Assembly: GCA_001596155.1 (NCBI GenBank)
Contig: CP014771.1
Span: 1,240,001-1,304,000 of the forward strand
Length of the DNA: 64,000 bases
Origin: Hymenobacter psoromatis
Lineage (GTDB): Bacteria > Bacteroidota > Bacteroidia > Cytophagales > Hymenobacteraceae
Direction: 5' to 3'
Positions within the stretch are counted from its first letter, which is position 1; every line of letters starts with the position of its first letter. The notes beneath the pieces were generated by a model. That model was given only the letters and a program-made list of their open reading frames with translations. It did no database searches and was not told the DNA's origin. This document shows positions 1-64,000 of the stretch, piece by piece. The position numbers and the translations under genes are program-made.

Positions 1-2
1 AC

Positions 3-3000
3 GCCACCGACGGCCTGGCGCGCAAGAACTGCCACTCGATTACGATGAGCATTCCGATTGCCAATCTGCAAAAAGATGGCAAAGCCTTAGCGAGCGCCAC
101 TACCATCCTGGACCCCGACTACGTGATTGGTGTGTGGGCCTCGGCCAGCCGCCCCGCCGTGCAGACTTTCTCGGCGGCCACGGGCCCCGGCACCAGCGGT
201 GCCTGGGTGCAGGTTTCGCGCCTGGGCATGCCGCTGACCAACGAGGTTATCAGCCCCATCAGCGACAAAGACGCCTGGAATGCCCGCTCGCCCTACAACG
301 AGTCGGCCCTGACTGATGGCTACCTCCAGAACCCCGAGCTGGGCCTGTATATGGCCGACGACAGCCCCATGAACGGCGCGGCTCCCAAGCCCGCCGGCCA
401 GACGTATTACGGCCAGGCTATTCCGAACCTGGTGGCTCTGCGGATTCAGAGCAAGTCGCTGGCGGGCCAGCCGGGCTTCGGCAACGGCTTCGACTTCCGC
501 AACGGCGCGGCGGGGCTGAGTGCCTTGTATAATCCGGCGGCGGGGTCTAATGCGGGCACGGCTTTCGCGCCGCCCGTTGACGGCGGCTACGGCGCATACC
601 TGCTGAACGGCGGCAACGCGGGTTCGCCGCGTTCGGTTGACATCAAGCCGATTTTCCACACTGGCGTGCCCAATGCCATCCCATATCAGCTGGCCACGGG
701 CAAAACGGCGCTGGTCGCTGGCAAGCCCGCCGTTAACCCGCTCACGGCCGGCAAGCCGTTCATCAACAACTTTTTGCCGGTGGTAGGCGACATGCTGCGC
801 CTGAACATGGCCGTGCCCCCTACCCCCCGCAATTCGGCTGACTTCAGCAACCAGGGCCTGCTGGCCGCCGCGGCGCTGGGGCTTGCTGACCCGCGCTTCA
901 ACACGAGCGCGGCCTTGCAGAATATTCCCAACATGGATGGCTTCCCCAATGGGCGCCGCCTGGAGGATGCCGTGGTTCAGATTGAGCTGAAGGCCGTGAG
1001 TGGCGTGGTGCTGGCCGCCATTGGCCTGTGGTACGACGACTTTACTACTGCCGCCCCCACCCCTTTAACACCGCAGCTGAACGGGGTGCTGACCTTCACG
1101 ACGGGGGTAGAGACAAACGACACGACCTTCCGGGCCGCGTTTCCGTTCCTGCAAACGCCGTGGATAGGCACTGGCTCGGCCAGCGGCCCGACCAATACGG
1201 TGATTATCCCGGACCTGACGGTGAGCACGGCGATGCCCGTGGAATCGGGCACGTATAACAACGTGACCATTACCGGCACCGGCGTGGCTTCCTTTAATGG
1301 CCCCATCGTGGTAAATGGTACCCTGACCGTGCAAACCGGCGGCGTGCTGAGCACCCGCGGCGTGCTGGCGACCAACTGCCTGCCCATCACCGGCCCCGGC
1401 AGCTTTGTGCTCCAGCAAGGCGCTACGCTGCGCATTTGCAGCCCCGATGGCATTTCGGCTTCGGGCGCCACGGGCTCGATTCAGTTGGCCGGCACGCGCA
1501 CCTACGCCGCCGATGCCAGCTACGAGTATAATGGCCTGGAAGCCCAGGCCACTGGCACGGGCCTGCCCAGCATGGTGCGCAACCTGACGGTGAACAACGC
1601 CGCCGGCCTGACCGTGAACAACGGGGGGATAAGTGTATCGCAGCTGGTGGCCCTGACCAATGGCAACCTGACGACCAGCGCCAACCAGATGCTGACGCTG
1701 CTCTCGACCCCCACCAACGGCACGGCCCTGGTAGTGAACACCAACGGCTCGGTAACGGGCCCCGCTACTATGCAACGCGCCATCGACCCCACCTTCAACG
1801 CCGGGGTAGGCTACCACCACTACAGCTCGCCGATGGTGAGCACCACGCTGGGCGACCTGACGACCACGCCGGGCTTCTCGCCGATTTTCAACACGGCCTA
1901 TAATACCGCCGCCATGCCGAAGGCCACGACGCCCTTCCCCAACGTGTTTGCCTATGACCAGGCCCGCGTGACGACCAGCGGCAACCCCGGCTCGCAGGAC
2001 TTCGACCTGGGCTTCTTCGTGCCGGCCGATGCCAACACGACCATGACGCCGCTGGTGGGCTACGACCTGAACATCGCGGCCAGCTCGACGGTGGACCTGA
2101 TGGGCACGCTCAACAACGGCCCGGTAGCCATCAGCAACCTGAACCGGGGCACCCAGACGCAAAGCGGCTGGCAGCTGCTGGGCAACCCCTACCCCTCGCC
2201 GATTGACTTCAGCCAGACGGTGGGCGTCGCCAGCACCAACATGGACAACGCCGTGTACGTGTACCAGAGCACCGGCCAGTACGTGGGCCAGTACCGCAGC
2301 TACGTGAACGGCATGGGCGGCAGCTCGCAAGTGGCCGCCATGCAGGGCTTCTTCATGCGGGCCACTACCCCCAACCAGATGGCCAGCCTGGCCCTGACCA
2401 ACGATTCGCGCGTGACCACGTTCGCCACCACGCCGAGCTTCAACCGCACCGCCGCCGACACCCGGCCCCAGGTGCGCCTGCGCCTGCAAGGCAGCACGCC
2501 ACTCATCGACGAGGCATATGTGTACTTTGAGAAGGGGGCCACGGCCGACTTCGACTCGCGCTTCGATGCCTACAAGCTGCCGAACTCTTCGGGCCTGAGC
2601 GTGGGTAGTCTTATTACCAGCAACGAGCTGTCGGTGAATGGCTTGCCACCGATTACGGGCAGCACCACCGTGTCGCTGAACGTGCAGGTGCCCGCCGTTG
2701 GCACTTACGCCCTGAACGCGCTGGACCTGCTCAACTTCGACGCCAGCACCCAGGTGTATTTGCTTGACAACCAGACCGGGGCGCGCATCGACCTGAGCAA
2801 GCAGCCGCTGTATAGCTTCACGGCCAGCGCCACGGCGCTGCCGGGCCGCTTCGTGCTGCTGTTTGGGCCCAACACGCCGCTGGCGGCTACCCCCTCGGCC
2901 CTGGCCCAGCAGGTGCAGCTGTTCCCGAACCCGGCCCACGACAGCTTCACGCTGGTAGTGCCCGCCGAGTTGGGCCACGGCTCGGTGAGCGCCACGCTCT

Positions 3001-3161
3001 ACAACCAGCTTGGCCAGGTGGTGACCAAGCAGACGCTGCCCCTGACCGCCGCCGGTGCCACGGCCCAGTTTGACGTGTCGTACCTCACGGCGGGCGTCTA
3101 TACGCTCCAGCTGAAGACGGGCGAAAACCAGGTGGTGAAACGCGTGGTAGTTACCAATTAA
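3..3161 (+). CDS. DUF4331 cell-surface protein with T9SS C-terminal sorting domain, 5' partial
   Basis: The reading frame is open to the left window edge, so the N-terminus and signal peptide are missing; the first internal ATG is at 45. The first ~330 residues carry DUF4331 hallmarks: GVWASASR, WVQVSRLGMPLTNEVISP, GDMLRLNMAVPP and GFPNGRRLEDAVVQIEL. The middle (~400-800) is rich in G, T, N and V and looks like a beta-helix or adhesin stalk. The last ~80 residues are a type A T9SS sorting domain (LFPNPAHDSF ... GVYTLQLKTG ... KRVVVTN), so the protein is probably exported by type IX secretion and attached to the surface. The role of DUF4331 proteins is poorly known. The family calls are confident; any function beyond surface display is inference. 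Confidence 0.85.
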   Translation, partial: ATDGLARKNCHSITMSIPIANLQKDGKALASATTILDPDYVIGVWASASRPAVQTFSAATGPGTSGAWVQVSRLGMPLTNEVISPISDKDAWNARSPYNESALTDGYLQNPELGLYMADDSPMNGAAPKPAGQTYYGQAIPNLVALRIQSKSLAGQPGFGNGFDFRNGAAGLSALYNPAAGSNAGTAFAPPVDGGYGAYLLNGGNAGSPRSVDIKPIFHTGVPNAIPYQLATGKTALVAGKPAVNPLTAGKPFINNFLPVVGDMLRLNMAVPPTPRNSADFSNQGLLAAAALGLADPRFNTSAALQNIPNMDGFPNGRRLEDAVVQIELKAVSGVVLAAIGLWYDDFTTAAPTPLTPQLNGVLTFTTGVETNDTTFRAAFPFLQTPWIGTGSASGPTNTVIIPDLTVSTAMPVESGTYNNVTITGTGVASFNGPIVVNGTLTVQTGGVLSTRGVLATNCLPITGPGSFVLQQGATLRICSPDGISASGATGSIQLAGTRTYAADASYEYNGLEAQATGTGLPSMVRNLTVNNAAGLTVNNGGISVSQLVALTNGNLTTSANQMLTLLSTPTNGTALVVNTNGSVTGPATMQRAIDPTFNAGVGYHHYSSPMVSTTLGDLTTTPGFSPIFNTAYNTAAMPKATTPFPNVFAYDQARVTTSGNPGSQDFDLGFFVPADANTTMTPLVGYDLNIAASSTVDLMGTLNNGPVAISNLNRGTQTQSGWQLLGNPYPSPIDFSQTVGVASTNMDNAVYVYQSTGQYVGQYRSYVNGMGGSSQVAAMQGFFMRATTPNQMASLALTNDSRVTTFATTPSFNRTAADTRPQVRLRLQGSTPLIDEAYVYFEKGATADFDSRFDAYKLPNSSGLSVGSLITSNELSVNGLPPITGSTTVSLNVQVPAVGTYALNALDLLNFDASTQVYLLDNQTGARIDLSKQPLYSFTASATALPGRFVLLFGPNTPLAATPSALAQQVQLFPNPAHDSFTLVVPAELGHGSVSATLYNQLGQVVTKQTLPLTAAGATAQFDVSYLTAGVYTLQLKTGENQVVKRVVVTN

Positions 3162-3178
3162 TAAACCGACCGGCAACG

Positions 3179-3210
3179 CACCCCAGGCCTACTTTGCAGC
3201 GCCTGGGGTG
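3179..3210 (+). terminator. Hairpin after the T9SS gene
   Basis: A 10-bp perfect stem (CACCCCAGGC / GCCTGGGGTG) with a 12-nt loop lies 18 bases after the DUF4331 stop codon. There is no clear T-run, so termination is a guess from position. Confidence 0.4.
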
Positions 3211-3254
3211 TAGCCCGACCGCTTTATCCCTCTCACTCTCAAGTCTCTTCTCCG

Positions 3255-3479
3255 ATGAAAAAATATACCATTGCCAGCGCCGTCGCCACCGTGGCGGTGT
3301 GCCTGCTGGGGGCCGCTACCCCCGCCCTGGCCCAGGCCGGTGCCCCCGGCTCGGGTGGCCCTACCCCCACTGGCCCCAGCCCTACGCAGGTGCCCATTGA
3401 TGGCGGCGCTTCGCTGCTGCTGGCCAGCGGCGTGGCCTTTGGCCTCAAAAAGCTGCGCGACCGCCGCCGCGCGCGGTAG
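3255..3479 (+). CDS. Small PID-CTERM sorting-domain protein
   Basis: 74 residues. An N-terminal signal peptide (MKKYTIASAVATVAVCLLGA, ending near ALAQ at 24-27) is followed by a Gly/Pro/Thr-rich stretch. Next come PIDGG (47-51), a short hydrophobic helix (52-64) and a basic tail (KKLRDRRRAR). This tripartite C-terminus (motif, helix, basic patch) is the layout of exosortase-like sorting signals. The PIDGG form matches the PID-CTERM class described in Bacteroidota. The mature part is only ~20 residues, so it may be a small surface peptide. No exosortase gene is visible in the window. It lies just after the T9SS protein, possibly co-expressed. Confidence 0.75.
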   Translation: MKKYTIASAVATVAVCLLGAATPALAQAGAPGSGGPTPTGPSPTQVPIDGGASLLLASGVAFGLKKLRDRRRAR

Positions 3480-3534
3480 CCACACGCTTTTTTTCCGCTC
3501 TAAACCTTACGCCGCGCTAACCACCCGTGAGTTT

Positions 3535-3570
3535 AAACCGGCCCCTCCTTAGTAAGAGGGGTCGGTTTTG
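3535..3570 (+). terminator. Intrinsic terminator after the PID-CTERM gene
   Basis: The 13-bp arms (AAACCGGCCCCTC / GAGGGGTCGGTTT, one mismatch) with an 8-nt loop end in TTTTG, 56 bases after the stop codon. Confidence 0.6.
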
Positions 3571-3711
3571 CGTTTGGGCAACTGGCGTTAGCTGGCAGTG
3601 AAAGGAACAAAAAGGCCACCGCATTCTTTGGGTGAATTGAGCCTGGCCCGCCCGGCTGCCCACTGTGGCGCAACACCGGGCCGCCCGGCCTCGTCTATAG
3701 TTCCCGCGGCC

Positions 3712-3719
3712 GACCTTTG
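3712..3719 (+). promoter_or_regulatory. Candidate -7 box (GACCTTTG) of the S8 protease gene
   Basis: GACCTTTG differs by one base from the Bacteroidota -7 consensus TAnnTTTG and lies 20 bases upstream of the ATG at 3740. No convincing -33 element was identified. Confidence 0.4.
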
Positions 3720-3739
3720 CGCCGACTCATTCTCCACTG

Positions 3740-5512
3740 ATGCTCCTCACCCAACCTGCTGCCTGGCCGCGCCTGGCCCTGGCTTCCTCTCTTTTGCTGG
3801 CTACCGGCTGCCGCGTAGCCCAAACCACTACCCCCGCCCAGGCCGTGGCCGCCACCGTGACCAGCGCGCCCGCCGCGCCGGTGGCCCCCGTGGTGCCCGA
3901 CGTACCCGCGCCGGCCAGCACTGCCCCTACCCCCCCCGCCGGCCCCACCGTGGCCGAAGCCGCCCAGGCGCAGTGGTACCTGCGCGACCCGCAGCTGGAC
4001 AAAACGCCCGGCACCGGCACCACCCGCACCTATGCCGAGCTGTTGAAAGGCCGCACGCCCGCGCCCGTTATCGTGGCCGTGATTGACTCGGGCATCGACA
4101 CCGCGCACGTGGACCTCAAGCCCATGCTGTGGCGCAACCCCGGCGAAATTCCGGGTAATGGCATTGACGATGACCACAATGGCTACATCGACGACGTGCA
4201 CGGCTGGAATTTTCTGGGGGGTAAGGACGGCCGTAATATCTCGGTCGAAACCCTCGAATCGACGCGCATCGTGGCCAAGTACGGGCCGCGCTTCGCAGGC
4301 AAAACCAGCGCCCAGATTAAGCCCACCGAGCGCGCCGACTACTCACTCTATCTCAAGGCCAAGAAGGCCTACGACACCAAGCGCAAGGAGCTAACCGGCG
4401 AGGTGAGCCAGTATGACCAGACTAAGGGCTTCATTACGCAGCTTAGCTCCGCTATCAAGGAAAAAGCGGGGGTAGCGAAAGTGGACACGACCACCCTGCG
4501 CGTAGCCGCCGCCAACATCCCGAGTGAGGACCTGAAAGGCGCACTCATGAGCCTGTACCAGAACATGAAGCAGGGCGGCATTGGCGACACCGATGCGCTG
4601 CTGGCCGAGCTCGATACGGAGATGAAGGACCAGCGCGAACAGCTCGACTACAGCATGAACACCAAGTCCACTGCCCGCGCCGAGATTGTGGGCGACAACC
4701 CCGACGACGTGAACCAGCGCAACTATGGCAACAACGACGTGATGGGCCCCGACGCCCTGCACGGCACGCACGTGGCCGGCATTATTGCGGCCGTGCGCAA
4801 CAATAACATTGGTATTCAGGGCATTGCCGCCACTCCGGTGCAGATAATGAGCGTGCGCACCGTGCCCAACGGCGACGAGCGCGACAAGGACGTGGCCAAC
4901 GCCATCCGCTACGCCGTGGACAATGGCGCGCAGATTATCAATATGAGCTTTGGCAAGGAATTCTCGCCCCACCGCGCCGCCGTGGAAGCGGCCTATAAAT
5001 ACGCCGCCAGCAAGAACGTGCTGCTGGTGCACGCCGCTGGCAATGAGGACGATAACCTCGACGTGACGGCGCACTACCCCTCCTCGTTCTACCTCAACGG
5101 CGCGGTGCCGCCCAACCTGCTCACCATCGGCGCCTCCGGCCCGCAGGACGATGAGAACCTACCCGCCAGCTTCAGCAACTACTCCAAGCGCCAGGTCGAT
5201 GTGTTCGCGCCCGGCGTGGGCATTTATTCTACCTTGCCCGGCAATAAATACGGCATGGAAAGCGGCACCAGCATGGCGTCGCCCGTCACGGCGGGGATAG
5301 CGGCGGTGCTCAAGTCATACTTTCCCAGCCTCACGGCCGTTGACCTCAAGCGCATTATCCGGCAGTCGGCCCAGGTGCACCATACCCAGGTGCTGGTGCC
5401 CGGCGAAAATGGTAAGAAGGCTGATTTCAGCACCTTATCCGCCAGCGGCGGCATCGTGGACCTCTACGAGGCCGTGCGCCTGGCCAGCCAGGAAGCCGCC
5501 GCCAAGAAATAA
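3740..5512 (+). CDS. S8 family (subtilisin-like) serine protease, exported
   Basis: 590 residues. The start gives an N-terminal hydrophobic segment ending in LLLATGC (Cys24), so this is a probable lipoprotein or otherwise exported protein, followed by an Ala/Pro-rich linker. The catalytic triad is complete: Asp116 in AVIDSGID, His341 in HGTHVAG and Ser511 in SGTSMASP. About 220 residues separate Asp and His, far more than in subtilisin. This insert holds a charged helical region (residues ~160-320), as seen in large Bacteroidota S8 peptidases. Probable role: degradation of extracellular or periplasmic protein. It is monocistronic, with a -7-like box upstream and a long inverted repeat that starts inside its stop codon. 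Confidence 0.9.
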   Translation: MLLTQPAAWPRLALASSLLLATGCRVAQTTTPAQAVAATVTSAPAAPVAPVVPDVPAPASTAPTPPAGPTVAEAAQAQWYLRDPQLDKTPGTGTTRTYAELLKGRTPAPVIVAVIDSGIDTAHVDLKPMLWRNPGEIPGNGIDDDHNGYIDDVHGWNFLGGKDGRNISVETLESTRIVAKYGPRFAGKTSAQIKPTERADYSLYLKAKKAYDTKRKELTGEVSQYDQTKGFITQLSSAIKEKAGVAKVDTTTLRVAAANIPSEDLKGALMSLYQNMKQGGIGDTDALLAELDTEMKDQREQLDYSMNTKSTARAEIVGDNPDDVNQRNYGNNDVMGPDALHGTHVAGIIAAVRNNNIGIQGIAATPVQIMSVRTVPNGDERDKDVANAIRYAVDNGAQIINMSFGKEFSPHRAAVEAAYKYAASKNVLLVHAAGNEDDNLDVTAHYPSSFYLNGAVPPNLLTIGASGPQDDENLPASFSNYSKRQVDVFAPGVGIYSTLPGNKYGMESGTSMASPVTAGIAAVLKSYFPSLTAVDLKRIIRQSAQVHHTQVLVPGENGKKADFSTLSASGGIVDLYEAVRLASQEAAAKK

Positions 5513-5607
5513 ATTAAAAAGTAAAAGTGATGAATTAAAAATAGTGGATTCAGCGACTTAAAATGCTGAGCCCACCATTTTTAATTCATCACTTTTACTT
5601 TTTAATT
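5512..5607. repeat. AT-rich long inverted repeat between the S8 protease and yitT genes
   Basis: Arms of about 36 bp (AATTAAAAAGTAAAAGTGAT... and its complement, one mismatch) are separated by ~24 bp. The left arm begins in the TAA stop of the S8 gene. It could act as a bidirectional terminator, but its length is more typical of a repeat element. Confidence 0.7.
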
Positions 5608-5624
5608 CCCTACTTGCGCCAGCT

Positions 5625-6620
5625 ATGGTTCCTCAATTATTCATCCTGGAGCGCCTGCGTCGGCTGCGGGCGGCCCAAGCCGCTGGCCCTACCCGCTCCC
5701 TGGCCGGCCACCCCGCCCTTGCCGATGCGTCCCTGGTCGCCGCCCCTCACCCGGCCCGGCCCGCGTGGCGGCGGCAGGCCGGCGGCATTTTATACCTGAT
5801 AGCCGGCGTTTTTTCGGCGGCCCTGGGGCTGGAGTCCTTCATTCTGCCTAATGGCCTGTTCGACGGCGGGGTTACCGGCATCTCGCTGCTGGCGGCGCGG
5901 CTGCTGCCCAGCCTGCCGTTTTCGGTATTTCTGGTGCTGCTGAATTTACCCTTTATCTGGCTGGGCTACCGGCAGTTGGGTAAGACGTTTGCGGTGAAGG
6001 CGCTGGCGGCCATTCTGGGGTTGGCGCTGGTGCTGGTGGTGGTGCATTTCCCGGTTATTACCCAGGACAAGATGCTGATTGCCGTGTTTGGCGGCTTCTT
6101 CTTAGGAGCGGGCATTGGGCTGGCCATGCGCGGCGGCGGCGTGCTCGACGGCACCGAAATCCTGGCCGTTTACCTGAGCCGCAAGGCCAGCCTGAGCGTG
6201 GGCGATTTTGTGCTGGTGCTCAATATCTTAATCTTTCTGGTCGTAGCCCTGGTCATATCAGTGCAAACGGCGCTCTACTCCATTCTCACCTACCTGGCCG
6301 CTTCCAAAACCATTGAGTTTGTGGTCAATGGCATTGAGGAATACACCGGCGTCACCATCATTTCAGCGCAGAGCGATGCCATTCGGCGCGCCCTCACCGA
6401 GCGCCTGGGCCGGGGCGTGACGGTCTATGCCGGGCACCGCGGCTACGGCTCGCACGGCGAGCAGCCCAGCCCCATCGACATCGTGTTCACCGTAGTCACC
6501 CGCCTCGAAGTTAGCCAGGTTACTACCGAGGTTAATCAGCTCGACCCCAAGGCGTTCATCATCATGCACAGCGTCAACGACGCCAAAGGTGGCATGGTGA
6601 AGAAGCGGGCGTTACATTAA
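5625..6620 (+). CDS. YitT family membrane protein (DUF161 plus DUF2179)
   Basis: 331 residues. An unusual ~55-residue Ala/Arg/Pro-rich N-terminus precedes five or six hydrophobic segments (GGILYLIAGVFSAALGL onward, residues ~58-240). The family signatures GLFDGGVTGISLL and GGGVLDGTEILAVYLS are visible. The last ~85 residues form the soluble DUF2179 domain (GVTIISAQSD ... DPKAFIIMHSVNDAKGG). The family is widespread, with unknown substrate; a transport role is inferred from topology only. The start at 5625 sits 18 bases after the inverted repeat. A later start near residue 50 would also give a complete membrane domain. Confidence 0.85.
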   Translation: MVPQLFILERLRRLRAAQAAGPTRSLAGHPALADASLVAAPHPARPAWRRQAGGILYLIAGVFSAALGLESFILPNGLFDGGVTGISLLAARLLPSLPFSVFLVLLNLPFIWLGYRQLGKTFAVKALAAILGLALVLVVVHFPVITQDKMLIAVFGGFFLGAGIGLAMRGGGVLDGTEILAVYLSRKASLSVGDFVLVLNILIFLVVALVISVQTALYSILTYLAASKTIEFVVNGIEEYTGVTIISAQSDAIRRALTERLGRGVTVYAGHRGYGSHGEQPSPIDIVFTVVTRLEVSQVTTEVNQLDPKAFIIMHSVNDAKGGMVKKRALH

Positions 6621-6718
6621 AGAAGACAGGCCTTGGCCGCGCTAAAGGGGGGTAGGGAGGATTACGCGGGCCGTGGTTTTTCATACCCCCTTCGGTAGGG
6701 TCAAATTCTCACCTGGGC

Positions 6719-6726
6719 TACCTTTG
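6719..6726 (+). promoter_or_regulatory. -7 box TACCTTTG of the MOSC gene
   Basis: A perfect match to the Bacteroidota -7 consensus TAnnTTTG ends only 5 bases before the ATG at 6732. Transcription would begin at or next to the start codon, implying a leaderless or near-leaderless mRNA. Confidence 0.6.
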
Positions 6727-6731
6727 CGGGT

Positions 6732-7556
6732 ATGTCCGCACCCTCTACGCCGCTTACGCTCGCTGGCCTTTTTATTTATCCGGTTAAGTCATTGGGCGGC
6801 ATCAGCCTGCCGGCTGCCGACCTCACGCCGCAGGGCCTGCGCCACGACCGCCGCTGGCTGATAGTGGACGAGCGCAACCGCTTCCTGACCCAGCGCGAGC
6901 ACGCCGAAATGGCGCTGCTGGTCGTCGAGCCGGCCCACAACGGCTTTTTGCTGCGCCACCGGCAGCGGCCCGCGCTGCTACCCCTCTACATTCCGTTCGA
7001 GGCCACGCCCAAGCGCACGCTTTTCGTCACCATCTGGGATGATATGGTGTTTGCCTGGCGCGGCACCAAGGCCGCCGATGAGTGGCTGAGCGAGGCCCTG
7101 GGCCAGCCTTGCAAGCTGGTGTATATGTCGGACATGGCCCGCCGCGAGTGCGAGCCCGAGCGCAACCCGGCCGGCACGCTCGTCAGCTTTGCCGACGGCT
7201 ACCCCTACCTGCTGGTCACCGAAGAGTCGCTGGCCAAGCTAAACACGCAGCTCACCGAGCCCGTGCCGATGAACCGTTTCCGCCCCAACCTGATACTACG
7301 CGGGGCCGCCGCCGACGCCGAAATGGCCTGGTCTAGCCTGCGCATCAACGACTTGCACTTTCGGGCGGTGCGCGGCTGCGGGCGCTGCATAGTCACGACC
7401 ATCGACCAGGCCACGGCCCATAAAAACCCGGCCGGCGAGCCGCTGCGCACGCTGGCCACCTACCGCAAGCCCGACCAAAAAGTCATTTTTGGGCAAAACG
7501 TGACCGGACCCGTTGCCGGCCACCTGCGGGTGGGCGATGAGGTAGTAGTGAGCTAG
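6732..7556 (+). CDS. MOSC domain-containing protein (YcbX/mARC-like)
   Basis: 274 residues. The N-terminal MOSC beta-barrel (LAGLFIYPVKSLGG, LRHDRRWLIVDE) is followed by the MOSC domain with the conserved Cys in RGCGRCIVTTID. Proteins of this arrangement bind molybdenum cofactor and reduce N-hydroxylated compounds, or deliver sulfur. Here there is no fused ferredoxin domain, so electrons must come from elsewhere. The arrangement MNRFRPNLIL before the Cys is typical of the family. Cytoplasmic. The gene appears monocistronic with its own -7 box immediately upstream. Confidence 0.88.
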   Translation: MSAPSTPLTLAGLFIYPVKSLGGISLPAADLTPQGLRHDRRWLIVDERNRFLTQREHAEMALLVVEPAHNGFLLRHRQRPALLPLYIPFEATPKRTLFVTIWDDMVFAWRGTKAADEWLSEALGQPCKLVYMSDMARRECEPERNPAGTLVSFADGYPYLLVTEESLAKLNTQLTEPVPMNRFRPNLILRGAAADAEMAWSSLRINDLHFRAVRGCGRCIVTTIDQATAHKNPAGEPLRTLATYRKPDQKVIFGQNVTGPVAGHLRVGDEVVVS

Positions 7557-7574
7557 CTGCTGCCCTTTGGCCCG

Positions 7575-7615
7575 TTACGTTTTGGCGCCCGCCAGAACGA
7601 CGCGCCAAAACGTAA
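7575..7615. repeat. Perfect 14-bp-stem hairpin
   Basis: TTACGTTTTGGCGC at 7575-7588 pairs with its complement at 7602-7615 (13-nt loop), just after the MOSC stop. There is no T-run; it may be a terminator or a small palindromic repeat. Confidence 0.5.
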
Positions 7616-7674
7616 AAGCCCTACCCCTCCCATTTTGGCCAACCTCCGGCCCGGCGCGCCGTTTAGGAGGAGCT

Positions 7675-8349
7675 ATGGAAATAGCCTTTGTTCTGGATTT
7701 TTTGCGCCGCCTGGCGGCGAATAACAACACGGTTTGGATGCAAGAGCATCGCGCTGACTACCTGCGTGCCCGCGACAACTTCGTCAGCCTCGTGGCTGAT
7801 GTGCTGCGCCGGGCCACGCCCGCCCTGCCCGAGCTGGCGGGCCTCACGCCGGCGCAGGCCATGTTCCGACTGCATAAAAATGACCGCAGCCAGCGCGACC
7901 CCGAGCCCTACAAGGGCCGCTTGGGCGCGGGGCTGGTGCCGGGCGGGCGCCACGCGCTACGCGCCGGCTACTCCGTGGCCCTGATGCCGGGCGGCGGCTC
8001 GTGGCTGCGGGCCGGACGCTTCCGCCCTATCCCCGCCGAGCTGGCCGCCATCAGGCAGGAGATTCAGTATGATAGTGCTGACTTTCACCGCATTATTACA
8101 GATACGCACCTGCTCCAGCACTTCCCTGCCGGCCTGGACAGGAGTGTAGAGCAGCTTAGCCGACCACCGCGCGGCTACGCTGCCGACGACCCCGACCTGG
8201 CCTATCTCAAGCTCAAAAGCTTTGGCATGGTCCGCCTTTTTTCGGATGAAGAAGTGGTTGCCCCGGATTTTATTGACCGCCTGGTGGCGGGAATGGTGGC
8301 CGCCCGGCCGTGGGTAGCATACCTCAACCAAGCCCTCCTTACCGAGTAG
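7675..8349 (+). CDS. DUF2461 family protein
   Basis: 224 residues. The start at 7675 is chosen because GGAGGAGCT, an unusually good ribosome binding site for this organism, lies directly upstream and the family begins here. The longer frame from 7567 would run through a hairpin. Family features: FLRRLAANNNTVWMQEHRADY near the start, AMFRLHKNDRSQRDPEPYKGRLGAG in the middle, and a C-terminal LKSFGMVRLFSDEEV ... FIDRLVAGM. The function is unknown; the protein is predicted cytoplasmic. It converges on the deoxynucleoside kinase gene with only 12 bases between them. Confidence 0.85.
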   Translation: MEIAFVLDFLRRLAANNNTVWMQEHRADYLRARDNFVSLVADVLRRATPALPELAGLTPAQAMFRLHKNDRSQRDPEPYKGRLGAGLVPGGRHALRAGYSVALMPGGGSWLRAGRFRPIPAELAAIRQEIQYDSADFHRIITDTHLLQHFPAGLDRSVEQLSRPPRGYAADDPDLAYLKLKSFGMVRLFSDEEVVAPDFIDRLVAGMVAARPWVAYLNQALLTE

Positions 8350-8361
8350 CGGGCCCGCCGA

Positions 8362-8985
8362 TTAAAACAACCCGAACAGCTTGCCCTCAATGCGCTCGAT
8401 AATAGTACCCAGGTCCTCGGGGCGCTTCACATAGTCCAGCTCGTTGACATCCACGATGAGCAGCTTACCGTATTTGTAGCCGGCAATCCACTGGTCGTAG
8501 TGTTCGTTAAGGTTTTTCAGGTACTCAATGCTGATGGAATTTTCGTATTCGCGGCCCCGTTTTTCAATCTGCCCGATGAGCTTGGGCAGGTCGGCGCGCA
8601 GGTAGAGCAGCAGGTCGGGTGGGTTCACCAGGCTGATGAGGCTCTCGAAGAGGGCGTAGTAATTAGTGTAGTCGCGCTCGGCCAGCAAGCCCGACTGGTG
8701 CAGATTGGCCGCGAAGATGTGGGCGTCTTCGTAGATGGTGCGGTCCTGAACAACGCTTTTGCCCTGCTGCACTAAGGTCTTGATGTGCTGCGTTTGACGA
8801 AAGCGGGCGTTCAAAAAATATACCTGCAAATGGAACGCCCACCGGGGCATATCCGCGTAGAAGTCTTTGAGATACGGATTATCATCAACTTCTTCTAAAA
8901 ATACTTCCCAACGAAAATGCTGGGCCAGCTTGTGAGCCAGCGTCGTTTTGCCGGCTCCGATATTGCCGACGATAGCAATGTGCAT
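8362..8985 (-). CDS. Deoxynucleoside kinase
   Basis: 207 residues, the usual length. The P-loop GNIGAGKTT (7-15) is followed by the substrate-binding EEVDDNPYL and the VVQDRTIYEDAHIFA segment that replaces the ERS motif, then a C-terminal lid region. It phosphorylates deoxyadenosine, deoxyguanosine or deoxycytidine for nucleotide salvage. Exact substrate preference cannot be read from sequence. Cytoplasmic. A TACCTTTG -7 box lies ~37 bases upstream on the same strand. Confidence 0.92.
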   Translation of the reverse strand: MHIAIVGNIGAGKTTLAHKLAQHFRWEVFLEEVDDNPYLKDFYADMPRWAFHLQVYFLNARFRQTQHIKTLVQQGKSVVQDRTIYEDAHIFAANLHQSGLLAERDYTNYYALFESLISLVNPPDLLLYLRADLPKLIGQIEKRGREYENSISIEYLKNLNEHYDQWIAGYKYGKLLIVDVNELDYVKRPEDLGTIIERIEGKLFGLF

Positions 8986-9021
8986 ACACTAAAAAACAGT
9001 TGGCGGACGAAATGCGGACGC

Positions 9022-9029
9022 CAAAGGTA
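9022..9029 (-). promoter_or_regulatory. -7 box (TACCTTTG on the minus strand) of the deoxynucleoside kinase gene
   Basis: CAAAGGTA on the plus strand reads TACCTTTG on the minus strand, a perfect -7 consensus 37 bases from the kinase ATG. Its presence also argues that the divergent gene starts at 9063 rather than upstream. Confidence 0.5.
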
Positions 9030-9062
9030 AGCTACTACTCTCTCCTACCCCTGCTTCTAGCT

Positions 9063-9509
9063 ATGATATCCCTGCCTACTGACAATACCCAGCTGCTGAG
9101 CCTGCCTGACCAACACGGGGCGCTGCTGGCCGATTACGACTTTTACCCGCACCTCGACCTGCTGCACGTGCGCTGGCACGGCCACCTCACGGCCGATAGC
9201 CTGGTGCGCGGCATCAAGGCTGGCATGCGCCTGTTTGAGGGCCGCGACCTGCCTCAGCGGGTGCTCAGCGACCACAGCCTGGTATCGGGCGAGTGGAGCG
9301 AGGCCCTACCCTGGCTGCACTACGAATGGCTGCCAGCGGCCACCTACAAAGGCCTGCGCGCGGTGGCCCACGTGCTCTCGCGCGACCCCGCCAGCCGCCT
9401 CACCAGCTACCCCGGCAACCCCGAATTTATGGCCGCTGTGCAGCAACAGCTCCGGGCCCGGCCGTTTCGCCACGTGGGGCCGGCCTGGCAGTGGCTCACG
9501 CACCATTAA
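9063..9509 (+). CDS. Conserved hypothetical protein
   Basis: 148 residues from the ATG at 9063; an alternative upstream start at 9000 would overlap the kinase promoter. The sequence (HLDLLHVRWHGHLTADSLVRGIKAGM ... VLSDHSLVSGEW ... GLRAVAHVLSRD) has alternating strand and helix segments, reminiscent of STAS/SpoIIAA-like folds, but I cannot assign a family. No signal peptide or membrane segment. Function not known. Confidence 0.65.
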   Translation: MISLPTDNTQLLSLPDQHGALLADYDFYPHLDLLHVRWHGHLTADSLVRGIKAGMRLFEGRDLPQRVLSDHSLVSGEWSEALPWLHYEWLPAATYKGLRAVAHVLSRDPASRLTSYPGNPEFMAAVQQQLRARPFRHVGPAWQWLTHH

Positions 9510-9560
9510 GCCTTTAGCTATTGCTGCACAAGGCATTGAATAGTAGGGGGCGGTGAAAGC

Positions 9561-9584
9561 AGCGCGAACTGGAAAGTTCGCGCT
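9561..9584. repeat. Short palindrome of the GCGCGAACT family
   Basis: AGCGCGAACT / AGTTCGCGCT with a 4-nt loop. The same arm sequence recurs at 47884-47991 and, as a fragment, just after the stop at 15560. Confidence 0.6.
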
Positions 9585-9622
9585 ACCAAGTACTCGTGCA
9601 AAAGCAAACAGGCATAAAAAGC

Positions 9623-9716
9623 ACGTCATTCCGAGCTTGCCGAGGAATCTCGCGTGCGTCGTGGAACGAGGCCCGAATAACCCAAGCGAGATTTCTCGGC
9701 AAGCTCGGAATGACGT
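9623..9716. repeat. Long inverted repeat, family B
   Basis: 31-bp arms (ACGTCATTCCGAGCTTGCCG... and complement, one mismatch) flank a ~32-bp unpaired spacer. Near-identical arms occur at 27766, 41819 and 58832 with different spacers. Confidence 0.85.
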
Positions 9717-9747
9717 TCTTTTTACTCCATTGCTTTTGACTGACTAC

Positions 9748-10242
9748 TTAGCGGTTGCCCTTGCTTTCGTCGATGCGGTCTTTGACGCGGCGCGCGCCTT
9801 GCAGAGTGCGGAATTCGCCCTGGTAGCTGCGCACCGTGAGGCGGTCGTCGAGCGGCAGGTCGAGGCGCACGGCTTCGTAGCGGGCGTTGAGGCGGGTGAG
9901 CGTGGCGCTAGCCTCGTCCCATTCCTTGCCGTCCCAGCTGCGGCGCTGGTCGCGGGTAGCATCCAGAAAGCGGCTGTATATATCCAACAATTGCGGGGCC
10001 GACAGCTGGTTCACATCCACGCTCTCGTGCATGAATTTGGTCAGGCCGGGGTCGGCGTTAGCTACGAAGCGGGGGGTAGGCGCGGCGGGGCGCGGGGCCG
10101 GGGCCGCGGGGCGGCCACCGGCCAGGTCGCCCCGGCGCAAAAGGCTGTCTTGGCGTGCGTTTTGAGCCGTGGCCAGCAGCGGCAGCGCGGCAGCCAGCAG
10201 CGTAAAAGTGGTGGGGCGCAGGTAAAAAAGAAGCTTATTCAT
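9748..10242 (-). CDS. Exported hypothetical protein
   Basis: 164 residues from the ATG at 10242 (MNKLLFYLRPTTFTLLAAAL, signal peptide cleaved near ATAQ). A longer frame adds eight residues before the signal. The mature part begins with an Ala/Pro/Arg-rich stretch (PAAPAPRPAAPTPR), then a charged helical domain with LLDIYSRFLDATRDQRRSWDGKEWDEASATL. It probably resides in the periplasm. No recognised catalytic motif; unknown function. Confidence 0.65.
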   Translation of the reverse strand: MNKLLFYLRPTTFTLLAAALPLLATAQNARQDSLLRRGDLAGGRPAAPAPRPAAPTPRFVANADPGLTKFMHESVDVNQLSAPQLLDIYSRFLDATRDQRRSWDGKEWDEASATLTRLNARYEAVRLDLPLDDRLTVRSYQGEFRTLQGARRVKDRIDESKGNR

Positions 10243-10378
10243 GGGCTTTAATACGGAATCTGGCACTAAACGCTTGGCTAACTCCGGGCCAACCTAACGT
10301 GCCGGGGCAGCGTTGCGTATGCCTACCCGGCGTAGAAGTCGGTTTTTTGGCCGACCTTCGCCCCCTCACCCGTTCGTT

Positions 10379-10903
10379 ATGCCCACTCGCGCTACCCCGG
10401 CCATTCCGGCCACGCCCCTGCACATTCAGCCTGCCACCGAGCAGGATATTCCTACCATCATCGAGCTGGCCGAAGCCACCTGGGAACCCACCTACCGCTT
10501 CATTATCTCGAAGGAGCAGATTGACTACATGTACCGCGTCATCTACACGCCGGCCTCGCTGCAACGCCAGATGCGCGACCAGCACCACCAGTTTTTGCTG
10601 GCCTACGTGGAGGGGCAGCCCAGCGGCTTCGCGTCGTTTTCGGAGAAGCCGGAGGGCGTGTATCACCTCAATAAAATCTACGTCCTGCCCTCGCACCAGG
10701 GCCAGGGCCTGGGCCAGAACCTGGTGCAAGCCGTGGTGGGTGCCGTGCGCGAAGCCGGCGGCAAAGCCCTGGAGCTGAACGTGAACCGCCACAACCCGGC
10801 GCTGGCTTTCTACGAGCGCCAGGGCTTCGCCCAGCACCGCGAGGAAGATATTGCCATTGGCCCGTACTGGATGAACGACTACGTGCTGCGGAAAGAATTA
10901 TGA
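10379..10903 (+). CDS. GNAT family N-acetyltransferase
   Basis: 174 residues from the ATG at 10379; the upstream ATG at 10313 would add an Arg-rich tail unlike the family. The GNAT fold is clear. The acetyl-CoA pyrophosphate loop appears as LPSHQGQGLGQNLV, preceded by beta-4 GVYHLNKIYV and followed by LELNVNRHNPALAFYERQGF, the typical C-terminal motif. It probably acetylates a small molecule or protein N-terminus; the substrate cannot be told. Cytoplasmic, apparently monocistronic. Confidence 0.85.
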   Translation: MPTRATPAIPATPLHIQPATEQDIPTIIELAEATWEPTYRFIISKEQIDYMYRVIYTPASLQRQMRDQHHQFLLAYVEGQPSGFASFSEKPEGVYHLNKIYVLPSHQGQGLGQNLVQAVVGAVREAGGKALELNVNRHNPALAFYERQGFAQHREEDIAIGPYWMNDYVLRKEL

Positions 10904-11021
10904 ATTGATTCGGCTGTTTCGGCAGTGGGCAAGTCAACTCGTTTTCATAGTCTCTTTTTCTTTCATCCGCAACTCCAGTAACAATTCATAATTTCTAATT
11001 TCTCATTCATAATTCCCCAAA

Positions 11022-11252
11022 ATGGCCACCAAACTAACGGTTCTTTCCAACGGCTCGCTGCGCGTAGAAGGCAAAGACATTCAGCTCATTGATGCCCAGG
11101 GCAATGCCTACGGCCTCGGCGGGCGCGAGCGCATCAGCATTTGCCGCTGCGGGTTAAGCAAGCAAAAGCCCTTCTGCGACGGGTCGCACAAGGGCCATTT
11201 TGAGCACGACGCCACGGCGTTTGACCTGCCCGCGCCCAAGCCAGTGGTGTAG
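11022..11252 (+). CDS. CDGSH iron-sulfur domain protein
   Basis: 76 residues. The 3Cys-1His cluster motif is complete: Cys41-Arg-Cys43 and Cys52-Asp-Gly-Ser-His56. It coordinates a [2Fe-2S] cluster in the manner of mitoNEET. A single CDGSH domain, no membrane anchor, so cytoplasmic and probably a dimer. Its likely role is redox sensing or cluster transfer; the partner is unknown. An AT-rich leader (TTCATAATTTCTAATTTCTC) precedes the start and a strong terminator follows. Confidence 0.92.
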   Translation: MATKLTVLSNGSLRVEGKDIQLIDAQGNAYGLGGRERISICRCGLSKQKPFCDGSHKGHFEHDATAFDLPAPKPVV

Positions 11253-11279
11253 CGGCGGGCTCCTGCCACTCACGATGGC

Positions 11280-11319
11280 ACGTCAGGCTGCGCGGTGCGC
11301 GGCCTGACGTTCTTTTTTA
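11280..11319 (+). terminator. Terminator between the convergent CDGSH and PH-domain genes
   Basis: The 9-bp stem ACGTCAGGC / GCCTGACGT (11280-11288, 11302-11310) is followed by TCTTTTTT. Confidence 0.8.
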
Positions 11320-11338
11320 TTTAGCTGATGGGAATTTC

Positions 11339-11695
11339 CTACCCCTGCCCCAGCAGCCTGATAACCGCCGCCGGGTCTTCGACCTCGATAATGAGGCGGT
11401 TGAATTCTTCGGCTTCGAGGTCCACGACCAGCGTGTGGTCGCGGTGCTGCACGTCGAAAAACGTGGGCTTGTGGTCGGGTATGTTGTCGAGGAAGAACGT
11501 GCCGGCCGTTATCAGCCCCGGCACGTAGGTGCCCGCGGCCCGAATGCCCGCCAGGTGCGCGGCGGCGGCCGGGTCGTAGCGCACACCTTTGATGTGCACG
11601 CGCGGAATGCGCAGCTCGCTGCGAAACGACCAGAGCTTATGCCAGCCCTCAACGGTGAAAACAATGTCGGCGTCGTGTTGGTGAACGGTGACCAT
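11339..11695 (-). CDS. Bacterial PH-like domain protein
   Basis: 118 residues. Alternating short strands and the phrases FTVEGWHKLWSFRSELRIPRVHI, GIRAAGTYVPGLITAGTFFL and LIIEVEDPAAVIRLL resemble small bacterial pleckstrin-homology-like proteins found in actinobacteria and Bacteroidota. No transmembrane segment. The function is unknown. It lies 27 bases after the next gene on the same strand and may be co-transcribed with it. Confidence 0.65.
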   Translation of the reverse strand: MVTVHQHDADIVFTVEGWHKLWSFRSELRIPRVHIKGVRYDPAAAAHLAGIRAAGTYVPGLITAGTFFLDNIPDHKPTFFDVQHRDHTLVVDLEAEEFNRLIIEVEDPAAVIRLLGQG

Positions 11696-11722
11696 GAGAA
11701 CGGGGGGTAGGGCTGGCGTGAG

Positions 11723-12769
11723 CTAGGCCGCAATATTACCCAAGGTTTTGGGTCCCAGCATCAGCCAGAGGTTTAGGCGCACCACGTCGCCCATCGAGTC
11801 GCAGTGGTCGAACTTTTGGGTGCGGTGGTAGCGGTTGAGGGCGGCTTTGAGCTCATCTACTTTGTCGGGCGGGGCCAGCTCCTGGCGGCGCATCACGTCT
11901 AACAAAGCCTTGAGGCGGTGGCGCTCGGCGCGGGCGCGGCGGGCCATGAGGGTGCGCTCCTCGGCCTGGTACTGGCGCAGCGTAGAGGGCTTGAGCAGGC
12001 GGGCGCACAGCGCCACCACGGCGTAGTTGTCCTGGAACGACTGGGGCACGTACATGGCCCGGCGGCCCTCGTAGCTCTGCTGGTCGAAGTCGATGGCGCG
12101 CACCCGATATTGCTCGTCTTCAAAGTCGGGCGTCACATCAATAACGTAGTTGTAGGCCCGCATATCGCCCAGCAGCCGGGCAAAGCAGCGCTCGTTGAAC
12201 TTGACAAACTCCTTAGCGATGCGCACCTGGTTGAGGTGCGGCTGGTTGAGCCGCAGCCTGATAAAATCATCGCCCGGAATGCCGGCAATGTGTTCCTCAA
12301 TGAGCGTATTGCCGGTATCGACGAGGTAGTTCATCGAGTTGGGCGACAGCAAATGCTCCAGCTCCAGGCCGTAGAGGCGTGAGGCATCGGCCTGCTTCAC
12401 GTAGAAGTAGTCGTAGTTGTCGTTGAGCTGATTGAGGATGCGCACCCGAAACGGGTGCGAGTTGCCGAAGCGGCAGTAGTCAATGCGGTCGGCCAGCAGG
12501 TCATCGGCAAACGACAGGTCGCCGGCCGTTTTGAGCAGCGCGTACACCTGCACCAGGCCCTGGCTGAGCGCCAGCAGGTCGTGCGGCTCGTAAAAAACCG
12601 TTTGCCACAGCGTGTCCTTCCCCGCCCGGTCGAGCAGCGGAAATGAGTTGCTGAAGCGCAGCAAATCGGCGTAGCTCACCGGTAGCGGTGTCGCGCGGTC
12701 GTAGTCGCGCAGGTACTGGCGCAGCGCCGGCGTGAGGGGGTAGCTCGGCTTTTTGCGGGAGATATCCAT
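11723..12769 (-). CDS. Conserved hypothetical protein
   Basis: 348 residues from the ATG at 12769 (MDISRKKPSYPLTPALRQYL); an upstream ATG at 12829 lies in a low-complexity repeat. No signal peptide. Features: a helical N-terminal half, HIAGIPGDDFIRLRL, MRAYNYVIDVTPDFEDEQYRVRAIDFDQQSYEG and a basic C-terminal helix (MARRARAERHRLKALL). The AIDFDQQ segment recalls the metal-binding loop of kinase-like folds, but other kinase motifs are not evident, so I do not assign it. Function unknown; probably cytoplasmic. Confidence 0.65.
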   Translation of the reverse strand: MDISRKKPSYPLTPALRQYLRDYDRATPLPVSYADLLRFSNSFPLLDRAGKDTLWQTVFYEPHDLLALSQGLVQVYALLKTAGDLSFADDLLADRIDYCRFGNSHPFRVRILNQLNDNYDYFYVKQADASRLYGLELEHLLSPNSMNYLVDTGNTLIEEHIAGIPGDDFIRLRLNQPHLNQVRIAKEFVKFNERCFARLLGDMRAYNYVIDVTPDFEDEQYRVRAIDFDQQSYEGRRAMYVPQSFQDNYAVVALCARLLKPSTLRQYQAEERTLMARRARAERHRLKALLDVMRRQELAPPDKVDELKAALNRYHRTQKFDHCDSMGDVVRLNLWLMLGPKTLGNIAA

Positions 12770-12776
12770 GTTGGCA

Positions 12777-12858
12777 ACGGGTGACTGGGTGAGTGAGCGA
12801 ATGGGTAACTGATTTCGGCGGGCATTCACTCATTCGCTCACTCACCCATTCACCCATT
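12777..12858. repeat. Low-complexity inverted repeat with ~8-bp periodicity
   Basis: GGGTGACTGGGTGAGTGAGC... pairs with GCTCACTCACCCATTCACCC. It lies between the ACBP stop codon and the ATG of the downstream gene on the same strand. Confidence 0.6.
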
Positions 12859-12861
12859 GGC

Positions 12862-13116
12862 CTATCCCGCCAGCTCGGTCACCAGCTCCACGTATTGCTG
12901 GCGGGCGGCGTCTTTGCTGAGGCCGGCGAGCTGATGCCAGGCATCGTGTTTGGCGATGGCCTTGAAGTCGAACCCACCGGGGCGCGGGGCGGTAACGTCG
13001 CCCTCGGTGCCCTGCTTATAAAGCGCATAAAGCTGAAGCAGCACCGTGTTGGCGGGCTTGGCCGGGAGCTGCTGGGCCTGCTGGGCCGCAGCCTCAAAAT
13101 CTTGTTGGGTAGTCAT
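12862..13116 (-). CDS. Acyl-CoA-binding protein (ACBP)
   Basis: 84 residues from the ATG at 13116 (MTTQQDFEAAAQQAQQLP); upstream sequence is a GGGTAAT repeat. The ACBP signature is clear: LLQLYALYKQGTEGDVTAPR, PGGFDFKAIAKHDAWHQLAG and a C-terminal YVELVTELAG. Four-helix cytoplasmic protein that binds long-chain acyl-CoA esters and buffers or donates them to lipid pathways. The sterol desaturase-like gene upstream on the same strand suggests a shared link to lipid metabolism, but that is inference. Confidence 0.9.
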   Translation of the reverse strand: MTTQQDFEAAAQQAQQLPAKPANTVLLQLYALYKQGTEGDVTAPRPGGFDFKAIAKHDAWHQLAGLSKDAARQQYVELVTELAG

Positions 13117-13119
13117 GGG

Positions 13120-13190
13120 ATTGGGTAATGGGTAATGGGTAGTGGGTAGTGGGTAAAGAACGTCATTACTTCTCATTACCCATTACCCAG
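13120..13190. repeat. GGGTAAT/GGGTAGT tandem tract with inverted partner
   Basis: GGGTAATGGGTAATGGGTAG... faces ATTACCCATTACCCA across a short spacer that contains AACGTCATTACTTC. It spans the gap between two minus-strand genes and overlaps the 3' end of the sterol desaturase-like gene. Confidence 0.55.
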
Positions 13191-14049
13191 CCAGCGTAGT
13201 GAGGGGGGTAGGCGGCGCGGGCCGCGTGGGCACCGAGCCATCGGGGCGGGCCCAGGGCAGCCGCGGGGCCAGGGGCAACGCCAGCAGCCGGGGCACGGTC
13301 TGGGCCGCCGGGTCAGGGTAGGCGGGCACGCCGATAGTTACCTCGGCCTGCGGCACATTCAGGCGTAGCGTGCGGTGTAAATAGTCCCATATACTGAGCA
13401 CTACGCCGAAGTTGCTGTCCGTTTCGCGCCGCACCTGCGAGTGGTGAATGCCGTGGGCGCGGGGCGTGATGAGCAGGCGCGCCAGGGGCGCTTCCACGGC
13501 CAGCGGCAGCCGCCAGTTGCTGTGCTGAAACGCCGTGCAGGCCTCAAACACGGCCTCGTAGCTCAGCACCGTGGCCGGGCGCACGCCCAGCAGCGCTGGC
13601 AGCGCCGCCCGGTATGGGATGCTGGCCAGCATCTCGCCAAAGTGAAAGCGCCAAGCGGTGGTCAGGTCCATGTCGAGGTCGGCGTGGTGCACGCGGTGCA
13701 GACGCCACAGCAGCGGCGCGTGCAGCAGCCGGTGCCAGGTGTAGGCCAGGTAATCGAGCAGCAGCACTTCGGCGGCGGTGCGCAGCGGCTCGGGCAGGCG
13801 GGCGAGGGGTAGGCGGCGCGGGGCCAGCGCGGGCGCGAAATGGACCATTGCCGGCAGCAGCGTGAGGCGCATGGCGGGCAGCGCGGGCGCGGCCAGCAGC
13901 ACGTTGCGCGGCCAGCGCTCGGGGCGCGGGCGGGTGCGGCGGCGCAGCGGGCGGCGGGTTTCGAGCAGCAGCAGGCCCAGGCCCAGCACGGCCAGCGCGG
14001 GGCCAGCCCAGCGGTCGAAACGGCGGAGTAGTGTAGCGGGAGTAGGCAT
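13183..14049 (-). CDS. Sterol desaturase / fatty acid hydroxylase family protein
   Basis: 288 residues. The His-box pattern of the diiron hydroxylase superfamily is present: HRLLH, HRVHH, then HSNW and HGIHHS. Hydrophobic segments lie near the N-terminus (ALAVLGLGLLLLE) and mid-protein, so it is an inner-membrane protein. Members hydroxylate or desaturate sterols, fatty acids, carotenoids or sphingolipids. The substrate is unknown; carotenoid or fatty-acid hydroxylation would fit a pigmented Bacteroidota but is only inferred. It lies 66 bases upstream of the ACBP gene, on the same strand. Confidence 0.88.
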   Translation of the reverse strand: MPTPATLLRRFDRWAGPALAVLGLGLLLLETRRPLRRRTRPRPERWPRNVLLAAPALPAMRLTLLPAMVHFAPALAPRRLPLARLPEPLRTAAEVLLLDYLAYTWHRLLHAPLLWRLHRVHHADLDMDLTTAWRFHFGEMLASIPYRAALPALLGVRPATVLSYEAVFEACTAFQHSNWRLPLAVEAPLARLLITPRAHGIHHSQVRRETDSNFGVVLSIWDYLHRTLRLNVPQAEVTIGVPAYPDPAAQTVPRLLALPLAPRLPWARPDGSVPTRPAPPTPLTTLAG

Positions 14050-14079
14050 GGGAGTTAAGAGTTAAGAGTTGAGAGTTTA

Positions 14080-14204
14080 GGACTTACGCAAATCGTTTGT
14101 CATTGCGAGCAAAGCGAAGCAATCGCACCCAAACGAGTCGTGCGCCAATCGTTCTGGGGCGATTGCCGCGCTTCGCTCGCAATGACAAACGATTTGCGTA
14201 AGTC
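14080..14204. repeat. Long inverted repeat, family A
   Basis: Arms of ~45 bp (GGACTTACGCAAATCGTTTG, then TCATTGCGAGCAAAGCGAAG and CAATCGC) flank a variable spacer. It is itself bracketed by heptamer tracts: GAGTTAAGAGTTAAGAGTTG at 14052 and AACTCTTAACTCTCAACTCT at 14235. The same core arms occur at 26250, 52711 and 57278. Confidence 0.85.
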
Positions 14205-14261
14205 CCAGAGTTGAAAATTCAACCCTACCTTTTAACTCTTAACTCTCAACTCTCAACTCCC

Positions 14262-15560
14262 ATGCCTACCCGTCCGCTGCTACTCCTTGCCGCGCTGAGC
14301 CTCACCGGCCCGGCGGCTTTCGCCCAAAAAACGCTGCTGCACTGCGGCCACCTGCTCGACGTGCGCGGCGGCCGCACGCTCAGCCAGCAAACTATTGTGG
14401 TGGAAAAGGGCCGCATCACGGCCGTGCAGAGCGGCTACACCGCCGCCGCCGGGCCGCAGGACCAGGTTATTAACCTGGAAGATAAAACGGTAATGCCCGG
14501 CTTCATCGACTGCCACGTGCACCTCGAAGCCACGCCCAGCCGCAACTCCTTCCGCGAGCGCTTCACCCTCAACCCGGCCGACGTGGCCTACCGCGCCGAG
14601 GTCAACGCCCTCGTCACCCTGCGCGCCGGCTTCACCACGGTGCGCGACTGCGGGGGCTCGGGCGTCAACATCGCGCTGCGCAAGGCCGTGGCGCAGGGGC
14701 TGGTGCCGGGGCCGCGCATCTACACGGCGGGCACGGCCATTTCGAGCACCGGCGGGCACATGGACGACACCGACGGGCTTAGCGACTTTATGATTGAAAA
14801 GCTGAACCCCGGCACCGCCGAGGGGGTAGCCAACGGCCCCGACCAGTGCCGCCAAGCCGTGCGCGAGCAGTTCCGGCGCGGCGTGGACCTCATCAAAATC
14901 GCCAGCACCGGCGGCGTGCTCGACCTGAGCAAGGACGGCAGCGGCGCGCAGTATTCGGAAGAAGAAATCCGGGCCATCGTGAGCACGGCCCGCGACCTGG
15001 GCCTGCCCGTGGCCTGCCACGCCCACGGCGCGGAGGGCATCAAGCGGGCTATTCGGGCCGGCGTCACGAGCATCGAGCACAGCTCGCTCATGGACGCCGA
15101 AGCCATCCAGCTGATGGTCAAAAACCGCACCTGGTACGTGCCCACCATCATCGCCGGCAAGTCGGTAGCCGACACCACGCGGCGGCACCCCGACTACTTC
15201 CCGCCCGTTATCGCCGCCAAGGCGCTCAACATCGGTTCGCAAATTCAGGCCACCTTCGGGCGGGCCATCAAGCAGCATGTGCGCGTGGCCTTCGGCACCG
15301 ACGCGGGCGTGTACCGCCACGGTCAGAACGCGCTGGAATTCGGTTACATGACCGAGGCCGGCATGGCACCCATCGACGCCATTCGCGCCGCCACCGTCAA
15401 CGCCGCCGAGCTGGTCGGCGACCCCCAGAATCTGGGCGCGCTCGAAGTTGGGAAGTATGCTGACGTGGTGGCCGTGGAGGGCGACCCGCTGAAGGATATT
15501 TCGACGCTGACCCGGCCGAAATTCGTGATGAAAGAAGGCCAGGTGTACGTGGGTCAGTAG
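14262..15560 (+). CDS. Exported metal-dependent amidohydrolase
   Basis: 432 residues from the ATG at 14262, which gives a clean signal peptide (MPTRPLLLLAALSLTGPAAF, then AQ). Amidohydrolase superfamily features: the metal ligands HVH in PGFIDCHVHLEA, a lysine region DLIKIASTGG, HAHG, SIEHSSLMD and AFGTDAGVYRHG. The C-terminus is a typical LGALEVGKYADVVAVEGDPL. It resembles imidazolonepropionase-like and Xaa-Pro dipeptidase-like exported hydrolases. Substrate unknown; probably peptides or cyclic amides in the periplasm. A related but frameshifted gene lies at 57393. Confidence 0.88.
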   Translation: MPTRPLLLLAALSLTGPAAFAQKTLLHCGHLLDVRGGRTLSQQTIVVEKGRITAVQSGYTAAAGPQDQVINLEDKTVMPGFIDCHVHLEATPSRNSFRERFTLNPADVAYRAEVNALVTLRAGFTTVRDCGGSGVNIALRKAVAQGLVPGPRIYTAGTAISSTGGHMDDTDGLSDFMIEKLNPGTAEGVANGPDQCRQAVREQFRRGVDLIKIASTGGVLDLSKDGSGAQYSEEEIRAIVSTARDLGLPVACHAHGAEGIKRAIRAGVTSIEHSSLMDAEAIQLMVKNRTWYVPTIIAGKSVADTTRRHPDYFPPVIAAKALNIGSQIQATFGRAIKQHVRVAFGTDAGVYRHGQNALEFGYMTEAGMAPIDAIRAATVNAAELVGDPQNLGALEVGKYADVVAVEGDPLKDISTLTRPKFVMKEGQVYVGQ

Positions 15561-15578
15561 CGCGAACTTTCCAGTAAC

Positions 15579-15681
15579 GGGGCGGGCTGCCGGCTTTTTC
15601 GGCCGGCTGTCCGCTCGTCGGGCGCGCCGTTCGTTCTAGCAGAGAGCGGACAGCCGGCTGAAAAAGCCGGCAGCCCGCCCC
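15579..15681. repeat. Long inverted repeat, family F, copy 1
   Basis: ~38-bp arms (GGGGCGGGCTGCCGGCTTTT... and complement) around a ~28-bp spacer. A second copy at 16431 has the spacer in the opposite orientation. Together they flank the cyclophilin gene. Confidence 0.85.
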
Positions 15682-15689
15682 ATTGAACG

Positions 15690-16415
15690 CTACTTCACCA
15701 CCTCCACTTTCATCCCCACCTCCTCCACCGGCCACTTGTCCTGGGGGTCCACTTTCACCTGGGAGATTTTATCCACCACATCCAGCCCTTCGATTACCTC
15801 GCCAAAAACCGTGTATTTGCCATCGAGCGAGGGCACGCCGCCCTGGGTGGCGTAGGCCCGCACCTGGGCCGGGGTGAGGGGCCGGCCGGCGGCGGCGCGG
15901 CTCTGGTAGGGCGTCAGCTTTTCGCCCACCACGAAGTAAAAATCGGTGTTTGACGACAAATGGCCGGGGTTCTGGTCGTCGTCGTAGCGGGCCATGCCCA
16001 GCGCGCCTTTCACGTGGAAGTGATTGGGCCGCATTTCGGGGGGTAGGCGGTAGCGGCGCAGGCGAATGGTGCGCGGCCCCGTGGTTTGGCCACCCTGCAC
16101 GGCAAAGCCCTTCACCACGCGATTAAACACCGTTTCGTCGAACACGCCGCGGCGGGCCAGCAGCAAAAAATTGGCCTTGTGCAGGGGCGTATCATCAAAC
16201 AGCCGCACCCGGATGTTGCCCAGGCGCGTCCGCACCAGCACCTCCGAGCCGGGATATTGGCGGCCGTAGGCCAGCAGCGCGGCCGGCGCGGTGCTGTCGG
16301 TGAGGGCCGCGATGTCGGGGCCGGGCGGCTTGGGCGGCGGCGGGGGCGCGGTGGCGGCGGGCTGGTCGGCCGGGCCGCAGGCGGCGAGGAACGCCAGGGG
16401 CAGGAGGTAACGCAT
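15690..16415 (-). CDS. Cyclophilin-type peptidyl-prolyl isomerase, lipoprotein
   Basis: 241 residues from the ATG at 16415. The lipobox LAAC places the lipidated Cys at residue 13, followed by a Pro-rich linker. The longer upstream frame translates through a repeat element and is rejected. Cyclophilin features: VRTRLGNIRVRLFDDTPLHK, FDETVFNRVVKGFAVQGGQT, GALGMARYDDDQNPGHLSSN, TDFYFVVG and KYTVFGEVIEGLDVVDKI. It catalyses cis-trans isomerisation of X-Pro bonds, probably assisting folding of envelope proteins. It is enclosed by two inverted copies of a long palindromic repeat. Confidence 0.92.
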   Translation of the reverse strand: MRYLLPLAFLAACGPADQPAATAPPPPPKPPGPDIAALTDSTAPAALLAYGRQYPGSEVLVRTRLGNIRVRLFDDTPLHKANFLLLARRGVFDETVFNRVVKGFAVQGGQTTGPRTIRLRRYRLPPEMRPNHFHVKGALGMARYDDDQNPGHLSSNTDFYFVVGEKLTPYQSRAAAGRPLTPAQVRAYATQGGVPSLDGKYTVFGEVIEGLDVVDKISQVKVDPQDKWPVEEVGMKVEVVK

Positions 16416-16430
16416 AAGGTTTAATGACTG

Positions 16431-16553
16431 ATGCGGTGGCGGGGCGGGCTGCCGGCTTTTTCGGCCGGCTGTCCGCTCTCTACTAGAACGAACGGCGCGC
16501 CCGACGAGCGGACAGCCGGCTGAAAAAGCCGGCAGCCCGCCCCGCCACCGCAT
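16431..16553. repeat. Long inverted repeat, family F, copy 2
   Basis: The same arms as 15579-15681 plus an extra outer pair (ATGCGGTGGC / GCCACCGCAT). The spacer is the reverse complement of that in copy 1, with one difference. Confidence 0.85.
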
Positions 16554-16559
16554 TAAGCC

Positions 16560-17699
16560 CTACTTCTTCACTTTTATTTTGACCTTCACCCCGGCGGGGG
16601 CAGCGGGGGTAGGGGCGGCGGGCGCGATGGGCTCGGGCGGGGGCGGCGGGGCGGCCTCGCCGTCGGTGGCCTTTATCTCGTCGGGGGCGATGACCTTTTG
16701 CTGCTTTTGCTGGGCTATGAGCAGCTGCTCACTGGCCAGGGTGTTGTCTTTCCAGGCCTTGAGCTGGGTGGTCAGGTGCTCCTTTTCGTCCTTGCTGAGC
16801 TTGGGCGGGGCCATGAGCTTGCTGAGGTCGGGGCGGCCGCCCTCCTGCCAGGCCGTGAGCCACATGGAGGCCACCATCGGCGAAGCGCCCTTGAGGCGGA
16901 AGGCCACCTGGCCGCCCACCTCCTTCTCATAAGCATCGGCGAAGGCGTCGGAATAGCGGCGCTGGGTTTTGCCAAAGCGGTGCGAAAACGTGTACTTGGT
17001 CTGGGGCGTGAAGCCCTTGCTCACCTTGCTTTCGAGGTCATACGTCTCCGTGAGGAAGCCGTAGCTATTCTGAAGAACGCCCCAGATGCTGGCCAGCGGG
17101 TCTTTCAGCACCTTGCCTTCCTCGCCATTAAGCTTGTAGTCTTTCAGAAAACGCTCGGGCAGCTGGCTCTCCCAGAGGGCGTGCAGGCCGGTCTGGCCCG
17201 AGAGCTGGCCGTCGTAGTTGACGGTGGTGTGCAGCGGCACGAACGCATCGGCGGTGTAGTGGCTCAGCTCGGCCGAATACTTGATGATGGCCACCGTGTC
17301 GAGCGCGCTGAAGGCGGCGGCCAGCTTGTTCTTGGTTTCGATGACCACCCACGGCACGGTGCCGTACTTTTTGAGCGTGTCGGCCGAAAATTTACTTACC
17401 GCCTCGTCGTAGTTGCGCGGCACCTTGGCAAAGGGATTATCCTCCGAGTAGTGGTCCAGGTCGATGAAGTGCTTGGGGCCTTCGGTGGGGTCCTGGTTGC
17501 GGCGCTCGTCGGGGGCGGTGCTCAGGCGCACCAGCTCGGCCATGTGCCGAAAATAGAAAGCCTGCATGCCGGCCGGCAATTCATAAACGGCCACCTGCGT
17601 GATAACGCGGTGCCCCAAAAAGCCCCAGGCGCGCGCGGCGGGGGCGGCTGGGCCCAGCAGCAACGCCGCTAGCCCCAGGCTCAGTACTAGTTTTTTCAT
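16560..17699 (-). CDS. S1/P1 nuclease-like (zinc-dependent phospholipase C superfamily) exported protein
   Basis: 379 residues from the ATG at 17699; an ATG two codons upstream is also possible. The signal peptide ends at ARA, leaving Trp25 as the mature N-terminus (WGFLGHRVI), where the family uses the N-terminal Trp and nearby His30 as zinc ligands. Further ligand regions are FIDLDHY, LSHYTADAFVPLHTTVNYDG and GLHALWES. The family hydrolyses nucleic acids or phospholipids with three zinc ions. The C-terminal ~60 residues are a Lys/Gln then Pro/Ala-rich tail ending in KVKIKVKK, not part of the catalytic domain. Exported; substrate uncertain. Confidence 0.8.
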   Translation of the reverse strand: MKKLVLSLGLAALLLGPAAPAARAWGFLGHRVITQVAVYELPAGMQAFYFRHMAELVRLSTAPDERRNQDPTEGPKHFIDLDHYSEDNPFAKVPRNYDEAVSKFSADTLKKYGTVPWVVIETKNKLAAAFSALDTVAIIKYSAELSHYTADAFVPLHTTVNYDGQLSGQTGLHALWESQLPERFLKDYKLNGEEGKVLKDPLASIWGVLQNSYGFLTETYDLESKVSKGFTPQTKYTFSHRFGKTQRRYSDAFADAYEKEVGGQVAFRLKGASPMVASMWLTAWQEGGRPDLSKLMAPPKLSKDEKEHLTTQLKAWKDNTLASEQLLIAQQKQQKVIAPDEIKATDGEAAPPPPPEPIAPAAPTPAAPAGVKVKIKVKK

Positions 17700-17907
17700 A
17701 CGCAATAAGCGCCGGCCCTACCCCCCTCGGGCACGGCCGGCGGCCCCGAAGGTCGGGCCGGGCGGGCATATTTCCACCGGCCGGACCGCCCGCGCGGCCC
17801 AGCGGCCGGCCCGGCCCAGCGCAACTTCCCGAAATGCCCCAATCTTATACTATTCCGGCCCAACCCCCGGCCCGGCAGTTTGCGTACACAGGGTATCTTT
17901 CCCACCC

Positions 17908-18050
17908 ACTCCCCCCACGTATGATTTCCTACCCCCCCGACACGGGCTAGCGCCCGCCCTCCCCCCGATAGTTCGTTTCGAAGCTTCGTAAAGCTTCTGG
18001 CTGTAGCGGTTACCAAGCCCGGCTTCCTACCCAGGAGGCCGGGCTTTTTC
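17908..18050 (+). ncRNA. Candidate small RNA of about 140 nt
   Basis: A promoter-like pair (TTTG ... TATCTTTC) lies upstream, a strong intrinsic terminator lies at the 3' end and there is no gene between them. An internal hairpin-prone segment (CGAAGCTTCGTAAAGCTTCT) is visible. A nine-codon frame starting near 17921 (MISYPPDTG) is also present. The call rests on architecture only; no RNA family was recognised. Confidence 0.25.
18016..18050 (+). terminator. Strong intrinsic terminator
   Basis: AGCCCGGCTTCCT / AGGAGGCCGGGCT (13 bp, one G-T pair, 4-nt loop) followed by TTTTC. It points along the plus strand although no plus-strand gene precedes it. Confidence 0.75.
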
Positions 18051-18150
18051 GGGGGGGTAGGCCCGCCGGCCCGGCTTCACCTGATCCTCATTCGGCTCTT
18101 TACCCTATATTTAGGCGCGGCAACGCTGCCGCCTATTTTTTTCTGGTTAA

Positions 18151-18630
18151 ATGCCCAACGAGTTTCACCAAAACATTCCGGCCAAAGTGCTCACCGACGT
18201 GCAGCAGCACCTCGACGCCATTAAGGCCGCGCTCGCGCCCTACCTCATCTCCCTCACCCCCGACGAGCGCCGCACCATGCTGCGCATGGCCGACAAAACG
18301 GTGGCCTTCGTGCAAAAAACCAGCGACTACGCCACCACTACCCCCGCCTTCGTGCCGGCCTTCGTGGACCTGGCCGAATTGCAGCAGGACGTGGCCGGCG
18401 TGAACACCCTCACGCCCCTGCGCCAGCAGTTCGAGCAGCTCGCCACCGACACCGACAGCACCGTGATGGTGGCCGGCGGCGAGGCCTACGCCAACTCGCT
18501 CACCATCTACAACAACATCAAGTTTATGGCCAAAAACAAGCAGCCCGGCGCGCAGGCCGCCTACGACGACCTGAGCCAGCGCTTCCCCGGCCGGCCCACC
18601 AAGGCCGCCGCCGCCAAAACCAAGGCGTAA
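18151..18630 (+). CDS. Conserved hypothetical protein
   Basis: 159 residues, no signal peptide. Predominantly helical: NIPAKVLTDVQQHLDAIKAA, then RTMLRMADKTVAFVQKTSDY, LAELQQDVAGVNTLTPLRQQ and YNNIKFMAKNKQPGAQAAYD, ending in a Lys/Ala-rich basic tail (GRPTKAAAAKTKA). I recall similar uncharacterised proteins in Bacteroidota but no functional assignment. Probably cytoplasmic. The start is the first ATG after an AT-rich promoter-like segment. Confidence 0.7.
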   Translation: MPNEFHQNIPAKVLTDVQQHLDAIKAALAPYLISLTPDERRTMLRMADKTVAFVQKTSDYATTTPAFVPAFVDLAELQQDVAGVNTLTPLRQQFEQLATDTDSTVMVAGGEAYANSLTIYNNIKFMAKNKQPGAQAAYDDLSQRFPGRPTKAAAAKTKA

Positions 18631-18650
18631 GCTTCCCAACAAGCAGGTGG

Positions 18651-18691
18651 GGGGTAGTAAAAAGTGGGTCGGACCTACTTTTTACTACCCC
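18651..18691 (+). terminator. Hairpin following the gene at 18151
   Basis: GGGGTAGTAAAAAGTGGGT pairs with ACCTACTTTTTACTACCCC (19-bp arms, one mismatch, 3-nt loop), 20 bases after the stop. The stem ends are CTACCCC motifs. Confidence 0.55.
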
Positions 18692-18885
18692 TCACTTACT
18701 TTTTAGACCCTCGGTGGGTGCTTTTTGGGCGCGGCGGGCACCTTTTGGGGCCGCGCTGCTACTTGTTAGAGCCTCGCCAGCACCTTTTGGAGCCGGGCTA
18801 GGTGCTTTTAGTCCGGCGCGGGGTGCTTTTGCGGGCTCGGCGGTACTTTTTAGGGCCTAAGTGGCACCTTTTAGACCCACGCGGG
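18692..18885. repeat. Degenerate ~21-bp tandem repeat
   Basis: About nine diverged units carry a core GGYACYTTTTRG followed by a GC-rich half, spaced 19-22 bases. Clear cores are at 18717, 18738, 18780, 18801, 18823, 18842 and 18864. Stop codons interrupt all frames I checked. It lies directly downstream of the MmeI-like C-terminal remnant. Confidence 0.6.
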
Positions 18886-18897
18886 CTCCAAAAGCCC

Positions 18898-19200
18898 CTA
18901 CGCGGGGCGGCGCGGGGCGCGCTGGGGCTTGGCGGGGGGGGTAGGGAGCAGGGGGGCTTGCAGCTGCCGGTAGGCCTGGAACAGAAACTCTAGCCGGCTC
19001 AGCTCGGTGGGGAAGGCGGCGGGGCGGCAGCAGGCATCCACGGCGCGGTCGAGGGCGGCGTGGGCGCGCACCAGCGCCGGGGGCATCGTGAGCGGGTCGT
19101 AGAGGGTGGCCAGGCTCTCGGTGCCGAACTCGGCGCGGGCCGCCAGCACCGCCTGCGCCGCCGCTTCCACGTTGGCCGTTTGCTTGGGGGTAGGCAGCAT
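18898..19200 (-). pseudogene. C-terminal remnant of an MmeI-like (type IIL) restriction-modification gene
   Basis: 100 codons. The sequence NVEAAAQAVLAARAEF, then SLATLYDPLTMPPALVRAHA, ALDRAVDACCRP and SRLEFLFQAYRQL matches the extreme C-terminal domain of MmeI-like enzymes. These are normally ~900 or more residues with nuclease, methyltransferase and specificity domains in one chain. An in-frame stop sits immediately before the apparent ATG, so nothing upstream can be fused to it. The N-terminal part of the same family lies on the same strand at 20948-21517. The intervening core is absent and replaced by a SmaI-like system. Probably not functional. Confidence 0.85.
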
Positions 19201-19231
19201 TCAGGCGTTAACTTGCTAAAAAATCATTTTT

Positions 19232-20086
19232 ATGCTCTCTTACCAAGAAGACCAAACCAGTACCTGCGATATTATACTTGGCGATGCCCGGACGGTAATG
19301 AGCAGCTTGCCAGCTGATTCATTTAATACCTGTGTGACCAGCCCTCCCTACTGGGGCCTGCGCGACTACGGCATAGCCGACCAGATAGGGGCCGAAATGG
19401 AGCTTGCAACCTACATTGAGAACCTTGTAAACGTATTTCGGGAGGTCCGGCGCGTCCTACGCCCAGATGGAACGCTCTGGCTGAATATTGGTGATTCCTA
19501 TACCAGCGGCAACCGCACCTGGCGCGATACAGATAAGAAGAATCCCGCGCGTGGGATGTCTTATCGCCCCCCTACTCCCGATGGTTTGAAACCGAAAGAC
19601 CTGATTGGCGTGCCTTGGCGCATTGCATTTGCCTTACAAGCTGATGGCTGGTATTTACGCTCAGATATTATCTGGCATAAACCGAATTGTCAACCAGAGT
19701 CGGTGAAGGACCGCCCTACCCAAGCGCACGAATACATTTTTCTTTTTACCAAATCAGAAAAGTATTATTACGACTACCTGGCTGTTCAGGAGGCCACGAA
19801 TGATAATACTACAAAGCGCAATAAGCGTAGCGTGTGGTCTGTAAACACAGAACCCTATAAGGAAGCGCACTTCGCCGTTTTTCCGCCTAGCTTGGTCGCT
19901 CCGTGTATTCAAGCGGGCAGCCCGGTAGGCGGACAAGTACTTGACCCCTTCTTTGGCTCTGGCACGGTAGGCGAAACCAGCTTGCGCCTACAACGCAACT
20001 GCACTGGCATTGAGCTTAACCCCGAGTACGCGGCCATTGCAAACAAACGCCTGAACAAGGTGCGCCAACCGGCGCTGCATTTGTAA
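19232..20086 (+). CDS. Type II DNA methyltransferase, probably N4-cytosine, of a SmaI-like system
   Basis: 284 residues. The catalytic motif IV is TSPPYW (36-41), the SPPY form typical of N4-cytosine methyltransferases. The AdoMet-binding motif I (DPFFGSGTVGETSL) lies near the C-terminus, around residues 237-250, so the motif order is permuted (IV before I) as in the beta class. It is followed by CTGIELNPEYAAIANKRL. The partner endonuclease is SmaI-like, so the expected target is CCCGGG, protected by methylation of a cytosine; this specificity is inferred from the partner. GC content is clearly lower than in the flanks, consistent with acquisition. The start follows an AT-rich stretch (AAAAAATCATTTTT). 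Confidence 0.9.
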   Translation: MLSYQEDQTSTCDIILGDARTVMSSLPADSFNTCVTSPPYWGLRDYGIADQIGAEMELATYIENLVNVFREVRRVLRPDGTLWLNIGDSYTSGNRTWRDTDKKNPARGMSYRPPTPDGLKPKDLIGVPWRIAFALQADGWYLRSDIIWHKPNCQPESVKDRPTQAHEYIFLFTKSEKYYYDYLAVQEATNDNTTKRNKRSVWSVNTEPYKEAHFAVFPPSLVAPCIQAGSPVGGQVLDPFFGSGTVGETSLRLQRNCTGIELNPEYAAIANKRLNKVRQPALHL

Positions 20087-20101
20087 AGGCTGGCCGACAG
20101 C

Positions 20102-20908
20102 CTACGCCTCGTCTAACTCCTTGATAATAAACCTCCACTCGGCGTGCACAAAGCATAATTCCTTGCGAATTTTATGCACCTGTAATTTACGCTCGGTTCC
20201 CCCATCAAAATAGAGCCGAAACGCTAATTGACCATCGGGCGTGGTAACCCGGCAGTAACCTGGTTTTGGCATTTGCTTACTGTCAGTCATCATCTCTAAC
20301 TCTCCTTGCGCCGCTTGCTCAAATAATGCCACAGGAATTTCTACCAGCTCGTAGCACCAATAAGGTGAAGCAGGAGCGGGGTTACTAGTATTACGCAAAA
20401 CCAAGATTCGGTCGTAGCCAGTTAAATGGCGCATGAACTGGTCACGCAGAAGCATTAAATCCGCTGGTTTATCCGTCCAGTTTCCTTTGCCTAGCTCCAT
20501 GAATTTGTGCAGGCGGATTTCAGTTAGTCGCAGGTTTCGGTCAGCTTGCGTTTTCAAAGATATTCGCTCGCCCGCTACACTGATATCATGCCCAGGATTG
20601 CCGCGTGGAGCCATTGCGGCCACTACACCACACTGTTGCCACACGCGCACTGCGGTATACTCAAATTTATCCTTCGCAAAAGCATCATCCGAAAAGCAAT
20701 GGTGCAAGCGCAAGGCATCACCAAAGTCTTGCAGAAAGCATTCTGTTATCAATCCACTCATAGGATTGACCCAAAATTCCTTTGGCCGGCGAAATTGCAA
20801 AACAATACGCTCCACCCAAATTAATTGCCCTTCGCGCAATTCAGGCAGATAGGTAATAATGCGTTCAATCCGTCTGGTTATTGAATTTGAAGTGCTTTCA
20901 GGTTCCAT
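20102..20908 (-). CDS. SmaI-family type II restriction endonuclease
   Basis: 268 residues, close in size to SmaI. Segments that match the SmaI sequence as I remember it: NPGHDI (104-109), SLKT (117-120), KFMELGKGNW (135-144), DSKQMPKPGY (209-218), LYFDGGTERKLQV (232-244) and CFVHAEWRF (252-260). The first two probably form the D...xK metal site. SmaI cuts CCC^GGG to blunt ends. The gene converges with the methyltransferase gene; only 15 bases separate the two stop codons. Its own -7 box is at 20939-20946. No C-regulator gene is visible. Cytoplasmic defence enzyme. Confidence 0.88.
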   Translation of the reverse strand: MEPESTSNSITRRIERIITYLPELREGQLIWVERIVLQFRRPKEFWVNPMSGLITECFLQDFGDALRLHHCFSDDAFAKDKFEYTAVRVWQQCGVVAAMAPRGNPGHDISVAGERISLKTQADRNLRLTEIRLHKFMELGKGNWTDKPADLMLLRDQFMRHLTGYDRILVLRNTSNPAPASPYWCYELVEIPVALFEQAAQGELEMMTDSKQMPKPGYCRVTTPDGQLAFRLYFDGGTERKLQVHKIRKELCFVHAEWRFIIKELDEA

Positions 20909-20938
20909 TGCTCAGCTATCAGAGTTGCTACGTTATAC

Positions 20939-20946
20939 CAAAGCTA
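20939..20946 (-). promoter_or_regulatory. -7 box (TAGCTTTG on the minus strand) of the SmaI-like endonuclease gene
   Basis: CAAAGCTA on the plus strand reads TAGCTTTG, a full match to TAnnTTTG, 30 bases before the ATG at 20908. It lies between the start codon and the truncated MmeI-like remnant, so the -33 region would fall in remnant sequence. Confidence 0.5.
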
Positions 20947-20947
20947 C

Positions 20948-21517
20948 TTATTCACCTGCCACGAGCAGCACTTCCAGCTTGTGGCCGTGGTAGCCGCCGT
21001 GGAGCAGGGCATCGTGCAGCTCGCCCATCAGCTCGGCGGCCTGGGTGTTGGCGGGGTCTTCGGGGCGGTACGCGCGCTTCTGGTAACCCGTGAGAAAGGC
21101 GAACAAGTGCAGGTGCTCATGCAACTGCGCCAGCCCGAATTCGTGCTCGGTGCCCTCATCGAGGTCATAAAGCCGAAACCGGGCGAAGTCGGAGACCAGA
21201 ATATACTTGGGCAGCTCGTGGTCTTTGAGGCCGGGGAAGTAGTCGCGGGCCTGCTGCCCGGCGCGGTTGAGGCTCCTACCCCGGCTTTTGTGCTCCACCA
21301 GCAGCGTGCCCTTCCACAAAAGGTCGATAAAGCTCTGCTTGCCATCGGCCTTCTTAATGGGCACCTCAAAGGAGGCGACCCGGCGGCGCTTCACGTCGAA
21401 GACGTGGAAAAAGTCAATCCAGAACGATTGGGCATCGGCGCGCTCATCGCCGGCATCCTGCCATTCCTGGGCAAAGCGAATGGCGCGGTCTTTTAATTCG
21501 GAGAGGGAAAGGGGCAT
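20948..21517 (-). pseudogene. N-terminal remnant (nuclease domain) of an MmeI-like (type IIL) restriction-modification gene
   Basis: 189 codons from the ATG at 21517. It matches the MmeI-like N-terminal domain: FWIDFFHVFDVKRRRVASFE, FIDLLWKGTLLVEHKSRG, YFPGLKDHELPKYILVSDFA, RFRLYDLDEGTEHEF and the linker AELMGELHDALLHGG. The PD-(D/E)xK residues are present (Asp65, Glu75, Lys77). Homology stops at LEVLLV (181-186), where family members continue into the helical spacer and methyltransferase. Here three codons and a TAA follow. Truncated by replacement with the SmaI-like system. The fragment could still be translated, but without a methyltransferase or specificity domain its activity is doubtful. 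Confidence 0.85.
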
Positions 21518-21554
21518 GGTGGGGGATTTGGGGGGAAGATAAAGCCCTCCGCGT

Positions 21555-21606
21555 GACCCCACCCCCCGGCCCCCCTGGCCCCTACCCCCTTCGGGAGAGG
21601 GGGAGC
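21555..21606. repeat. Half copy of the CCCCACCCCC...CGGGAGAGGGGG repeat (family G)
   Basis: GACCCCACCCCCCGG through CTTCGGGAGAGGGGGAG resembles one arm of the palindrome at 40235-40355. Confidence 0.5.
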
Positions 21607-21628
21607 CGAGGCGGGTCGTTCAACGGCG

Positions 21629-21677
21629 CACCCCACGAGACCCCTAGGGGGCCGCCCCCTAGGGGTCTCGTGGGGTG
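21629..21677. repeat. Perfect 23-bp-arm palindrome
   Basis: CACCCCACGAGACCCCTAGG... at 21629-21651 pairs exactly with 21655-21677 across a 3-nt loop. It lies between the MmeI-like remnant and the terminator of the M13 gene. Confidence 0.8.
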
Positions 21678-21699
21678 AACGCCAGGGGGCAACCCCACA

Positions 21700-21730
21700 A
21701 AAAAAGCCTGGCCGCAGGGCCAGGCTTTTC
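21700..21730 (-). terminator. Terminator of the first M13 peptidase gene
   Basis: GCCTGGCC / GGCCAGGC stem; reading the minus strand it is followed by a T-run (A-run 21699-21705 on the plus strand). The plus-strand side also ends in TTTTC, so it may work both ways. Confidence 0.8.
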
Positions 21731-21755
21731 GTCGGTTAAGGCAGTTGCAAAGACC

Positions 21756-23819
21756 TTACCAAATGCGCGACCGGTCGGCCGTGGCGCGCACCATCTTGTT
21801 GCCCTCCTTGCAGCCAAAGGCTTCGTAGAACTCGGGCATGTTCATGAGCGGGCCGTTGGTGCGGTACTGGCCGGGCGAGTGCGGGTCGGTCTGGATTTGC
21901 TGGCGCATGGCCTCGGGGCGTTGGTTAGCGCGCCAGATTTGGGCAAAGCCTAGGAAGAAGCGCTGGTTGGGCGTGAAGCCGTCAATTTTCTTGCCTGCCT
22001 TGGCCTCAGCCGTTTTCTGGAACGCCTGGTAGGCGATGGTCAGGCCGCCGATGTCGGCCAGGTTTTCGCCCATCGTCAGCTTGCCGTTCACGTGCACCGA
22101 GTCGAGGGGCGAGAAAGCGTCATATTGCTTGCCCACCATGTCGGCCTTGGCGTTGAACTTGTCGTTGTCCTCCTTGGTCCACCAGTCGCGCAGGTTGCCC
22201 TTGGCGTCGGAGCGGCGGCCCTGGTCATCGAAGCCGTGGGTCATTTCGTGGCCAATCACGGCGCCGATGCCGCCGTAGTTCACCGCGTCATCGGCCTTGG
22301 GGTCGTAGAAGGGCGGCTGCAAAATGCCGGCCGGGAACACGATTTCATTCATGCTCGAATTGTAGTAGGCGTTCACCGTGGGCGGCGTCATGCCCCACTC
22401 GCCGCGGTCAATCGGCTTGCCGAATTTCTGGAGGTTGTCCTCGGTGCGCCACTCGGAGGTGGCAAACAGGTTTTGCAGGGCACTCTGGCGCGTGATTTTC
22501 AGCTTCGAGTAGTCCTTCCACTTATCGGGGTAGCCGATTTTCACCGCGAAGGCATTGAGCTTCTGAATGGCTTCCTTCTTGGTGTCGGCGCTCATCCAGT
22601 CGGTGGCCATAATGCGCTCGCCGTAGGCGCGACGCAGGTTTTCGACCATCTCTTTGGCCTTGGCCTTGGCGGCGGGCGAGAAGGCCTTGTCCACGTAGAG
22701 CTGGCCGAAAGCCTCGCCCAGCGCGCCATCGGTGGCGCGCAGGGCGCGCTTCCAGCGGGGCTGCTGCTGCTTGGCCCCCGTCAGCACCTGCTGAAAGCGG
22801 AAGCTGGCGTCGCCGTAGGCTTTGGGCAGAGCCGAGGTCACGCCCTCCACCAGGTGCCAGCGGAAATACTGGCGCTGGTCGGCGATGGGCGTGTTGGCCA
22901 TCAGGTTGCTGGCGGCGGCCAGGTACTCGGGCTGGCCCACGATGATGTCCTGGGCACCGCTCAGGCCGCTGTCCTTCAGCACCAGCGGAATGTCCAGGCT
23001 GGGGTAGTCTTTGGTGGCCTGGGCCACGGTCATCTTGTTGTAGTTCTTGATGCGGTCGCGCAGGTCCACGCGGCCCCGACTGGCCTGGGCCATCTTGGTT
23101 TCGAGGGCCAGCACGGCGTCGGCGTTGGTGGCGGCCAAGCTCGGCGCGTCGCCCAGCAGCCCGAACACGCTGGTCATGTAGGTCTTGTAGGCGGCCCGGA
23201 TGGTCTTCGAGCGGCCATCTTCCTTGAGGTAGTAGTCGCGGTCGCCGAGGCCGAGGCCGCCCTGGCCCATGCTCACGGCATACTGGGTGCTGTTTTTGCT
23301 ATCCTGGCGCACGCCAAAGCTGTACCAGCCCGTGCCGTACGACTTGCGGTCGGCCATGTACTGCTGAATCTCGCCCAGGTTTTTGAGGTTATTAATCTTA
23401 TCGAGGCGCGGCTGCAAATACTTGAGGCCGGCGGCCTCGATGGCCGTCGTGTCCATCGCGGCGGCGTAGAAATCGCCCACCTTCTGCTCGTTGGTGCCGG
23501 CCTTGGCCGAGCGGTCGGCGGCGGCCTTCACCAGGATGCCTTTTTCCACGGCAACGTTGCGGTCCTGCAGCTCATTGAAAGCACCCCAGCGGGTTTCGGC
23601 GGCCGGCACGGGGTTGTTTTTTATCCAGTTGCCGTTGGCATAATGGTAAAAATCCTCGCACGGCGACACCGACTGGTCAATATTGGCGAGGCTGATGCCG
23701 ACGCCTTGCTGCGGGGGGGTAGGGCGCTTGGCCGGCGGCCCAAAGGCGGTGGTAGCAGCCAGGCCGCCGAGGCCCAGCGTCGCCAGCGCCAACCGGGAGA
23801 AGGTAATGGTGGTGGACAT
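21756..23819 (-). CDS. M13 family zinc metallopeptidase (PepO/neprilysin-like), copy 1
   Basis: 687 residues, normal for the family. A signal-like N-terminus (LALATLGLGGLAATTAFG) is followed by the M13 start region SVSPCEDFYHYANGNWIKNN. The zinc site is HEMTH (His524, Glu525, His528). Substrate-binding NAYYNSSMNEIVFPAGILQP precedes it and ENLADIGGLTIAYQAF supplies the third ligand. The C-terminal RSRIW is typical. Exported endopeptidase acting on peptides outside the cytoplasm. Its paralogue lies upstream on the same strand, and several blocks of DNA are almost identical between them, suggesting duplication with gene conversion. Confidence 0.93.
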   Translation of the reverse strand: MSTTITFSRLALATLGLGGLAATTAFGPPAKRPTPPQQGVGISLANIDQSVSPCEDFYHYANGNWIKNNPVPAAETRWGAFNELQDRNVAVEKGILVKAAADRSAKAGTNEQKVGDFYAAAMDTTAIEAAGLKYLQPRLDKINNLKNLGEIQQYMADRKSYGTGWYSFGVRQDSKNSTQYAVSMGQGGLGLGDRDYYLKEDGRSKTIRAAYKTYMTSVFGLLGDAPSLAATNADAVLALETKMAQASRGRVDLRDRIKNYNKMTVAQATKDYPSLDIPLVLKDSGLSGAQDIIVGQPEYLAAASNLMANTPIADQRQYFRWHLVEGVTSALPKAYGDASFRFQQVLTGAKQQQPRWKRALRATDGALGEAFGQLYVDKAFSPAAKAKAKEMVENLRRAYGERIMATDWMSADTKKEAIQKLNAFAVKIGYPDKWKDYSKLKITRQSALQNLFATSEWRTEDNLQKFGKPIDRGEWGMTPPTVNAYYNSSMNEIVFPAGILQPPFYDPKADDAVNYGGIGAVIGHEMTHGFDDQGRRSDAKGNLRDWWTKEDNDKFNAKADMVGKQYDAFSPLDSVHVNGKLTMGENLADIGGLTIAYQAFQKTAEAKAGKKIDGFTPNQRFFLGFAQIWRANQRPEAMRQQIQTDPHSPGQYRTNGPLMNMPEFYEAFGCKEGNKMVRATADRSRIW

Positions 23820-23906
23820 GAAAAAGATTGGTTAGGAGAAAAAGAAGAAAAGCGAAAGTAAGGGTAATAGATGAAACCGCCGCCGCCTGGTTGCATCAAG
23901 TGCGAA

Positions 23907-23993
23907 GTAGGGTGCGGGGCTTGCCCCCGCCCGGCGTTGAACGAGACGGCCCATATCGTTCAACGCCGGGCGGGGGCAAGCCCCGCACCCTAC
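23907..23993. repeat. REP palindrome of the RAYT-associated family D
   Basis: Perfect 38-bp arms (GTAGGGTGCGGGGCTTGCCC then CCGCCCGGCGTTGAACGA, and complement) with an 11-nt loop. It lies between the two M13 peptidase genes. The same arm surrounds the RAYT gene at 34561. Confidence 0.9.
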
Positions 23994-24005
23994 ACAACGA
24001 ACATA

Positions 24006-24038
24006 AGAAAGCCCACTCCGGGCCGGAGCGGGCTTTCT
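24006..24038 (-). terminator. Terminator of the second M13 peptidase gene
   Basis: AGAAAGCCCACTCCGG / CCGGAGCGGGCTTTCT hairpin, 28 bases beyond the minus-strand stop. The symmetric A/T ends suggest bidirectional use. Confidence 0.7.
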
Positions 24039-24065
24039 AAGCAACGTGGGTTATCCCTACCCCCC

Positions 24066-26123
24066 CTACCAAATGCGGGCTTGCTCGGCCGTCGGCCGCT
24101 CCATCTTGTCGGTGGGCGAGCAGCCGAAGGCTTTGTAGAACTCCGGCATGTTCATGAGCGGACCGTTGGTGCGGAACTGCGCCGGCGAGTGCGGGTCGGT
24201 CTGCACCTGCTGGCGGGCCGCTTCGGGGCGAATGTTGGTGCGCCAAATCTGGGCCCAGGCCAGGAAGAAGCGCTGGTCGGGCGTAAAGCCGTCCAGGCTG
24301 GTGCCGCTTTTGGCTTCGGCCGTTTTCTGGAACGCTTGGTAGGCGATGGTCAGCCCGCCGATGTCGGCCAGGTTTTCGCCCATCGTCAGCTTGCCGTTCA
24401 CGTGCACCGAGTCGAGGGGCGAAAAGGCATCATATTGCTTGCCCACCATCGCGGCCTTGGTGTTGAATTTCTCGCCGTCTTCCTTGGTCCACCAGTCGCG
24501 CAGGTTGCCCTTGGCGTCGTACTGCCGGCCCTGGTCATCGAAGCCGTGGGTCATTTCGTGGCCGATTACCGCGCCAATGCCACCGTAGTTCACCGCGTCA
24601 TCGGCCTTGGGGTCGTAGAAGGGCGGCTGCAAAATGCCGGCCGGGAACACGATTTCGTTCATCGGCGGGTTGTAGTAGGCGTTCACCGTGGGCGGCGTCA
24701 TGCCCCACTCGGTGCGGTCAATCGGCTTGCCAAACTTGCCCAGGTTGTCCTCGGCGGCCCAGGTGCGGGCGGCCAGCACGTTTTGCAGCGCGCTCTGGCG
24801 GGTGATTTTCAGTTTGGAATAATCCTTCCACTTATCGGGGTAGCCGATTTTCACGGTGAAAGCATTAAGCTTCACCAGCGCCTCTTTCTTGGTGGCGGCG
24901 CTCATCCAGTCGGTGGCCATAATGCGCTCGCCGTAGGCTTTGCGCAGGTTCTCAATCATTTCCTTGGCCTTGGCCTTGGCAGTGGGGCTGAACGCTTTGT
25001 CCACGTAGAGCTGACCAAACGCCTCGCCCAGCGCGCCGTCGGTGGCGCGCAGCTCGCGCTTCCAGCGGGGCTGCTGGAGCTTGGCCCCGCTCAGCACCTG
25101 CGAGAATTTGAAAGCCGCGTCGCCATAGGCTTTGGGCAAAGCCGAGGCTACGCTATTCACCAAATGAAAGCGCAGATACTCGCGCTGCGTGGCCAGCGGC
25201 GTGCTGGCCAGCAGCTTGCTCACTTCCTGCAAAAACTCGGGCTGGCCCACGATAACCTCCTTGGCCGTGCCGAGGCCGCTCTCCTTGAGCAGCAGCGGCA
25301 CATTCAGGTTCGGAAACTCTTTGGTGGCCTGAGCCACGGTCATCTTGTGGTAGTTGGCTTGCGGGTCGCGCAGGTCCACGCGGCTCTTGCTAGCCTTGGC
25401 GAGCTTGGTTTCGAGGTCCATCACGGCGGCGGCGTGCTCGTTGGCCTGGGCCTCGGTGTCGCCGAGGCGCGTGAAGGTGCCCATCAGATAGGTCTGATAA
25501 GCGGCCCGGATGTTCTTGGAGCGCGCGTCCTCTTTCAGGTAGTAATCGCGGTCGGGCAGCGTGAGGCCGCCTTGATAAAACTGCACCGCGTACTGGGTGC
25601 TGATTTTTTCATCCTGCCCTACCCCCGAATTAAACCACACGCTACCGGCGTGGGCGTGCGGGTCGCCCAGGAAAGCCTGCATCTGGGCCAGCGTCTTGAG
25701 GCCCGCGATGCGGTCGAGGGAGGGCTTGAGGTAAGTCAGGCCGGCCTTTTCGATGGCCATCGTGTCCATCGCGGCGGCGTAGAAGTCACCCACTTTCTGG
25801 ATGTTAGAGCCCGGCTGGGCCGTGGCGGCCTTGCCGGCCAGCTCCTCCAGAATAGACTTCTGGGTGGCGTAGTTGCGGTCGGCCAGCTCATTGAAGCTGC
25901 CCCAGCGGCTTTCGGCGGCCGGCACGGGGTTGTTTTTGAGCCAGGTGCCATTGGCATACTGGAAGAAATCGGCGCAGGGCTGCACCGACTTGTCGATGTT
26001 GGCCGGGTTGATGCCGACACCCGATTGGGCGGTGGTTTGCGCCAGGGCCGGCGGGCCGGCGGCCAGGCCCAGCGCCGCCACGGCCAGCGCCGCGCCCCGC
26101 TGGTAACGAGAGATTTTAGACAT
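24066..26123 (-). CDS. M13 family zinc metallopeptidase (PepO/neprilysin-like), copy 2
   Basis: 685 residues. Signal peptide GAALAVAALGLAAGPPALAQ. SVQPCADFFQYANGTWLKNN opens the mature domain. The zinc site HEMTH is at His522, Glu523 and His526, with NAYYNPPMNEIVFPAGILQP and ENLADIGGLTIAYQAF conserved. It ends in QARIW. Same predicted role as the neighbouring paralogue: exported endopeptidase. The two genes are in tandem with 246 bases between them, holding a REP palindrome and a terminator, so each is probably transcribed separately. Confidence 0.93.
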   Translation of the reverse strand: MSKISRYQRGAALAVAALGLAAGPPALAQTTAQSGVGINPANIDKSVQPCADFFQYANGTWLKNNPVPAAESRWGSFNELADRNYATQKSILEELAGKAATAQPGSNIQKVGDFYAAAMDTMAIEKAGLTYLKPSLDRIAGLKTLAQMQAFLGDPHAHAGSVWFNSGVGQDEKISTQYAVQFYQGGLTLPDRDYYLKEDARSKNIRAAYQTYLMGTFTRLGDTEAQANEHAAAVMDLETKLAKASKSRVDLRDPQANYHKMTVAQATKEFPNLNVPLLLKESGLGTAKEVIVGQPEFLQEVSKLLASTPLATQREYLRFHLVNSVASALPKAYGDAAFKFSQVLSGAKLQQPRWKRELRATDGALGEAFGQLYVDKAFSPTAKAKAKEMIENLRKAYGERIMATDWMSAATKKEALVKLNAFTVKIGYPDKWKDYSKLKITRQSALQNVLAARTWAAEDNLGKFGKPIDRTEWGMTPPTVNAYYNPPMNEIVFPAGILQPPFYDPKADDAVNYGGIGAVIGHEMTHGFDDQGRQYDAKGNLRDWWTKEDGEKFNTKAAMVGKQYDAFSPLDSVHVNGKLTMGENLADIGGLTIAYQAFQKTAEAKSGTSLDGFTPDQRFFLAWAQIWRTNIRPEAARQQVQTDPHSPAQFRTNGPLMNMPEFYKAFGCSPTDKMERPTAEQARIW

Positions 26124-26249
26124 GAGAAAGGGAGAGTGGATGAGTTAGGGGATGGGAGTTAGCGCCGGCAAGTTAGGGACGCCCGCCAATTTTGGCACGT
26201 CGGCAAGGTACTTTTGCATTCTGAAGTGAAGCGCTTAGAGCTCATCCAA

Positions 26250-26346
26250 AATCGTTTGTCATTGCGAGCAAAGCGAAGCAATCGCACCAGAACGTCGTCG
26301 TTCGGGTGTCGTGTGGGTGCGATTGCTTCGCTTTGCTCGCAATGAC
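26250..26346. repeat. Long inverted repeat, family A
   Basis: Arms with TGTCATTGCGAGCAAAGCGA then AGCAATCGCACC and their complement flank a ~35-bp spacer. It lies upstream of xseA; a TACTTTTG -7-like box is at 26209-26216. Confidence 0.85.
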
Positions 26347-26381
26347 ATACGGTCTTACCTGATTGTTTCCTACCCCCTCCC

Positions 26382-27752
26382 ATGCCGCTCTACCCCCGCC
26401 GCGCCGCCCCTACCCCCACCGAGCCGGCCGCCCCGCTCAGCCTGGGCGCGCTCCTGGCGCAGGTGCGCGCCGCCCTGCACCACCGCTTCCCCGATAGCTA
26501 CTGGGTAGTGGCCGAGGTGGCCGAAATGACGCGCCCACGCCAGGCCGGCGGCCACTGCTACCTCAGCCTCACCGAGCCGGCGGCCGGGTCCGAGGCCCTG
26601 GGCTTCACGGCGCAGGCGCGGGCCACGCTCTGGGGCAGCCGCTATGCTCAACTGGCGCCCGCCTTTGCCGAGGCCACCGGCCAGGAGCTGCGGCCCGGCC
26701 TGCGCCTGCTGCTGCGCGTGAAGGTGACGTTTCACGAGCAATACGGCTTTTCGCTCGACGTGCTGGCCCTCGACCCCAGCTACACCGTGGGCGAGCTGGC
26801 CCGCCAGCGCCTGGCCACGCTGCGCCGCTTGCAGGAGAAAGACCTGCTGGAGCGCCAGCAGGAGCTGGCCCTACCCCTCGCCCCGCAGCGCCTGGCGGTC
26901 ATCTCCTCGCCCACCGCGGCGGGCTTCCAGGATTTCGTGCGCCAGCTCGAAGAAGCGCCCTATGACTTCGCCCTCACGCTGTTTCCGGCGCTCATGCAGG
27001 GCGAGGGCGCGCCGGTCAGCATCCGGGCGGCGCTCGATGCCATTCGGCCGCGCCGGGGGCAGTTTGAGGTGGTCATTATTATTCGCGGCGGCGGGGCCAA
27101 AACGGATTTGCTGGCCTTTGATGAATACGGCCTGGCGGCGGCGGTGGCGGCGTTTCCGCTGCCCGTGCTCACCGGCATCGGCCACGAGCGCGACGAGGCG
27201 GTGGTGGACCTGGTGGCGCACAAGGCCCTCAAAACGCCCACGGCGGTGGCGGCGTTTCTGGTCGAGCGCCTGGCCCGGCTCGAAGGCCTGCTGCTCGACC
27301 TGGCCGAGCGCGTGGCCGAGCGCAGCCGCCAGCACCTGGCCCGGCACCACGCCCAGGTGCAGCGCCTCGCCGACCACTCGCGCGAGGCCGCCCGCCAGCA
27401 GCTGCGCCGCGCCACCGACCAGCTGGGCCAGCGCGGCCGCCAAGCCACCCAGGCCCCGCGCCAGCACCTGCGCCAGCTCGGCCAGCACCTCGAAAGCTTT
27501 CGCTACACCCTGCCCCGCGCCGCCCGCCAGGCTGTGGCCCACGAGGCCCAGCGCCTGCGCCGCCGCTTGCGCACGGTGCTTCAGCGCTTTGCGCGCCACC
27601 ACCAGCGCCGCCGCGAGCAGTTGCTGCGCCAGCAGCTCACCACGCGCTGGAAATTCGAGCTGATACTTAAAAATCGTGAATTAAAAACCGTGAATTATGA
27701 GGTGAATATTTTGCGACAAGAAAATAAATTATTGAGGCAGTCCGGGAAGTAG
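26382..27752 (+). CDS. xseA: Exodeoxyribonuclease VII large subunit
   Basis: 456 residues. The N-terminal OB-fold (SYWVVAEVAEMTRPRQAGGH) is followed by the catalytic region: QRLAVISSPTAAGFQDFVRQ, then VVIIIRGGGAKTDLLAFDEY and LPVLTGIGHERDEAVVDLVA. A long Arg/Gln-rich coiled coil follows (~300-430). With the small subunit it degrades single-stranded DNA from both ends into oligonucleotides. The last ~30 codons turn AT-rich and read into sequence resembling an intergenic repeat (GTGAATTAAAAACCGTGAAT), so the C-terminal tail is probably not conserved. The partner xseB lies 170 bases downstream, separated by a repeat. Confidence 0.95.
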   Translation: MPLYPRRAAPTPTEPAAPLSLGALLAQVRAALHHRFPDSYWVVAEVAEMTRPRQAGGHCYLSLTEPAAGSEALGFTAQARATLWGSRYAQLAPAFAEATGQELRPGLRLLLRVKVTFHEQYGFSLDVLALDPSYTVGELARQRLATLRRLQEKDLLERQQELALPLAPQRLAVISSPTAAGFQDFVRQLEEAPYDFALTLFPALMQGEGAPVSIRAALDAIRPRRGQFEVVIIIRGGGAKTDLLAFDEYGLAAAVAAFPLPVLTGIGHERDEAVVDLVAHKALKTPTAVAAFLVERLARLEGLLLDLAERVAERSRQHLARHHAQVQRLADHSREAARQQLRRATDQLGQRGRQATQAPRQHLRQLGQHLESFRYTLPRAARQAVAHEAQRLRRRLRTVLQRFARHHQRRREQLLRQQLTTRWKFELILKNRELKTVNYEVNILRQENKLLRQSGK

Positions 27753-27765
27753 AAAGAATTATCGG

Positions 27766-27860
27766 AACGTCATTCCGAGCTTGCCGAGGAATCTCGCTCG
27801 CATCGTTTGGGCGTCGTTCAGCGATGCGAGCGAGATTCCTCGGCAAGCTCGGAATGACGT
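27766..27860. repeat. Long inverted repeat, family B, inside the xseA-xseB operon
   Basis: ~39-bp arms (AACGTCATTCCGAGCTTGCC ... TCTCGCTCGCATCG and complement) with a short loop sit between the two subunit genes. Confidence 0.85.
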
Positions 27861-27922
27861 GCTGATAATTCCCGAACAGCTTATTTATCAACTCCATTCT
27901 TAATTTCCCTACCCCTACCCCC

Positions 27923-28231
27923 GTGACGTACAACGAAGCCATTCAGGAATTAGAAACCATTTTACGCAGCCTCGAAACCGACCAGGTTGATGTGGACGAC
28001 CTCACGGCCCGCGCCGAGCGCTCGGCAGAATTAATTCGCCTGTGCCGCCACAAATTGCGCCACGCCGAAACGTCGCTCGACCGCGTATTTGACTCGCTCG
28101 ACGAGGAAGAAGCAGAGGAACCAGAAGACGCTGAACCAGAAGAGGATGCGCCAGATGAAGAAGACGAAGATGACGCCGATGAGTATCAGTCCGGTGGACC
28201 GGGACGGCCCGTTTCTCCGCGCTTATTTTAG
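27923..28231 (+). CDS. xseB: Exodeoxyribonuclease VII small subunit
   Basis: 102 residues with a GTG start at 27923, immediately after a CTACCCCTACCCCC tract. The core of ~62 residues matches XseB: TYNEAIQELETILRSLETDQ, VDVDDLTARAERSAELIRLC and a C-terminal helix. The remaining ~40 residues are a very acidic Glu/Asp tail (EEEAEEPEDAEPEEDAPDEE) not found in short XseB proteins. It may be a charge tail or low-complexity drift. Needed for activity of the large subunit encoded upstream. Confidence 0.92.
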   Translation: MTYNEAIQELETILRSLETDQVDVDDLTARAERSAELIRLCRHKLRHAETSLDRVFDSLDEEEAEEPEDAEPEEDAPDEEDEDDADEYQSGGPGRPVSPRLF

Positions 28232-28248
28232 AAGGATTAATAGGTGCT

Positions 28249-28284
28249 AAAAAAACGTCATGCTGACAAAGGAAGCATGACGTT
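28249..28284 (-). terminator. Terminator of the H-NOX gene
   Basis: AACGTCATGCT / AGCATGACGTT 11-bp stem; on the minus strand it is followed by TTTTTTAGC. Convergent with xseB, so possibly shared. The stem sequence is related to repeat family C. Confidence 0.7.
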
Positions 28285-28307
28285 CAGAATTAATTAGTAC
28301 CCATTTC

Positions 28308-28847
28308 TCAATTTCGGCGCACGTGAATTTGCACGCGCTCGCCATCTTCGCTGGTAGTAGGCATCACGTCGATGCGGTCGGCCTCGTCGTAATAAATAGC
28401 CAGGCCCCGCACGATGCCGACGGCCAGGCCGCCCATGCGGCGCGGCGACACATAGTTAATTAATAACTCACTATCATTCAGGCGCGTTACCTGGAGCACG
28501 GGCGGCGCGTTTTCGGGGTGCTCCCGGCGCACCTGGTCGTGCATAGTGTGCTCGGTATTTTCCAGCATTTCGAGGGTGCGCCAGTCGGGGTCCACGTATT
28601 TCTGGTACATATACATGAGGTCGGGCACAAGGTATTCGCCGAATTTTTCGTGCAACTCACCAGCCGGAATACCCGTCTTTTCGGCGGCCTGACCAATTAA
28701 AGCGTACATATGCGCATCGGGATAGACCTCGCGGTGACTGAAATCGCCCGAATCGATGCCCGCCGCCTCTACCAATTTCAACCAGGTGCTGTGGTCGTAT
28801 TGCGTCTGAACGTAGCGCTTGAGTAGAGTAAAAATGGTGCCGTGCAT
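28308..28847 (-). CDS. Stand-alone heme NO/oxygen-binding (H-NOX) protein
   Basis: 179 residues from the ATG at 28847 (MHGTIFTLLKRYV), the canonical H-NOX N-terminus; an upstream frame adds 25 residues outside the domain. The proximal heme ligand is His103 in MHDQVRREHP. The heme propionate motif Tyr132-x-Ser134-x-Arg136 (YVSPR) is intact, at the expected positions. Bacterial H-NOX proteins sense nitric oxide and normally act through a neighbouring histidine kinase or cyclic-di-GMP enzyme. None is adjacent here; the neighbours are an ECF sigma/anti-sigma pair and ExoVII. Ligand preference (NO versus O2) cannot be settled by eye. Separately transcribed: a terminator lies upstream. Confidence 0.88.
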   Translation of the reverse strand: MHGTIFTLLKRYVQTQYDHSTWLKLVEAAGIDSGDFSHREVYPDAHMYALIGQAAEKTGIPAGELHEKFGEYLVPDLMYMYQKYVDPDWRTLEMLENTEHTMHDQVRREHPENAPPVLQVTRLNDSELLINYVSPRRMGGLAVGIVRGLAIYYDEADRIDVMPTTSEDGERVQIHVRRN

Positions 28848-28920
28848 AGAAGGAGAAAAGTGCTGTCTGCCTGGGTACAACGCACGGCCCGCCGAAAGGT
28901 TGAGTGACCTGACCAAAGCC

Positions 28921-28957
28921 AAAAAAGGCGTCCGCTTCGGGAAGCGGACGCCTTTTT
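28921..28957 (-). terminator. Terminator of the sigma/anti-sigma operon
   Basis: GGCGTCCGCTTC / GAAGCGGACGCC perfect 12-bp stem flanked by six A and five T: a strong bidirectional terminator. Confidence 0.9.
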
Positions 28958-28976
28958 AAGTGGTTTTCATAACACG

Positions 28977-29855
28977 CTAAATATTACCACTAACCGTCAT
29001 GGTGGTGAGGGTAGGCCCGGCGCTGCCGCCGGTGGGCTCCACGGTCATGGCGAAGGTCTGGGCGCTGGCGATGTCCTTCATCTGCTGGAGGTCGCCGCCG
29101 GCGGCGGTGGTGGCGGCAAGCAAGCCCGCATCAATAGGCTTGCCCTTATCCAGAGCCCAGAGTTGGTATTGCTTGCCGGCGGGCAGCGGGGGTAGCTCCT
29201 GCACGTCGAGGTACACGCGGTGATTGACGCGGTTGAACAGCACGCGGGCGTGGGCCTGGGGGTGGGCCGGCGTGCCCGCCAGGGCCACCGTTTTGAACTG
29301 CGGCGACCGGAATACCTGGAGCTGGCTCTGGGTATTCTGGAGGCGGTGCTCCACTACCTGCGAGGTCTGGGCAAAGCGCGCCTGGTTGTTTTGAGCGGCT
29401 ACCAATTCAGAATTCGCGTTCTGCCAGCGGCTGTACAACAGCGCGTTACCGGCCAGACTCAGGAGCAGCGCCACGGAGGCGGCAATGGCCCAGCCGCTGC
29501 TACGCTGCGCCACGGGGGCCGGGGCGTAGGTTTCGGCGGGGGGCGGGTTGGAGGCCGACACGCGCATGACAGGCGGGGCCGCGAACGGCGCGGGGGTAGC
29601 AGCTACTGGAGCCTCCTCCACGCTGATTTGGGCCAGCACGCGGCCCAGAACTCGTTCGCGCGCCCCGGCCGGCGGGGCTACGGAGTGGGCTTCGGCATAC
29701 ACGGCAAGGCCGTTTATCAACTCATCTAGCTCCTGGCGAACCTCGGGGGAGCGCGCCGCCCACGCTTCTACCTCGGCCTGGTCGGCCGGGTTTAGTTCGC
29801 CCAGCGCATATTGCTCCAGGCGACCTGATTCGATATAAGTTTGAAAATCTTCCAC
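28977..29855 (-). CDS. Anti-sigma factor, RskA family
   Basis: 292 residues. The cytoplasmic N-terminal region (YIESGRLEQYALGELNPADQ, then AEVEAWAARSPEVRQELDEL) resembles anti-sigma domains. One transmembrane segment follows (GWAIAASVALLLSLAGNALL, ~residues 130-150). The C-terminal periplasmic RskA domain has VYLDVQELPPLPAGKQYQLW, ALDKGKPIDAGLL and FAMTVEPTGGS. It should hold the upstream-encoded ECF sigma factor at the membrane and release it on an envelope signal. Only 13 bases separate the two genes, so they form an operon. Confidence 0.9.
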   Translation of the reverse strand: MEDFQTYIESGRLEQYALGELNPADQAEVEAWAARSPEVRQELDELINGLAVYAEAHSVAPPAGARERVLGRVLAQISVEEAPVAATPAPFAAPPVMRVSASNPPPAETYAPAPVAQRSSGWAIAASVALLLSLAGNALLYSRWQNANSELVAAQNNQARFAQTSQVVEHRLQNTQSQLQVFRSPQFKTVALAGTPAHPQAHARVLFNRVNHRVYLDVQELPPLPAGKQYQLWALDKGKPIDAGLLAATTAAGGDLQQMKDIASAQTFAMTVEPTGGSAGPTLTTMTVSGNI

Positions 29856-29868
29856 TGACGTAACTATT

Positions 29869-30504
29869 TTAGCGAATAAGTTTGGCTAGCACTTTCAGAG
29901 CGGTGCGGGCGCGGGTTTTCACCGTGCCCAGCGGCAGATTTAGTTCTTCGGCCGCCTCACTCTGCGTGAAGCCACCGAAATAGAGCAGGTCGATAATCTG
30001 GCGCTGTTCGGGCACAAGCTTGCGGGTTATTTCCTGCAAGCCAACGTGCTCAGGGCGAAAACTATCCGGGGCAGCCTGGCGCTGAGCGGCCAGACTATCG
30101 TCGAGGCCCTGGGTGCGAGAACTTACGCGGTGCTGTCGCGAGCGGATTTTATCAATTGCTAAATTTCGGCTGATATTCACTACCCAGGTAAAAAGCCGTC
30201 CGCGGGTAGTGTCGTAGCTGGCCATCGAGTGCCAGATTTTGACCAGCGCTTCCTGCAGCACGTCCTCGGCCTCTTCCTCATCTTTGACGATGCGGTTGAT
30301 GACGCCGTAGAGCGCCGCCGAGTAGCGGTCGTAGAACTCGGTCATGGCCGACTGGTCACGGTCGCGCAGGCGCCCGACCAGTGCCGCTTCGGCGGCAGTT
30401 GGGGTTGATATGAGAGATAAGTCGGACACGAGTGAAAAAGCAGAGGAATACACCAACCGAACTAACCGAAACGAACGACTATTAGCGGCGAATGTAGCCC
30501 ACAT
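29869..30504 (-). CDS. ECF-type RNA polymerase sigma factor (SigK-like)
   Basis: 211 residues from the only upstream ATG. A GTG at 30429 (codon 26) would give 186 residues, closer to the family, and is perhaps the true start. Region 2: FYDRYSAALYGVINRIVKDE, then EEAEDVLQEALVKIWHSMAS and RGRLFTWVVNISRNLAIDKI. Region 4: LVPEQRQIIDLLYFGGFTQS followed by EAAEELNLPLGTVKTRARTA. Paired with the RskA-type anti-sigma factor just downstream; such pairs usually control envelope or oxidative stress genes. Target genes are not identifiable here. Confidence 0.92.
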   Translation of the reverse strand: MWATFAANSRSFRLVRLVYSSAFSLVSDLSLISTPTAAEAALVGRLRDRDQSAMTEFYDRYSAALYGVINRIVKDEEEAEDVLQEALVKIWHSMASYDTTRGRLFTWVVNISRNLAIDKIRSRQHRVSSRTQGLDDSLAAQRQAAPDSFRPEHVGLQEITRKLVPEQRQIIDLLYFGGFTQSEAAEELNLPLGTVKTRARTALKVLAKLIR

Positions 30505-30636
30505 TTAGGGTATGGCGCATACTGCTTCCGCAATACGCACAAATTGCCGGTAAGGGTACGGACTGTAACCCACCGGACCGCGGGGCAGTTTTAAGAAGCA
30601 GCCGGCCGCGTCGCGTTTTTCCTACCCCCCTTTCTC

Positions 30637-32028
30637 ATGGCTATCGAATCAGTGAACCCCTACACCGGCCAGCGGCTGCGGCGCTTCCCGGCTTTTTCCT
30701 GGGCCAGGACCGAGCGCATTTTGGCCCAGGCCCACGGCGCGGCGGCCGCCTGGCGCGCCACTTCGTTTGCTGAGCGGGCGGCCGTGCTGCGCCGCACCGC
30801 CGCGCTGCTGCGCGAGCGCCAGGACGAGCTAGCCTACCTCATGGCCGTGGAAATGGGCAAACCCCTGCGCGACGGCCGCGCCGAAGCCCAGAAGTGCGCC
30901 ACTTGCTGCGACTACTATGCCACCCACGCCGAAGGCTTTTTGGCCGATGAAGTGGTGCCAACCGATGCCGGCCGCAGCTTTATCAGCCACGCGCCGCTGG
31001 GCGTGGTGCTGGCCGTGATGCCCTGGAATTTCCCGCTGTGGCAGGTGGTGCGCTTTGCCGCGCCCGCTCTCATGGCCGGCAACGTGGGCCTGCTCAAGCA
31101 CGCGGCCAACGTGCCGCAGTGCGCGCTGGCGCTGGAAAATATTTTTCACGATGCCGGCCTACCCCCTGCTGCGTTCCGCACGCTGCTCATCGAAGCGGAG
31201 CTGGTAGCGCCGCTGATTGCCGACGACCGGGTGCGGGCCGTGACGCTCACGGGCTCGGAGCGGGCGGGCGTGGCCGTGGGCACCGCCGCGGGCCGCGCCA
31301 TCAAGAAAACGGTGCTGGAGCTGGGCGGCTCCGACGCGTTTATCGTGCTGGCCAGCGCCGACCTGCCGCTGGCCGCCCGCACCGCCGCCCAGGCCCGCAT
31401 GCTAAATGCCGGCCAGAGCTGCATCGCGGCCAAGCGCTTTATCGTGGAAAAATCGGTGCAGCCCGAGTTCGTGCGGCTGCTAAAAGGCCACCTGGCGCAG
31501 CTGCGCTACGGCGACCCGCTCGCCGACACCACCGACTATGGCCCGCTGGCCCGCCCCGACCTGGCCGATGAGCTGAGCCGGCAGGTGGCCGACTCGGTGG
31601 CGCGCGGCGCGCGGGTGGCACTGGCCGGCGGGCAGCCCCGGCCCGGCAGCACGCGGTTTGACCCGATTATTCTCACCAATGTCAAAAAGGGCCAGCGCGC
31701 TTACACGGAAGAGTTTTTTGGGCCGGTGGCGCTGGTGCTCACCGCCCGCGACGCGGCCCACGCCGTGCGGCTGGCCAACGACTCGCCCTTTGGCTTGGGC
31801 GCGGCCGTTTGGACGCGCGACGCGGCCCAGGGCGAGGCAATGGCCCGCGAGCTGAACTGCGGGGCCGTGTTCGTCAACGGCCTGGTGAAGTCGATGCCCG
31901 AGCTGCCCTTCGGCGGGGTCAAAAAATCGGGCTACGGCCGCGAGCTGTCGTATCTGGGCATTCGCGAGTTCGTGAATCAGAAGTCGATTTGGATTGCCAG
32001 GGCCGCGCAGTCCGAACCGAGCCTGTGA
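30637..32028 (+). CDS. NAD(P)-dependent aldehyde dehydrogenase, succinate-semialdehyde dehydrogenase-like
   Basis: 463 residues, at the short end for the family. Catalytic Glu228 (LELGGSDAF) and Cys262 (NAGQSCIAAKRFIV) are present, with the substrate channel phrase GVVLAVMPWNFPLWQ and the C-terminal FGGVKKSGYGRELS. The sequence AIESVNPYTGQRL at the N-terminus and lack of a long N-terminal arm match GabD/Sad-type succinate-semialdehyde dehydrogenases. The exact substrate is inferred. Cytoplasmic. The start follows CCTACCCCCCTTTCTC; the gene is divergent from the sigma factor and appears monocistronic. Confidence 0.88.
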   Translation: MAIESVNPYTGQRLRRFPAFSWARTERILAQAHGAAAAWRATSFAERAAVLRRTAALLRERQDELAYLMAVEMGKPLRDGRAEAQKCATCCDYYATHAEGFLADEVVPTDAGRSFISHAPLGVVLAVMPWNFPLWQVVRFAAPALMAGNVGLLKHAANVPQCALALENIFHDAGLPPAAFRTLLIEAELVAPLIADDRVRAVTLTGSERAGVAVGTAAGRAIKKTVLELGGSDAFIVLASADLPLAARTAAQARMLNAGQSCIAAKRFIVEKSVQPEFVRLLKGHLAQLRYGDPLADTTDYGPLARPDLADELSRQVADSVARGARVALAGGQPRPGSTRFDPIILTNVKKGQRAYTEEFFGPVALVLTARDAAHAVRLANDSPFGLGAAVWTRDAAQGEAMARELNCGAVFVNGLVKSMPELPFGGVKKSGYGRELSYLGIREFVNQKSIWIARAAQSEPSL

Positions 32029-32131
32029 GCAGCACCGCCGCGCCGGCGGGGGGTAGGGCGGCCAGGGTCACGGACGGCGAAATTCAGACCCACCAGCCAC
32101 GAGGTGGGCGAAAGCAGGAAGCACATCGTCT

Positions 32132-32168
32132 GGGGTAGGGTGCGGGGCTTGCCCCCGCACCCTACCCC
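32132..32168. repeat. Short REP palindrome of family D overlapping a stop codon
   Basis: Perfect 16-bp arms (GGGGTAGGGTGCGGGG and complement) with loop CTTGC. The TAG stop of the minus-strand thioredoxin-like gene lies in its right arm. Confidence 0.85.
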
Positions 32169-32512
32169 AACTCAAACGCCCGCAACCGCGCCAATTGCGC
32201 CACTACCTCGCTTTCCTCCGTCAGCGCGTCGCACTCCAGCAGGCGGCCCTGGCAGTAGCTGACGAAGAAGGGCGCGACGCGCTCCTTCATCAGTTGCTGG
32301 GCCACCGGGTTCTGGTCCGAGTCGAGGCGCACGAAGAGGATGCCCGCGTTGTCGGGCGCGTCCACGAACTTGGCGAAGGGCGGGGCCAGCGCGGCGCACG
32401 CGGCGCAGTTGTCCGATGTGAACTTGGCGAACACCTTCAGGTGCTCGTGGATGAGGCGGCGCAGTTGCTCGTCATCGGCATCTACGACGGGCTGGCGGGC
32501 TTCTATGGTCAT
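32162..32512 (-). CDS. Thioredoxin-like protein
   Basis: 116 residues. Thioredoxin fold with an atypical active-site motif Cys36-Ala-Ala-Cys39 (FTSDNCAACAALAPPF), then a central FVRLDSDQNPVAQQLM and the cis-Pro region VAPFFVSYCQGRLLEC. No signal peptide, so cytoplasmic. Likely a small disulfide reductase or a bacillithiol/thiol-related electron carrier; the partner is unknown. The C-terminus (LRAFELG) and stop are encoded at the edge of a REP palindrome, which may have trimmed or replaced the original 3' end. Confidence 0.82.
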   Translation of the reverse strand: MTIEARQPVVDADDEQLRRLIHEHLKVFAKFTSDNCAACAALAPPFAKFVDAPDNAGILFVRLDSDQNPVAQQLMKERVAPFFVSYCQGRLLECDALTEESEVVAQLARLRAFELG

Positions 32513-32586
32513 ACTTAATGCAGAAGGGGGGGTAGGGAATCAGCGGCTGAAACCAGCCGCCCGGCCCAAAGGTTCGGCCCGCCGCG

Positions 32587-34344
32587 CTACTTCTTGCGGT
32601 TCAGCATTAGCTGGCGAATATACTTCACTGGCGCGCTGCCGTAGCTCAGGAATTGCTCGTTGAAGTTCTTGAGATTAAACTTGCTACCCTCCTTTTGCTT
32701 CACCTCTTCGCGCAGGGCCATAATCTCGGTGTAGCCCGTGAAATACGAGCTGAGCTGCACCTGGCTCAGCGTGGCGCGGTGCCACTTGTTGCGGGCCTCG
32801 GCCTCCTCCTGGAAGCCCGCGCCGGTGAGCAGCTGCACCACGTCGGCCTCGCTGGCATTTTGGGTTTGGATGAGGTTGTCGGCCACCGCGTTCAGGGTCG
32901 AGCGCATGTTCCACTTGTCCCACAGCAGCCACAGCTCATCGGAGTTGTTGCCGTAGCCGCTTTCCAGCATCATGCGCTCCGCGTACACGGCCCAGCCCTC
33001 AATCATGGCCCCGTTGCCGAAGATGCTCTTCACCAGCGAGGGCGAGCGGTTGGCGTACACGAGCTGCGTGTAGTGGCCCGGAATGGCCTCGTGGATATTG
33101 AGAATCTGCAAGGTGTAGTCGTTGTACTCGCGCAGGTAGCTCTCGGCCTGGGCCGCGGTCCAGGTGGGGGGTAGGGGCTCCACGTTGTAGTAAGTGTTGG
33201 CCTTGGTATCGTAGGGGCCGGGCGCGCTCACGCTGGCCCCCGCGCCGCTGCCGCGCATGTAGCCCGGCGTTTCGCGCACCACCAGCGGCTTGCTGGGGTC
33301 CTGGGTTAGCAGCTGGTGGTCGTTCACGAATTTGATGAGGGTCGGAATCTGGCGCTTCACCGCGTCCACGAAGCCGTCGCGCGGGGCGTGCTTCAGCGTC
33401 AGTTGGTCAATGACTTGCCGGATGAGCCGCATCGTGTCGGTCGGCATCGTTTGGCCGGCGCAATACTTGGGGAAGAGCCGCGCCGCCCGCCGGCCCATGT
33501 CGTGCAGCAGCTCGGCTTTGTGCTTTTGGGCCAGCTCAAACACCTGGTCGGCGGAGTAGCTGGACTGAATATCGAGGGCAAATTTTCTATCGAATAATGC
33601 TTTGCCAATGCGGAACGAGCGAAAGTCTTTCCCCCCCGCCAGCACGTCCTTCTGCAAAAAATCGAGGTAGCCGCGCACGGCCTGCTGCGCCCCCGCGATG
33701 CGCGTGCTGGCCAGCCGCTTTTCATCGGCGCTCAGGGTGGACTTCCGCACCGAGTCGGCCAGCGTGCCGAACACGGCCAGGCCGCCTTCATTCTGCTTCA
33801 CGGCCAATTCCGTGTGCTCGCGGGTGGGCCGCGCGATGTTGGCCCGCGCCGCCTGGTAGTACGCCTGCGCCCCGGTTATTTTATCCGAAATGTTGCGCAG
33901 GCGGCGGTCGAGGGGGTAGTAGCGGCCATTGAGCAAGTCGCCCACGCTGGCCCCCAGGTTGTAGCTGGCCGGGTTCCACTGCCAGTTCTGGAGCGTGTCG
34001 GCGTACCAGCGCTCCGAGCGCAGCTCATTCGTAAGCAAACGCAGGTCAATCTGGTTGCCGGGCGACAGGCTATCCAGCCCAAAGCCGCCCAGCGCGCCCA
34101 GATTGCGGGCCACGAACGCGGCATCGCTGCGCCGCTGCGCCTCGTTGGGAATCACCAGCAGCGAGTCGTATTTGTGAAAGCCCACCGACGACGCATACTC
34201 CGGGTTCTGCCGCCAGAAATCCTGGATGAACTGCCGCTTGAAGCGGTCGAAGCGCGCATCGGCGGCGGGGGCGGCGGTTTTGGAGTCGGGGCTGGTGCAG
34301 GCGGGGAGGGCCAGGGCCAGCAGGGGGAGGTAGCGGAGCTTCAT
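32587..34344 (-). CDS. DUF885 family putative metallopeptidase, lipoprotein
   Basis: 585 residues from the ATG at 34344; a longer frame runs into the repeat upstream. Lipoprotein signal MKLRYLPLLALALPAC with Cys16. DUF885 features: RFKRQFIQDFWRQNPEYASS, a long helical body, and the metal motif HEAIPGHYTQ in ILNIHEAIPGHYTQLVY, followed by WAVYAERMMLESGYG. The C-terminus ends VKYIRQLMLNRKK. Members are thought to be zinc-dependent carboxypeptidase-like enzymes, but few are characterised. Located in the outer or inner membrane, facing the periplasm. Confidence 0.88.
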   Translation of the reverse strand: MKLRYLPLLALALPACTSPDSKTAAPAADARFDRFKRQFIQDFWRQNPEYASSVGFHKYDSLLVIPNEAQRRSDAAFVARNLGALGGFGLDSLSPGNQIDLRLLTNELRSERWYADTLQNWQWNPASYNLGASVGDLLNGRYYPLDRRLRNISDKITGAQAYYQAARANIARPTREHTELAVKQNEGGLAVFGTLADSVRKSTLSADEKRLASTRIAGAQQAVRGYLDFLQKDVLAGGKDFRSFRIGKALFDRKFALDIQSSYSADQVFELAQKHKAELLHDMGRRAARLFPKYCAGQTMPTDTMRLIRQVIDQLTLKHAPRDGFVDAVKRQIPTLIKFVNDHQLLTQDPSKPLVVRETPGYMRGSGAGASVSAPGPYDTKANTYYNVEPLPPTWTAAQAESYLREYNDYTLQILNIHEAIPGHYTQLVYANRSPSLVKSIFGNGAMIEGWAVYAERMMLESGYGNNSDELWLLWDKWNMRSTLNAVADNLIQTQNASEADVVQLLTGAGFQEEAEARNKWHRATLSQVQLSSYFTGYTEIMALREEVKQKEGSKFNLKNFNEQFLSYGSAPVKYIRQLMLNRKK

Positions 34345-34380
34345 GGGGGATGGGGATGGGAATCGTGAACGATGGGCGGT

Positions 34381-34552
34381 GTAGGGTGCGGGGCTTGCCC
34401 CCGCCCGTCGTTGCACGATAACGGCGGGTGTCGTTGAACGATGACGGTGGGCCGAATAAACGACAATAATCCGTTACTTGCGCCCGATACGTTGTTCAAC
34501 ACCGCCCGCCGTCATCGTTCAACGACGGGCGGGGGCAAGCCCCGCACCCTAC
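34381..34552. repeat. Composite REP element (BIME-like) upstream of the RAYT gene
   Basis: Outer 39-bp arms of family D (34381-34419 and 34514-34552, one mismatch) enclose a second, imperfect inner inverted repeat (CGTTGAACGATGACGGTGGG and complement-like sequence at 34493-34513). It ends 8 bases before the transposase ATG. Confidence 0.88.
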
Positions 34553-34560
34553 TTCGTTTT

Positions 34561-35019
34561 ATGGACCGCCGCAGCATTCGCTACGAGGGCTTTGATTATA
34601 GCATGGCAGGTTATTATGCCCTCACACTTTGCGCCCGCGATAAAGCGCATCTGTTCGGGGTGCTGCCGCCTGACGAACCCTTGCAGCCTTCACCGTTGGG
34701 CGAGCTTATCTCGCACGAGCTGCTGGCTATCCCTATCCACTACCCCACCGTGCGGCTCGATACCTGGCTGCTAATGCCCAACCACCTGCACCTGATTTTG
34801 ACGCTCACGCGCAACCAAGTGGTGGCGGTGAGCCAGGTAATGGGTAGCTTTAAATCGCGGTGCTACGGGCAGTGGCGGCGGGCGCAGCTGGCGGCCGGGC
34901 AGCCCGCGCCGCCTTCGTGCTGGCAGCGCAATTATTACGAGCGCATCGTGCGCGATGCGGCGGAGCTGGACGCGCACCGCCGCTATATCCTCGATAATCC
35001 CAGCCGCTGGAATCATTAA
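34561..35019 (+). CDS. REP-associated tyrosine transposase (RAYT, TnpA-REP)
   Basis: 152 residues from the ATG at 34561; upstream in-frame sequence is REP palindrome. The Y1/HUH hallmarks are present: the metal-binding MPNHLHLIL (His75, His77), and Tyr125/Tyr126 in NYYERIVRD as the nucleophile region. The C-terminal HRRYILDNPSRW is typical of RAYTs, as is the N-terminal YEGFDYSMAGYYALTLC. RAYTs are domesticated relatives of IS200/IS605 transposases that bind and cleave REP hairpins and are thought to spread them. Here palindromes of one family lie directly on both sides of the gene and at three further sites in the window, as expected of its substrates. Confidence 0.93.
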   Translation: MDRRSIRYEGFDYSMAGYYALTLCARDKAHLFGVLPPDEPLQPSPLGELISHELLAIPIHYPTVRLDTWLLMPNHLHLILTLTRNQVVAVSQVMGSFKSRCYGQWRRAQLAAGQPAPPSCWQRNYYERIVRDAAELDAHRRYILDNPSRWNH

Positions 35020-35041
35020 TTAGCATTGTTCAACACCGGAT

Positions 35042-35198
35042 GTAGGGTGCGGGGCTTGCCCCCGCCCGTCGTTGAACGATGCGTAATAGGTTCGTGCAAC
35101 GACGGGCGGGGGCAAGCCCCGCACCCTACATCGCTCGTCGCTGAACGATTGGTGCTCGATTCGTTCAACGACGGGCGGGGGCAAGCCCCGCACCCTAC
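35042..35198. repeat. Cluster of three REP arms downstream of the RAYT gene
   Basis: A complete palindrome (35042-35080 with 35092-35130, one mismatch) is followed by a third arm at 35160-35198, ending 8 bases before the type IIG gene. All are family D (GTAGGGTGCGGGGCTTGCCC...). Confidence 0.9.
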
Positions 35199-35206
35199 TT
35201 TCGTTT

Positions 35207-38200
35207 ATGCTTACGCTCTGCCCCGAAACCCCCACCCAAGCCCTCGACCTTGCCTTTCGCCGCCAAAAGCCTACCCGCGCCCAGCTCGACGACTTCCAGC
35301 TGGCCCGACAAACGCTGCTGGCCGCCATCAACCCCGACGAAAGCGAGGAGCACCTCAAGAAGCCGCTCATGGATTTTCTGGCCCACCCTGGCGTGCTGGG
35401 GCCGGATTATTACCTCAACGTGCGGAAGAAGCGCGACCTCGTGGTGCGGACCGGCCCCAAGGAGGCGGCCCCGGTGGGCGTGCTGCTGGAAGTGAAAAAG
35501 GCCGCCAACAAGGCCGAGATGGTGACGCCCCACGACCTCAACCGCAAGGCGTTTCACGAGCTGCTGCTGTACTACCTCCAGGACCGCGCCGACAAAACGG
35601 CCGACAACCTGCGCCGCCTCGTCATCACCAACGGCTACGAGTGGTTCGTGTTTGATGCCCTGGATTTTGACCGCCTCTTCTGGCGCAACACCGCCCTCAA
35701 AAACGACTTCCTAGCCTGGGCGGGGGGTAAGAAGGACAGCAAAAAGGCCAGCCACACCACCGACTACTTCTACCAGGAAATTGCCTACCCCTGCCTGGCG
35801 GGCCTGGCGGCCGAGCTGCCCTTTGCCTACCTCGACCTGCGCACGGAGCCCGCTACCGAGCGCGACCGCATTACGCTGGCCAAGCTCTTTCAGGCTCCGC
35901 ATTTGCTCAAAGCGCCCTTTGCCCAGGATGCCAACACCCTCAACCGGGCTTTTTACGAGGAATTGCTCTACCTCATTGGCCTGGAGGAGGTGCCCGAGAA
36001 GGGCCGCAAGCTCATTAAGCGGGTGGCCCCGGCCGAGCGCGAGCACGCCGGCTCGCTGCTGCGCAATACCCTGGACGTGCTGCGTGGCGAGGACCTGCTG
36101 GCCAACCTGCCCGCCGCCGAGCGCACCCCCTACGGCGACACCCCCGCCGACCAGCTCTTCGGCGTGGCCCTGGAGCTGTGCCTTACCTGGATAAACCGCC
36201 TCCTGTTTCTGAAGCTGCTGGAGGGCCAGCTGCGCCGCTACCACGCCAGCGGCAACCCGGCCGCCCTCACCGACAAGTTTCGCTTTCTTACCCCCGAGCT
36301 GCTGCCCGACTTTACGGCCCTCAACGACCTGTTCTTTCAGGTGCTCAACACGCCCGCCGACCAGCGCACCCCCGCCGTGCAGGCCGCCTACGCCCACCTG
36401 CCCTACCTCAACTCGTCGCTCTACGAGCCCAGCGAGCTGGAGCGCCGCACCACCCGCATCCGGGGCCTCAACAGCGCCCGCACCCTACCCCTCTACCGCA
36501 AGTCGGTGCTGCCGGCCCAGGCGCAGCCGCCCGCCACGCTGGCGTATCTGCTGCGCTTTCTCGATGCCTACGACTTTGCTTCCGAGGGCGACGAGCAGGT
36601 GCAGGAAACCCACAAGCCGCTGATTTCGGCGGCCGTGCTGGGCCTCATCTTCGAGAAGCTCAATGGCTACCAGGACGGCTCCTTCTACACCCCCGGCTTC
36701 ATCACCATGTACATGGCCCGCCACACCCTGCGCCGGGCCGTGGTGCAGCACTTCAACCGCCGCTCCGGCTACGGGGCCGCCGACGTGGCGGCTCTGGCCG
36801 ACGCCCTACCCCCCCACAGCCGGGTGGCCGACAGTGCCTACTTCAACACCCTCACTGTGCTGGACCCCGCCGTGGGCAGCGGCCACTTCCTGGTGAGCGC
36901 CCTCAACGAGCTGCTCGCCATAAAGGCCGAGCTGGGCCTGCTGCTGGATGAGGACACCGGCAAGCGCCTGCGCTACCGCCTCACCGTGGCCCGCGATGAG
37001 CTGGTGGTGGTGCACGAAGACGATGACCCCCACGACCCTAACGCCCTCTTTCAGTACCGCGCCCGCCTCGACCCGGCCACCGGCCTGCGCACCGTGGCCC
37101 CGGCCCACACGGCCTTGCAGCGCGCCCTGTTTCAGGAGAAGCGCCACCTCATCGAGCACGCCCTGTTTGGGGTCGACCTCAACCCCAACTCGGTCCGCAT
37201 CTGCCGGCTGCGCCTCTGGATTGAGCTGCTCAAGCACGCCTACTACCTGCCCGAAACCGGGTTTGCCCAGCTCGAAACCCTGCCCAACCTCGACCTCAAC
37301 ATCAAAGCCGGCAACTCGCTGCTCGCCCGCTTCGACCTCGGGGCCGACCTCTCCGACGTGTTCCGGCAAAGCAGGTTCACGCTCGCTACCTACCGCGATG
37401 CCGTGCACGCCTACTTCAACACCCGCGACCGCGCCGCCAAGCAAGAGCTGCAAAAGTTTCTGGGCCAAATCAAGGAGCAGTTCACCCAGGCCCTGCACAA
37501 GCGCGACCCCCTGCGCGAAAAGCTGCGCCGCGCCCGCAACGAGCGCACCGTGCTCGAAACCCAGGGCCAGCTGCTGCCCGAAACCCCCAAGCAGCGCGAA
37601 AGCCGCGACTTCGACATCCGCCGCCTCACGCTGCTGGTCGAGCAGTACGAAAAGGAGGTGGAGCGCTACGAGCAAGGCCAGCTCTACCGCCACGCCTTTG
37701 AGTGGCGCTTCGAGTTTCCCGAAGTGCTGGATGAGAAAGGCCAGTTTCGGGGCTTTGATGTGGTGATTGGCAACCCGCCGTATATCCGGCAGGAAGAAAT
37801 AGGAGATTTAAAAAAGCACCTCAAAATCCGCTTCACCACATTCATCAGTACGGCTGACCTGTATGTGTATTTTATAGAATTAGGGGTTAGTTTAATTCGT
37901 CCAGAAGGAGAATTGTCATTTATTACTCCTAATAAATGGCTACGCTCTAATTATGGCTTACCGCTACGAAATTGGCTAGCAACTCAGCAGCTTACAGAAC
38001 TTATAGATTTTGGTGATTTACCAGTTTTCCCAGAAGCTGCTACATATCCGTCTATTCTCACGGTACGACGTGACGCTCCAGTAGACACTTTCCGAACTGC
38101 TACTTTCTCAATCTTACCTGCACCTGCCAAGTTTGATGAAGAAGTAACCGCGTCTTTAATAGATTTTGATGTCTCTCGCTTAAATACAGAAGGCTGGAAT

Positions 38201-39067
38201 TTAGGTAGAGCTGACCAGCATCTATTGCTTGAGAAAATTCGCGCTTCTGGAACACCTCTAGAGCAGTACGTAAAGGAAAGAATTTATAGAGGCATTTTAA
38301 CCGGACTAAATCCAGCATTTGTTATCGACAAGACAGTATACAATGAAATATTAACTGCTGACAAAAACTCCGCTCAACTCTTAAAACCCTTCTTAGCTGG
38401 CCGAGAAATCAAAAGATACAGACAAGCTCATGCTGACAAGTATCTTATACTAATTCCTAGCGGCTGGACTCGTTTTGCCTTGGGTTGGCAACAAGATGCG
38501 AAAGGCCGTTGGCATTCACCTATTCAGGAAAACTATCCTACCCCTTGGGACGCCTTGCGAACAGCCTATCCAGCTATTGCCGCTCATCTCCTACCCTTTG
38601 CAGAACGAGCCGAAGCACGTCATGACAAAGGACACTTCTGGTGGGAATTAAGGTCTTGCGATTATTATGTAGATTTTGAGAAACCTAAAATACTGTTAGC
38701 AGAAATTGCGGCTAACAATGAGTTCACTATTGATACGCAGGGATTGTATGCTGACACAACTGCCTTTTTTATTGATTCTGATTCTCTCTTTTTACTAGGA
38801 TTATTAAATTCAAAGACAACTCTTTTCTTCGTTAAACAAACAGGTTCAGAAATAAGAGGTGGTTTTTCAAGATGGAAAAGGCAGTATCTAAATCCTATCC
38901 CCATCCCCCACGCCACGCCCGAGCAGCAAGCCGAAATCGCGGCCCTGGTCGAGCAGGTGCTAGCCGCCAAAGCCGCCGGCGCGCCCACCGCCCCCCTCGA
39001 AGCCGCCATTGATGCCCTGGTAGCCGCCCGCTACGGCCTCACCCCCGCCGAGGTGGCCCAGCTGTAG
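35207..39067 (+). CDS. Type IIG restriction-modification enzyme (Eco57I-like)
   Basis: 1286 residues. N-terminal PD-(D/E)xK nuclease: Asp77 (KKRDLVV), Glu95 and Lys97 (LLEVKK). A helical connector follows. The N6-adenine methyltransferase has motif I DPAVGSGHFL (Asp553 onward) and motif IV NPPY (856-859). A long charged coiled coil (~725-830) interrupts the methyltransferase. The target recognition region occupies ~865-1230, with a C-terminal PEQQAEIAALVEQVL tail. Cuts and methylates DNA in one chain; the target site is unknown. The coding DNA turns abruptly AT-rich at ~37795, just after NPPY, and GC-rich again at ~38895: a probable specificity-domain swap. The TAG stop lies in a REP palindrome. 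Confidence 0.93.
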   Translation: MLTLCPETPTQALDLAFRRQKPTRAQLDDFQLARQTLLAAINPDESEEHLKKPLMDFLAHPGVLGPDYYLNVRKKRDLVVRTGPKEAAPVGVLLEVKKAANKAEMVTPHDLNRKAFHELLLYYLQDRADKTADNLRRLVITNGYEWFVFDALDFDRLFWRNTALKNDFLAWAGGKKDSKKASHTTDYFYQEIAYPCLAGLAAELPFAYLDLRTEPATERDRITLAKLFQAPHLLKAPFAQDANTLNRAFYEELLYLIGLEEVPEKGRKLIKRVAPAEREHAGSLLRNTLDVLRGEDLLANLPAAERTPYGDTPADQLFGVALELCLTWINRLLFLKLLEGQLRRYHASGNPAALTDKFRFLTPELLPDFTALNDLFFQVLNTPADQRTPAVQAAYAHLPYLNSSLYEPSELERRTTRIRGLNSARTLPLYRKSVLPAQAQPPATLAYLLRFLDAYDFASEGDEQVQETHKPLISAAVLGLIFEKLNGYQDGSFYTPGFITMYMARHTLRRAVVQHFNRRSGYGAADVAALADALPPHSRVADSAYFNTLTVLDPAVGSGHFLVSALNELLAIKAELGLLLDEDTGKRLRYRLTVARDELVVVHEDDDPHDPNALFQYRARLDPATGLRTVAPAHTALQRALFQEKRHLIEHALFGVDLNPNSVRICRLRLWIELLKHAYYLPETGFAQLETLPNLDLNIKAGNSLLARFDLGADLSDVFRQSRFTLATYRDAVHAYFNTRDRAAKQELQKFLGQIKEQFTQALHKRDPLREKLRRARNERTVLETQGQLLPETPKQRESRDFDIRRLTLLVEQYEKEVERYEQGQLYRHAFEWRFEFPEVLDEKGQFRGFDVVIGNPPYIRQEEIGDLKKHLKIRFTTFISTADLYVYFIELGVSLIRPEGELSFITPNKWLRSNYGLPLRNWLATQQLTELIDFGDLPVFPEAATYPSILTVRRDAPVDTFRTATFSILPAPAKFDEEVTASLIDFDVSRLNTEGWNLGRADQHLLLEKIRASGTPLEQYVKERIYRGILTGLNPAFVIDKTVYNEILTADKNSAQLLKPFLAGREIKRYRQAHADKYLILIPSGWTRFALGWQQDAKGRWHSPIQENYPTPWDALRTAYPAIAAHLLPFAERAEARHDKGHFWWELRSCDYYVDFEKPKILLAEIAANNEFTIDTQGLYADTTAFFIDSDSLFLLGLLNSKTTLFFVKQTGSEIRGGFSRWKRQYLNPIPIPHATPEQQAEIAALVEQVLAAKAAGAPTAPLEAAIDALVAARYGLTPAEVAQL

Positions 39068-39151
39068 GGTGCGGGGCTTGCCCCCGCCCGTCGTTGAACG
39101 ATGGGCAACGGGTTCGTTCAACGACGGGCGGGGGCAAGCCCCGCACCCTAC
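39064..39151. repeat. REP palindrome of family D closing the type IIG gene
   Basis: 39-bp arms (39064-39102 and 39113-39151, complementary) around a 10-nt loop. The first bases, GTAG, contain the stop codon of the upstream gene. Confidence 0.9.
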
Positions 39152-39167
39152 TTCGGCCTCATGGCAG

Positions 39168-39470
39168 TCGTCCGGGGTGCGTGCGCGGTCGTCCGGGGGG
39201 TGTGCGCGGTCGTCCGGGGTGCGTGCGCGGTCGTCCGGGGGGTGTGCGCGGTCGTCCGGGGTGCGTGCGCGGTCGTCCGGGGTGCGTGCGCGGTCGTCCG
39301 GGGTGCGTGCGCGGTCGTTTGGGGTCGTGCGCAATCGTCCGGGGGATAGTCGCGGTTATTCGGGGTGCGTGCGCGGTCGTCCGGGGTGCGCGGTCGTTCG
39401 TTCGGGGGATAGTCGCGGTCGTCCGGGGTGCGTGCGCGGTCGTTCGGGGTATAGTCGCGGTCGTTCGGGT
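39168..39470. repeat. 21-bp minisatellite
   Basis: About fourteen tandem units of GTCGTCCGGGGTGCGTGCGC plus G, with variants (GGGGTGTGCGCG, GGGGGATAGTCGCG). The left half is nearly perfect and the right half is degenerate. The remaining part of this 445-base gene-free stretch is the REP element before it and an AT-rich leader after it. A plus-strand frame through it would encode repeats of VRGACAV but has no sign of being a gene. Confidence 0.9.
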
Positions 39471-39512
39471 ATTTGGTGTTAGTTTCACGCTTTCTTCATT
39501 TTTTCCTCTCCC

Positions 39513-40217
39513 ATGCTGACTGCCAACCAAGACAATCGCCTCACCGCCGCCGAAAACCTACTCGCCGCCCTGCGGCAAGACCCTACCCCCTACGCTACTG
39601 ATAAGGCCCTGCAAACCGGCATCGCCCGCCTGGCCGAAATCATCGCCGACATGCAGCCCCTGCGCCAGCAGGCCCAGCGCAGCAGCGCCACCCGCGTGGC
39701 CGGCCAGCCCTCCGACAAGCAGCAGGCCCGCCAGCACCTGACCCAGGTGGCGGGCGAAGTGGCCGGCGATGTCTTCGCCTACGCCTCGGAGCAGCACAAC
39801 GCTACCCTGCAAGCCGTGGCCGATTACAGCCAGAGCGACCTGGCCAAGCTGCGCGGCTCGCGCCTCACCGACGCGGCCACCGCCCTCTACCAGGCCACCC
39901 AGGATGCGGCGTATAAAAAGGCGCTGCAAGCCACCTACGCCCTCACCGATGCCCGCCTGCAAGAGCTGCAAGACGCCCTGGCCGCCTTCCACGACCTCAA
40001 AACCGAGCCCCGCCAGGCCGTCATCGCCGGCAAAACGGCCCGCGCCAGCCTGCGCGTCGAGTTTTCGGAGCTAAGCACCTTGCTGCAAGACCGCCTGATG
40101 CGCCTGCTGCGCAAGTATGAGCGCCAGGCCCCCGCCTTTTATGCCCGCGTGGTGGCGGCGCGCCAGGTGGTGGACCGGCCGGGCTCGGTAACGAGTGCGC
40201 CGGTCGGGGCTTTGTGA
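39513..40217 (+). CDS. Conserved hypothetical helical protein
   Basis: 234 residues, no signal peptide. Almost entirely helical, rich in Ala, Gln and Leu (NRLTAAENLLAALRQDPTPY; LQTGIARLAEIIADMQPLRQ; LSTLLQDRLMRLLRKYERQA). A short Ser/Arg patch (QQAQRSSATRVAGQPSDKQQ) lies near residue 55. I recall similar uncharacterised proteins in Hymenobacter but cannot name a family. Whether it belongs with the type IIG system upstream is unclear: a minisatellite separates them. Probably cytoplasmic. Confidence 0.65.
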   Translation: MLTANQDNRLTAAENLLAALRQDPTPYATDKALQTGIARLAEIIADMQPLRQQAQRSSATRVAGQPSDKQQARQHLTQVAGEVAGDVFAYASEQHNATLQAVADYSQSDLAKLRGSRLTDAATALYQATQDAAYKKALQATYALTDARLQELQDALAAFHDLKTEPRQAVIAGKTARASLRVEFSELSTLLQDRLMRLLRKYERQAPAFYARVVAARQVVDRPGSVTSAPVGAL

Positions 40218-40234
40218 TAACGGCGCGGGCGTTC

Positions 40235-40355
40235 ACCCCACCCCCTAGCCCCCTCCCCTTCGGGAGAGGGGGAACTAGTTCTAGCTCTAATTCTAGAAAC
40301 TAGTACTAGAGCTAGTTCCCCCTCTCCCGAAGGGGAGGGGGCTAGGGGGTGGGGT
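40235..40355. repeat. Long palindrome, family G
   Basis: Perfect 44-bp arms (ACCCCACCCCCTAGCCCCCT... and complement) around an AT-rich ~33-bp spacer that itself contains CTAGTTCTAGCTCTAATTCT, a second imperfect palindrome. A half copy is at 21555. Confidence 0.88.
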
Positions 40356-40492
40356 CACGCGGAGGGCGACCCGCTGCGCCGCTAGAACGTAACAACTCTA
40401 CCCCTACCCCCCGAGCCGCTGCCCAGGTAGTGGCTCTTTTTTTGTGGAGACGCGTAAGCCCATTTCGCTTACTTCCGCGCCCGCTGCTTCCG

Positions 40493-41788
40493 ATGAACCT
40501 CCTTGCCACCTTCCGGCCCTTGCTGCTGGGCCTGGGCCTGCTGCTGCCCACCCTGCTGCACGCCCAAACGACCACGACCACAGCCACCGCGCCGGCCCCT
40601 ACCCCCCCTCGCCCGGCCGACGAGACCACCGCGCAGGCCCAGGCCACGGTGCTGCTCCTGACGCGGCGCGTGGACAGCCTGCGCCTGGCCTACCGCCAGC
40701 AGCAGCGCCTGTATAGCGACCTGGGCGGCAAGTTCACGAGCTTTCTGGCGGGGCAGCAGCTGAGCCGCAGCACCCGCTTCGCGCTGGCCAAGGGCAACGT
40801 GCGGGCCACCGCCGACCTGCTGCTGGTGTGCCACAGCCGCCTCGCGCAGCTGCGCGCCCTCACCCAGGCCCTGCGCAATGCCAACGAGCAGGCGGCCCTC
40901 AGCTCGCCCACCGACAGCAACCCGCTGGGCATTTCGCTGGTCGAATACACCAAAACGCTCGTCACCAACAAGGCCGTGGACAAGAGCAAGGGCCGCCGCC
41001 TCGTGGACCTGGCTGCGCACCTCAGCCAGAGCTCCTACGTGACGGCGCTGCCCACCGTGGGGCCGATGCTGAACGCCGTGGGCGAGCTGCTGAGCAGCGT
41101 GCGCGCCAGCAGCCTGAGCAGCGACGGCTTCACGGCCGCCCAGGTCAGAATTATTGAGGATGGCCTGCGCCCTACCGTCCATTTTTTCGCGGCCCTCGAC
41201 GCGGCGCGGGCCGACAACCAGGCCTCGCTGCTGACGCTGGATAACGAGCTGCTGGTGCTTCAGCACCAGCTCAGCCAGCTCTACCGGCCCTACGTGCAGC
41301 TGGTGGCTTACCAGGAGGATATCGGGGCTTATTACACGGCCCCGTCGCCCGGCCAGTCGGCCACCAATACGTTGGACGTAAGCAATATCAGCCGCATGAG
41401 CAACTACGTGGCGAGGCAGCTCAACGCGCGCTTCACCTCGCTCGACCAGTCGTTTGCCCGCGCCCAGAACCAGGGCGACATCCTGGACCCCGACGGCTAC
41501 CTCACGCCGGCCAACAATTCGGCCGAGGCCGCCGTGCAGCTGGCCGCCCAGCTCCAGAGCCTCACCGACCGCCTGCCCGTTATCACCACTCAGTACAGCG
41601 CCGCCATTCGGGCGGCCATCGCGCAGGGCCAGCAAGATGGCCTCATCAAAAGCGACCGCGCCAACAAAGTAATTGCCGACGAAACCGCCCGCGCCAAAGC
41701 CGCCGCCGAAACCTACCAGCAGGCCCGCGCGTCCGAGCGCTTCGGCGAGATTCTGGGCAACGTGAAGCCGCTGTTCAAGCTTTATTAG
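40493..41788 (+). CDS. Exported coiled-coil hypothetical protein
   Basis: 431 residues from the ATG at 40493, which gives a signal peptide (FRPLLLGLGLLLPTLLHAQ) followed by a Thr/Pro/Ala linker. A longer frame from 40349 runs into the palindrome upstream. The body is helical, with regions likely to form coiled coils (LLTRRVDSLRLAYRQQQRLY; LLVLQHQLSQLYRPYVQLVA; AAETYQQARASERFGEILGN). No recognised domain. Periplasmic or outer-membrane associated; function unknown. Confidence 0.7.
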   Translation: MNLLATFRPLLLGLGLLLPTLLHAQTTTTTATAPAPTPPRPADETTAQAQATVLLLTRRVDSLRLAYRQQQRLYSDLGGKFTSFLAGQQLSRSTRFALAKGNVRATADLLLVCHSRLAQLRALTQALRNANEQAALSSPTDSNPLGISLVEYTKTLVTNKAVDKSKGRRLVDLAAHLSQSSYVTALPTVGPMLNAVGELLSSVRASSLSSDGFTAAQVRIIEDGLRPTVHFFAALDAARADNQASLLTLDNELLVLQHQLSQLYRPYVQLVAYQEDIGAYYTAPSPGQSATNTLDVSNISRMSNYVARQLNARFTSLDQSFARAQNQGDILDPDGYLTPANNSAEAAVQLAAQLQSLTDRLPVITTQYSAAIRAAIAQGQQDGLIKSDRANKVIADETARAKAAAETYQQARASERFGEILGNVKPLFKLY

Positions 41789-41818
41789 GTAGGTGGTCAA
41801 AAGCCATTGAGCAAAGAG

Positions 41819-41913
41819 AACGTCATTTCGAGCTTGCCGAGGAATCTCGCTCGCATCATAGGATGCTACCCAAACGGGGCGGGCGAGATTCCTCGGCAAG
41901 CTCGGAATGACGT
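41819..41913. repeat. Long inverted repeat, family B
   Basis: ~31-bp arms (AACGTCATTTCGAGCTTGCC... and complement, one or two mismatches) with spacer TCGCATCATAGGATGCTACC and following bases. Confidence 0.85.
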
Positions 41914-42041
41914 TCTTTTATTACCTGAGCACTTCCTCAACAGCGTACCTGAGGGGGGTAGGGAGCCGGAAATAAACCGCGGCGGGCGTGGCGGCCGGGG
42001 GCGGCGGCCCGTATAGCCGGGCAGCATTAACCCTTCTTGCC

Positions 42042-43352
42042 ATGTCCGCTACTTCTGAGCTTACCTTGAACATTCCTGCTGCTACCAAACCCCGCGTGGT
42101 GGTGGTCGGGGGCGGCTTCGGGGCCGTTAATTTTGTGCAGAGCCTGCCCGGCGACCAATACCAGGTCGTGATGCTGAGCAAGACCAATTACTTCGGGTTC
42201 TGGCCGCTGCTCTATCAGGTGGCCACGTCGGGGTTGGAGTCGGAATCCATCGGCGAGCCGCTGCGCCAGCTCTTTGACGGGCACCAGGACTTTCACTTCC
42301 GCAGCGTGGGCGTGAACAGCCTCGACCCGGACCAGAAACTGGTGCATACGGCCGTGGGCGACCTGCCTTATGACTACCTGGTGCTGGCCACGGGCACCAA
42401 ATCCAATTATTTTGGCAACGCGGAGATTGAGAAAAACGCTTTTCCGCTCAAGGACATCGGCCAGGCCGTGGACCTGCGCAACCAGCTGCTGCGCAGCTTC
42501 GAGCTGGCCAACCTGACCCAGGACCCGGCCGAGCGCCAGCGCCTGCTCAACTTCGTGATTGCCGGGGCCGGCCCCACGGGCGTGGAGCTGTCGGCCTCGC
42601 TGGCCCAGATGCGGGCGCACATTTTGCCCGAAGACTACCCCGACCTGGACATCACGAAGATGAACATTTACCTGGTGGAAGGCGAGGGCCGGGTGTTGCC
42701 GCCCATGTCGGACTACGCCGGCGAGCACGCCCTGGCGTACCTGAAGGAGCTGGGCGTGGAGGTCAAGCTCAATCAATTGGTGGCCGCTTACGACGGGCAG
42801 ACGGTGAAGCTCAAGGCCGGCGAGGCCATCGAAACCCACACCCTGATTTGGGCGACCGGCGTCACGGGCAACCTCATTCCGGGCCTGCCCGATGACCGCG
42901 TGGAGCACAACCGCTACCTGGTGAACCAGTTCAACATGGTGAAGGGCTACCAGAACGTGTTTGCCATCGGCGACATCGCGATGATGAAAAGCAAGGACTA
43001 CCCCAAGGGCCACCCCCAGGTGGCGCCGCCCGCCATGCAGCAGGGCACGCACCTGGCCCAGAACCTGGCCCGCGAGCGCCGGTCGGAAGTCTGGGTGCCG
43101 TTTTCGTATTGGGATAAGGGGATGCTGGCCATCGTGGGCCGGGGCCGCGCCGTGGCCGACCTGCCGGGCGGCCTCCACCTGGGCGGCCTGCCGGCCTGGA
43201 TTACCTGGCTCACGGTGCATATTTTCTACTTATCAGGCTTCCGCAACAAGGTGGTAGTGATGGCCAACTGGGCCTACCGGTTTTTCACGCATCAGCGCGG
43301 CACCCGCGTGATTATCGAAACCAACAGCGCGCGCGGGGTAGGAAGGAGTTGA
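42042..43352 (+). CDS. Type II NADH dehydrogenase (NDH-2)
   Basis: 436 residues from the ATG at 42042. FAD-binding GGGFGAVNFV near the N-terminus and a second dinucleotide fold FVIAGAGPTGVELSASLAQM for NADH. The intervening FGFWPLLYQVATSGLE and the FAD-contacting NVFAIGDIA are family signatures. The C-terminal WITWLTVHIFYLSGFRNKVV resembles the membrane-associating helices of NDH-2. It transfers electrons from NADH to quinone without pumping protons. Preceded by a family B repeat; probably monocistronic. The last residues (NSARGVGRS) read into repeat sequence. Confidence 0.93.
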   Translation: MSATSELTLNIPAATKPRVVVVGGGFGAVNFVQSLPGDQYQVVMLSKTNYFGFWPLLYQVATSGLESESIGEPLRQLFDGHQDFHFRSVGVNSLDPDQKLVHTAVGDLPYDYLVLATGTKSNYFGNAEIEKNAFPLKDIGQAVDLRNQLLRSFELANLTQDPAERQRLLNFVIAGAGPTGVELSASLAQMRAHILPEDYPDLDITKMNIYLVEGEGRVLPPMSDYAGEHALAYLKELGVEVKLNQLVAAYDGQTVKLKAGEAIETHTLIWATGVTGNLIPGLPDDRVEHNRYLVNQFNMVKGYQNVFAIGDIAMMKSKDYPKGHPQVAPPAMQQGTHLAQNLARERRSEVWVPFSYWDKGMLAIVGRGRAVADLPGGLHLGGLPAWITWLTVHIFYLSGFRNKVVVMANWAYRFFTHQRGTRVIIETNSARGVGRS

Positions 43353-43366
43353 GAGTTAAGAGTTAA

Positions 43367-43478
43367 AAAGAACGTCATGCTGAGCCTGTCGAAGCATCTC
43401 CACCGCGCAAGTAAACTCAACGTCAGGAGTTAGTTACGCGGTAGAGATGCTTCGACAGGCTCAGCATGACGTTCTTTT
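43367..43478. repeat. Long inverted repeat, family C, nested in heptamer tracts
   Basis: ~34-bp arms (AAAGAACGTCATGCTGAGCC then TGTCGAAGCATCTC, and complement). Outside them, GAGTTGAGAGTTAAGAGTTA (43347) faces TAACTCTTAACTCTTAACTT (43479), extending the possible stem to >50 bp. Confidence 0.85.
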
Positions 43479-43520
43479 TAACTCTTAACTCTTAACTTTT
43501 AACTCTCAACCCTCAACTCT

Positions 43521-45005
43521 ATGCGTTTCCCCCTCGGCCTGCTGGCCGCTTTCGGGCTGCTGGCCTGCTCTTCTTCGCCTCCGGCGAATACGACCACGGC
43601 CGCCGCGCCTCCGGCGAATACGACCACGGCCGCCGCGCCACCGGCGCAAACCCCCGCCAGCGCCTTCCCCGAAACCTTCGAGACGGGCCGCAAAGGCGCT
43701 TACGAAACCGCCGACGAGCAGCTGGCTACTGGCCCCTGGCTCTTTACGAATGCCTTAATCGGCAGCACCGAGCAAGACCATAAAGACGGCGCGCACGCCG
43801 CCCGCCTGCGGGCCGGCGGCAAGCTCACGATGCAGTTCGACGCGCCGGCCGGGGTGCGCAGAATTAGCCTGCTCGCGGCTGCCTACGGCCAGGACGGCCC
43901 CAGCACCTGGGAGTTGTGGGTGAGCCGCGACCACGGCAGCACCTGGCAGCGCAACGGCCAGCCCCAAACCACGAGCGGCCCCACCCTGCGCCCGGCCACG
44001 TTTGAGGGGGTAGCCGCCGAACCCCTGCGCCTGGAAATCCGCAAGACGGACGCGGGCAAGGGCCGCCTGAACCTGGACGACATCAGCCTCGAAACGGCCG
44101 GCGGGCCGGTGGTGGCCGCGCCCACCCCTACCCCCCCCGCCCCGGCCAATGACTACTTCAAGAACCGGAATAACCCGACGACCAGGAACCGGGAACGAGG
44201 AACCAGGAACCAGGAACCGATAACCAGCAGCCAGCAATCAGGCACCGCCGACAACTTATTGCTCGGCAACCCCAGCGGCGCGACTTCGGACCCCGGCAAC
44301 CCGACCAATTACCTCTATATCCACCCGCAATACACGACGGGCTACAACGCCCAGCGCGGCATCCCGGTCTGGACGAGCTGGCACGTGGGCCGCGGCGACC
44401 TCACCAAGAACGCGCCCCGCCAGAACGACTTTCGCCCCGACCCCGGCCTACCCCGGCAGTTTTACCAGGTGACGCCCCAGAGCTACACCGGCTCGGGCTT
44501 CGACAAGGGCCACAACTGCCCCAGCGGCGACCGCACGTCCTCGCTGGATGATAATTCGGCCACCTTCCTCATGAGCAACATGGTGCCCCAGGCCCCCCAG
44601 AACAACCAGCAAACCTGGGCGCACCTCGAAGAATACACCCGCGCCCAGGTCGAAAACGGCCAGGAAGCCTACGTGATAATGGGCAGCTACGGCCGCGGCG
44701 GCACCGGCAAAAACGGCCCCGCCAGCACCCTCGACCAAGGCCGCGTGTCGGTGCCGGCCCGCATCTGGAAGGTAGTAGTCTTCCTGCCCGAAGGCGACAA
44801 TGACCTCCAGCGCATCATCGCCGGCCAGGCCCGCATCGTCGCCATCGACACGCCCAACGACAACAGCATCAATCCGCAGTGGACGCAGTACCTGACTTCG
44901 GTGGATAAGATTGAAGCCGCCTCGGGCCTGGATATTCTCAGCGCCCTACCCCCCGCTACGCAGGCCACGCTGCAACGCGTGGTGGATAGCGGCCGGGCGC
45001 GCTAG
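43521..45005 (+). CDS. DNA/RNA non-specific endonuclease (NucA type), lipoprotein
   Basis: 494 residues. Lipobox LLAC (Cys16), then a 10-residue tandem duplication PPANTTTAAA (30-bp repeat 43577-43636). Residues ~50-190 resemble a beta-sandwich module. A Pro/Asn/Arg linker encoded by AACCAGG-like repeats follows. The C-terminal beta-beta-alpha-metal nuclease domain has a DKGH variant of the DRGH motif (Asp328-Lys-Gly-His331) in GFDKGHNCPSGDRTSS and the metal-binding Asn in NMVPQAPQNNQQTW. It would degrade external DNA and RNA, for nutrition or defence. A NuiA-like inhibitor domain is encoded ~3 kb downstream at 47997. Confidence 0.9.
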   Translation: MRFPLGLLAAFGLLACSSSPPANTTTAAAPPANTTTAAAPPAQTPASAFPETFETGRKGAYETADEQLATGPWLFTNALIGSTEQDHKDGAHAARLRAGGKLTMQFDAPAGVRRISLLAAAYGQDGPSTWELWVSRDHGSTWQRNGQPQTTSGPTLRPATFEGVAAEPLRLEIRKTDAGKGRLNLDDISLETAGGPVVAAPTPTPPAPANDYFKNRNNPTTRNRERGTRNQEPITSSQQSGTADNLLLGNPSGATSDPGNPTNYLYIHPQYTTGYNAQRGIPVWTSWHVGRGDLTKNAPRQNDFRPDPGLPRQFYQVTPQSYTGSGFDKGHNCPSGDRTSSLDDNSATFLMSNMVPQAPQNNQQTWAHLEEYTRAQVENGQEAYVIMGSYGRGGTGKNGPASTLDQGRVSVPARIWKVVVFLPEGDNDLQRIIAGQARIVAIDTPNDNSINPQWTQYLTSVDKIEAASGLDILSALPPATQATLQRVVDSGRAR

Positions 45006-45009
45006 GACA

Positions 45010-46017
45010 TTAGGGAGCCGCCGCAAACAGCTTAGCTAAAATGCGGCTATCCACTTGCACGCCGAAGAAAAATCCCACTCCAACACTCGTATAGAGCTTG
45101 TTGGGAAGCTTACCCGTGAATCTGGATTCCCCAAACGTGAAGTCGTGGTAATCAATACCGAGTATTCTTTGGCGGCTGGCAATATCTGCCCCCGCTACCA
45201 CCGAGCCACCGATTGCGAAATCGTATTGCAGACCCAGGTAAAGGTTTTGAAAATTCTTGGTGCTCGACGCGATTGTCGTGCCTACCACAATGCCCGCCCG
45301 GTCCCGAAAACGCCAACTAGGCATCAGCAAACTGTTCCTCCCCCACGGATATAAAGTAGCCATCAGGGTCAGCGTCACCTTGCCAGTCGCATTATCAGCT
45401 ATCAGAGTAGAATCCTTGCTGGAGTTAACCAAGGGCACCGCGCGAATATTAGTCGGATTTTTGAGGGTAGAGTAAACGAACCCACTGCCAATGCTGGCGT
45501 GAATAGAATTTGCAATACTTATCGTGTGCGTAGCGAGCGGCGGGGTCATTCCATTGCGTTTTACCGTAAATACTACTTGCGTGGTATAAGGTCCGACAAG
45601 TGGAAAGTCAAGCCATTTTATTTTTATGTATATCTTCTTCTTATCAGCTTTTGTTAATTTGCCAAAGGCTGTGTCTATAGTAAAAATAGGTTTGTACTCA
45701 CCATCTGCTTCAAACGAATAAGAGCTTGTATCTGACTCCTCAGTGAGTACGTGTAATTCGAAAAAGTTCTTATCAGTAGCCGTCGTTGGATATCCCTTAA
45801 GTAGCAGGCCTCCATCACTGAGCATGAACAAATGAATGGTGTTGGTTTTTTTATTGATAAAAATGTTTCTTTTTGGGTCTTCTTTTATGCCGTTCGTATT
45901 ATCTGCTACATAATTCCTAACTGTCTGCTCAGCAGCCTCCCGCAAGGCCTGGCCATAGGCCATGCGGATGATTGAGCAGAGTATTACAAAGACGGCGCAG
46001 GAGCAGCGTGTTTTCAT
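45010..46017 (-). CDS. Exported hypothetical protein, possible outer-membrane barrel domain
   Basis: 335 residues. Signal peptide CAVFVILCSIIRMAYGQ. The N-terminal half contains short strands (NIFINKKTNTIHLFMLSDGG). The C-terminal ~110 residues look like an outer-membrane barrel (FQNLYLGLQYDFAIGGSVVA; YTSVGVGFFFGVQVDSRIL). Coding DNA is markedly more AT-rich than the neighbours, so it may have been acquired recently. No family recognised. It converges with the nuclease gene with 4 bases between the stop codons. An unusual but plausible start: the ATG at 46017. Confidence 0.7.
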   Translation of the reverse strand: MKTRCSCAVFVILCSIIRMAYGQALREAAEQTVRNYVADNTNGIKEDPKRNIFINKKTNTIHLFMLSDGGLLLKGYPTTATDKNFFELHVLTEESDTSSYSFEADGEYKPIFTIDTAFGKLTKADKKKIYIKIKWLDFPLVGPYTTQVVFTVKRNGMTPPLATHTISIANSIHASIGSGFVYSTLKNPTNIRAVPLVNSSKDSTLIADNATGKVTLTLMATLYPWGRNSLLMPSWRFRDRAGIVVGTTIASSTKNFQNLYLGLQYDFAIGGSVVAGADIASRQRILGIDYHDFTFGESRFTGKLPNKLYTSVGVGFFFGVQVDSRILAKLFAAAP

Positions 46018-46203
46018 AAGTGCGCGAACTAGAATATTAGACCAAGCAGCCGGGGCGGGGCGTAGTTATTACTGCCTACCACGTGGCTTCGCTCACCCTC
46101 CTTCCTGTTGGACACTGCAAAGGTTCTTTGCTGCTGGCTTTAACGCATCAGTGCCAGCACTGAATTTGAGGAGCGCCCTGACCGCGCCTGCTACGTCCTA
46201 CCC

Positions 46204-47835
46204 CTACCGCCCAAACCGCACCCCGAAAAAGTCGCCCTTGTTCCAGTTCGGCCGCCCTACCCCCTGCGCCACCTGGTAGCCGATAAGAAAGTTGAGGCGC
46301 ACGTATTGCGCGCCCGCTGCCCAGTCGAACGTGCCGCCCTCGAAGTTATCCTGCGGCTTGTGGTAGGTGAGGGCGCGCCACTGCTGCACGGTTTCGCTGA
46401 GGTTGTTCTTCCCGTCGGCGGTCCGGTTGCCGTATTTGAGGTGCAGCGCCGGCACGCCCTGCATCACGAAGCTGTACTGGTCGCTGCGGATAAAGCGGTT
46501 CTGCGCCAGCTCGGGGTCGGGCTCGATGCTGATTTTCAGGTAGTCGGCGGCCGTTTTCACTTCTTGCATCAGGGAAGAATGGTCGGCCCCGAGCGGCACC
46601 ACGCTCAGCAGCGGCGCGATGAGCGTGGGCATGTCGGTGTTGATGTCGGCCACCAGCGCGCCCGGCGGCACAGTCGGAAACTTGGCAAAATAGGCCGAGC
46701 CGAGCAGGCCCATTTCCTCGCCCGTCACCAGCACGAACAGGATGGAGCGCTTCGGCTTCACCTTCAAACTAGCGTAGAGCCGGCTGATTTCCAGCACGCT
46801 GGCCACGCCGGTAGCGTTGTCGTGCGCGCCGTTGTAAATCGAGTCGCCGTTGATGGCCGGCCCTACCCCCAGGTGGTCGAGGTGGGCGCTGTGCACCACA
46901 TATTCGCCTTTCAGCTTGGGGTCCGAGCCGGTGATTTTACCCACCACGTTGTAGCTGTCCACGTCGTGGTAGCGGCTGGCGTAGCGGGCGCTCAGGCGGC
47001 CGGGCAGGGGTAGGGACGCGGGCTGGCCAGCTCGCAACGCACTCAGCACCTGCCCCGTATCGCGGGCCGCGCCGGCGAAGAACTGCTGCAAAGCCACCGC
47101 GCTAAGACTACCCACCAGTTGCGCCGAGCCCGCCGCGTAGCTCCTGGACACCGCCACCTGGCTCTCGGGGTTGAGCGCGCTCACGAGTCCCTTGGGAAAC
47201 TCCGGCAGCTTGGTATCGGCGTGGGCGGCCAACAGCACGCCCGCCGCGCCGTGGCGGGCGGCGGTTTCGAGCACCGTGCGCAGGTCGGCGAAATACTGCC
47301 GCTCGTTGTCGGCAAACTGTCGGGCGCGCTGGCGCGTGACGACCACCACTTTGCCGCGAACATCGAGCCCGGCGTAGTCGTCATATTTCAGCTCCGGGGC
47401 CGAAATGCCGTAGCCGGCAAACACCAGCGGCGCATCGGCCACGCGCACTTCGGCCTGGCCCGGATTGGGGTAAAACGTAATCTCCGGCCCCACGGCCAGC
47501 GGCTGGGCCGCGCCGCCCGCTGGCTGGTAGCTGGCCGCCGCGCCTGCCTCCATGAAGGCGCGGCGCAGGCGCACGGCCTGGATGTAGGTGCCACGCTCGC
47601 CGGCCGGCGCTACCCCGTTCTTTTTGAGCTGGCTCACCACGTAGTCCACGGCCAGCTGGTAGCCGGGCGTGCCGGGCAGGCGGCCGCGCAGGCGGTCGTC
47701 GGCCAGGTAGCGCACGTGCGCTTCGAGCGCCGTGGGCTGCACGGTGGGTAGGACGGCCAGAGCGGCCGGGTCGATAGTTTGGGCCAGGCTAGCTTGGGCA
47801 AGTAGCAGGCCAGCGGCAAAAACAAATTTATTCAT
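46204..47835 (-). CDS. M28 family metallopeptidase, exported
   Basis: 543 residues from the ATG at 47835, giving a signal peptide (MNKFVFAAGLLLAQASLAQ); upstream in-frame sequence is repeat. A protease-associated domain (ADAPLVFAGYGISAPELKYD, GKVVVVTRQ) is inserted before the catalytic core. Zinc ligands typical of M28: HSAHLDHLG, GAHDNATGVASVLEI, TGEEMGLLGSAYF and DINTDMPT, with a late HLKYGNRTADG region. Probable aminopeptidase acting outside the cytoplasm. Confidence 0.9.
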   Translation of the reverse strand: MNKFVFAAGLLLAQASLAQTIDPAALAVLPTVQPTALEAHVRYLADDRLRGRLPGTPGYQLAVDYVVSQLKKNGVAPAGERGTYIQAVRLRRAFMEAGAAASYQPAGGAAQPLAVGPEITFYPNPGQAEVRVADAPLVFAGYGISAPELKYDDYAGLDVRGKVVVVTRQRARQFADNERQYFADLRTVLETAARHGAAGVLLAAHADTKLPEFPKGLVSALNPESQVAVSRSYAAGSAQLVGSLSAVALQQFFAGAARDTGQVLSALRAGQPASLPLPGRLSARYASRYHDVDSYNVVGKITGSDPKLKGEYVVHSAHLDHLGVGPAINGDSIYNGAHDNATGVASVLEISRLYASLKVKPKRSILFVLVTGEEMGLLGSAYFAKFPTVPPGALVADINTDMPTLIAPLLSVVPLGADHSSLMQEVKTAADYLKISIEPDPELAQNRFIRSDQYSFVMQGVPALHLKYGNRTADGKNNLSETVQQWRALTYHKPQDNFEGGTFDWAAGAQYVRLNFLIGYQVAQGVGRPNWNKGDFFGVRFGR

Positions 47836-47883
47836 CAATCTCCTTTTCAACTGTTTACCACTCTCTAAATTGCTTTCACAAAG

Positions 47884-47991
47884 TAGCGCGAACTTTCCAG
47901 TTCGTGCGTGAGCGCCAGCGAGCATCGTCGTTCGCGCCGCGCGGTTCCGCCTGCTCGCTACGCTCGCGCACGAACTGGAAAGTTCGCGCTA
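47884..47991. repeat. Long inverted repeat, family E
   Basis: 25-bp perfect arms (TAGCGCGAACTTTCCAGTTC... and complement) with a ~58-bp spacer containing a smaller palindrome-like stretch (GTGAGCGCCAGCGAGC ... GCTCGCTACGCTCGC). Confidence 0.85.
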
Positions 47992-47996
47992 CTATG

Positions 47997-48851
47997 TTAC
48001 GTCGCCGTCAGCACGGTTTTGAAGCCAGCCAGCCGGCCGGCCACGTCGCGGCCCAGGGCGTAGGCACGGATTTGCGTTCCCTTGCCCACGCGGTACACCT
48101 GCGTGCCATCCAGCTCCTGCTTCAGATACAACTGCAAGGCTTTGAAGCGGTTGGCAGTGGCCAGGCTGCCCGTCACGCCGTGGTCGGCGGTGTGGTTGCT
48201 CAGGAAGTCGGTCAGCTCCACCTTCGCGACGGGCGTGCCGGCGGGCTCGCCCAGCGCTTGCAGCAGCTGCGCGTTGGAGAGGTCGCCGGTGGGCGCGGCG
48301 TAGCTCACGGCCTGGAGCGGCGCGTCGGACTCGCTGATGAAATTCAGGCCCTGCGTCAGCTTTTGCAGCTGGGCCAGGGTGGCATCGTTGGGGTCGGCGG
48401 CGGGCGCGGCGGCGCGGGCATCGGGTGCAGCGTCGGGGGTAGGCAGGCCGCTACCCCCCGGCACCTGGGCGGCGATGGCAGTGGCCAGCGCGCGCATCCG
48501 GTCGTCGGGCACCTTGATTTTGGGGTTGGCGAAGTTCATGTCGCTCACCTTGTTCAGCGGAATGAGGTGGATGTGGGCGTGCGGCACTTCCAGGCCAATC
48601 ACGGCCACGCCGACGCGCTGGCAGGGCACGGCCGCCCGCACGCCCTGGGCCACGCGCTGGGCAAACACGGTGAGCGCCGCCAGCGCCTGCGGCGTAAGGT
48701 CGAAAATGTAGTCAATCTCCTGCTTGGGAATGACCAGCGTGTGGCCCTCCACCAGCGGCGTAATATCGAGAAAAGCCAGGTGGTCGGCGTCTTCGGCAAC
48801 TTTGAAGGCGGGCAGCTCGCCCGAAACGATGCGGGAAAAGATGGAAGGCAT
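47997..48851 (-). CDS. HIT hydrolase fused to a NuiA-like nuclease-inhibitor domain
   Basis: 284 residues. Residues 1-~130 are a HIT (histidine triad) domain: IFSRIVSGELPAFKVAEDAD, LVEGHTLVIPKQ and the catalytic HAHIH (91-95). After an Ala/Pro/Asp linker (~130-152), residues ~153-284 match nuclease A inhibitor (NuiA) proteins: LTQGLNFISESDAPLQAVSY, an acidic middle and the C-terminal VYRVGKGTQIRAYALGRDVA with AGFKTVLTAT. HIT enzymes hydrolyse nucleoside phosphoramidates and related nucleotides. NuiA blocks NucA-type nucleases. No signal peptide, so it would protect the cytoplasm. A NucA-type nuclease is encoded nearby at 43521; the pairing is inference. Confidence 0.82.
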   Translation of the reverse strand: MPSIFSRIVSGELPAFKVAEDADHLAFLDITPLVEGHTLVIPKQEIDYIFDLTPQALAALTVFAQRVAQGVRAAVPCQRVGVAVIGLEVPHAHIHLIPLNKVSDMNFANPKIKVPDDRMRALATAIAAQVPGGSGLPTPDAAPDARAAAPAADPNDATLAQLQKLTQGLNFISESDAPLQAVSYAAPTGDLSNAQLLQALGEPAGTPVAKVELTDFLSNHTADHGVTGSLATANRFKALQLYLKQELDGTQVYRVGKGTQIRAYALGRDVAGRLAGFKTVLTAT

Positions 48852-48855
48852 AAGC

Positions 48856-48979
48856 GGGTAGGATAAGCGTTAGCTTGCCGGAAGTGGCACCTTGCAAAGA
48901 ACGCGAAAAACGCAGAAAGGCGAGCCGAAACCGACTCACCTTCTCTATCAATTCCGGCAAGCTAATGCTTACCCTACCC
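48856..48979. repeat. Imperfect inverted repeat between greA and the HIT gene
   Basis: GGGTAGGATAAGCGTTAGCT... (48856-48882) faces its near-complement at 48952-48979 with two mismatches. The greA terminator lies inside. Confidence 0.6.
48906..48940 (-). terminator. Terminator of greA
   Basis: On the minus strand GGTGAGTC / GGCTCGCC (one G-T pair) is followed by TTTCTGCGTTTTT, ~47 bases after the greA stop. Confidence 0.55.
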
Positions 48980-48986
48980 TCCCTGG

Positions 48987-49460
48987 CTAGCGGCTTACTT
49001 CGAGAATCTCGAACTGGAGCTTGCCGGCGGGCACCGTGATTTCGGCCACGTCGCCGGCCGACTTGCCCAGCAGCCCCTTGCCGATGGGCGACTTCACGGA
49101 GATTTTGCCGGCGGCCAGGTTGGCTTCTTCTTCGGCCACCAACAGGTAGTCGAGCACCATGTTGTTTTTCAGGTTTTTTAGCTTCACCTTGCTCATAATG
49201 AGCACTTTGGTGAAATCCATATTTGTCTCGTCGATGATGCGGCCGTTGCCCAGCACTTCTTCGAGCTTCGAGATTTTCAGTTCCAGCAGGCCTTGAGCAT
49301 CCTTGGCGGCGTCGTACTCGGCGTTTTCGCTCAGGTCGCCCTTGTCGCGGGCTTCGCGCAGGTCTTCGGCCGCCTTGGCGCGCCCCCGGACTTTGAGGTC
49401 CTGGAGTTCGTCTTTCAGCTTTTGCAGGCCCTCGGCGGTGTAATAATTGATGGTAGCCAT
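48987..49460 (-). CDS. greA: Transcription elongation factor GreA
   Basis: 157 residues, the standard length. N-terminal coiled coil (YYTAEGLQKLKDELQDLKVR ... DLREARDKGDLSENAEYDAA) with the acidic tip that enters the RNA polymerase secondary channel. The C-terminal FKBP-like domain has ISVKSPIGKGLLGKSAGDVA and EITVPAGKLQFEILEV. It stimulates transcript cleavage by backtracked RNA polymerase. The 5' leader carries a -7 box and a strong terminator-like hairpin before the start codon. Confidence 0.96.
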   Translation of the reverse strand: MATINYYTAEGLQKLKDELQDLKVRGRAKAAEDLREARDKGDLSENAEYDAAKDAQGLLELKISKLEEVLGNGRIIDETNMDFTKVLIMSKVKLKNLKNNMVLDYLLVAEEEANLAAGKISVKSPIGKGLLGKSAGDVAEITVPAGKLQFEILEVSR

Positions 49461-49500
49461 AAGATTCAGGACTGTTTTCGCGTAGCGGGTGGGTCAGGTA

Positions 49501-49541
49501 AAAAAGAAAGAGAACGGCTGGCACACTGGCCAGCCGTTCTC
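49501..49541 (-). terminator. Strong terminator / possible attenuator in the greA leader
   Basis: On the minus strand GAGAACGGCTGGC / GCCAGCCGTTCTC (13-bp perfect stem, 6-nt loop) is followed by TTTCTTTTT. It lies between a candidate greA promoter (49556-49563) and the greA start (49460). It may end the upstream gene at 49590, or attenuate greA, or both. Confidence 0.8.
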
Positions 49542-49555
49542 CCTCATTGGTCAGG

Positions 49556-49563
49556 CAAAGATA
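49556..49563 (-). promoter_or_regulatory. -7 box (TATCTTTG on the minus strand) upstream of greA
   Basis: CAAAGATA on the plus strand reads TATCTTTG, a full consensus match, 96 bases before the greA ATG and 15 bases before the hairpin. Confidence 0.5.
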
Positions 49564-49589
49564 CGGCGTAAATTGGTTTGGCAAGCGCC

Positions 49590-50165
49590 TTACTTCGCCG
49601 GCTTCAAATACCGGAGGGCGACGGCCACTTGCGCTTGCACCTGGGGAATTCGCTCCGCTTGCCTGAGCAGGCTGACCGCTAGCGTCCAGGGAGTGCCGGC
49701 CAGCTCATGCGTGGTGTCAGACCAGCCGAGCTGCTGCGGTCCCCGCTGGTCGCTCAGCCAGAAGGTTATGCCCAGGCCATCGCGCCCGCTGCCGAGGGCG
49801 GGCCAACGGCTACTTTCCAAGGCATCCAGCTGCGCCCGCAAGGCTCGGAGGACTTTGGTAGCCAAGGGTTTGGTAGTGTTCAAGGTCGTGTGGCACCACG
49901 TCAGCGGCGCTACCTCACAGGGCACGGCAGGGTCGTTGGCCCACCACGCCATCACGTGGTTAATCAGCGGCAGCTCCAGCACTGCTACCGATAGTTTGGG
50001 CGCTTCGCCCAGGTCGAGCAGCTCGATGAGTAAAGGCGCGTGGTGGGCTGGCCAAAACAGCGCGAGTAGGTGGCGGCCGTTGGCAGGCCGGTAGCCTGGT
50101 ATTTGCACCCCCAGCAGCTGCAACAAAGCCTGGTCAAATGCTTCTCCCCAATCACTATTTCGCAT
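49590..50165 (-). CDS. Hypothetical protein
   Basis: 191 residues, no signal peptide or clear membrane segment. Contains HLLALFWPAHHAPLLIELLD, MAWWANDPAVPCEVAPLTWC and a C-terminal TLAVSLLRQAERIPQVQAQV. Trp- and Leu-rich. No family recognised and no catalytic motif evident. It ends just before the strong terminator that precedes greA. The DNA is somewhat lower in GC than its neighbours. Confidence 0.6.
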   Translation of the reverse strand: MRNSDWGEAFDQALLQLLGVQIPGYRPANGRHLLALFWPAHHAPLLIELLDLGEAPKLSVAVLELPLINHVMAWWANDPAVPCEVAPLTWCHTTLNTTKPLATKVLRALRAQLDALESSRWPALGSGRDGLGITFWLSDQRGPQQLGWSDTTHELAGTPWTLAVSLLRQAERIPQVQAQVAVALRYLKPAK

Positions 50166-50271
50166 CGCGTAAGCTATTGACAGTAAATTGATTCGGGACT
50201 TCCTCCTAAACGTATCTTACATTTTCCTGCCCAACGTGCAAGTTGCGCCGGTTCGCCAGCGGCGGGCTTGC

Positions 50272-51213
50272 TCAACCAAGGAGAAGCTTGATTTTCGCCA
50301 CCAGCACCTCGTTGATGCGCTGGTAGCTCTGGTGCGTCCAGCCGCCGATGTGGGGCGAGAGCACCACGTTGGGCGCGGCGCGCAGGTAGTCGAAGCTGGT
50401 CTGCTGGGGGGGGGTAAGGGTGGTGAGCTTTTCGTTGGCGAGCACGTCGAGGGCCGCGCCGCGCACCTGGCCGCTTCGCAGCCGGGCCACCAGGGCGGCC
50501 TGGTCCACCACTTCGCCGCGGGCCGTGTTCATCAGCCAGATGCGGTGCTGAAAAGCGGCCAGAAACTCCTCATTCACAACCTCATGATTCGCCTCGGAGT
50601 ACGGAATATGAATACTCAAAATTTCGGCGCGGGCCTGCAGCTCGGCCAGCGGCACCAGCTCGGCGTGGCCGTCGGTGACCACGGCGGGGTCATTATCGTG
50701 GGCCAGCACGAGGCAGCCGAAGCCGCGCAGCCGCCGGGCGAAGGCCCTACCCATGTGGCCGTAGCCGAGCAGGCCCACGGTTTTGGTGCCCAGCTCCTCG
50801 CCCCGGTTGGCCTCGCGGTGCCACTCGGCGCGGCGCACCTCGGCATCGGCCGTCACGGTGTGGCGCAGCAGGGCCAGCAGCTGGCCCACCGCGAATTCGC
50901 CCACCGCGTCGCGGTTGCCCTCGGGCGCGTTCACGAGCGTGACGCCGGCCGCCGCCAGGGCCGCTTCGTCGATGTTATCGACGCCCGCCCCGGCGCGGGC
51001 CACGTAGCGCAGCTGCGGGCCGCGGGCCAGCAAGCTGCTGGTTATCCGCATTTTGCTGCGCACCATCAGGCCGGTGTAGGGCCGGGCGGCCAGCGCGGCG
51101 GGCACGTCGGCGGCGAGCAGCTTGGGTTGATAGTCGCCCTCCACGCCGATGCCGCGCAGCATCGGCAAGAGCGAGGGGTGCATGTCGTCAATTATCAGGC
51201 AGAGGGACATCAC
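50272..51213 (-). CDS. 2-hydroxyacid dehydrogenase, phosphoglycerate dehydrogenase-like
   Basis: 313 residues. Short D-2-hydroxyacid dehydrogenase with NAD-binding GLLGYGHMGRAFARRL. The catalytic triad regions are visible: Arg in NTARGEVVDQAAL, Glu in ALDVLANEK and His in LSPHIGGWT. The substrate-domain loop RAGAGVDNID is typical of D-3-phosphoglycerate dehydrogenase. No ACT domain, so if it is SerA-like it lacks serine feedback control. The exact substrate is not certain. Two adjacent ATG codons exist at the start. Cytoplasmic. Confidence 0.88.
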   Translation of the reverse strand: MMSLCLIIDDMHPSLLPMLRGIGVEGDYQPKLLAADVPAALAARPYTGLMVRSKMRITSSLLARGPQLRYVARAGAGVDNIDEAALAAAGVTLVNAPEGNRDAVGEFAVGQLLALLRHTVTADAEVRRAEWHREANRGEELGTKTVGLLGYGHMGRAFARRLRGFGCLVLAHDNDPAVVTDGHAELVPLAELQARAEILSIHIPYSEANHEVVNEEFLAAFQHRIWLMNTARGEVVDQAALVARLRSGQVRGAALDVLANEKLTTLTPPQQTSFDYLRAAPNVVLSPHIGGWTHQSYQRINEVLVAKIKLLLG

Positions 51214-51221
51214 TAAAAAAG

Positions 51222-51833
51222 CTACCGCGCCGGGGCGACAGTGGTAAAATCAGTAGGTATGAGCAGCATGGGCCGCACGGCAATGGCTTCCCTGGTGGCG
51301 GTAATGTCGTGCTCGGCATCGACCAGGATGGTGCGCAGGGGTAGGGTGCCATCAGTGGCTTGCAGCAGCGCGTACCAGCCCCAGGAGGGGCACTTGCTCA
51401 AACCAGCTAGGTCAATGCGTAGTTCAGGCGAATAAAAAACCAGGGTCGAAACGCGGTCCTGCGTCAGTTGCAGCACGTGGCAGCGGTAGCCAAGAATGGT
51501 AGCGGTGGTGGGCAGGCACTTCAGCGCGGCCCCGGCGGGACGCCGCCGGGCGGTGTCGGCCAGCAGCTTGGACTGGCCCTGCGGAAACGTGTACAACTCA
51601 TTTTTATCACCCAGGTAAAGCTCGTTCAGCTTTTTATTTTTGTCGTAAAGCTTGTAGTTGCGGCCCTGCACGTAGGGCCAGCTCTTGGGCTTCACAGCGT
51701 AGTAGAGAGTTTCGCCGGCCGCCGTTTGGTACTCGCTTTCAAACTCCAGGCTGCCGCTGAAATAGGGCACCTGTTGGGCCGGAGCGCAGCTTATTCCCAA
51801 TAAAGCACCTACTAGCAGCAACTGACGCAGCAT
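51222..51833 (-). CDS. Exported hypothetical protein
   Basis: 203 residues. Signal peptide LRQLLLVGALLGISCAPAQ; the Cys could make it a lipoprotein but the lipobox (GISC) is imperfect. The mature part is beta-rich (FSGSLEFESEYQTAAGETLY, NELYTFPQGQSKLL, VSTLVFYSPELRIDL), reminiscent of DUF4412/LolA-like exported proteins. I cannot confirm that. It ends 8 bases before the dehydrogenase start, so the two may be co-transcribed. Confidence 0.65.
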   Translation of the reverse strand: MLRQLLLVGALLGISCAPAQQVPYFSGSLEFESEYQTAAGETLYYAVKPKSWPYVQGRNYKLYDKNKKLNELYLGDKNELYTFPQGQSKLLADTARRRPAGAALKCLPTTATILGYRCHVLQLTQDRVSTLVFYSPELRIDLAGLSKCPSWGWYALLQATDGTLPLRTILVDAEHDITATREAIAVRPMLLIPTDFTTVAPAR

Positions 51834-51899
51834 ATAAAAAATGTAAGGAGGGAGTTAGAATTGCCGACTTTTTGGCCAGCCGCCACGTTCGGCAGAAGC

Positions 51900-52685
51900 T
51901 CAGGACTGGTTGGCCGTCACGAGCTGCGTCAGCCGTACAAACTCCCCTACCCCCAGCTGCTCGGCGCGCTTGTCGAACAGCTCGCCCGCCATCGCCTCGC
52001 TCGACAAGCCCAGCGGTTTGAGCGCGTTGCGCAGGGTTTTGCGGCGGGTGGAAAAGGCCTGCTTCACCACCCGAAAAAACAGCTTCTCGTCGCAATCCAG
52101 GCTTTCGGTTTGGTTGCGGGTGAGGCGCACCACGGCCGACTCAACTTTGGGCGGCGGCACAAACACGTGGGCGGGCACCGTGAACAGGTATTCGATGTCG
52201 TAATAAGCCTGCAAAAGCACGCTCAGGATGCCGTAGGTTTTGGAGCCGGGCGGCTCGGCCAGGCGCTCGGCCACTTCCTTTTGCAACATGCCCACCACCT
52301 CGCGCACCTGCTGGCGCTGGGCCAGCACCTGGAAGAATATCTGGGTGCTGATGTTGTAGGGGAAATTACCGATGATGGCCAGTGACTTATCGGGAAATAA
52401 CTGCCCCAAATCCTGCTTCAGAAAATCGGTGGCGTAGATGCGGGGCGTCAGCGCCGGGTAGTGCGTCGTGAGGTAGGCCACCGACTCGGTATCAATCTCG
52501 ACCACGCTGGTCTGGTAGGCCGGGTTTTCAAGCAAATACTGCGTGAGCACGCCCATGCCGGGGCCGATTTCGAGCACCTCCCCGAGTCCCTCGGGCAGGC
52601 GCAGGCTCTCCACGATGCGGCGGGCAATGTTGGGGTCGGCCAGGAAGTGCTGGCCAAGGTGCTTTTTGGGGCGAACGGCGTTCAT
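51900..52685 (-). CDS. rsmA: 16S rRNA dimethyladenosine transferase (RsmA/KsgA)
   Basis: 261 residues. N-terminal RPKKHLGQHFLADPNIARRI, AdoMet motif I VLEIGPGMGVLTQYLL and catalytic NFPY in IIGNFPYNISTQIF. The C-terminal domain has RKTLRNALKPLG, typical of RsmA. It dimethylates two adjacent adenines near the 3' end of 16S rRNA (A1518 and A1519 in E. coli numbering), a late check in small-subunit assembly. Cytoplasmic. A family A repeat lies directly upstream. Confidence 0.95.
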   Translation of the reverse strand: MNAVRPKKHLGQHFLADPNIARRIVESLRLPEGLGEVLEIGPGMGVLTQYLLENPAYQTSVVEIDTESVAYLTTHYPALTPRIYATDFLKQDLGQLFPDKSLAIIGNFPYNISTQIFFQVLAQRQQVREVVGMLQKEVAERLAEPPGSKTYGILSVLLQAYYDIEYLFTVPAHVFVPPPKVESAVVRLTRNQTESLDCDEKLFFRVVKQAFSTRRKTLRNALKPLGLSSEAMAGELFDKRAEQLGVGEFVRLTQLVTANQS

Positions 52686-52710
52686 TTTTTAGTACTTGGT
52701 TTCAAAGCCT

Positions 52711-52799
52711 GTCATTGCGAGCAACGCGAAGCAATCGCATCAGAACGAGTCGCTCGGGCATCGTTCCGGTGCGATTGCTTCGCGTTGCTCGCAATGACA
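52711..52799. repeat. Long inverted repeat, family A
   Basis: Arms TGTCATTGCGAGCAACGCGA then AGCAATCGCA and complement around a ~30-bp spacer. Between rsmA and the M1 peptidase gene. Confidence 0.85.
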
Positions 52800-52820
52800 A
52801 TCGCCTTTAATAATGCTTGG

Positions 52821-54482
52821 TTAATCCATCAGCACGCCGATGTGGTAGTTAAACGTATCGACCTCCACGTTGTCGCGCGTCGCACCGGGCAGGTCGAGGG
52901 GCTTGAACTTGGTGGTGGGGGTAAGGAATTTATACTCGCCGCCTTTCAGGCGCAGGCGCACGGGCAGGTCAAAGGCCGGCACGTTGGCCACCCAGCGGCC
53001 CAGCAGCTGGCCTTTTTCGACGCGCGTTTCGAGCACCGGCAGGCTGGGATACTGCAAATACTGTGCAAACACGGGGCTGAAATCGCGGCCCGCCTCGCGG
53101 CTGATATAGTCGATTACCTGCTGGCCGGTCACGGTCTGGTGGTAGAACGTTTGGCCCAGGCCGCGCAAGATTTGCCGCCATTTGGCGTCGTCGTTGAGGG
53201 CCGTGCGCACCATGTTGAGCAGGTTGCTGCCCTTGTCGTACATATCGCTGGAACCCTCTTTATTCACGCCGTAGGGGCCGATAATGGGGCCGTCGTTCTG
53301 GATGTTGCGGCGCTGGCCGTGCAGGTATTCCTGGCCGGCCTGCTTGCCATACTGGCTTTCCACGAACAGCGCTTCCGAGTAGGTGGTGAAGCTCTCATGC
53401 ACCCACATATCGGCAATGTCCTTGGCCGTGATGTTGTTGCCAAACCACTCGTGGCCGCTCTCGTGGATGATGATAAAATCCCACTTCAGGCCCCAGCCGG
53501 TGCCCGAGCGGTCGCGGCCCAGGTAGCCGTTCAAGTAGTGGTTGCCGTAGGCCACGGCGCTCTGGTGCTCCATGCCGAGGTGGGGCGTTTCGACCAGCTT
53601 GTAGCCGTCCTTATAGAAGGGGTAGGGACCGAACCAGTATTCCATGCTCTTGAGCATGGGCTTCACGTTGGCGGCAAACTGCTTTTTGGCCTTCGCCAAA
53701 TTTTGGGGCAGCACCCAGTAGTCGAGCGTCAGCGGGCCTTTCTCGCCCTGGTACACGTCCGAAAAATGCGCGTACTTCGCCACGTTCAGGGCCACATCGT
53801 AGTTGTTGATGGGGTTGGTCACGGCCCAGTCGAAGCGCGTGTAGCCGCCGGGTAGCTTGTGGGTGCCGCGCAGGCGGCCGTTCGACACGTCGGTGAGGCC
53901 CTTGGGCACGGCCACGCTGATGAGCATACTGTCCACTTCGTCAGCCTGTTGGTCCTTGGTGGGCCACCAGATACTGGCCCCTACCCCCTGGCAGGCGGTG
54001 GCTACCCAGGGCGCGCCGGTGGTGTCCTGCGCAAACACGAAGCCGCCGTCCCAGGGCGCTTTTTTGGCGATGGTGGGCTGGCCCGAATACGTAACCGTGA
54101 ACTCGTCGCGGCTGCCCGCCTGGAGGGGGGTAGGGAAGGTCACGAACACCGCGTTGGCCTCGCGGGTGAAGGGCACGTCGCGGCCGTGGTAGGTCACCTT
54201 ATCCACCGCCAGGTTGGCGAAAAGGTCGAATTGCAGCCGCGTTAAATCGCGCGTGGCCGTGAAGCGAAACAGGTTGGTGCCGCTGATGAAGCGGCGGGCC
54301 ACGTCGAGCTTCACGTCGAGGTGGTAGTAGTTGATGTCGTAGCAAGTACGCTCGGCCGGCTGGCCGCCGCGCAGCGAATCGGCGCGGGTAAACGTCGTTT
54401 TGGGCTGCATAAGCTGGGCCGAGGCCAGCAGCGACGAGGCGAGCAGCGGCAGCAACAGCCGCAGAGTTTTTCGCAGAATCAT
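52821..54482 (-). CDS. M1 family aminopeptidase, exported
   Basis: 553 residues from the ATG at 54482; signal peptide TLRLLLPLLASSLLASAQ. The zinc site is His340-Glu341-x-x-His344 (HESGHEWFGN) with third ligand Glu363 in WVHESFTTYSE. The GxMEN-like exopeptidase motif appears as LGMEHQSAVAYG. The N-terminal saddle domain starts YDINYYHLDVKLDVARRFIS. Shorter than classical PepN because it lacks the large helical C-terminal domain. Probably removes N-terminal residues from peptides in the periplasm. Divergent from the M17 aminopeptidase gene. Confidence 0.92.
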   Translation of the reverse strand: MILRKTLRLLLPLLASSLLASAQLMQPKTTFTRADSLRGGQPAERTCYDINYYHLDVKLDVARRFISGTNLFRFTATRDLTRLQFDLFANLAVDKVTYHGRDVPFTREANAVFVTFPTPLQAGSRDEFTVTYSGQPTIAKKAPWDGGFVFAQDTTGAPWVATACQGVGASIWWPTKDQQADEVDSMLISVAVPKGLTDVSNGRLRGTHKLPGGYTRFDWAVTNPINNYDVALNVAKYAHFSDVYQGEKGPLTLDYWVLPQNLAKAKKQFAANVKPMLKSMEYWFGPYPFYKDGYKLVETPHLGMEHQSAVAYGNHYLNGYLGRDRSGTGWGLKWDFIIIHESGHEWFGNNITAKDIADMWVHESFTTYSEALFVESQYGKQAGQEYLHGQRRNIQNDGPIIGPYGVNKEGSSDMYDKGSNLLNMVRTALNDDAKWRQILRGLGQTFYHQTVTGQQVIDYISREAGRDFSPVFAQYLQYPSLPVLETRVEKGQLLGRWVANVPAFDLPVRLRLKGGEYKFLTPTTKFKPLDLPGATRDNVEVDTFNYHIGVLMD

Positions 54483-54494
54483 AACACCTTGTAA

Positions 54495-54559
54495 AACGAA
54501 GTGGCACTCCATTTCCGGTTGGGTCGCTTGCGCAATAGCAAAACGGAGTGCCACTCCGT
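54495..54559. repeat. Inverted repeat between divergent aminopeptidase genes
   Basis: ACGAAGTGGCACTCCATTT (54495-54513) faces AAACGGAGTGCCACTCCGT (54541-54559) with two mismatches. Each arm is itself partly palindromic (GGAGTGGCACTCC). It could be an operator for both genes or a repeat. Confidence 0.6.
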
Positions 54560-54602
54560 TCTACATACCTTCACGCCAAAGTTACGCCCCTGCCCGCTCC
54601 CT

Positions 54603-56060
54603 ATGTCCCTCATGCTTGCCCACGCCGCCGCCGTGCCGGCCCACGCTACCCAGGTTTTCGTGCTGCCCCTCGGCACCACCGCTCTACCCCCCCTTGCCGC
54701 CACCGACCTGCCTGAGGCCGCCCGCCGCTACGTCGAAACGGCCCTGGCCGACGACCAGAAGCTCATTACGCTCAACCACTTTTCGCACCAGCACTACTTC
54801 GTGGTGCTCGAAAAAAAGCCTACCCCCGGCCTCCAGCTCGAAGCCCTGCGCAAGGCCGGCCACCAGCTGCAAGGCTTGCTGAAGCGGGAAAAAACGGCCG
54901 AGGTTTTCGTGCAGAATCTCAGCGACAACCCCGACGCCGCCCGCACGCTGGCCGAGGGCTTATTCCTGGCTGCCTACCAGTTTGAGGGCTACAAAACGGA
55001 TGAGAAGTCGCGCGCGGCGGCCGCGCTCACCACGATTAACCTCGTCGGCAACGCGGCCACCGAGGCGCAGGTCACCGAGTTGCAGCACGTGCTCGAAGGC
55101 GTCGCCTTCGCCCGCGACCTGGTAAATGCGCCCCTTAATAAGCTCAATGCCCAGCAGTTTGCTGAGCGCTTGGCCGAGGCTGGCGACGACGCCGGCTACA
55201 CCACCGACATCCTCGACATGGCCCGCATCGAGAGCCTGCGCATGGGTGGCCTGCTGGCCGTGAACCTGGGCTCGCCCGAGCCGCCCACGTTCAGCATTCT
55301 GGAGTGGAAGCCCGCAGGTGCTAAAAACGAGAAGCCCTACGTGCTCGTGGGCAAGGGCGTAGTCTATGACACCGGCGGCCTCAGCCTCAAGCCCACGCCC
55401 AACAGCATGGACCTGATGAAGTGCGACATGGCCGGCGGCGCGGCCGTGGGCGGCGTACTCTACGCGCTGGCTAAGAACAACATCCCGCTGCACGTTATCG
55501 GCCTGGTGCCGGCCACCGACAACCGCCCCGGCGGCCTGGCCTACGTGCCCGGCGACGTGCTCACCATGCACTCGGGCCTCACGGTGGAGGTTAAAAACAC
55601 CGACGCCGAAGGCCGCCTGCTATTGGCCGACGCGCTGAGCTTCGCCAAAAAATACCACCCCGCGCTGGTCATTGACCTCGCTACCCTCACCGGCGCGGCC
55701 GTGCGTGCCTTGGGCACCGAGGCCGCCGCCGTAATGGGCACCGCCGCGCCCGACACCACCGCCCAATTGCTGGCCGCCGCGCACCGCACGCACGAGCGCC
55801 TGGTCGAGTTTCCGCTCTGGGACGACTACGCTGACCACATGAAGTCAGATATCGCCGACCTTTCCAACCTGGGCAAGGCCGAGGCGGGCCACATCTCGGC
55901 CGCCAAGTTTCTGGAGCGCTTCATCGAAGGCACGCCCTGGTTGCATCTGGACATTGCCGGCCCGGCGTTTTTGACGGCCGCCGACTCGTATCGCGGCAAG
56001 GGCGGCACGGGCATGGGCGTGCGGCTTTTGTATGAATTTCTAACCAAGCAGGTAGCTTAA
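54603..56060 (+). CDS. M17 family leucyl aminopeptidase
   Basis: 485 residues from the ATG at 54603; the longer frame from 54501 runs through the inverted repeat. Metal-binding and active-site segments: GKGVVYDTGGLSLKP, MDLMKCDMAGGAAVGG and the signature NTDAEGRLLLADAL. It is a two-metal hexameric cytoplasmic aminopeptidase that recycles peptides, preferring Leu. No signal peptide. The N-terminal regulatory domain (residues ~10-160) is diverged, as is usual. Confidence 0.94.
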   Translation: MSLMLAHAAAVPAHATQVFVLPLGTTALPPLAATDLPEAARRYVETALADDQKLITLNHFSHQHYFVVLEKKPTPGLQLEALRKAGHQLQGLLKREKTAEVFVQNLSDNPDAARTLAEGLFLAAYQFEGYKTDEKSRAAAALTTINLVGNAATEAQVTELQHVLEGVAFARDLVNAPLNKLNAQQFAERLAEAGDDAGYTTDILDMARIESLRMGGLLAVNLGSPEPPTFSILEWKPAGAKNEKPYVLVGKGVVYDTGGLSLKPTPNSMDLMKCDMAGGAAVGGVLYALAKNNIPLHVIGLVPATDNRPGGLAYVPGDVLTMHSGLTVEVKNTDAEGRLLLADALSFAKKYHPALVIDLATLTGAAVRALGTEAAAVMGTAAPDTTAQLLAAAHRTHERLVEFPLWDDYADHMKSDIADLSNLGKAEAGHISAAKFLERFIEGTPWLHLDIAGPAFLTAADSYRGKGGTGMGVRLLYEFLTKQVA

Positions 56061-56076
56061 TTTCTCAAAAAAGAAC

Positions 56077-56180
56077 GTCATGCTGAGCTTGCCGAAGCAT
56101 CTCGCGTGGGGTAGTAACTCAATCGTTCAACGGCATTGATTACTACCCCACGCGAGATGCTTCGGCAAGCTCAGTATGAC
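56077..56180. repeat. Long inverted repeat, family C
   Basis: ~47-bp arms (GTCATGCTGAGCTTGCCGAA then GCATCTCGCGTGGGGTAGTA, and complement, one mismatch). The spacer contains AATCGTTCAACGGCATTGAT. It separates the M17 gene from pdxA. Confidence 0.85.
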
Positions 56181-56207
56181 AGACGATTAGGAGCGTCCCT
56201 ATTTATC

Positions 56208-57245
56208 ATGTCCAAAACCCTACCCCGCCTCGGTTTTTCCGTGGGCGACCTGGCCGGTATCGGCCCCGAAGTCATTTATAAAACGCTGCGCGACGAGCGC
56301 ATTTTGCAGCAGTGCACGCCCGTGGTGTACGGCACGGCCACGGCGCTTTTCGACGATTTTCCGGTGGAAAAAGGGGCCGAGCCGCTCATGTTTCGGCAGC
56401 TGCGCGACGCGGCCGACATCGCGCCCGGCCGCCTCAACGCCGTAACGTGCTGGGACGAGGATTTTCACCTCACGCCCGGCCAGCCCTCGGCCGCCAGCGG
56501 GCAGGCCGCCCGCGAAAGTCTGCTCGCCGCCAGCCGCGACCTCAAGGCCGGCCTGCTCGACGGCATCGTGACAGCGCCCATCAGCAAGGAAAATACCCAA
56601 GCCGACGACTTTCGCTTTCCCGGCCACACCGAGTTCTTAGCCAGCTACTTCGGCGCGGCCGACAGCCTCATGTTTTTGGTGGATGAGGGGCAAGACCTGC
56701 GCGTGGCCACCGCCACCGGCCACATTCCACTTAAGGACGTTTCGACCCGCGTGACCAGCGACTTGCTGCGCACTAAAATTCGCTTGTTGCTCAAGTCGTT
56801 GCAGCAGGATTTTGGTATTCTCAAACCCAAGATAGCCGTGCTGGGAATGAACCCCCACGCGGGCGAAAACGGCCTGATTGGCCGCGAGGAGGGCGAGGTG
56901 ATAACACCCGTCGTCCGGCAGTTTGCGCACGATGGCCACCTCGTGTTCGGCCCCTACCCCGCCGATGGCTACTTCGGTACCGGGCAGTTCCGGCAGTTCG
57001 ACGCTACCCTCTCCATCTACCACGACCAGGGCCTGATTCCGTTCAAGCTCATGGCGTTTGAGCGGGGCGTGAACTTCACGGCCGGCCTGCCGGTGGTGCG
57101 CACCTCGCCCGACCACGGCACGGCCTACGGCATCGCGGGCAAGTTTTGCGCCGATGAGTCGTCGTTTCGGGCCGCCGTGTTTCTGGCCTGCGATGTGGTG
57201 CAGGCCCGCCGCCTCGGGGCCGCCGACCCGCGCTCGGTGCGGTGA
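56208..57245 (+). CDS. pdxA: 4-hydroxythreonine-4-phosphate dehydrogenase
   Basis: 345 residues from the ATG at 56208. Family motifs: VGDLAGIGPEVIYKTL, TAPISKENTQ, FPGHTEFLASYFG (metal-binding His), LGMNPHAGENGLIG and SIYHDQGLIPFKLMAFERGV. It oxidises 4-phosphohydroxy-L-threonine in the DXP-dependent pyridoxal 5'-phosphate pathway. Cytoplasmic homodimer with a divalent metal. No other vitamin B6 genes are adjacent. A longer in-frame start at 56136 lies in a repeat and is rejected. Confidence 0.95.
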   Translation: MSKTLPRLGFSVGDLAGIGPEVIYKTLRDERILQQCTPVVYGTATALFDDFPVEKGAEPLMFRQLRDAADIAPGRLNAVTCWDEDFHLTPGQPSAASGQAARESLLAASRDLKAGLLDGIVTAPISKENTQADDFRFPGHTEFLASYFGAADSLMFLVDEGQDLRVATATGHIPLKDVSTRVTSDLLRTKIRLLLKSLQQDFGILKPKIAVLGMNPHAGENGLIGREEGEVITPVVRQFAHDGHLVFGPYPADGYFGTGQFRQFDATLSIYHDQGLIPFKLMAFERGVNFTAGLPVVRTSPDHGTAYGIAGKFCADESSFRAAVFLACDVVQARRLGAADPRSVR

Positions 57246-57277
57246 GTCACTTTGGGGGTAGGGGGTGGGGGGACGTT

Positions 57278-57376
57278 TGTCATTGCGAGCCTGCGAAGCA
57301 ATCGCACCCGAACAACACCCACGCCAGTCATTCATCCATCGTTCTGATGCGATTGCTTCGCAGGCTCGCAATGACA
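57278..57376. repeat. Long inverted repeat, family A
   Basis: ~30-bp arms (TTGTCATTGCGAGCCTGCGA then AGCAATCGCA and complement) around a ~40-bp spacer. Confidence 0.85.
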
Positions 57377-57392
57377 AAAACCAATCAATCTT

Positions 57393-58782
57393 ATGCGCCT
57401 ACCCCTCCTCTTGCTCCTCATCGGCTGGCTGGGTAGCCGGCCGGCCCTGGCGCAGCAGCTGACGCTGACGCACGCCAACGTGGTGGACGTGCGGACCGGC
57501 CAGATTCAGGCCGACCAAACGGTAGTTATTGCCGGGTCGCGCATCGTGCGGGTGAGGCCGTCGGCGCGCCCTACCCCCCCTGGGCCGGGCCAAGTGGTTG
57601 ATGCCCAGGGCCAGTACCTCATTCCGGGGCTCTGGGACATGCACACCCACGTGTATTTCGACGGCACGGCCAGCGCGGGCACCGACCTGATTTTGCCCTT
57701 GCTGGTAGCCAATGGCGTAACCGGCATCCGCGACATGGGCAGCGAGCTGGACAGCATCCTACGCGCCCGGCAGGCCGTGGCGGCGCATCAATTGCTGGGG
57801 CCGCGCATCGTGGCTGCCGGCCCAATGCTCGACGGCGGCAAGTCGCCCTACAAGGCGGCCATCGCTATTGCGACCCCCGAGGAAGGCCGCCGGGCGGTGG
57901 ATAGGCTAAAGGCGCGCGGCGTTGATTTCATCAAAGTGCAGTCGCTGGTGCCGCGCGGCGTATTTCGCCATCATGGCCGAGGCCAAAAAAGTGGGCCTGC
58001 CGGTCGATGGCCACGTGCCCGACGCCGTGCGCGCCACCGAGGCCGTGGCCGCCGGCCAGCGCACCTTCGAGCACCTCATCGGCATTTTTGAAGCCAGCTC
58101 GCCCGACGAGGCGAAGTACGTAGCGGGCGGCCCGAAATCGCCGGGCCGCTTCCTGGCCACCTACGACCTGGCCCGCGAGGCCACTATCATCAAGCTGCTG
58201 GCCGCGCGCCAGGTGTGGCAGTGCCCTACCCTCTTCTGGGAGCGCGGCCAGTGGCTGGTCGATGCCATCGACTGGCGGCAGGATTCGGCCCTGGCCTACG
58301 CGGGCCGCAGCTGGGTCGAAACGCGCTGGCCCAGGGCCCAAAAGAGCATCGCCCAAAGCCTGGATACCGAGCCGCTGGCGGTGCGCGAAAAGTTCGTGGC
58401 CCATGAGCTGGACCTCGTGCGCCGACTGCACGCGGCGGGAGTAGGCTTTCTGGCGGGCACCGACATGCCGGCGGGCGTCGATTTGATTCCCGGCGTGAGC
58501 CTGCACCTGGAGCTTCAGCGCTTCGTGGCGGCCGGCTTCACGCCCCTGCAAGCCCTGCAAACTGCTACCCTCAACCCGGCGCGCTTCTACCACCGCCTCC
58601 AGGACTTTGGCACCGTGCGGCCCGGCCGGGTCGCCGACCTGGTGCTACTCAGCGCCAACCCGCTCGTGGATATCGCCAATACGCGCCGCATCGCGGCCGT
58701 CGTGGCCGATGGCCGCTACCTGTCGCGGGCCGCGCTGGACGAGCTGCAAGCGAAGCTGAAACGCGTGGCGGCGAGGAAGTAA
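57393..58782 (+). pseudogene. Exported amidohydrolase, frameshifted
   Basis: Two overlapping frames together make one ~460-residue amidohydrolase. The first (57393 onward) has a signal peptide (LPLLLLLIGWLGSRPALAQ), the metal motif HTH in IPGLWDMHTHVYFDG and ends sensibly at GVDFIKVQSLVPR near 57950. The second (58782 end) continues in the +1 frame with YFAIMAEAKKVGLPVDGHVP, FLAGTDMPAGVDLIPG and a normal C-terminus (FGTVRPGRVADLVLLSANPL). Two missing bases, or one extra, at ~57950-57956 (CCGCGCGGCGTATTTC) explain it. Either a young pseudogene or a sequencing error. Same superfamily as 14262. Confidence 0.82.
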
Positions 58783-58831
58783 TCAGCCGCTGGGGCAGAT
58801 TACTCGCAACGGACTATCAGACATCTCATTA

Positions 58832-58926
58832 GAACGTCCTTCCAAGCTTGCCGAGGAATCTCGCCCGCATCATTGCACGCTACCCGAACGGCGCGAGCGA
58901 GATTCCTCGGCAAGCTCGGAAGGACG
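58832..58926. repeat. Long inverted repeat, family B variant
   Basis: Arms GAACGTCCTTCCAAGCTTGC... and complement; both arms share the change CGTCAT to CGTCCT, suggesting compensated or converted evolution. Confidence 0.8.
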
Positions 58927-59010
58927 GGCTAGTGAATTTTCATCGGAATGACGTTCTAGCGAATTTCCAACTATCCTCTCTATCTCCAACTACTAGCTTC
59001 TCCTTTCATC

Positions 59011-60000
59011 ATGCGCACCTACCGTTGGGGAATTCTGGGCCTGGGCAACATTGCCCGCAAGTTTGCCGCCGACCTGGCGCACGTGCCGGGGGCCAGTCTG
59101 CACGCCGTGGCCTCGCGCAGCCCGGACAAGGCGCGGGCGTTTGCCGCGGAGTTTGGGGCCGCCCACGCCGTGGGCAGCTACGAGGCGCTAACCGCCGTGC
59201 CCGACCTCGACGTGGTGTACATCGCTACCCCCCACTCCGAGCACCACGCCCACGCGCTGCTGTGCCTGCGGGCCGGCCTCGCCGTGCTCTGCGAAAAGCC
59301 CTTTACCGTGAATGCCGGCCAGGCGCGGGAGCTGATTGACGTGGCCCAGGCCCAAGGCGTGTTTCTGATGGAAGCCTTCTGGACGCGCTTTTTTCCGGCC
59401 GTGAACCACGCACTAGAACTACTTGAGTCAGGTGCAATTGGCGAGGTGAAGCACCTGGTAGCCGACTTCGGCGGTTTTATGCCTTACGAGCCGCTGGAGC
59501 GAATCTTCAACCCGAACCTGGCCGGGGGCTCATTGCTCGATATCGGCGTGTATCCGCTCTTTCTCAGCCAGCTTTTTTTGGGCCCGCCCACGGCGGTCGA
59601 GGCCGTATCCGTGGCGGCGGGCACTGGCGTTGACCTGAGCTGCGCCATGAGCCTGGCCTACGCCGGCGGGGCCACGGCCAGCCTGGCTTCTACGCTGGCC
59701 GCCCCGCTCGCCAACCAGTGCGTGCTATATGGCACCGGCGGGCAGCTGCGGCTGCTGGGGCCGCTGTATGCGCCGCACGGCGTGCGGGTGCAGCCGCTGG
59801 GCCAGGCGGCGCAGGAATTTTCCTACCCCCCGCCCGGCGACGGCTATCACTACGAGGCCGCGCACGTGCAGGAGTGCCTGGCGCAAGGCCGGTTCGAAAG
59901 CCCGCTCCTACCCCTCTCCTCCAGCCTGGCGCTGATGCGCCTGCTCGATGCCGTGCGCCAGCGCATCGGGCTGCGCTATCCGGGCGAGGCAGGGGGGTAG
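59011..60000 (+). CDS. Gfo/Idh/MocA family oxidoreductase
   Basis: 329 residues. N-terminal Rossmann fold GILGLGNIARKFAADLAHVP. The family motif CEKPFTVNAGQA carries the conserved EKP, and DVVYIATPHSEHHAHALL is typical. The C-terminal substrate domain includes GGSLLDIGVYPLFLSQLF. It resembles dihydrodiol dehydrogenase-like or glucose-fructose oxidoreductase-like proteins acting on sugars or inositols with NAD(P). No signal peptide. Substrate unknown. The last codons read into a GGGGGGTAG motif that supplies the stop. Confidence 0.9.
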   Translation: MRTYRWGILGLGNIARKFAADLAHVPGASLHAVASRSPDKARAFAAEFGAAHAVGSYEALTAVPDLDVVYIATPHSEHHAHALLCLRAGLAVLCEKPFTVNAGQARELIDVAQAQGVFLMEAFWTRFFPAVNHALELLESGAIGEVKHLVADFGGFMPYEPLERIFNPNLAGGSLLDIGVYPLFLSQLFLGPPTAVEAVSVAAGTGVDLSCAMSLAYAGGATASLASTLAAPLANQCVLYGTGGQLRLLGPLYAPHGVRVQPLGQAAQEFSYPPPGDGYHYEAAHVQECLAQGRFESPLLPLSSSLALMRLLDAVRQRIGLRYPGEAGG

Positions 60001-60068
60001 GGGGCAGCCTGGCTCGCCTTATTGGCTGGTTGTTGGGTTTGTTGCTTGATAAAGCCAACTAAAACCCA

Positions 60069-60076
60069 TACCTTTG
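60069..60076 (+). promoter_or_regulatory. -7 box TACCTTTG upstream of the yceD-rpmF operon
   Basis: A perfect -7 consensus 22 bases before the GTG at 60098. It favours that start over the TTG at 60074, which would lie inside the box. Confidence 0.6.
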
Positions 60077-60097
60077 CCCCCCGTTATTCGGCTTACT

Positions 60098-60637
60098 GTG
60101 AAAAAGGACCCGCAATTTGATTTGCCCATCGCCCGGCTTTCCCTCAAGACGCACCACTTCGCGTTTGAGCTGGGCCGCGCCTTTTTTGAGGAGTTCGACC
60201 CGCAAGGCGAATTTATTGCCGATGGCAACCTGAACGCCGACGTAACGCTCATTAAAACGGAGCGCGTTATTACTATCAACTCGCACATCGTGGGCACCGT
60301 GCGCCTCACCTGCGACCGCAGCCTCGACGAGTTTGACCACCCGCTGGACATCGAAAACCGGCTGCTGGTGCGCTACGGCGACGAGCCCAAAGAGCTGGAC
60401 GATGACGTGCTGCAAGTGACGCCCGAGACGCTGACGCTCAACCTGGCCCAGCACCTCTACGATTATATTGGCCTGGCTTTGCCCATGAAAAAGCTGCATC
60501 CACGCTTCCAGAACGAAGCCGATGACGACCCCGATGCTACTACCAAGCTCATTTTCTCGACTCGCCCGCCGGGCGAAGGCCCGGATGATGACGAGCCAGC
60601 CGACCCGCGCTGGGCGGCCCTCAAAAACCTGAATTAG
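60098..60637 (+). CDS. YceD/DUF177 family protein
   Basis: 179 residues from a GTG at 60098 (KKDPQFDLPIARLSLKTHHF). Family features: FIADGNLNADVTLIKTERVI, VGTVRLTCDRSLDEFDHPLD and an acidic C-terminus ending DPRWAALKNLN, the typical YceD ending. In E. coli and plants the family is needed for normal 23S rRNA accumulation. The gene sits directly before rpmF, the arrangement conserved across bacteria. Probably the first gene of the yceD-rpmF-plsX-fabH operon. Cytoplasmic. Confidence 0.9.
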   Translation: MKKDPQFDLPIARLSLKTHHFAFELGRAFFEEFDPQGEFIADGNLNADVTLIKTERVITINSHIVGTVRLTCDRSLDEFDHPLDIENRLLVRYGDEPKELDDDVLQVTPETLTLNLAQHLYDYIGLALPMKKLHPRFQNEADDDPDATTKLIFSTRPPGEGPDDDEPADPRWAALKNLN

Positions 60638-60686
60638 AGGGTTATCTAATTCATAATTTCTAATTCAACCTTCATAATTTTCAAAA

Positions 60687-60920
60687 ATGGCCCATCCTAA
60701 ACGCCGGACCTCCTCCGCCACCCGCGACAAACGCCGTAGCCACCACAAACTCACCCCTAAGGCCGTAACCATCTGCCCCAACACGGGCGAGCTGCACCTG
60801 CGCCACAAGGCCTACGTGGTGGATGGTGACCTGTACCACAATGGCCAGCTGGCCGTCAAGAATTATACCTCCGTAGCTGCCCCCGCAGGGGCCGGCGACA
60901 CGGACGCGGACGAAGAATAG
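60687..60920 (+). CDS. rpmF: 50S ribosomal protein L32
   Basis: 77 residues. MAHPKRRTSSATRDKRRSHH matches L32, followed by ICPNTGELHLRHKAYVVDGD. Only one Cys remains where zinc-binding forms carry four, so this is a zinc-independent L32. The C-terminal acidic tail (AGAGDTDADEE) is longer than in E. coli. 49 bases after yceD, with AT-rich repeat-like sequence (TTCATAATTTCTAATTCAAC) between. Confidence 0.96.
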   Translation: MAHPKRRTSSATRDKRRSHHKLTPKAVTICPNTGELHLRHKAYVVDGDLYHNGQLAVKNYTSVAAPAGAGDTDADEE

Positions 60921-61042
60921 CCGAAAGCGTTGTTATTTCGCGGTACCATCGGGCCGGACTGCTCTTTTGAGATTGGCAGTTCGGCCCGGTTTGGTTTCCT
61001 GCGCTTACGCTTTATGGCTGATTCTATACTTTTTTCGCGTTC

Positions 61043-61984
61043 ATGAAAATTGCCCTCGACGCTATGGGCGGCGACTTTGCCCCCCAGGCCGCTGTGGCTG
61101 GTGCCGTGCTGGCGGCCCAGCGCCTGGCCGGCAAAGCGCAAGTGCTGCTTATCGGCTCCGAAGCCGAAGTGCGCCCGCTCTTGCAACAATACGGCCCCAG
61201 CGCTGCTGCCCTCCAAGTAGTGCACGCCTCCCAGGTTATCGCAATGGGAGAGCATCCTGCCAAAGCTTTTCAGCAAAAGCCGGATAGCAGCATTGCCGTC
61301 GGCTACCGCATGCTGCAGAGCGGCGAGGTCGATGCGTTTTGCTCGGCCGGCAACACGGGCGCTATGCTCGTGGGTGCCATGTTCACGGTGAAGGCCGTGC
61401 CCGGCGTGCTGCGCCCGGCCATCGCCAACTTCGTGCCCAAGCTGGCCGGGGGCTACGGCATCCTGGTCGATGCCGGTGCCAATGCCGACTGCAAACCCGA
61501 AATGCTGGAGCAGTTTGGCGAGCTTGGCTCGCTCTACGCGCAATATGTGCTGGGCATTGCCCGGCCCAAAGTGGGTCTGATGAGCCTGGGCGAAGAAGAG
61601 GGTAAGGGTGCCGTGGTGACGCAGGCCGCGCACCAGCTCTTCAAGGTGAACCCGCACGTGCATTTCATCGGTAATATTGAGGGTAGGGATTTGTTTAACG
61701 ACAAAGCCGACGTCATTGTGTGCGATGGGTACGTGGGCAACGTGATGCTGAAAATGGCCGAGTCGATGTACGACATTATGGTGACCCGCAACCTGAACGA
61801 CGAATTTTTTGAGAAAGTAAATTACGAAACCATTGGCGGCTCACCCATCCTGGGCATCAATGATAATGCGCTTATCGGCCACGGCGTTAGCACGCCGCTG
61901 GCCATCTGCAACATGATAATCCAAGGCTACCAGATGGCTCAGTCGGGCATCGTGGACCAAATCAAAGACTCTTTCAAATCCTAA
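61043..61984 (+). CDS. plsX: Phosphate acyltransferase PlsX
   Basis: 313 residues. KIALDAMGGDFAPQAAVAGA at the N-terminus, CSAGNTGAMLVGAMF and VVCDGYVGNVMLKMAESMYD are PlsX signatures. It makes acyl-phosphate from acyl-ACP for phospholipid synthesis by the PlsX/PlsY route. Peripheral membrane or cytoplasmic. Located between rpmF and fabH as in many bacteria. A TATACTTTTTTCG sequence just upstream of the ATG could be a promoter for plsX. Confidence 0.95.
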   Translation: MKIALDAMGGDFAPQAAVAGAVLAAQRLAGKAQVLLIGSEAEVRPLLQQYGPSAAALQVVHASQVIAMGEHPAKAFQQKPDSSIAVGYRMLQSGEVDAFCSAGNTGAMLVGAMFTVKAVPGVLRPAIANFVPKLAGGYGILVDAGANADCKPEMLEQFGELGSLYAQYVLGIARPKVGLMSLGEEEGKGAVVTQAAHQLFKVNPHVHFIGNIEGRDLFNDKADVIVCDGYVGNVMLKMAESMYDIMVTRNLNDEFFEKVNYETIGGSPILGINDNALIGHGVSTPLAICNMIIQGYQMAQSGIVDQIKDSFKS

Positions 61985-62028
61985 CTCGCAAAAGTCTGGC
62001 CTGGGGCCAGACTTTTGCGTTCGGGCCG

Positions 62029-62036
62029 CACCTTTG
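62029..62036 (+). promoter_or_regulatory. -7-like box CACCTTTG just before fabH
   Basis: One base from TAnnTTTG and ending 5 bases before the fabH ATG, the same spacing as at 6719. It suggests an internal promoter giving a near-leaderless transcript. Confidence 0.35.
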
Positions 62037-62041
62037 CGCTC

Positions 62042-63034
62042 ATGAAGATTACCGCCGCCATTACCGGAGTCGGAGGCTACGTGCCCGACTACGTGCTCAC
62101 CAACAAGGAGCTCGAGCAACTGGTCGATACCACCGACGAATGGATTACCTCGCGCACCGGCATCAAAGAGCGCCGCATTCTGAAGGGGAAGGACCAGGGC
62201 AGCTCGGTGATGGGCATTAAGGCGGTGCGGCAGCTGCTGGAAAAAACCAATACCGACCCCGCCGCTATCGACCTGGTTATCTGCGCCACCGTGACGCCCG
62301 ACGTGCTGTTTCCGGCCACGGCCAACATTATTGCGAACGCGGTGGGCATCAAAAACGCTTTTGGCTACGACCTGAACGCGGCGTGCTCGGGCTTTTTATA
62401 CGCGCTGGCCACCGGCGCGCAGTTCGTGCAGAGCGGCATGTATAAGAAGGTAGTGATAGTGGGGGCCGATAAAATGTCGGCCATTGTGGATTATACTGAC
62501 CGCTCCAACTGCATCATCTTTGGCGATGGCGCTGGGGCCGTGCTCCTGGAGCCCAGCACCGACGGCTACGGCATCCTCGACCAGGTGCTGCGCGCCGATG
62601 GCAACGGCGAGCAGTTTCTGCACCAGAAAGCGGGGGGTAGCCGCCGCCCGCCCACGGCCGAAACCATCGCCAACCGCGAGCACTTCATTTACCAGGAAGG
62701 TGCCACGGTTTTCAAGTTTGCCGTGACCAACATGGCCGACGTAGCCGCCCAGGTGATGGCCCGCCAGGGCCTCAGCCACGACGACGTGGCCTGGCTGGTG
62801 CCCCACCAGGCCAACAAGCGCATTATCGACGCTACGGCCCACCGCATGGGGGTAGGGCCCGAAAAGGTGATGCTCAACATTCAGCGCTACGGCAACACCA
62901 CCAACGGCACCATTCCCCTGTGCCTCTGGGACTACGAGAAACAATTGCACAAGGGCGATAACCTCATCTTCGCGGCCTTCGGCGGCGGCTTCACCTGGGG
63001 CGCCATGCACATCAAATGGGCGTACGATTCTTAA
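62042..63034 (+). CDS. fabH: 3-oxoacyl-ACP synthase III (FabH)
   Basis: 330 residues from the ATG at 62042. Catalytic Cys115 in [12 protein letters not shown], His in [11 protein letters not shown] and Asn in [13 protein letters not shown] complete the Cys-His-Asn triad. N-terminal [20 protein letters not shown] is typical. It condenses acetyl-CoA or a branched starter with malonyl-ACP to begin fatty acid synthesis. Follows plsX by 57 bases containing a hairpin (AAAAGTCTGGC / GCCAGACTTTT) that may attenuate transcription between the two genes. Confidence 0.96.
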
Positions 63035-63035
63035 G

Positions 63036-63128
63036 TTATGAGTTAAAAGTTATGAGTTAAGAGTTGGCTCCATTGGCCGCCAAAACTCATAACCGTAACT
63101 CTTAACTCATAACTCTTAACTCTTAACT
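63036..63128. repeat. Heptamer-based inverted repeat between fabH and efp
   Basis: TTATGAGTTAAAAGTTATGA and following GTTAAGAGTT pair with CATAACCGTAACTCTTAACT and following repeats of AACTCTT. Two short direct-repeat arrays in opposite orientation are separated by ~20 GC-rich bases. Confidence 0.7.
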
Positions 63129-63135
63129 GAAACCA

Positions 63136-63699
63136 ATGGCAACCACCGCCGACTTCCGCAATGGGCTCGTGTTGATGTACAACAACGACCTGCACGTTAT
63201 CACCGAATTTCAGCACGTGAAGCCCGGCAAAGGCCCGGCTTTCGTGCGCACCAAAATGCGTAATATCAAGACTGGCCGGGTCTTGGACAATACTTTTAAT
63301 GCTGGCGTCAAGATTGAAACGGCCCGCGTGGAGCAGCGCCCGCACCAGTATTTGTTTAAGGACGACTACGGCTACACGTTCATGGACACTGACACGTTTG
63401 AGCAGATTGTGCTGAACGAGGCGATGGTACCTTTCGCCGACCTCATGAAGGAAGGCCAGGCCGTGACCATCCTCATGCACGCCGAAACCGAGCAGCCCCT
63501 CACCGCCGAGCTGCCCACCACCGTGGACCTGCTGGTGACCTACACTGAGCCCGGCCTGCGCGGCGACACCGCCACCAATACCCTCAAGGCCGCCACCGTC
63601 GAAACCGGGGCTCGCATTCAGGTGCCGCTGTTCGTAGATACGGACACCAAAATTCGCATCAAAACCAGCGACTACTCCTACGTAGAGCGCGTGAAGTAA
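63136..63699 (+). CDS. efp: Translation elongation factor P
   Basis: 187 residues, full length. Three beta-barrel domains: TADFRNGLVLMYNNDLHVIT, the loop VKPGKGPAF whose tip Lys32 is the site modified in other bacteria, and the C-terminal GLRGDTATNTLKAATVETGA followed by DYSYVERVK. It relieves ribosome stalling at polyproline. The proteome here has many Pro-rich linkers. Which modification is used cannot be told; no EpmA or YmfI gene is in view. Second to last in the fatty-acid cluster, before accB. Confidence 0.96.
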   Translation: MATTADFRNGLVLMYNNDLHVITEFQHVKPGKGPAFVRTKMRNIKTGRVLDNTFNAGVKIETARVEQRPHQYLFKDDYGYTFMDTDTFEQIVLNEAMVPFADLMKEGQAVTILMHAETEQPLTAELPTTVDLLVTYTEPGLRGDTATNTLKAATVETGARIQVPLFVDTDTKIRIKTSDYSYVERVK

Positions 63700-63706
63700 G
63701 GTTGTT

Positions 63707-63776
63707 GCGCGGGTTCGCCGAGTCCGCGCGCGGTAGCAGCCAAACGTTCCAACGCGCGGACTCGCTGAGCCCGCGC
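63707..63776. repeat. Inverted repeat, family H, between efp and accB
   Basis: 24-bp arms (GCGCGGGTTCGCCGAGTCCG... and near-complement, two mismatches) around a 22-bp spacer. Confidence 0.75.
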
Positions 63777-63789
63777 TACTTCCCCTCCG

Positions 63790-64000
63790 ATGTCGAAAGA
63801 TTCTCATAAAACCCCGCCTAAAAAAGACGCTGCCATGAAAGCCAAAGAACTCCAGGAACTGCTCGACTTCATTGCCAAGTCGGGCCTCAATAAAGTCAAT
63901 ATTGAAACCGAAGAGTTTAAAATCTCGGTGCAGCGCGAGCCCAGCACCAAGCAGATTGTGAGCATGAGCGCGGCGCCCGCTGCTCCGGCCCCGCAGCCAG
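63790..64000 (+). CDS. accB: Biotin carboxyl carrier protein of acetyl-CoA carboxylase, 3' partial
   Basis: The frame runs off the window end; ~70 codons are visible. MKAKELQELLDFIAKSGLNK followed by VNIETEEFKISVQREPS is the conserved AccB N-terminus. An Ala/Pro linker (SAAPAAPAPQP) begins at the edge; the biotinyl domain lies outside. The ATG at 63790 adds SKDSHKTPPKKDAA; the ATG at 63835 matches the usual family start, so the true start is uncertain. It carries biotin and the carboxyl group in the first committed step of fatty acid synthesis, fitting the plsX-fabH neighbourhood. Confidence 0.88.
   Translation, partial: MSKDSHKTPPKKDAAMKAKELQELLDFIAKSGLNKVNIETEEFKISVQREPSTKQIVSMSAAPAAPAPQP

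Follow-up and report, generated by a model that had tools for sequence, protein, structure and literature searches.

Genes at the locus

The window, by which is meant the whole analysed stretch of 64,000 nucleotides from Hymenobacter psoromatis (genome G000), is occupied between positions 18898 and 21517 by four ORFs, which the ORF list places where an earlier note on this DNA had put them. The outer two lie on the minus strand and in the correct order for the N- and C-terminal ends of an MmeI-like (type IIL) fused restriction-modification (R-M) gene, as that note had claimed: the ORF at 20948..21517 matches the nuclease domain (PF20464, MmeI_N, 6.3e-49, profile positions 2-180 of 181, scanned with the longer ORF 20948-21562) and the ORF at 18898..19200 the C-terminal domain (PF20467, MmeI_C, 2.5e-28, positions 3-82 of 83). 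Read by eye, the N-terminal remnant contains DLLWKGTLLVEHK, which we take to be a D-X9-EXK nuclease motif, and neither remnant is interrupted by a stop or a frameshift. Both ends thus resemble the corresponding domains of type IIL fused genes, but the window version lacks the spacer, methyltransferase and recognition domains and is no intact single polypeptide, MmeI_N and MmeI_C alone being left on two ORFs. On the PADLOC type IIG model PDLC03598 (912 positions) the two pieces match 3-194 and 833-909, and from these match ends about 638 codons or 1.9 kb (1914 bp) of the host core are missing, in agreement with the claim that some 2 kb of the gene was lost and not merely split.

Between the remnants lie a SmaI-like restriction endonuclease of 268 aa (20102..20908, minus strand; PDLC03562, 2.5e-77), assigned to the SmaI family by a match over the whole length of PF17411 (4.9e-83, 4-240 of 240), and a methyltransferase of 284 aa (19232..20086, plus strand; PF01555, N6_N4_Mtase, 1.3e-52; PDLC03387, MTase_II, 1.1e-125). 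In the latter TSPPYW precedes the FGSGT motif, presumably the beta-type order of methyltransferases. The replacing segment, delimited by the last and first host-matched bases, comprises 1774 bp (19186..20959, no strand) with a GC content of 0.496 as compared to 0.645 in the flanks, so that the methyltransferase and the endonuclease indeed lie on lower-GC DNA. Apart from these two genes and their overlaps the ORF list shows no sizeable ORF in the insert, and hence no recombinase gene. The enzymes themselves are no different from those of SmaI-type type II systems, with which they share the full-length family endonuclease, the adjoining N6_N4 methyltransferase and the avoidance of CCCGGG in carriers described below; what sets the window pair apart is its place in the genome. 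Searches of solved structures with the endonuclease gave nothing at E <= 1, and phage records gave no match.

The locus is marked by its neighbour, gene D (18151..18630, plus strand), for which the Pfam scan yielded no family above cut-off. Gene D is separated from the C-terminal remnant by a terminator-like 20-pair stem (18648-18694) and four imperfect 16-nt repeats (18698-18881). On the far side two similar large minus-strand genes lie in tandem (21756-23819 and 24066-26123), putative M13 peptidases according to the earlier reading. The window contains 64 copies of the octamer CTACCCCC, where shuffles predict 2.14, and the G000 genome 4,727, as compared to 170 for the reversed control. Among the 20 genomes counted, G127 also has 4,351 copies, G053 1,624 and G060 1,106, and the other 16 have 73-239; at about one copy per kb in some lineages only, it is reminiscent of DNA uptake sequences or highly iterated motifs. 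A copy is found at the C junction (19186-19193).

The same locus in related genomes

Was the gene ever intact at this place? Gene D has matches in 44 of 120 genomes of the genus, and wide neighbourhoods were taken for 15 of the 43 genomes other than G000. An MmeI-like gene with a long open frame adjoins the gene D orthologue in four of them (G031, G054, G124 and G136, with 992, 985, 944 and 931 aa), which is what the earlier note had proposed to look for; in G037 the MmeI-like gene beside D is split over contig ends, G012 carries a replaced gene, G044 retains a decayed C scrap, and eight D loci are without MmeI ends by tblastn, one of which (G058) gave a single weak methyltransferase-like match. 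Alignment of the remnants to intact relatives shows host similarity stopping at 20960 and restarting at about 19193-19185, a few bases from the breakpoints proposed before (20957 and 19197). The N-terminal remnant is 94% identical at the amino acid level to that of G012, 90% to G037 and 86% to G105, and the C-terminal one 89% to G105, 88% to G037 and 87% to G012. The replacement model was to fail if the remnants belonged to different MmeI-like subfamilies; G105 and G037 are instead close to both. Since both remnants match one subfamily that occurs intact at this locus, and share strand and order, they are the ends of one MmeI-like gene. The proposal that its core was swapped for a complete, different system is thereby supported.

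In G012 gene D and the N and C pieces are present as well, and between them lie an AAA_21 ATPase (7.1e-30) and a DUF4276 protein (2.7e-12). By the PADLOC HEC-01A/B models and Pfam this cargo, like that of another MmeI-like gene in G101, has the composition of HEC-01, an AAA_21-type ATPase followed by a DUF4276 protein, and is a HEC-01-like, putative defence pair. The borders of the G000 and G012 replacements agree within about 8 nt on the N side and fall in the same codon on the C side, and the two replacements may be one event. The tree of N pieces places G012 beside the G105 gene, which is frameshifted but not replaced (UFboot 89), whereas the C and D trees unite G000 with G012 (63 and 72). 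This conflict, at modest support, is compatible with cargo exchanged by way of the arms or with two separate events at the same spot. The locus stands as a record of replacement, but the earlier description of this record as exact was too strong, as the trees disagree on the sister of G012.

The 37 N-domain matches in the genus (33 near-full, 4 fragments) include five with replaced cores, four near-full ones and the G101 fragment; the rest were classed by frame length and N-C spacing with contig-edge cases set aside, and the MmeI-like genes of G105, G038, G020 and G019 are frameshifted at normal N-C spacing.

Replaced cores in other fused R-M genes

Within the genus SmaI-like endonucleases were found in 4 of 120 genomes (G000, G149, G044 and G127), each time together with the N6_N4-class methyltransferase. 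All four pairs are flanked by the N and C pieces of a fused R-M gene, a different one in each genome, and the endonuclease is always co-directional with the host. In G149 the host belongs to another MmeI subfamily (MmeI_N 5.3e-43, MmeI_C 1.3e-22), its pieces being closest, among the loci compared, to the intact gene of G009 (82% and 97%). The G044 host is a PDLC03609-type gene with pieces at 41-304 and 1008-1064 of the 1066 positions of this type IIG model, and the G127 host a PDLC03621-type gene with pieces at 4-322 and 945-1017 of 1024, the N piece carrying an ISP_coupler domain; the G127 endonuclease has an internal TAG. Conserved cassette ends were considered and discarded, as the ends of the four SmaI-like inserts, compared by eye, have nothing obvious in common of the kind that marks a transposon- or integron-like cassette. 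A sample of the order searched with the Pfam model contained SmaI-like endonucleases in 4 of 390 genomes, three in the genus plus G787, and a sample of the class in 1 of 395, the window's own genome; eight plasmid records matched the query, of which four were examined. Outside the genus none of the five loci inspected (G787 and the four plasmid records) lies in a fused R-M gene, judged from annotation, ORF list or by eye.

Other cargos have entered MmeI-like genes as well. The HEC-01-like pair in the MmeI core of G101 lies on the strand opposite to the host, in G035 an HNH-family ORF (HNH_2, 9.8e-5, barely above cut-off) replaces the recognition part, and in G664, from another genus of the same family, a C5 methylase (1.7e-71) and a NotI-family endonuclease (3.3e-10) replace the core. 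Matches to the G012 cargo amount to 17 in 15 of 120 genus genomes, of which three were inspected; beside the two ATPases most closely related to that of G012 (G036:C420 and G101:C22) no fused R-M pieces were found. A survey of the order, with 241 genomes each for MmeI_N (found in 71) and MmeI_C (found in 49), gave five short-frame candidates outside the genus whose loci were taken: the G664 replacement, a transposase-like insertion in G713, a lone C piece in G716, and G623 and G095 (L171, L176), the last two being left out of the analysis together with L174 and L175. Frameshifts in G700, G062 and G553 are read from coordinates only. Lone MmeI C or N scraps without cargo occur at G044:C197, G022:C27, G101:C28 and G131:C90 and in G143, G138, G002 and G132. 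An ORF that ends in WCVLGLAEHPPLPxGVSDTRLW is found close to the N scraps of G002 and G132 (L156 about 7274-7501, L157 about 7593-7724, L021 8575-8919), and a relative of this ORF is also present upstream of the N piece of G012.

Predicted specificity of the SmaI-like pair

In the DNA stretches of the four SmaI-like carriers CCCGGG occurs twice as compared to 55.3 expected from 5-mers (G000 0/27.8, G127 0/17.0, G044 0/5.2, G149 2/5.3; the counts refer to locus stretches and not to whole genomes), the 64-kb window containing no copy, whereas 20 genomes without a SmaI-like match have 191 for 292.6 expected. Such strong avoidance in carriers suggests that the system probably cuts CCCGGG, as predicted from the missing sites, and that it is not very new there. 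GGCGCC, GGGCCC and CCGCGG are also avoided in G000 and G127. Cleavage at such sites was entertained as a cause of the junctions and dropped: in G000, G149, G127 and G044 the kilobase on either side of the insert is free of CCCGGG, which is uninformative, as carriers are nearly devoid of the site everywhere.

Explanations for the replacements

How could a small R-M system come to lie inside another R-M gene? The explanation we hold to be probable is that the core of an MmeI-like gene gave way to a short foreign segment with the SmaI-like pair, and that the same kind of replacement recurs in other fused R-M genes. An MmeI-like gene originally adjoined gene D, and a segment with a complete SmaI-like R-M pair took the place of its core (roughly codons 195-832 on the family model), the host gene losing its own methyltransferase and recognition domains and keeping both ends. 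The replacement itself, the intact gene at this locus in relatives, the second cargo of G012 and the similar replacements in other fused R-M genes of the family are shown by the sequences. Concerning the mechanism, we infer that a short piece of DNA from outside, bearing one or two defence genes, may be joined illegitimately at two points within a resident fused R-M gene. The cargo could survive there since a fused gene would be dispensable and its endonuclease and methyltransferase would be lost together, so that no unopposed endonuclease would be left. Strains could then exchange the resulting alleles of N piece, cargo and C piece through homologous recombination within the remaining ends, and this would account for the common borders and different cargo of G000 and G012.

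Several regularities run through the eight cases, which comprise three host families and four types of cargo (SmaI-like, HEC-01-like, HNH, and NotI-like with a C5 methylase) and probably represent seven or more independent events. Insert and deletion measure 1774 and 1914 bp in G000, 1860 and 1920 in G012, 1808 and 1875 in G149, 2136 and 2259 in G101, 741 and 1128 in G035, 1860 and 1866 in G127, 1965 and 2109 in G044, and 2209 and 2166 in G664, as derived by hand from the ends of the HMM matches and, for G012 and G664, in part from Pfam coordinates. In seven of the eight the two lengths differ by no more than 8%. Random pairing reached such agreement in 0.18% of permutations (0.0018), or 1.4% without G035, in a test made post hoc after the pattern had been seen and with G000 and G012 possibly one event. 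All eight retain a short 3' piece of some 60 to 125 codons, a pattern noticed after the fact and resting on profile match ends, and the 5' breakpoint is variable; the GC content of the insert is below that of the flanks in every case. One idea for the near-equal lengths is a patch-like, fork-coupled or strand-annealing replacement.

It could be imagined from these regularities that fused R-M genes are docking sites, in which length-neutral replacement of the core leaves a variable 5' and a short 3' piece that subsequently serve as homology arms, turning a dead R-M gene into a platform for cassette exchange. We advance this tentatively, as a conjecture we would not yet favour. Against a general rule stand the SmaI-like loci outside the genus (0 of 5 in fused R-M genes) and the close relatives of the G012 cargo (0 of 2). 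The same loci speak for the opposite possibility, to which we likewise give limited credence, that there is no preference at all: fused R-M genes would offer targets that are large, dispensable and situated in DNA rich in defence genes, small defence genes would land wherever they are tolerated, and survivorship would do the rest. That a transposase-like ORF has landed in the MmeI-like gene of G713 agrees with this. The position of all four SmaI-like pairs of the 120 genomes in fused R-M genes does not; if such genes make up at most 0.6% of the genome (ten 3-kb genes, an assumed and uncounted figure) the chance of four in four is near 1e-9, and with only a tenth of the genome tolerant and the same assumed share it is still near 1e-5. 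The retained short 3' piece and the matched lengths would also be unexpected.

Alternatively, the short N and C forms might have been kept as working genes, for instance as a stand-alone nuclease domain beside the new system, so that the arrangement would be selected and not a scar. In the window both remnants are open, and dN/dS between G000 and G012 is 0.117 for N and 0.244 for C, within the range for pairs of unreplaced genes (0.083-0.213 and 0.170-0.320). Here the clues to age conflict. Intact frames, low dN/dS and foreign GC point to a recent replacement, whereas the avoidance of CCCGGG suggests that a pair cutting this site has been present in these lineages for some time. The lineages may have had the pair before it reached its present place, the short forms may be selected, or the avoidance may have another cause. 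Because of the avoidance the replacement can no longer simply be called recent; intact remnants in an old system are harder to call neutral, and selection on the short forms becomes slightly likelier. We nevertheless regard it as improbable. The 5' breakpoints vary widely (71, 109, 194, 224 and 460 on PDLC03598), leaving no common short protein, in G127 and G664 a stop precedes the C piece, for which no start is obvious, and the methyltransferase and recognition domains are absent. The earlier note had named conservation of the short forms as independent genes as a reason to abandon replacement, and this is not clearly what is seen: the short forms of G012 surround a different cargo and the C pieces just mentioned lack an obvious start, with the low dN/dS pointing the other way.

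A plain insertion that split the MmeI-like gene, with the core lost separately afterwards, is in our view quite unlikely. In G713 a transposase-like ORF (2.6e-7, barely below cut-off) was inserted without large loss, the rest of the gene being apparently retained as judged from unaligned frame lengths (562 and 378 aa), but none of the eight cases has cargo plus leftover core pieces on both sides, insert and deletion lengths agree, and the four SmaI-like inserts, compared by eye, have no cassette ends in common. Finally, a single ancestral hybrid behind all cases, suggested by the common borders of G000 and G012 and possible for that pair alone, is hardly credible and was rejected for the whole set, as the remnants are closest to intact genes of different subfamilies (G000 to G105/G037, G149 to G009, G101 to G019/G020/G022) and two hosts are not MmeI-like.

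Known replacements and implications

That R-M systems move about and take the place of resident genes is known. In Helicobacter pylori hrgC replaced the PabI R-M system and left short ends (78 bp and 88 bp for PabI), and in Campylobacter cuniculorum PabI replaced a type II R gene, according to the passages concerned (PMC4615327). As far as these passages go, there too an R-M gene set was replaced in place with short old ends remaining; the cases in the Hymenobacter family differ in that one fused R-M gene is replaced, by several unrelated cargos, with one cargo in several hosts and with nearly matching lengths. By another account newly gained regions that contain R-M systems are typically of small size and without a link to known mobile elements, the passages being silent on fused R-M genes as landing sites (PMC4176335). 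Searches of open-licence literature turned up no title or abstract dealing with repeated replacement of fused R-M cores. Single R-M replacements are thus already published, and what is new here is their recurrence and the near-equal lengths.

The entry of a small defence system into a chromosome without an integrase of its own is seldom seen. With eight comparable cases and intact relatives as the state before replacement, a preference of entry, length neutrality and swaps aided by the scars become testable. For the annotation of defence systems, genes with MmeI_N only or MmeI_C only should not count as working systems, and newly arriving defence genes may regularly settle in large fused R-M genes.
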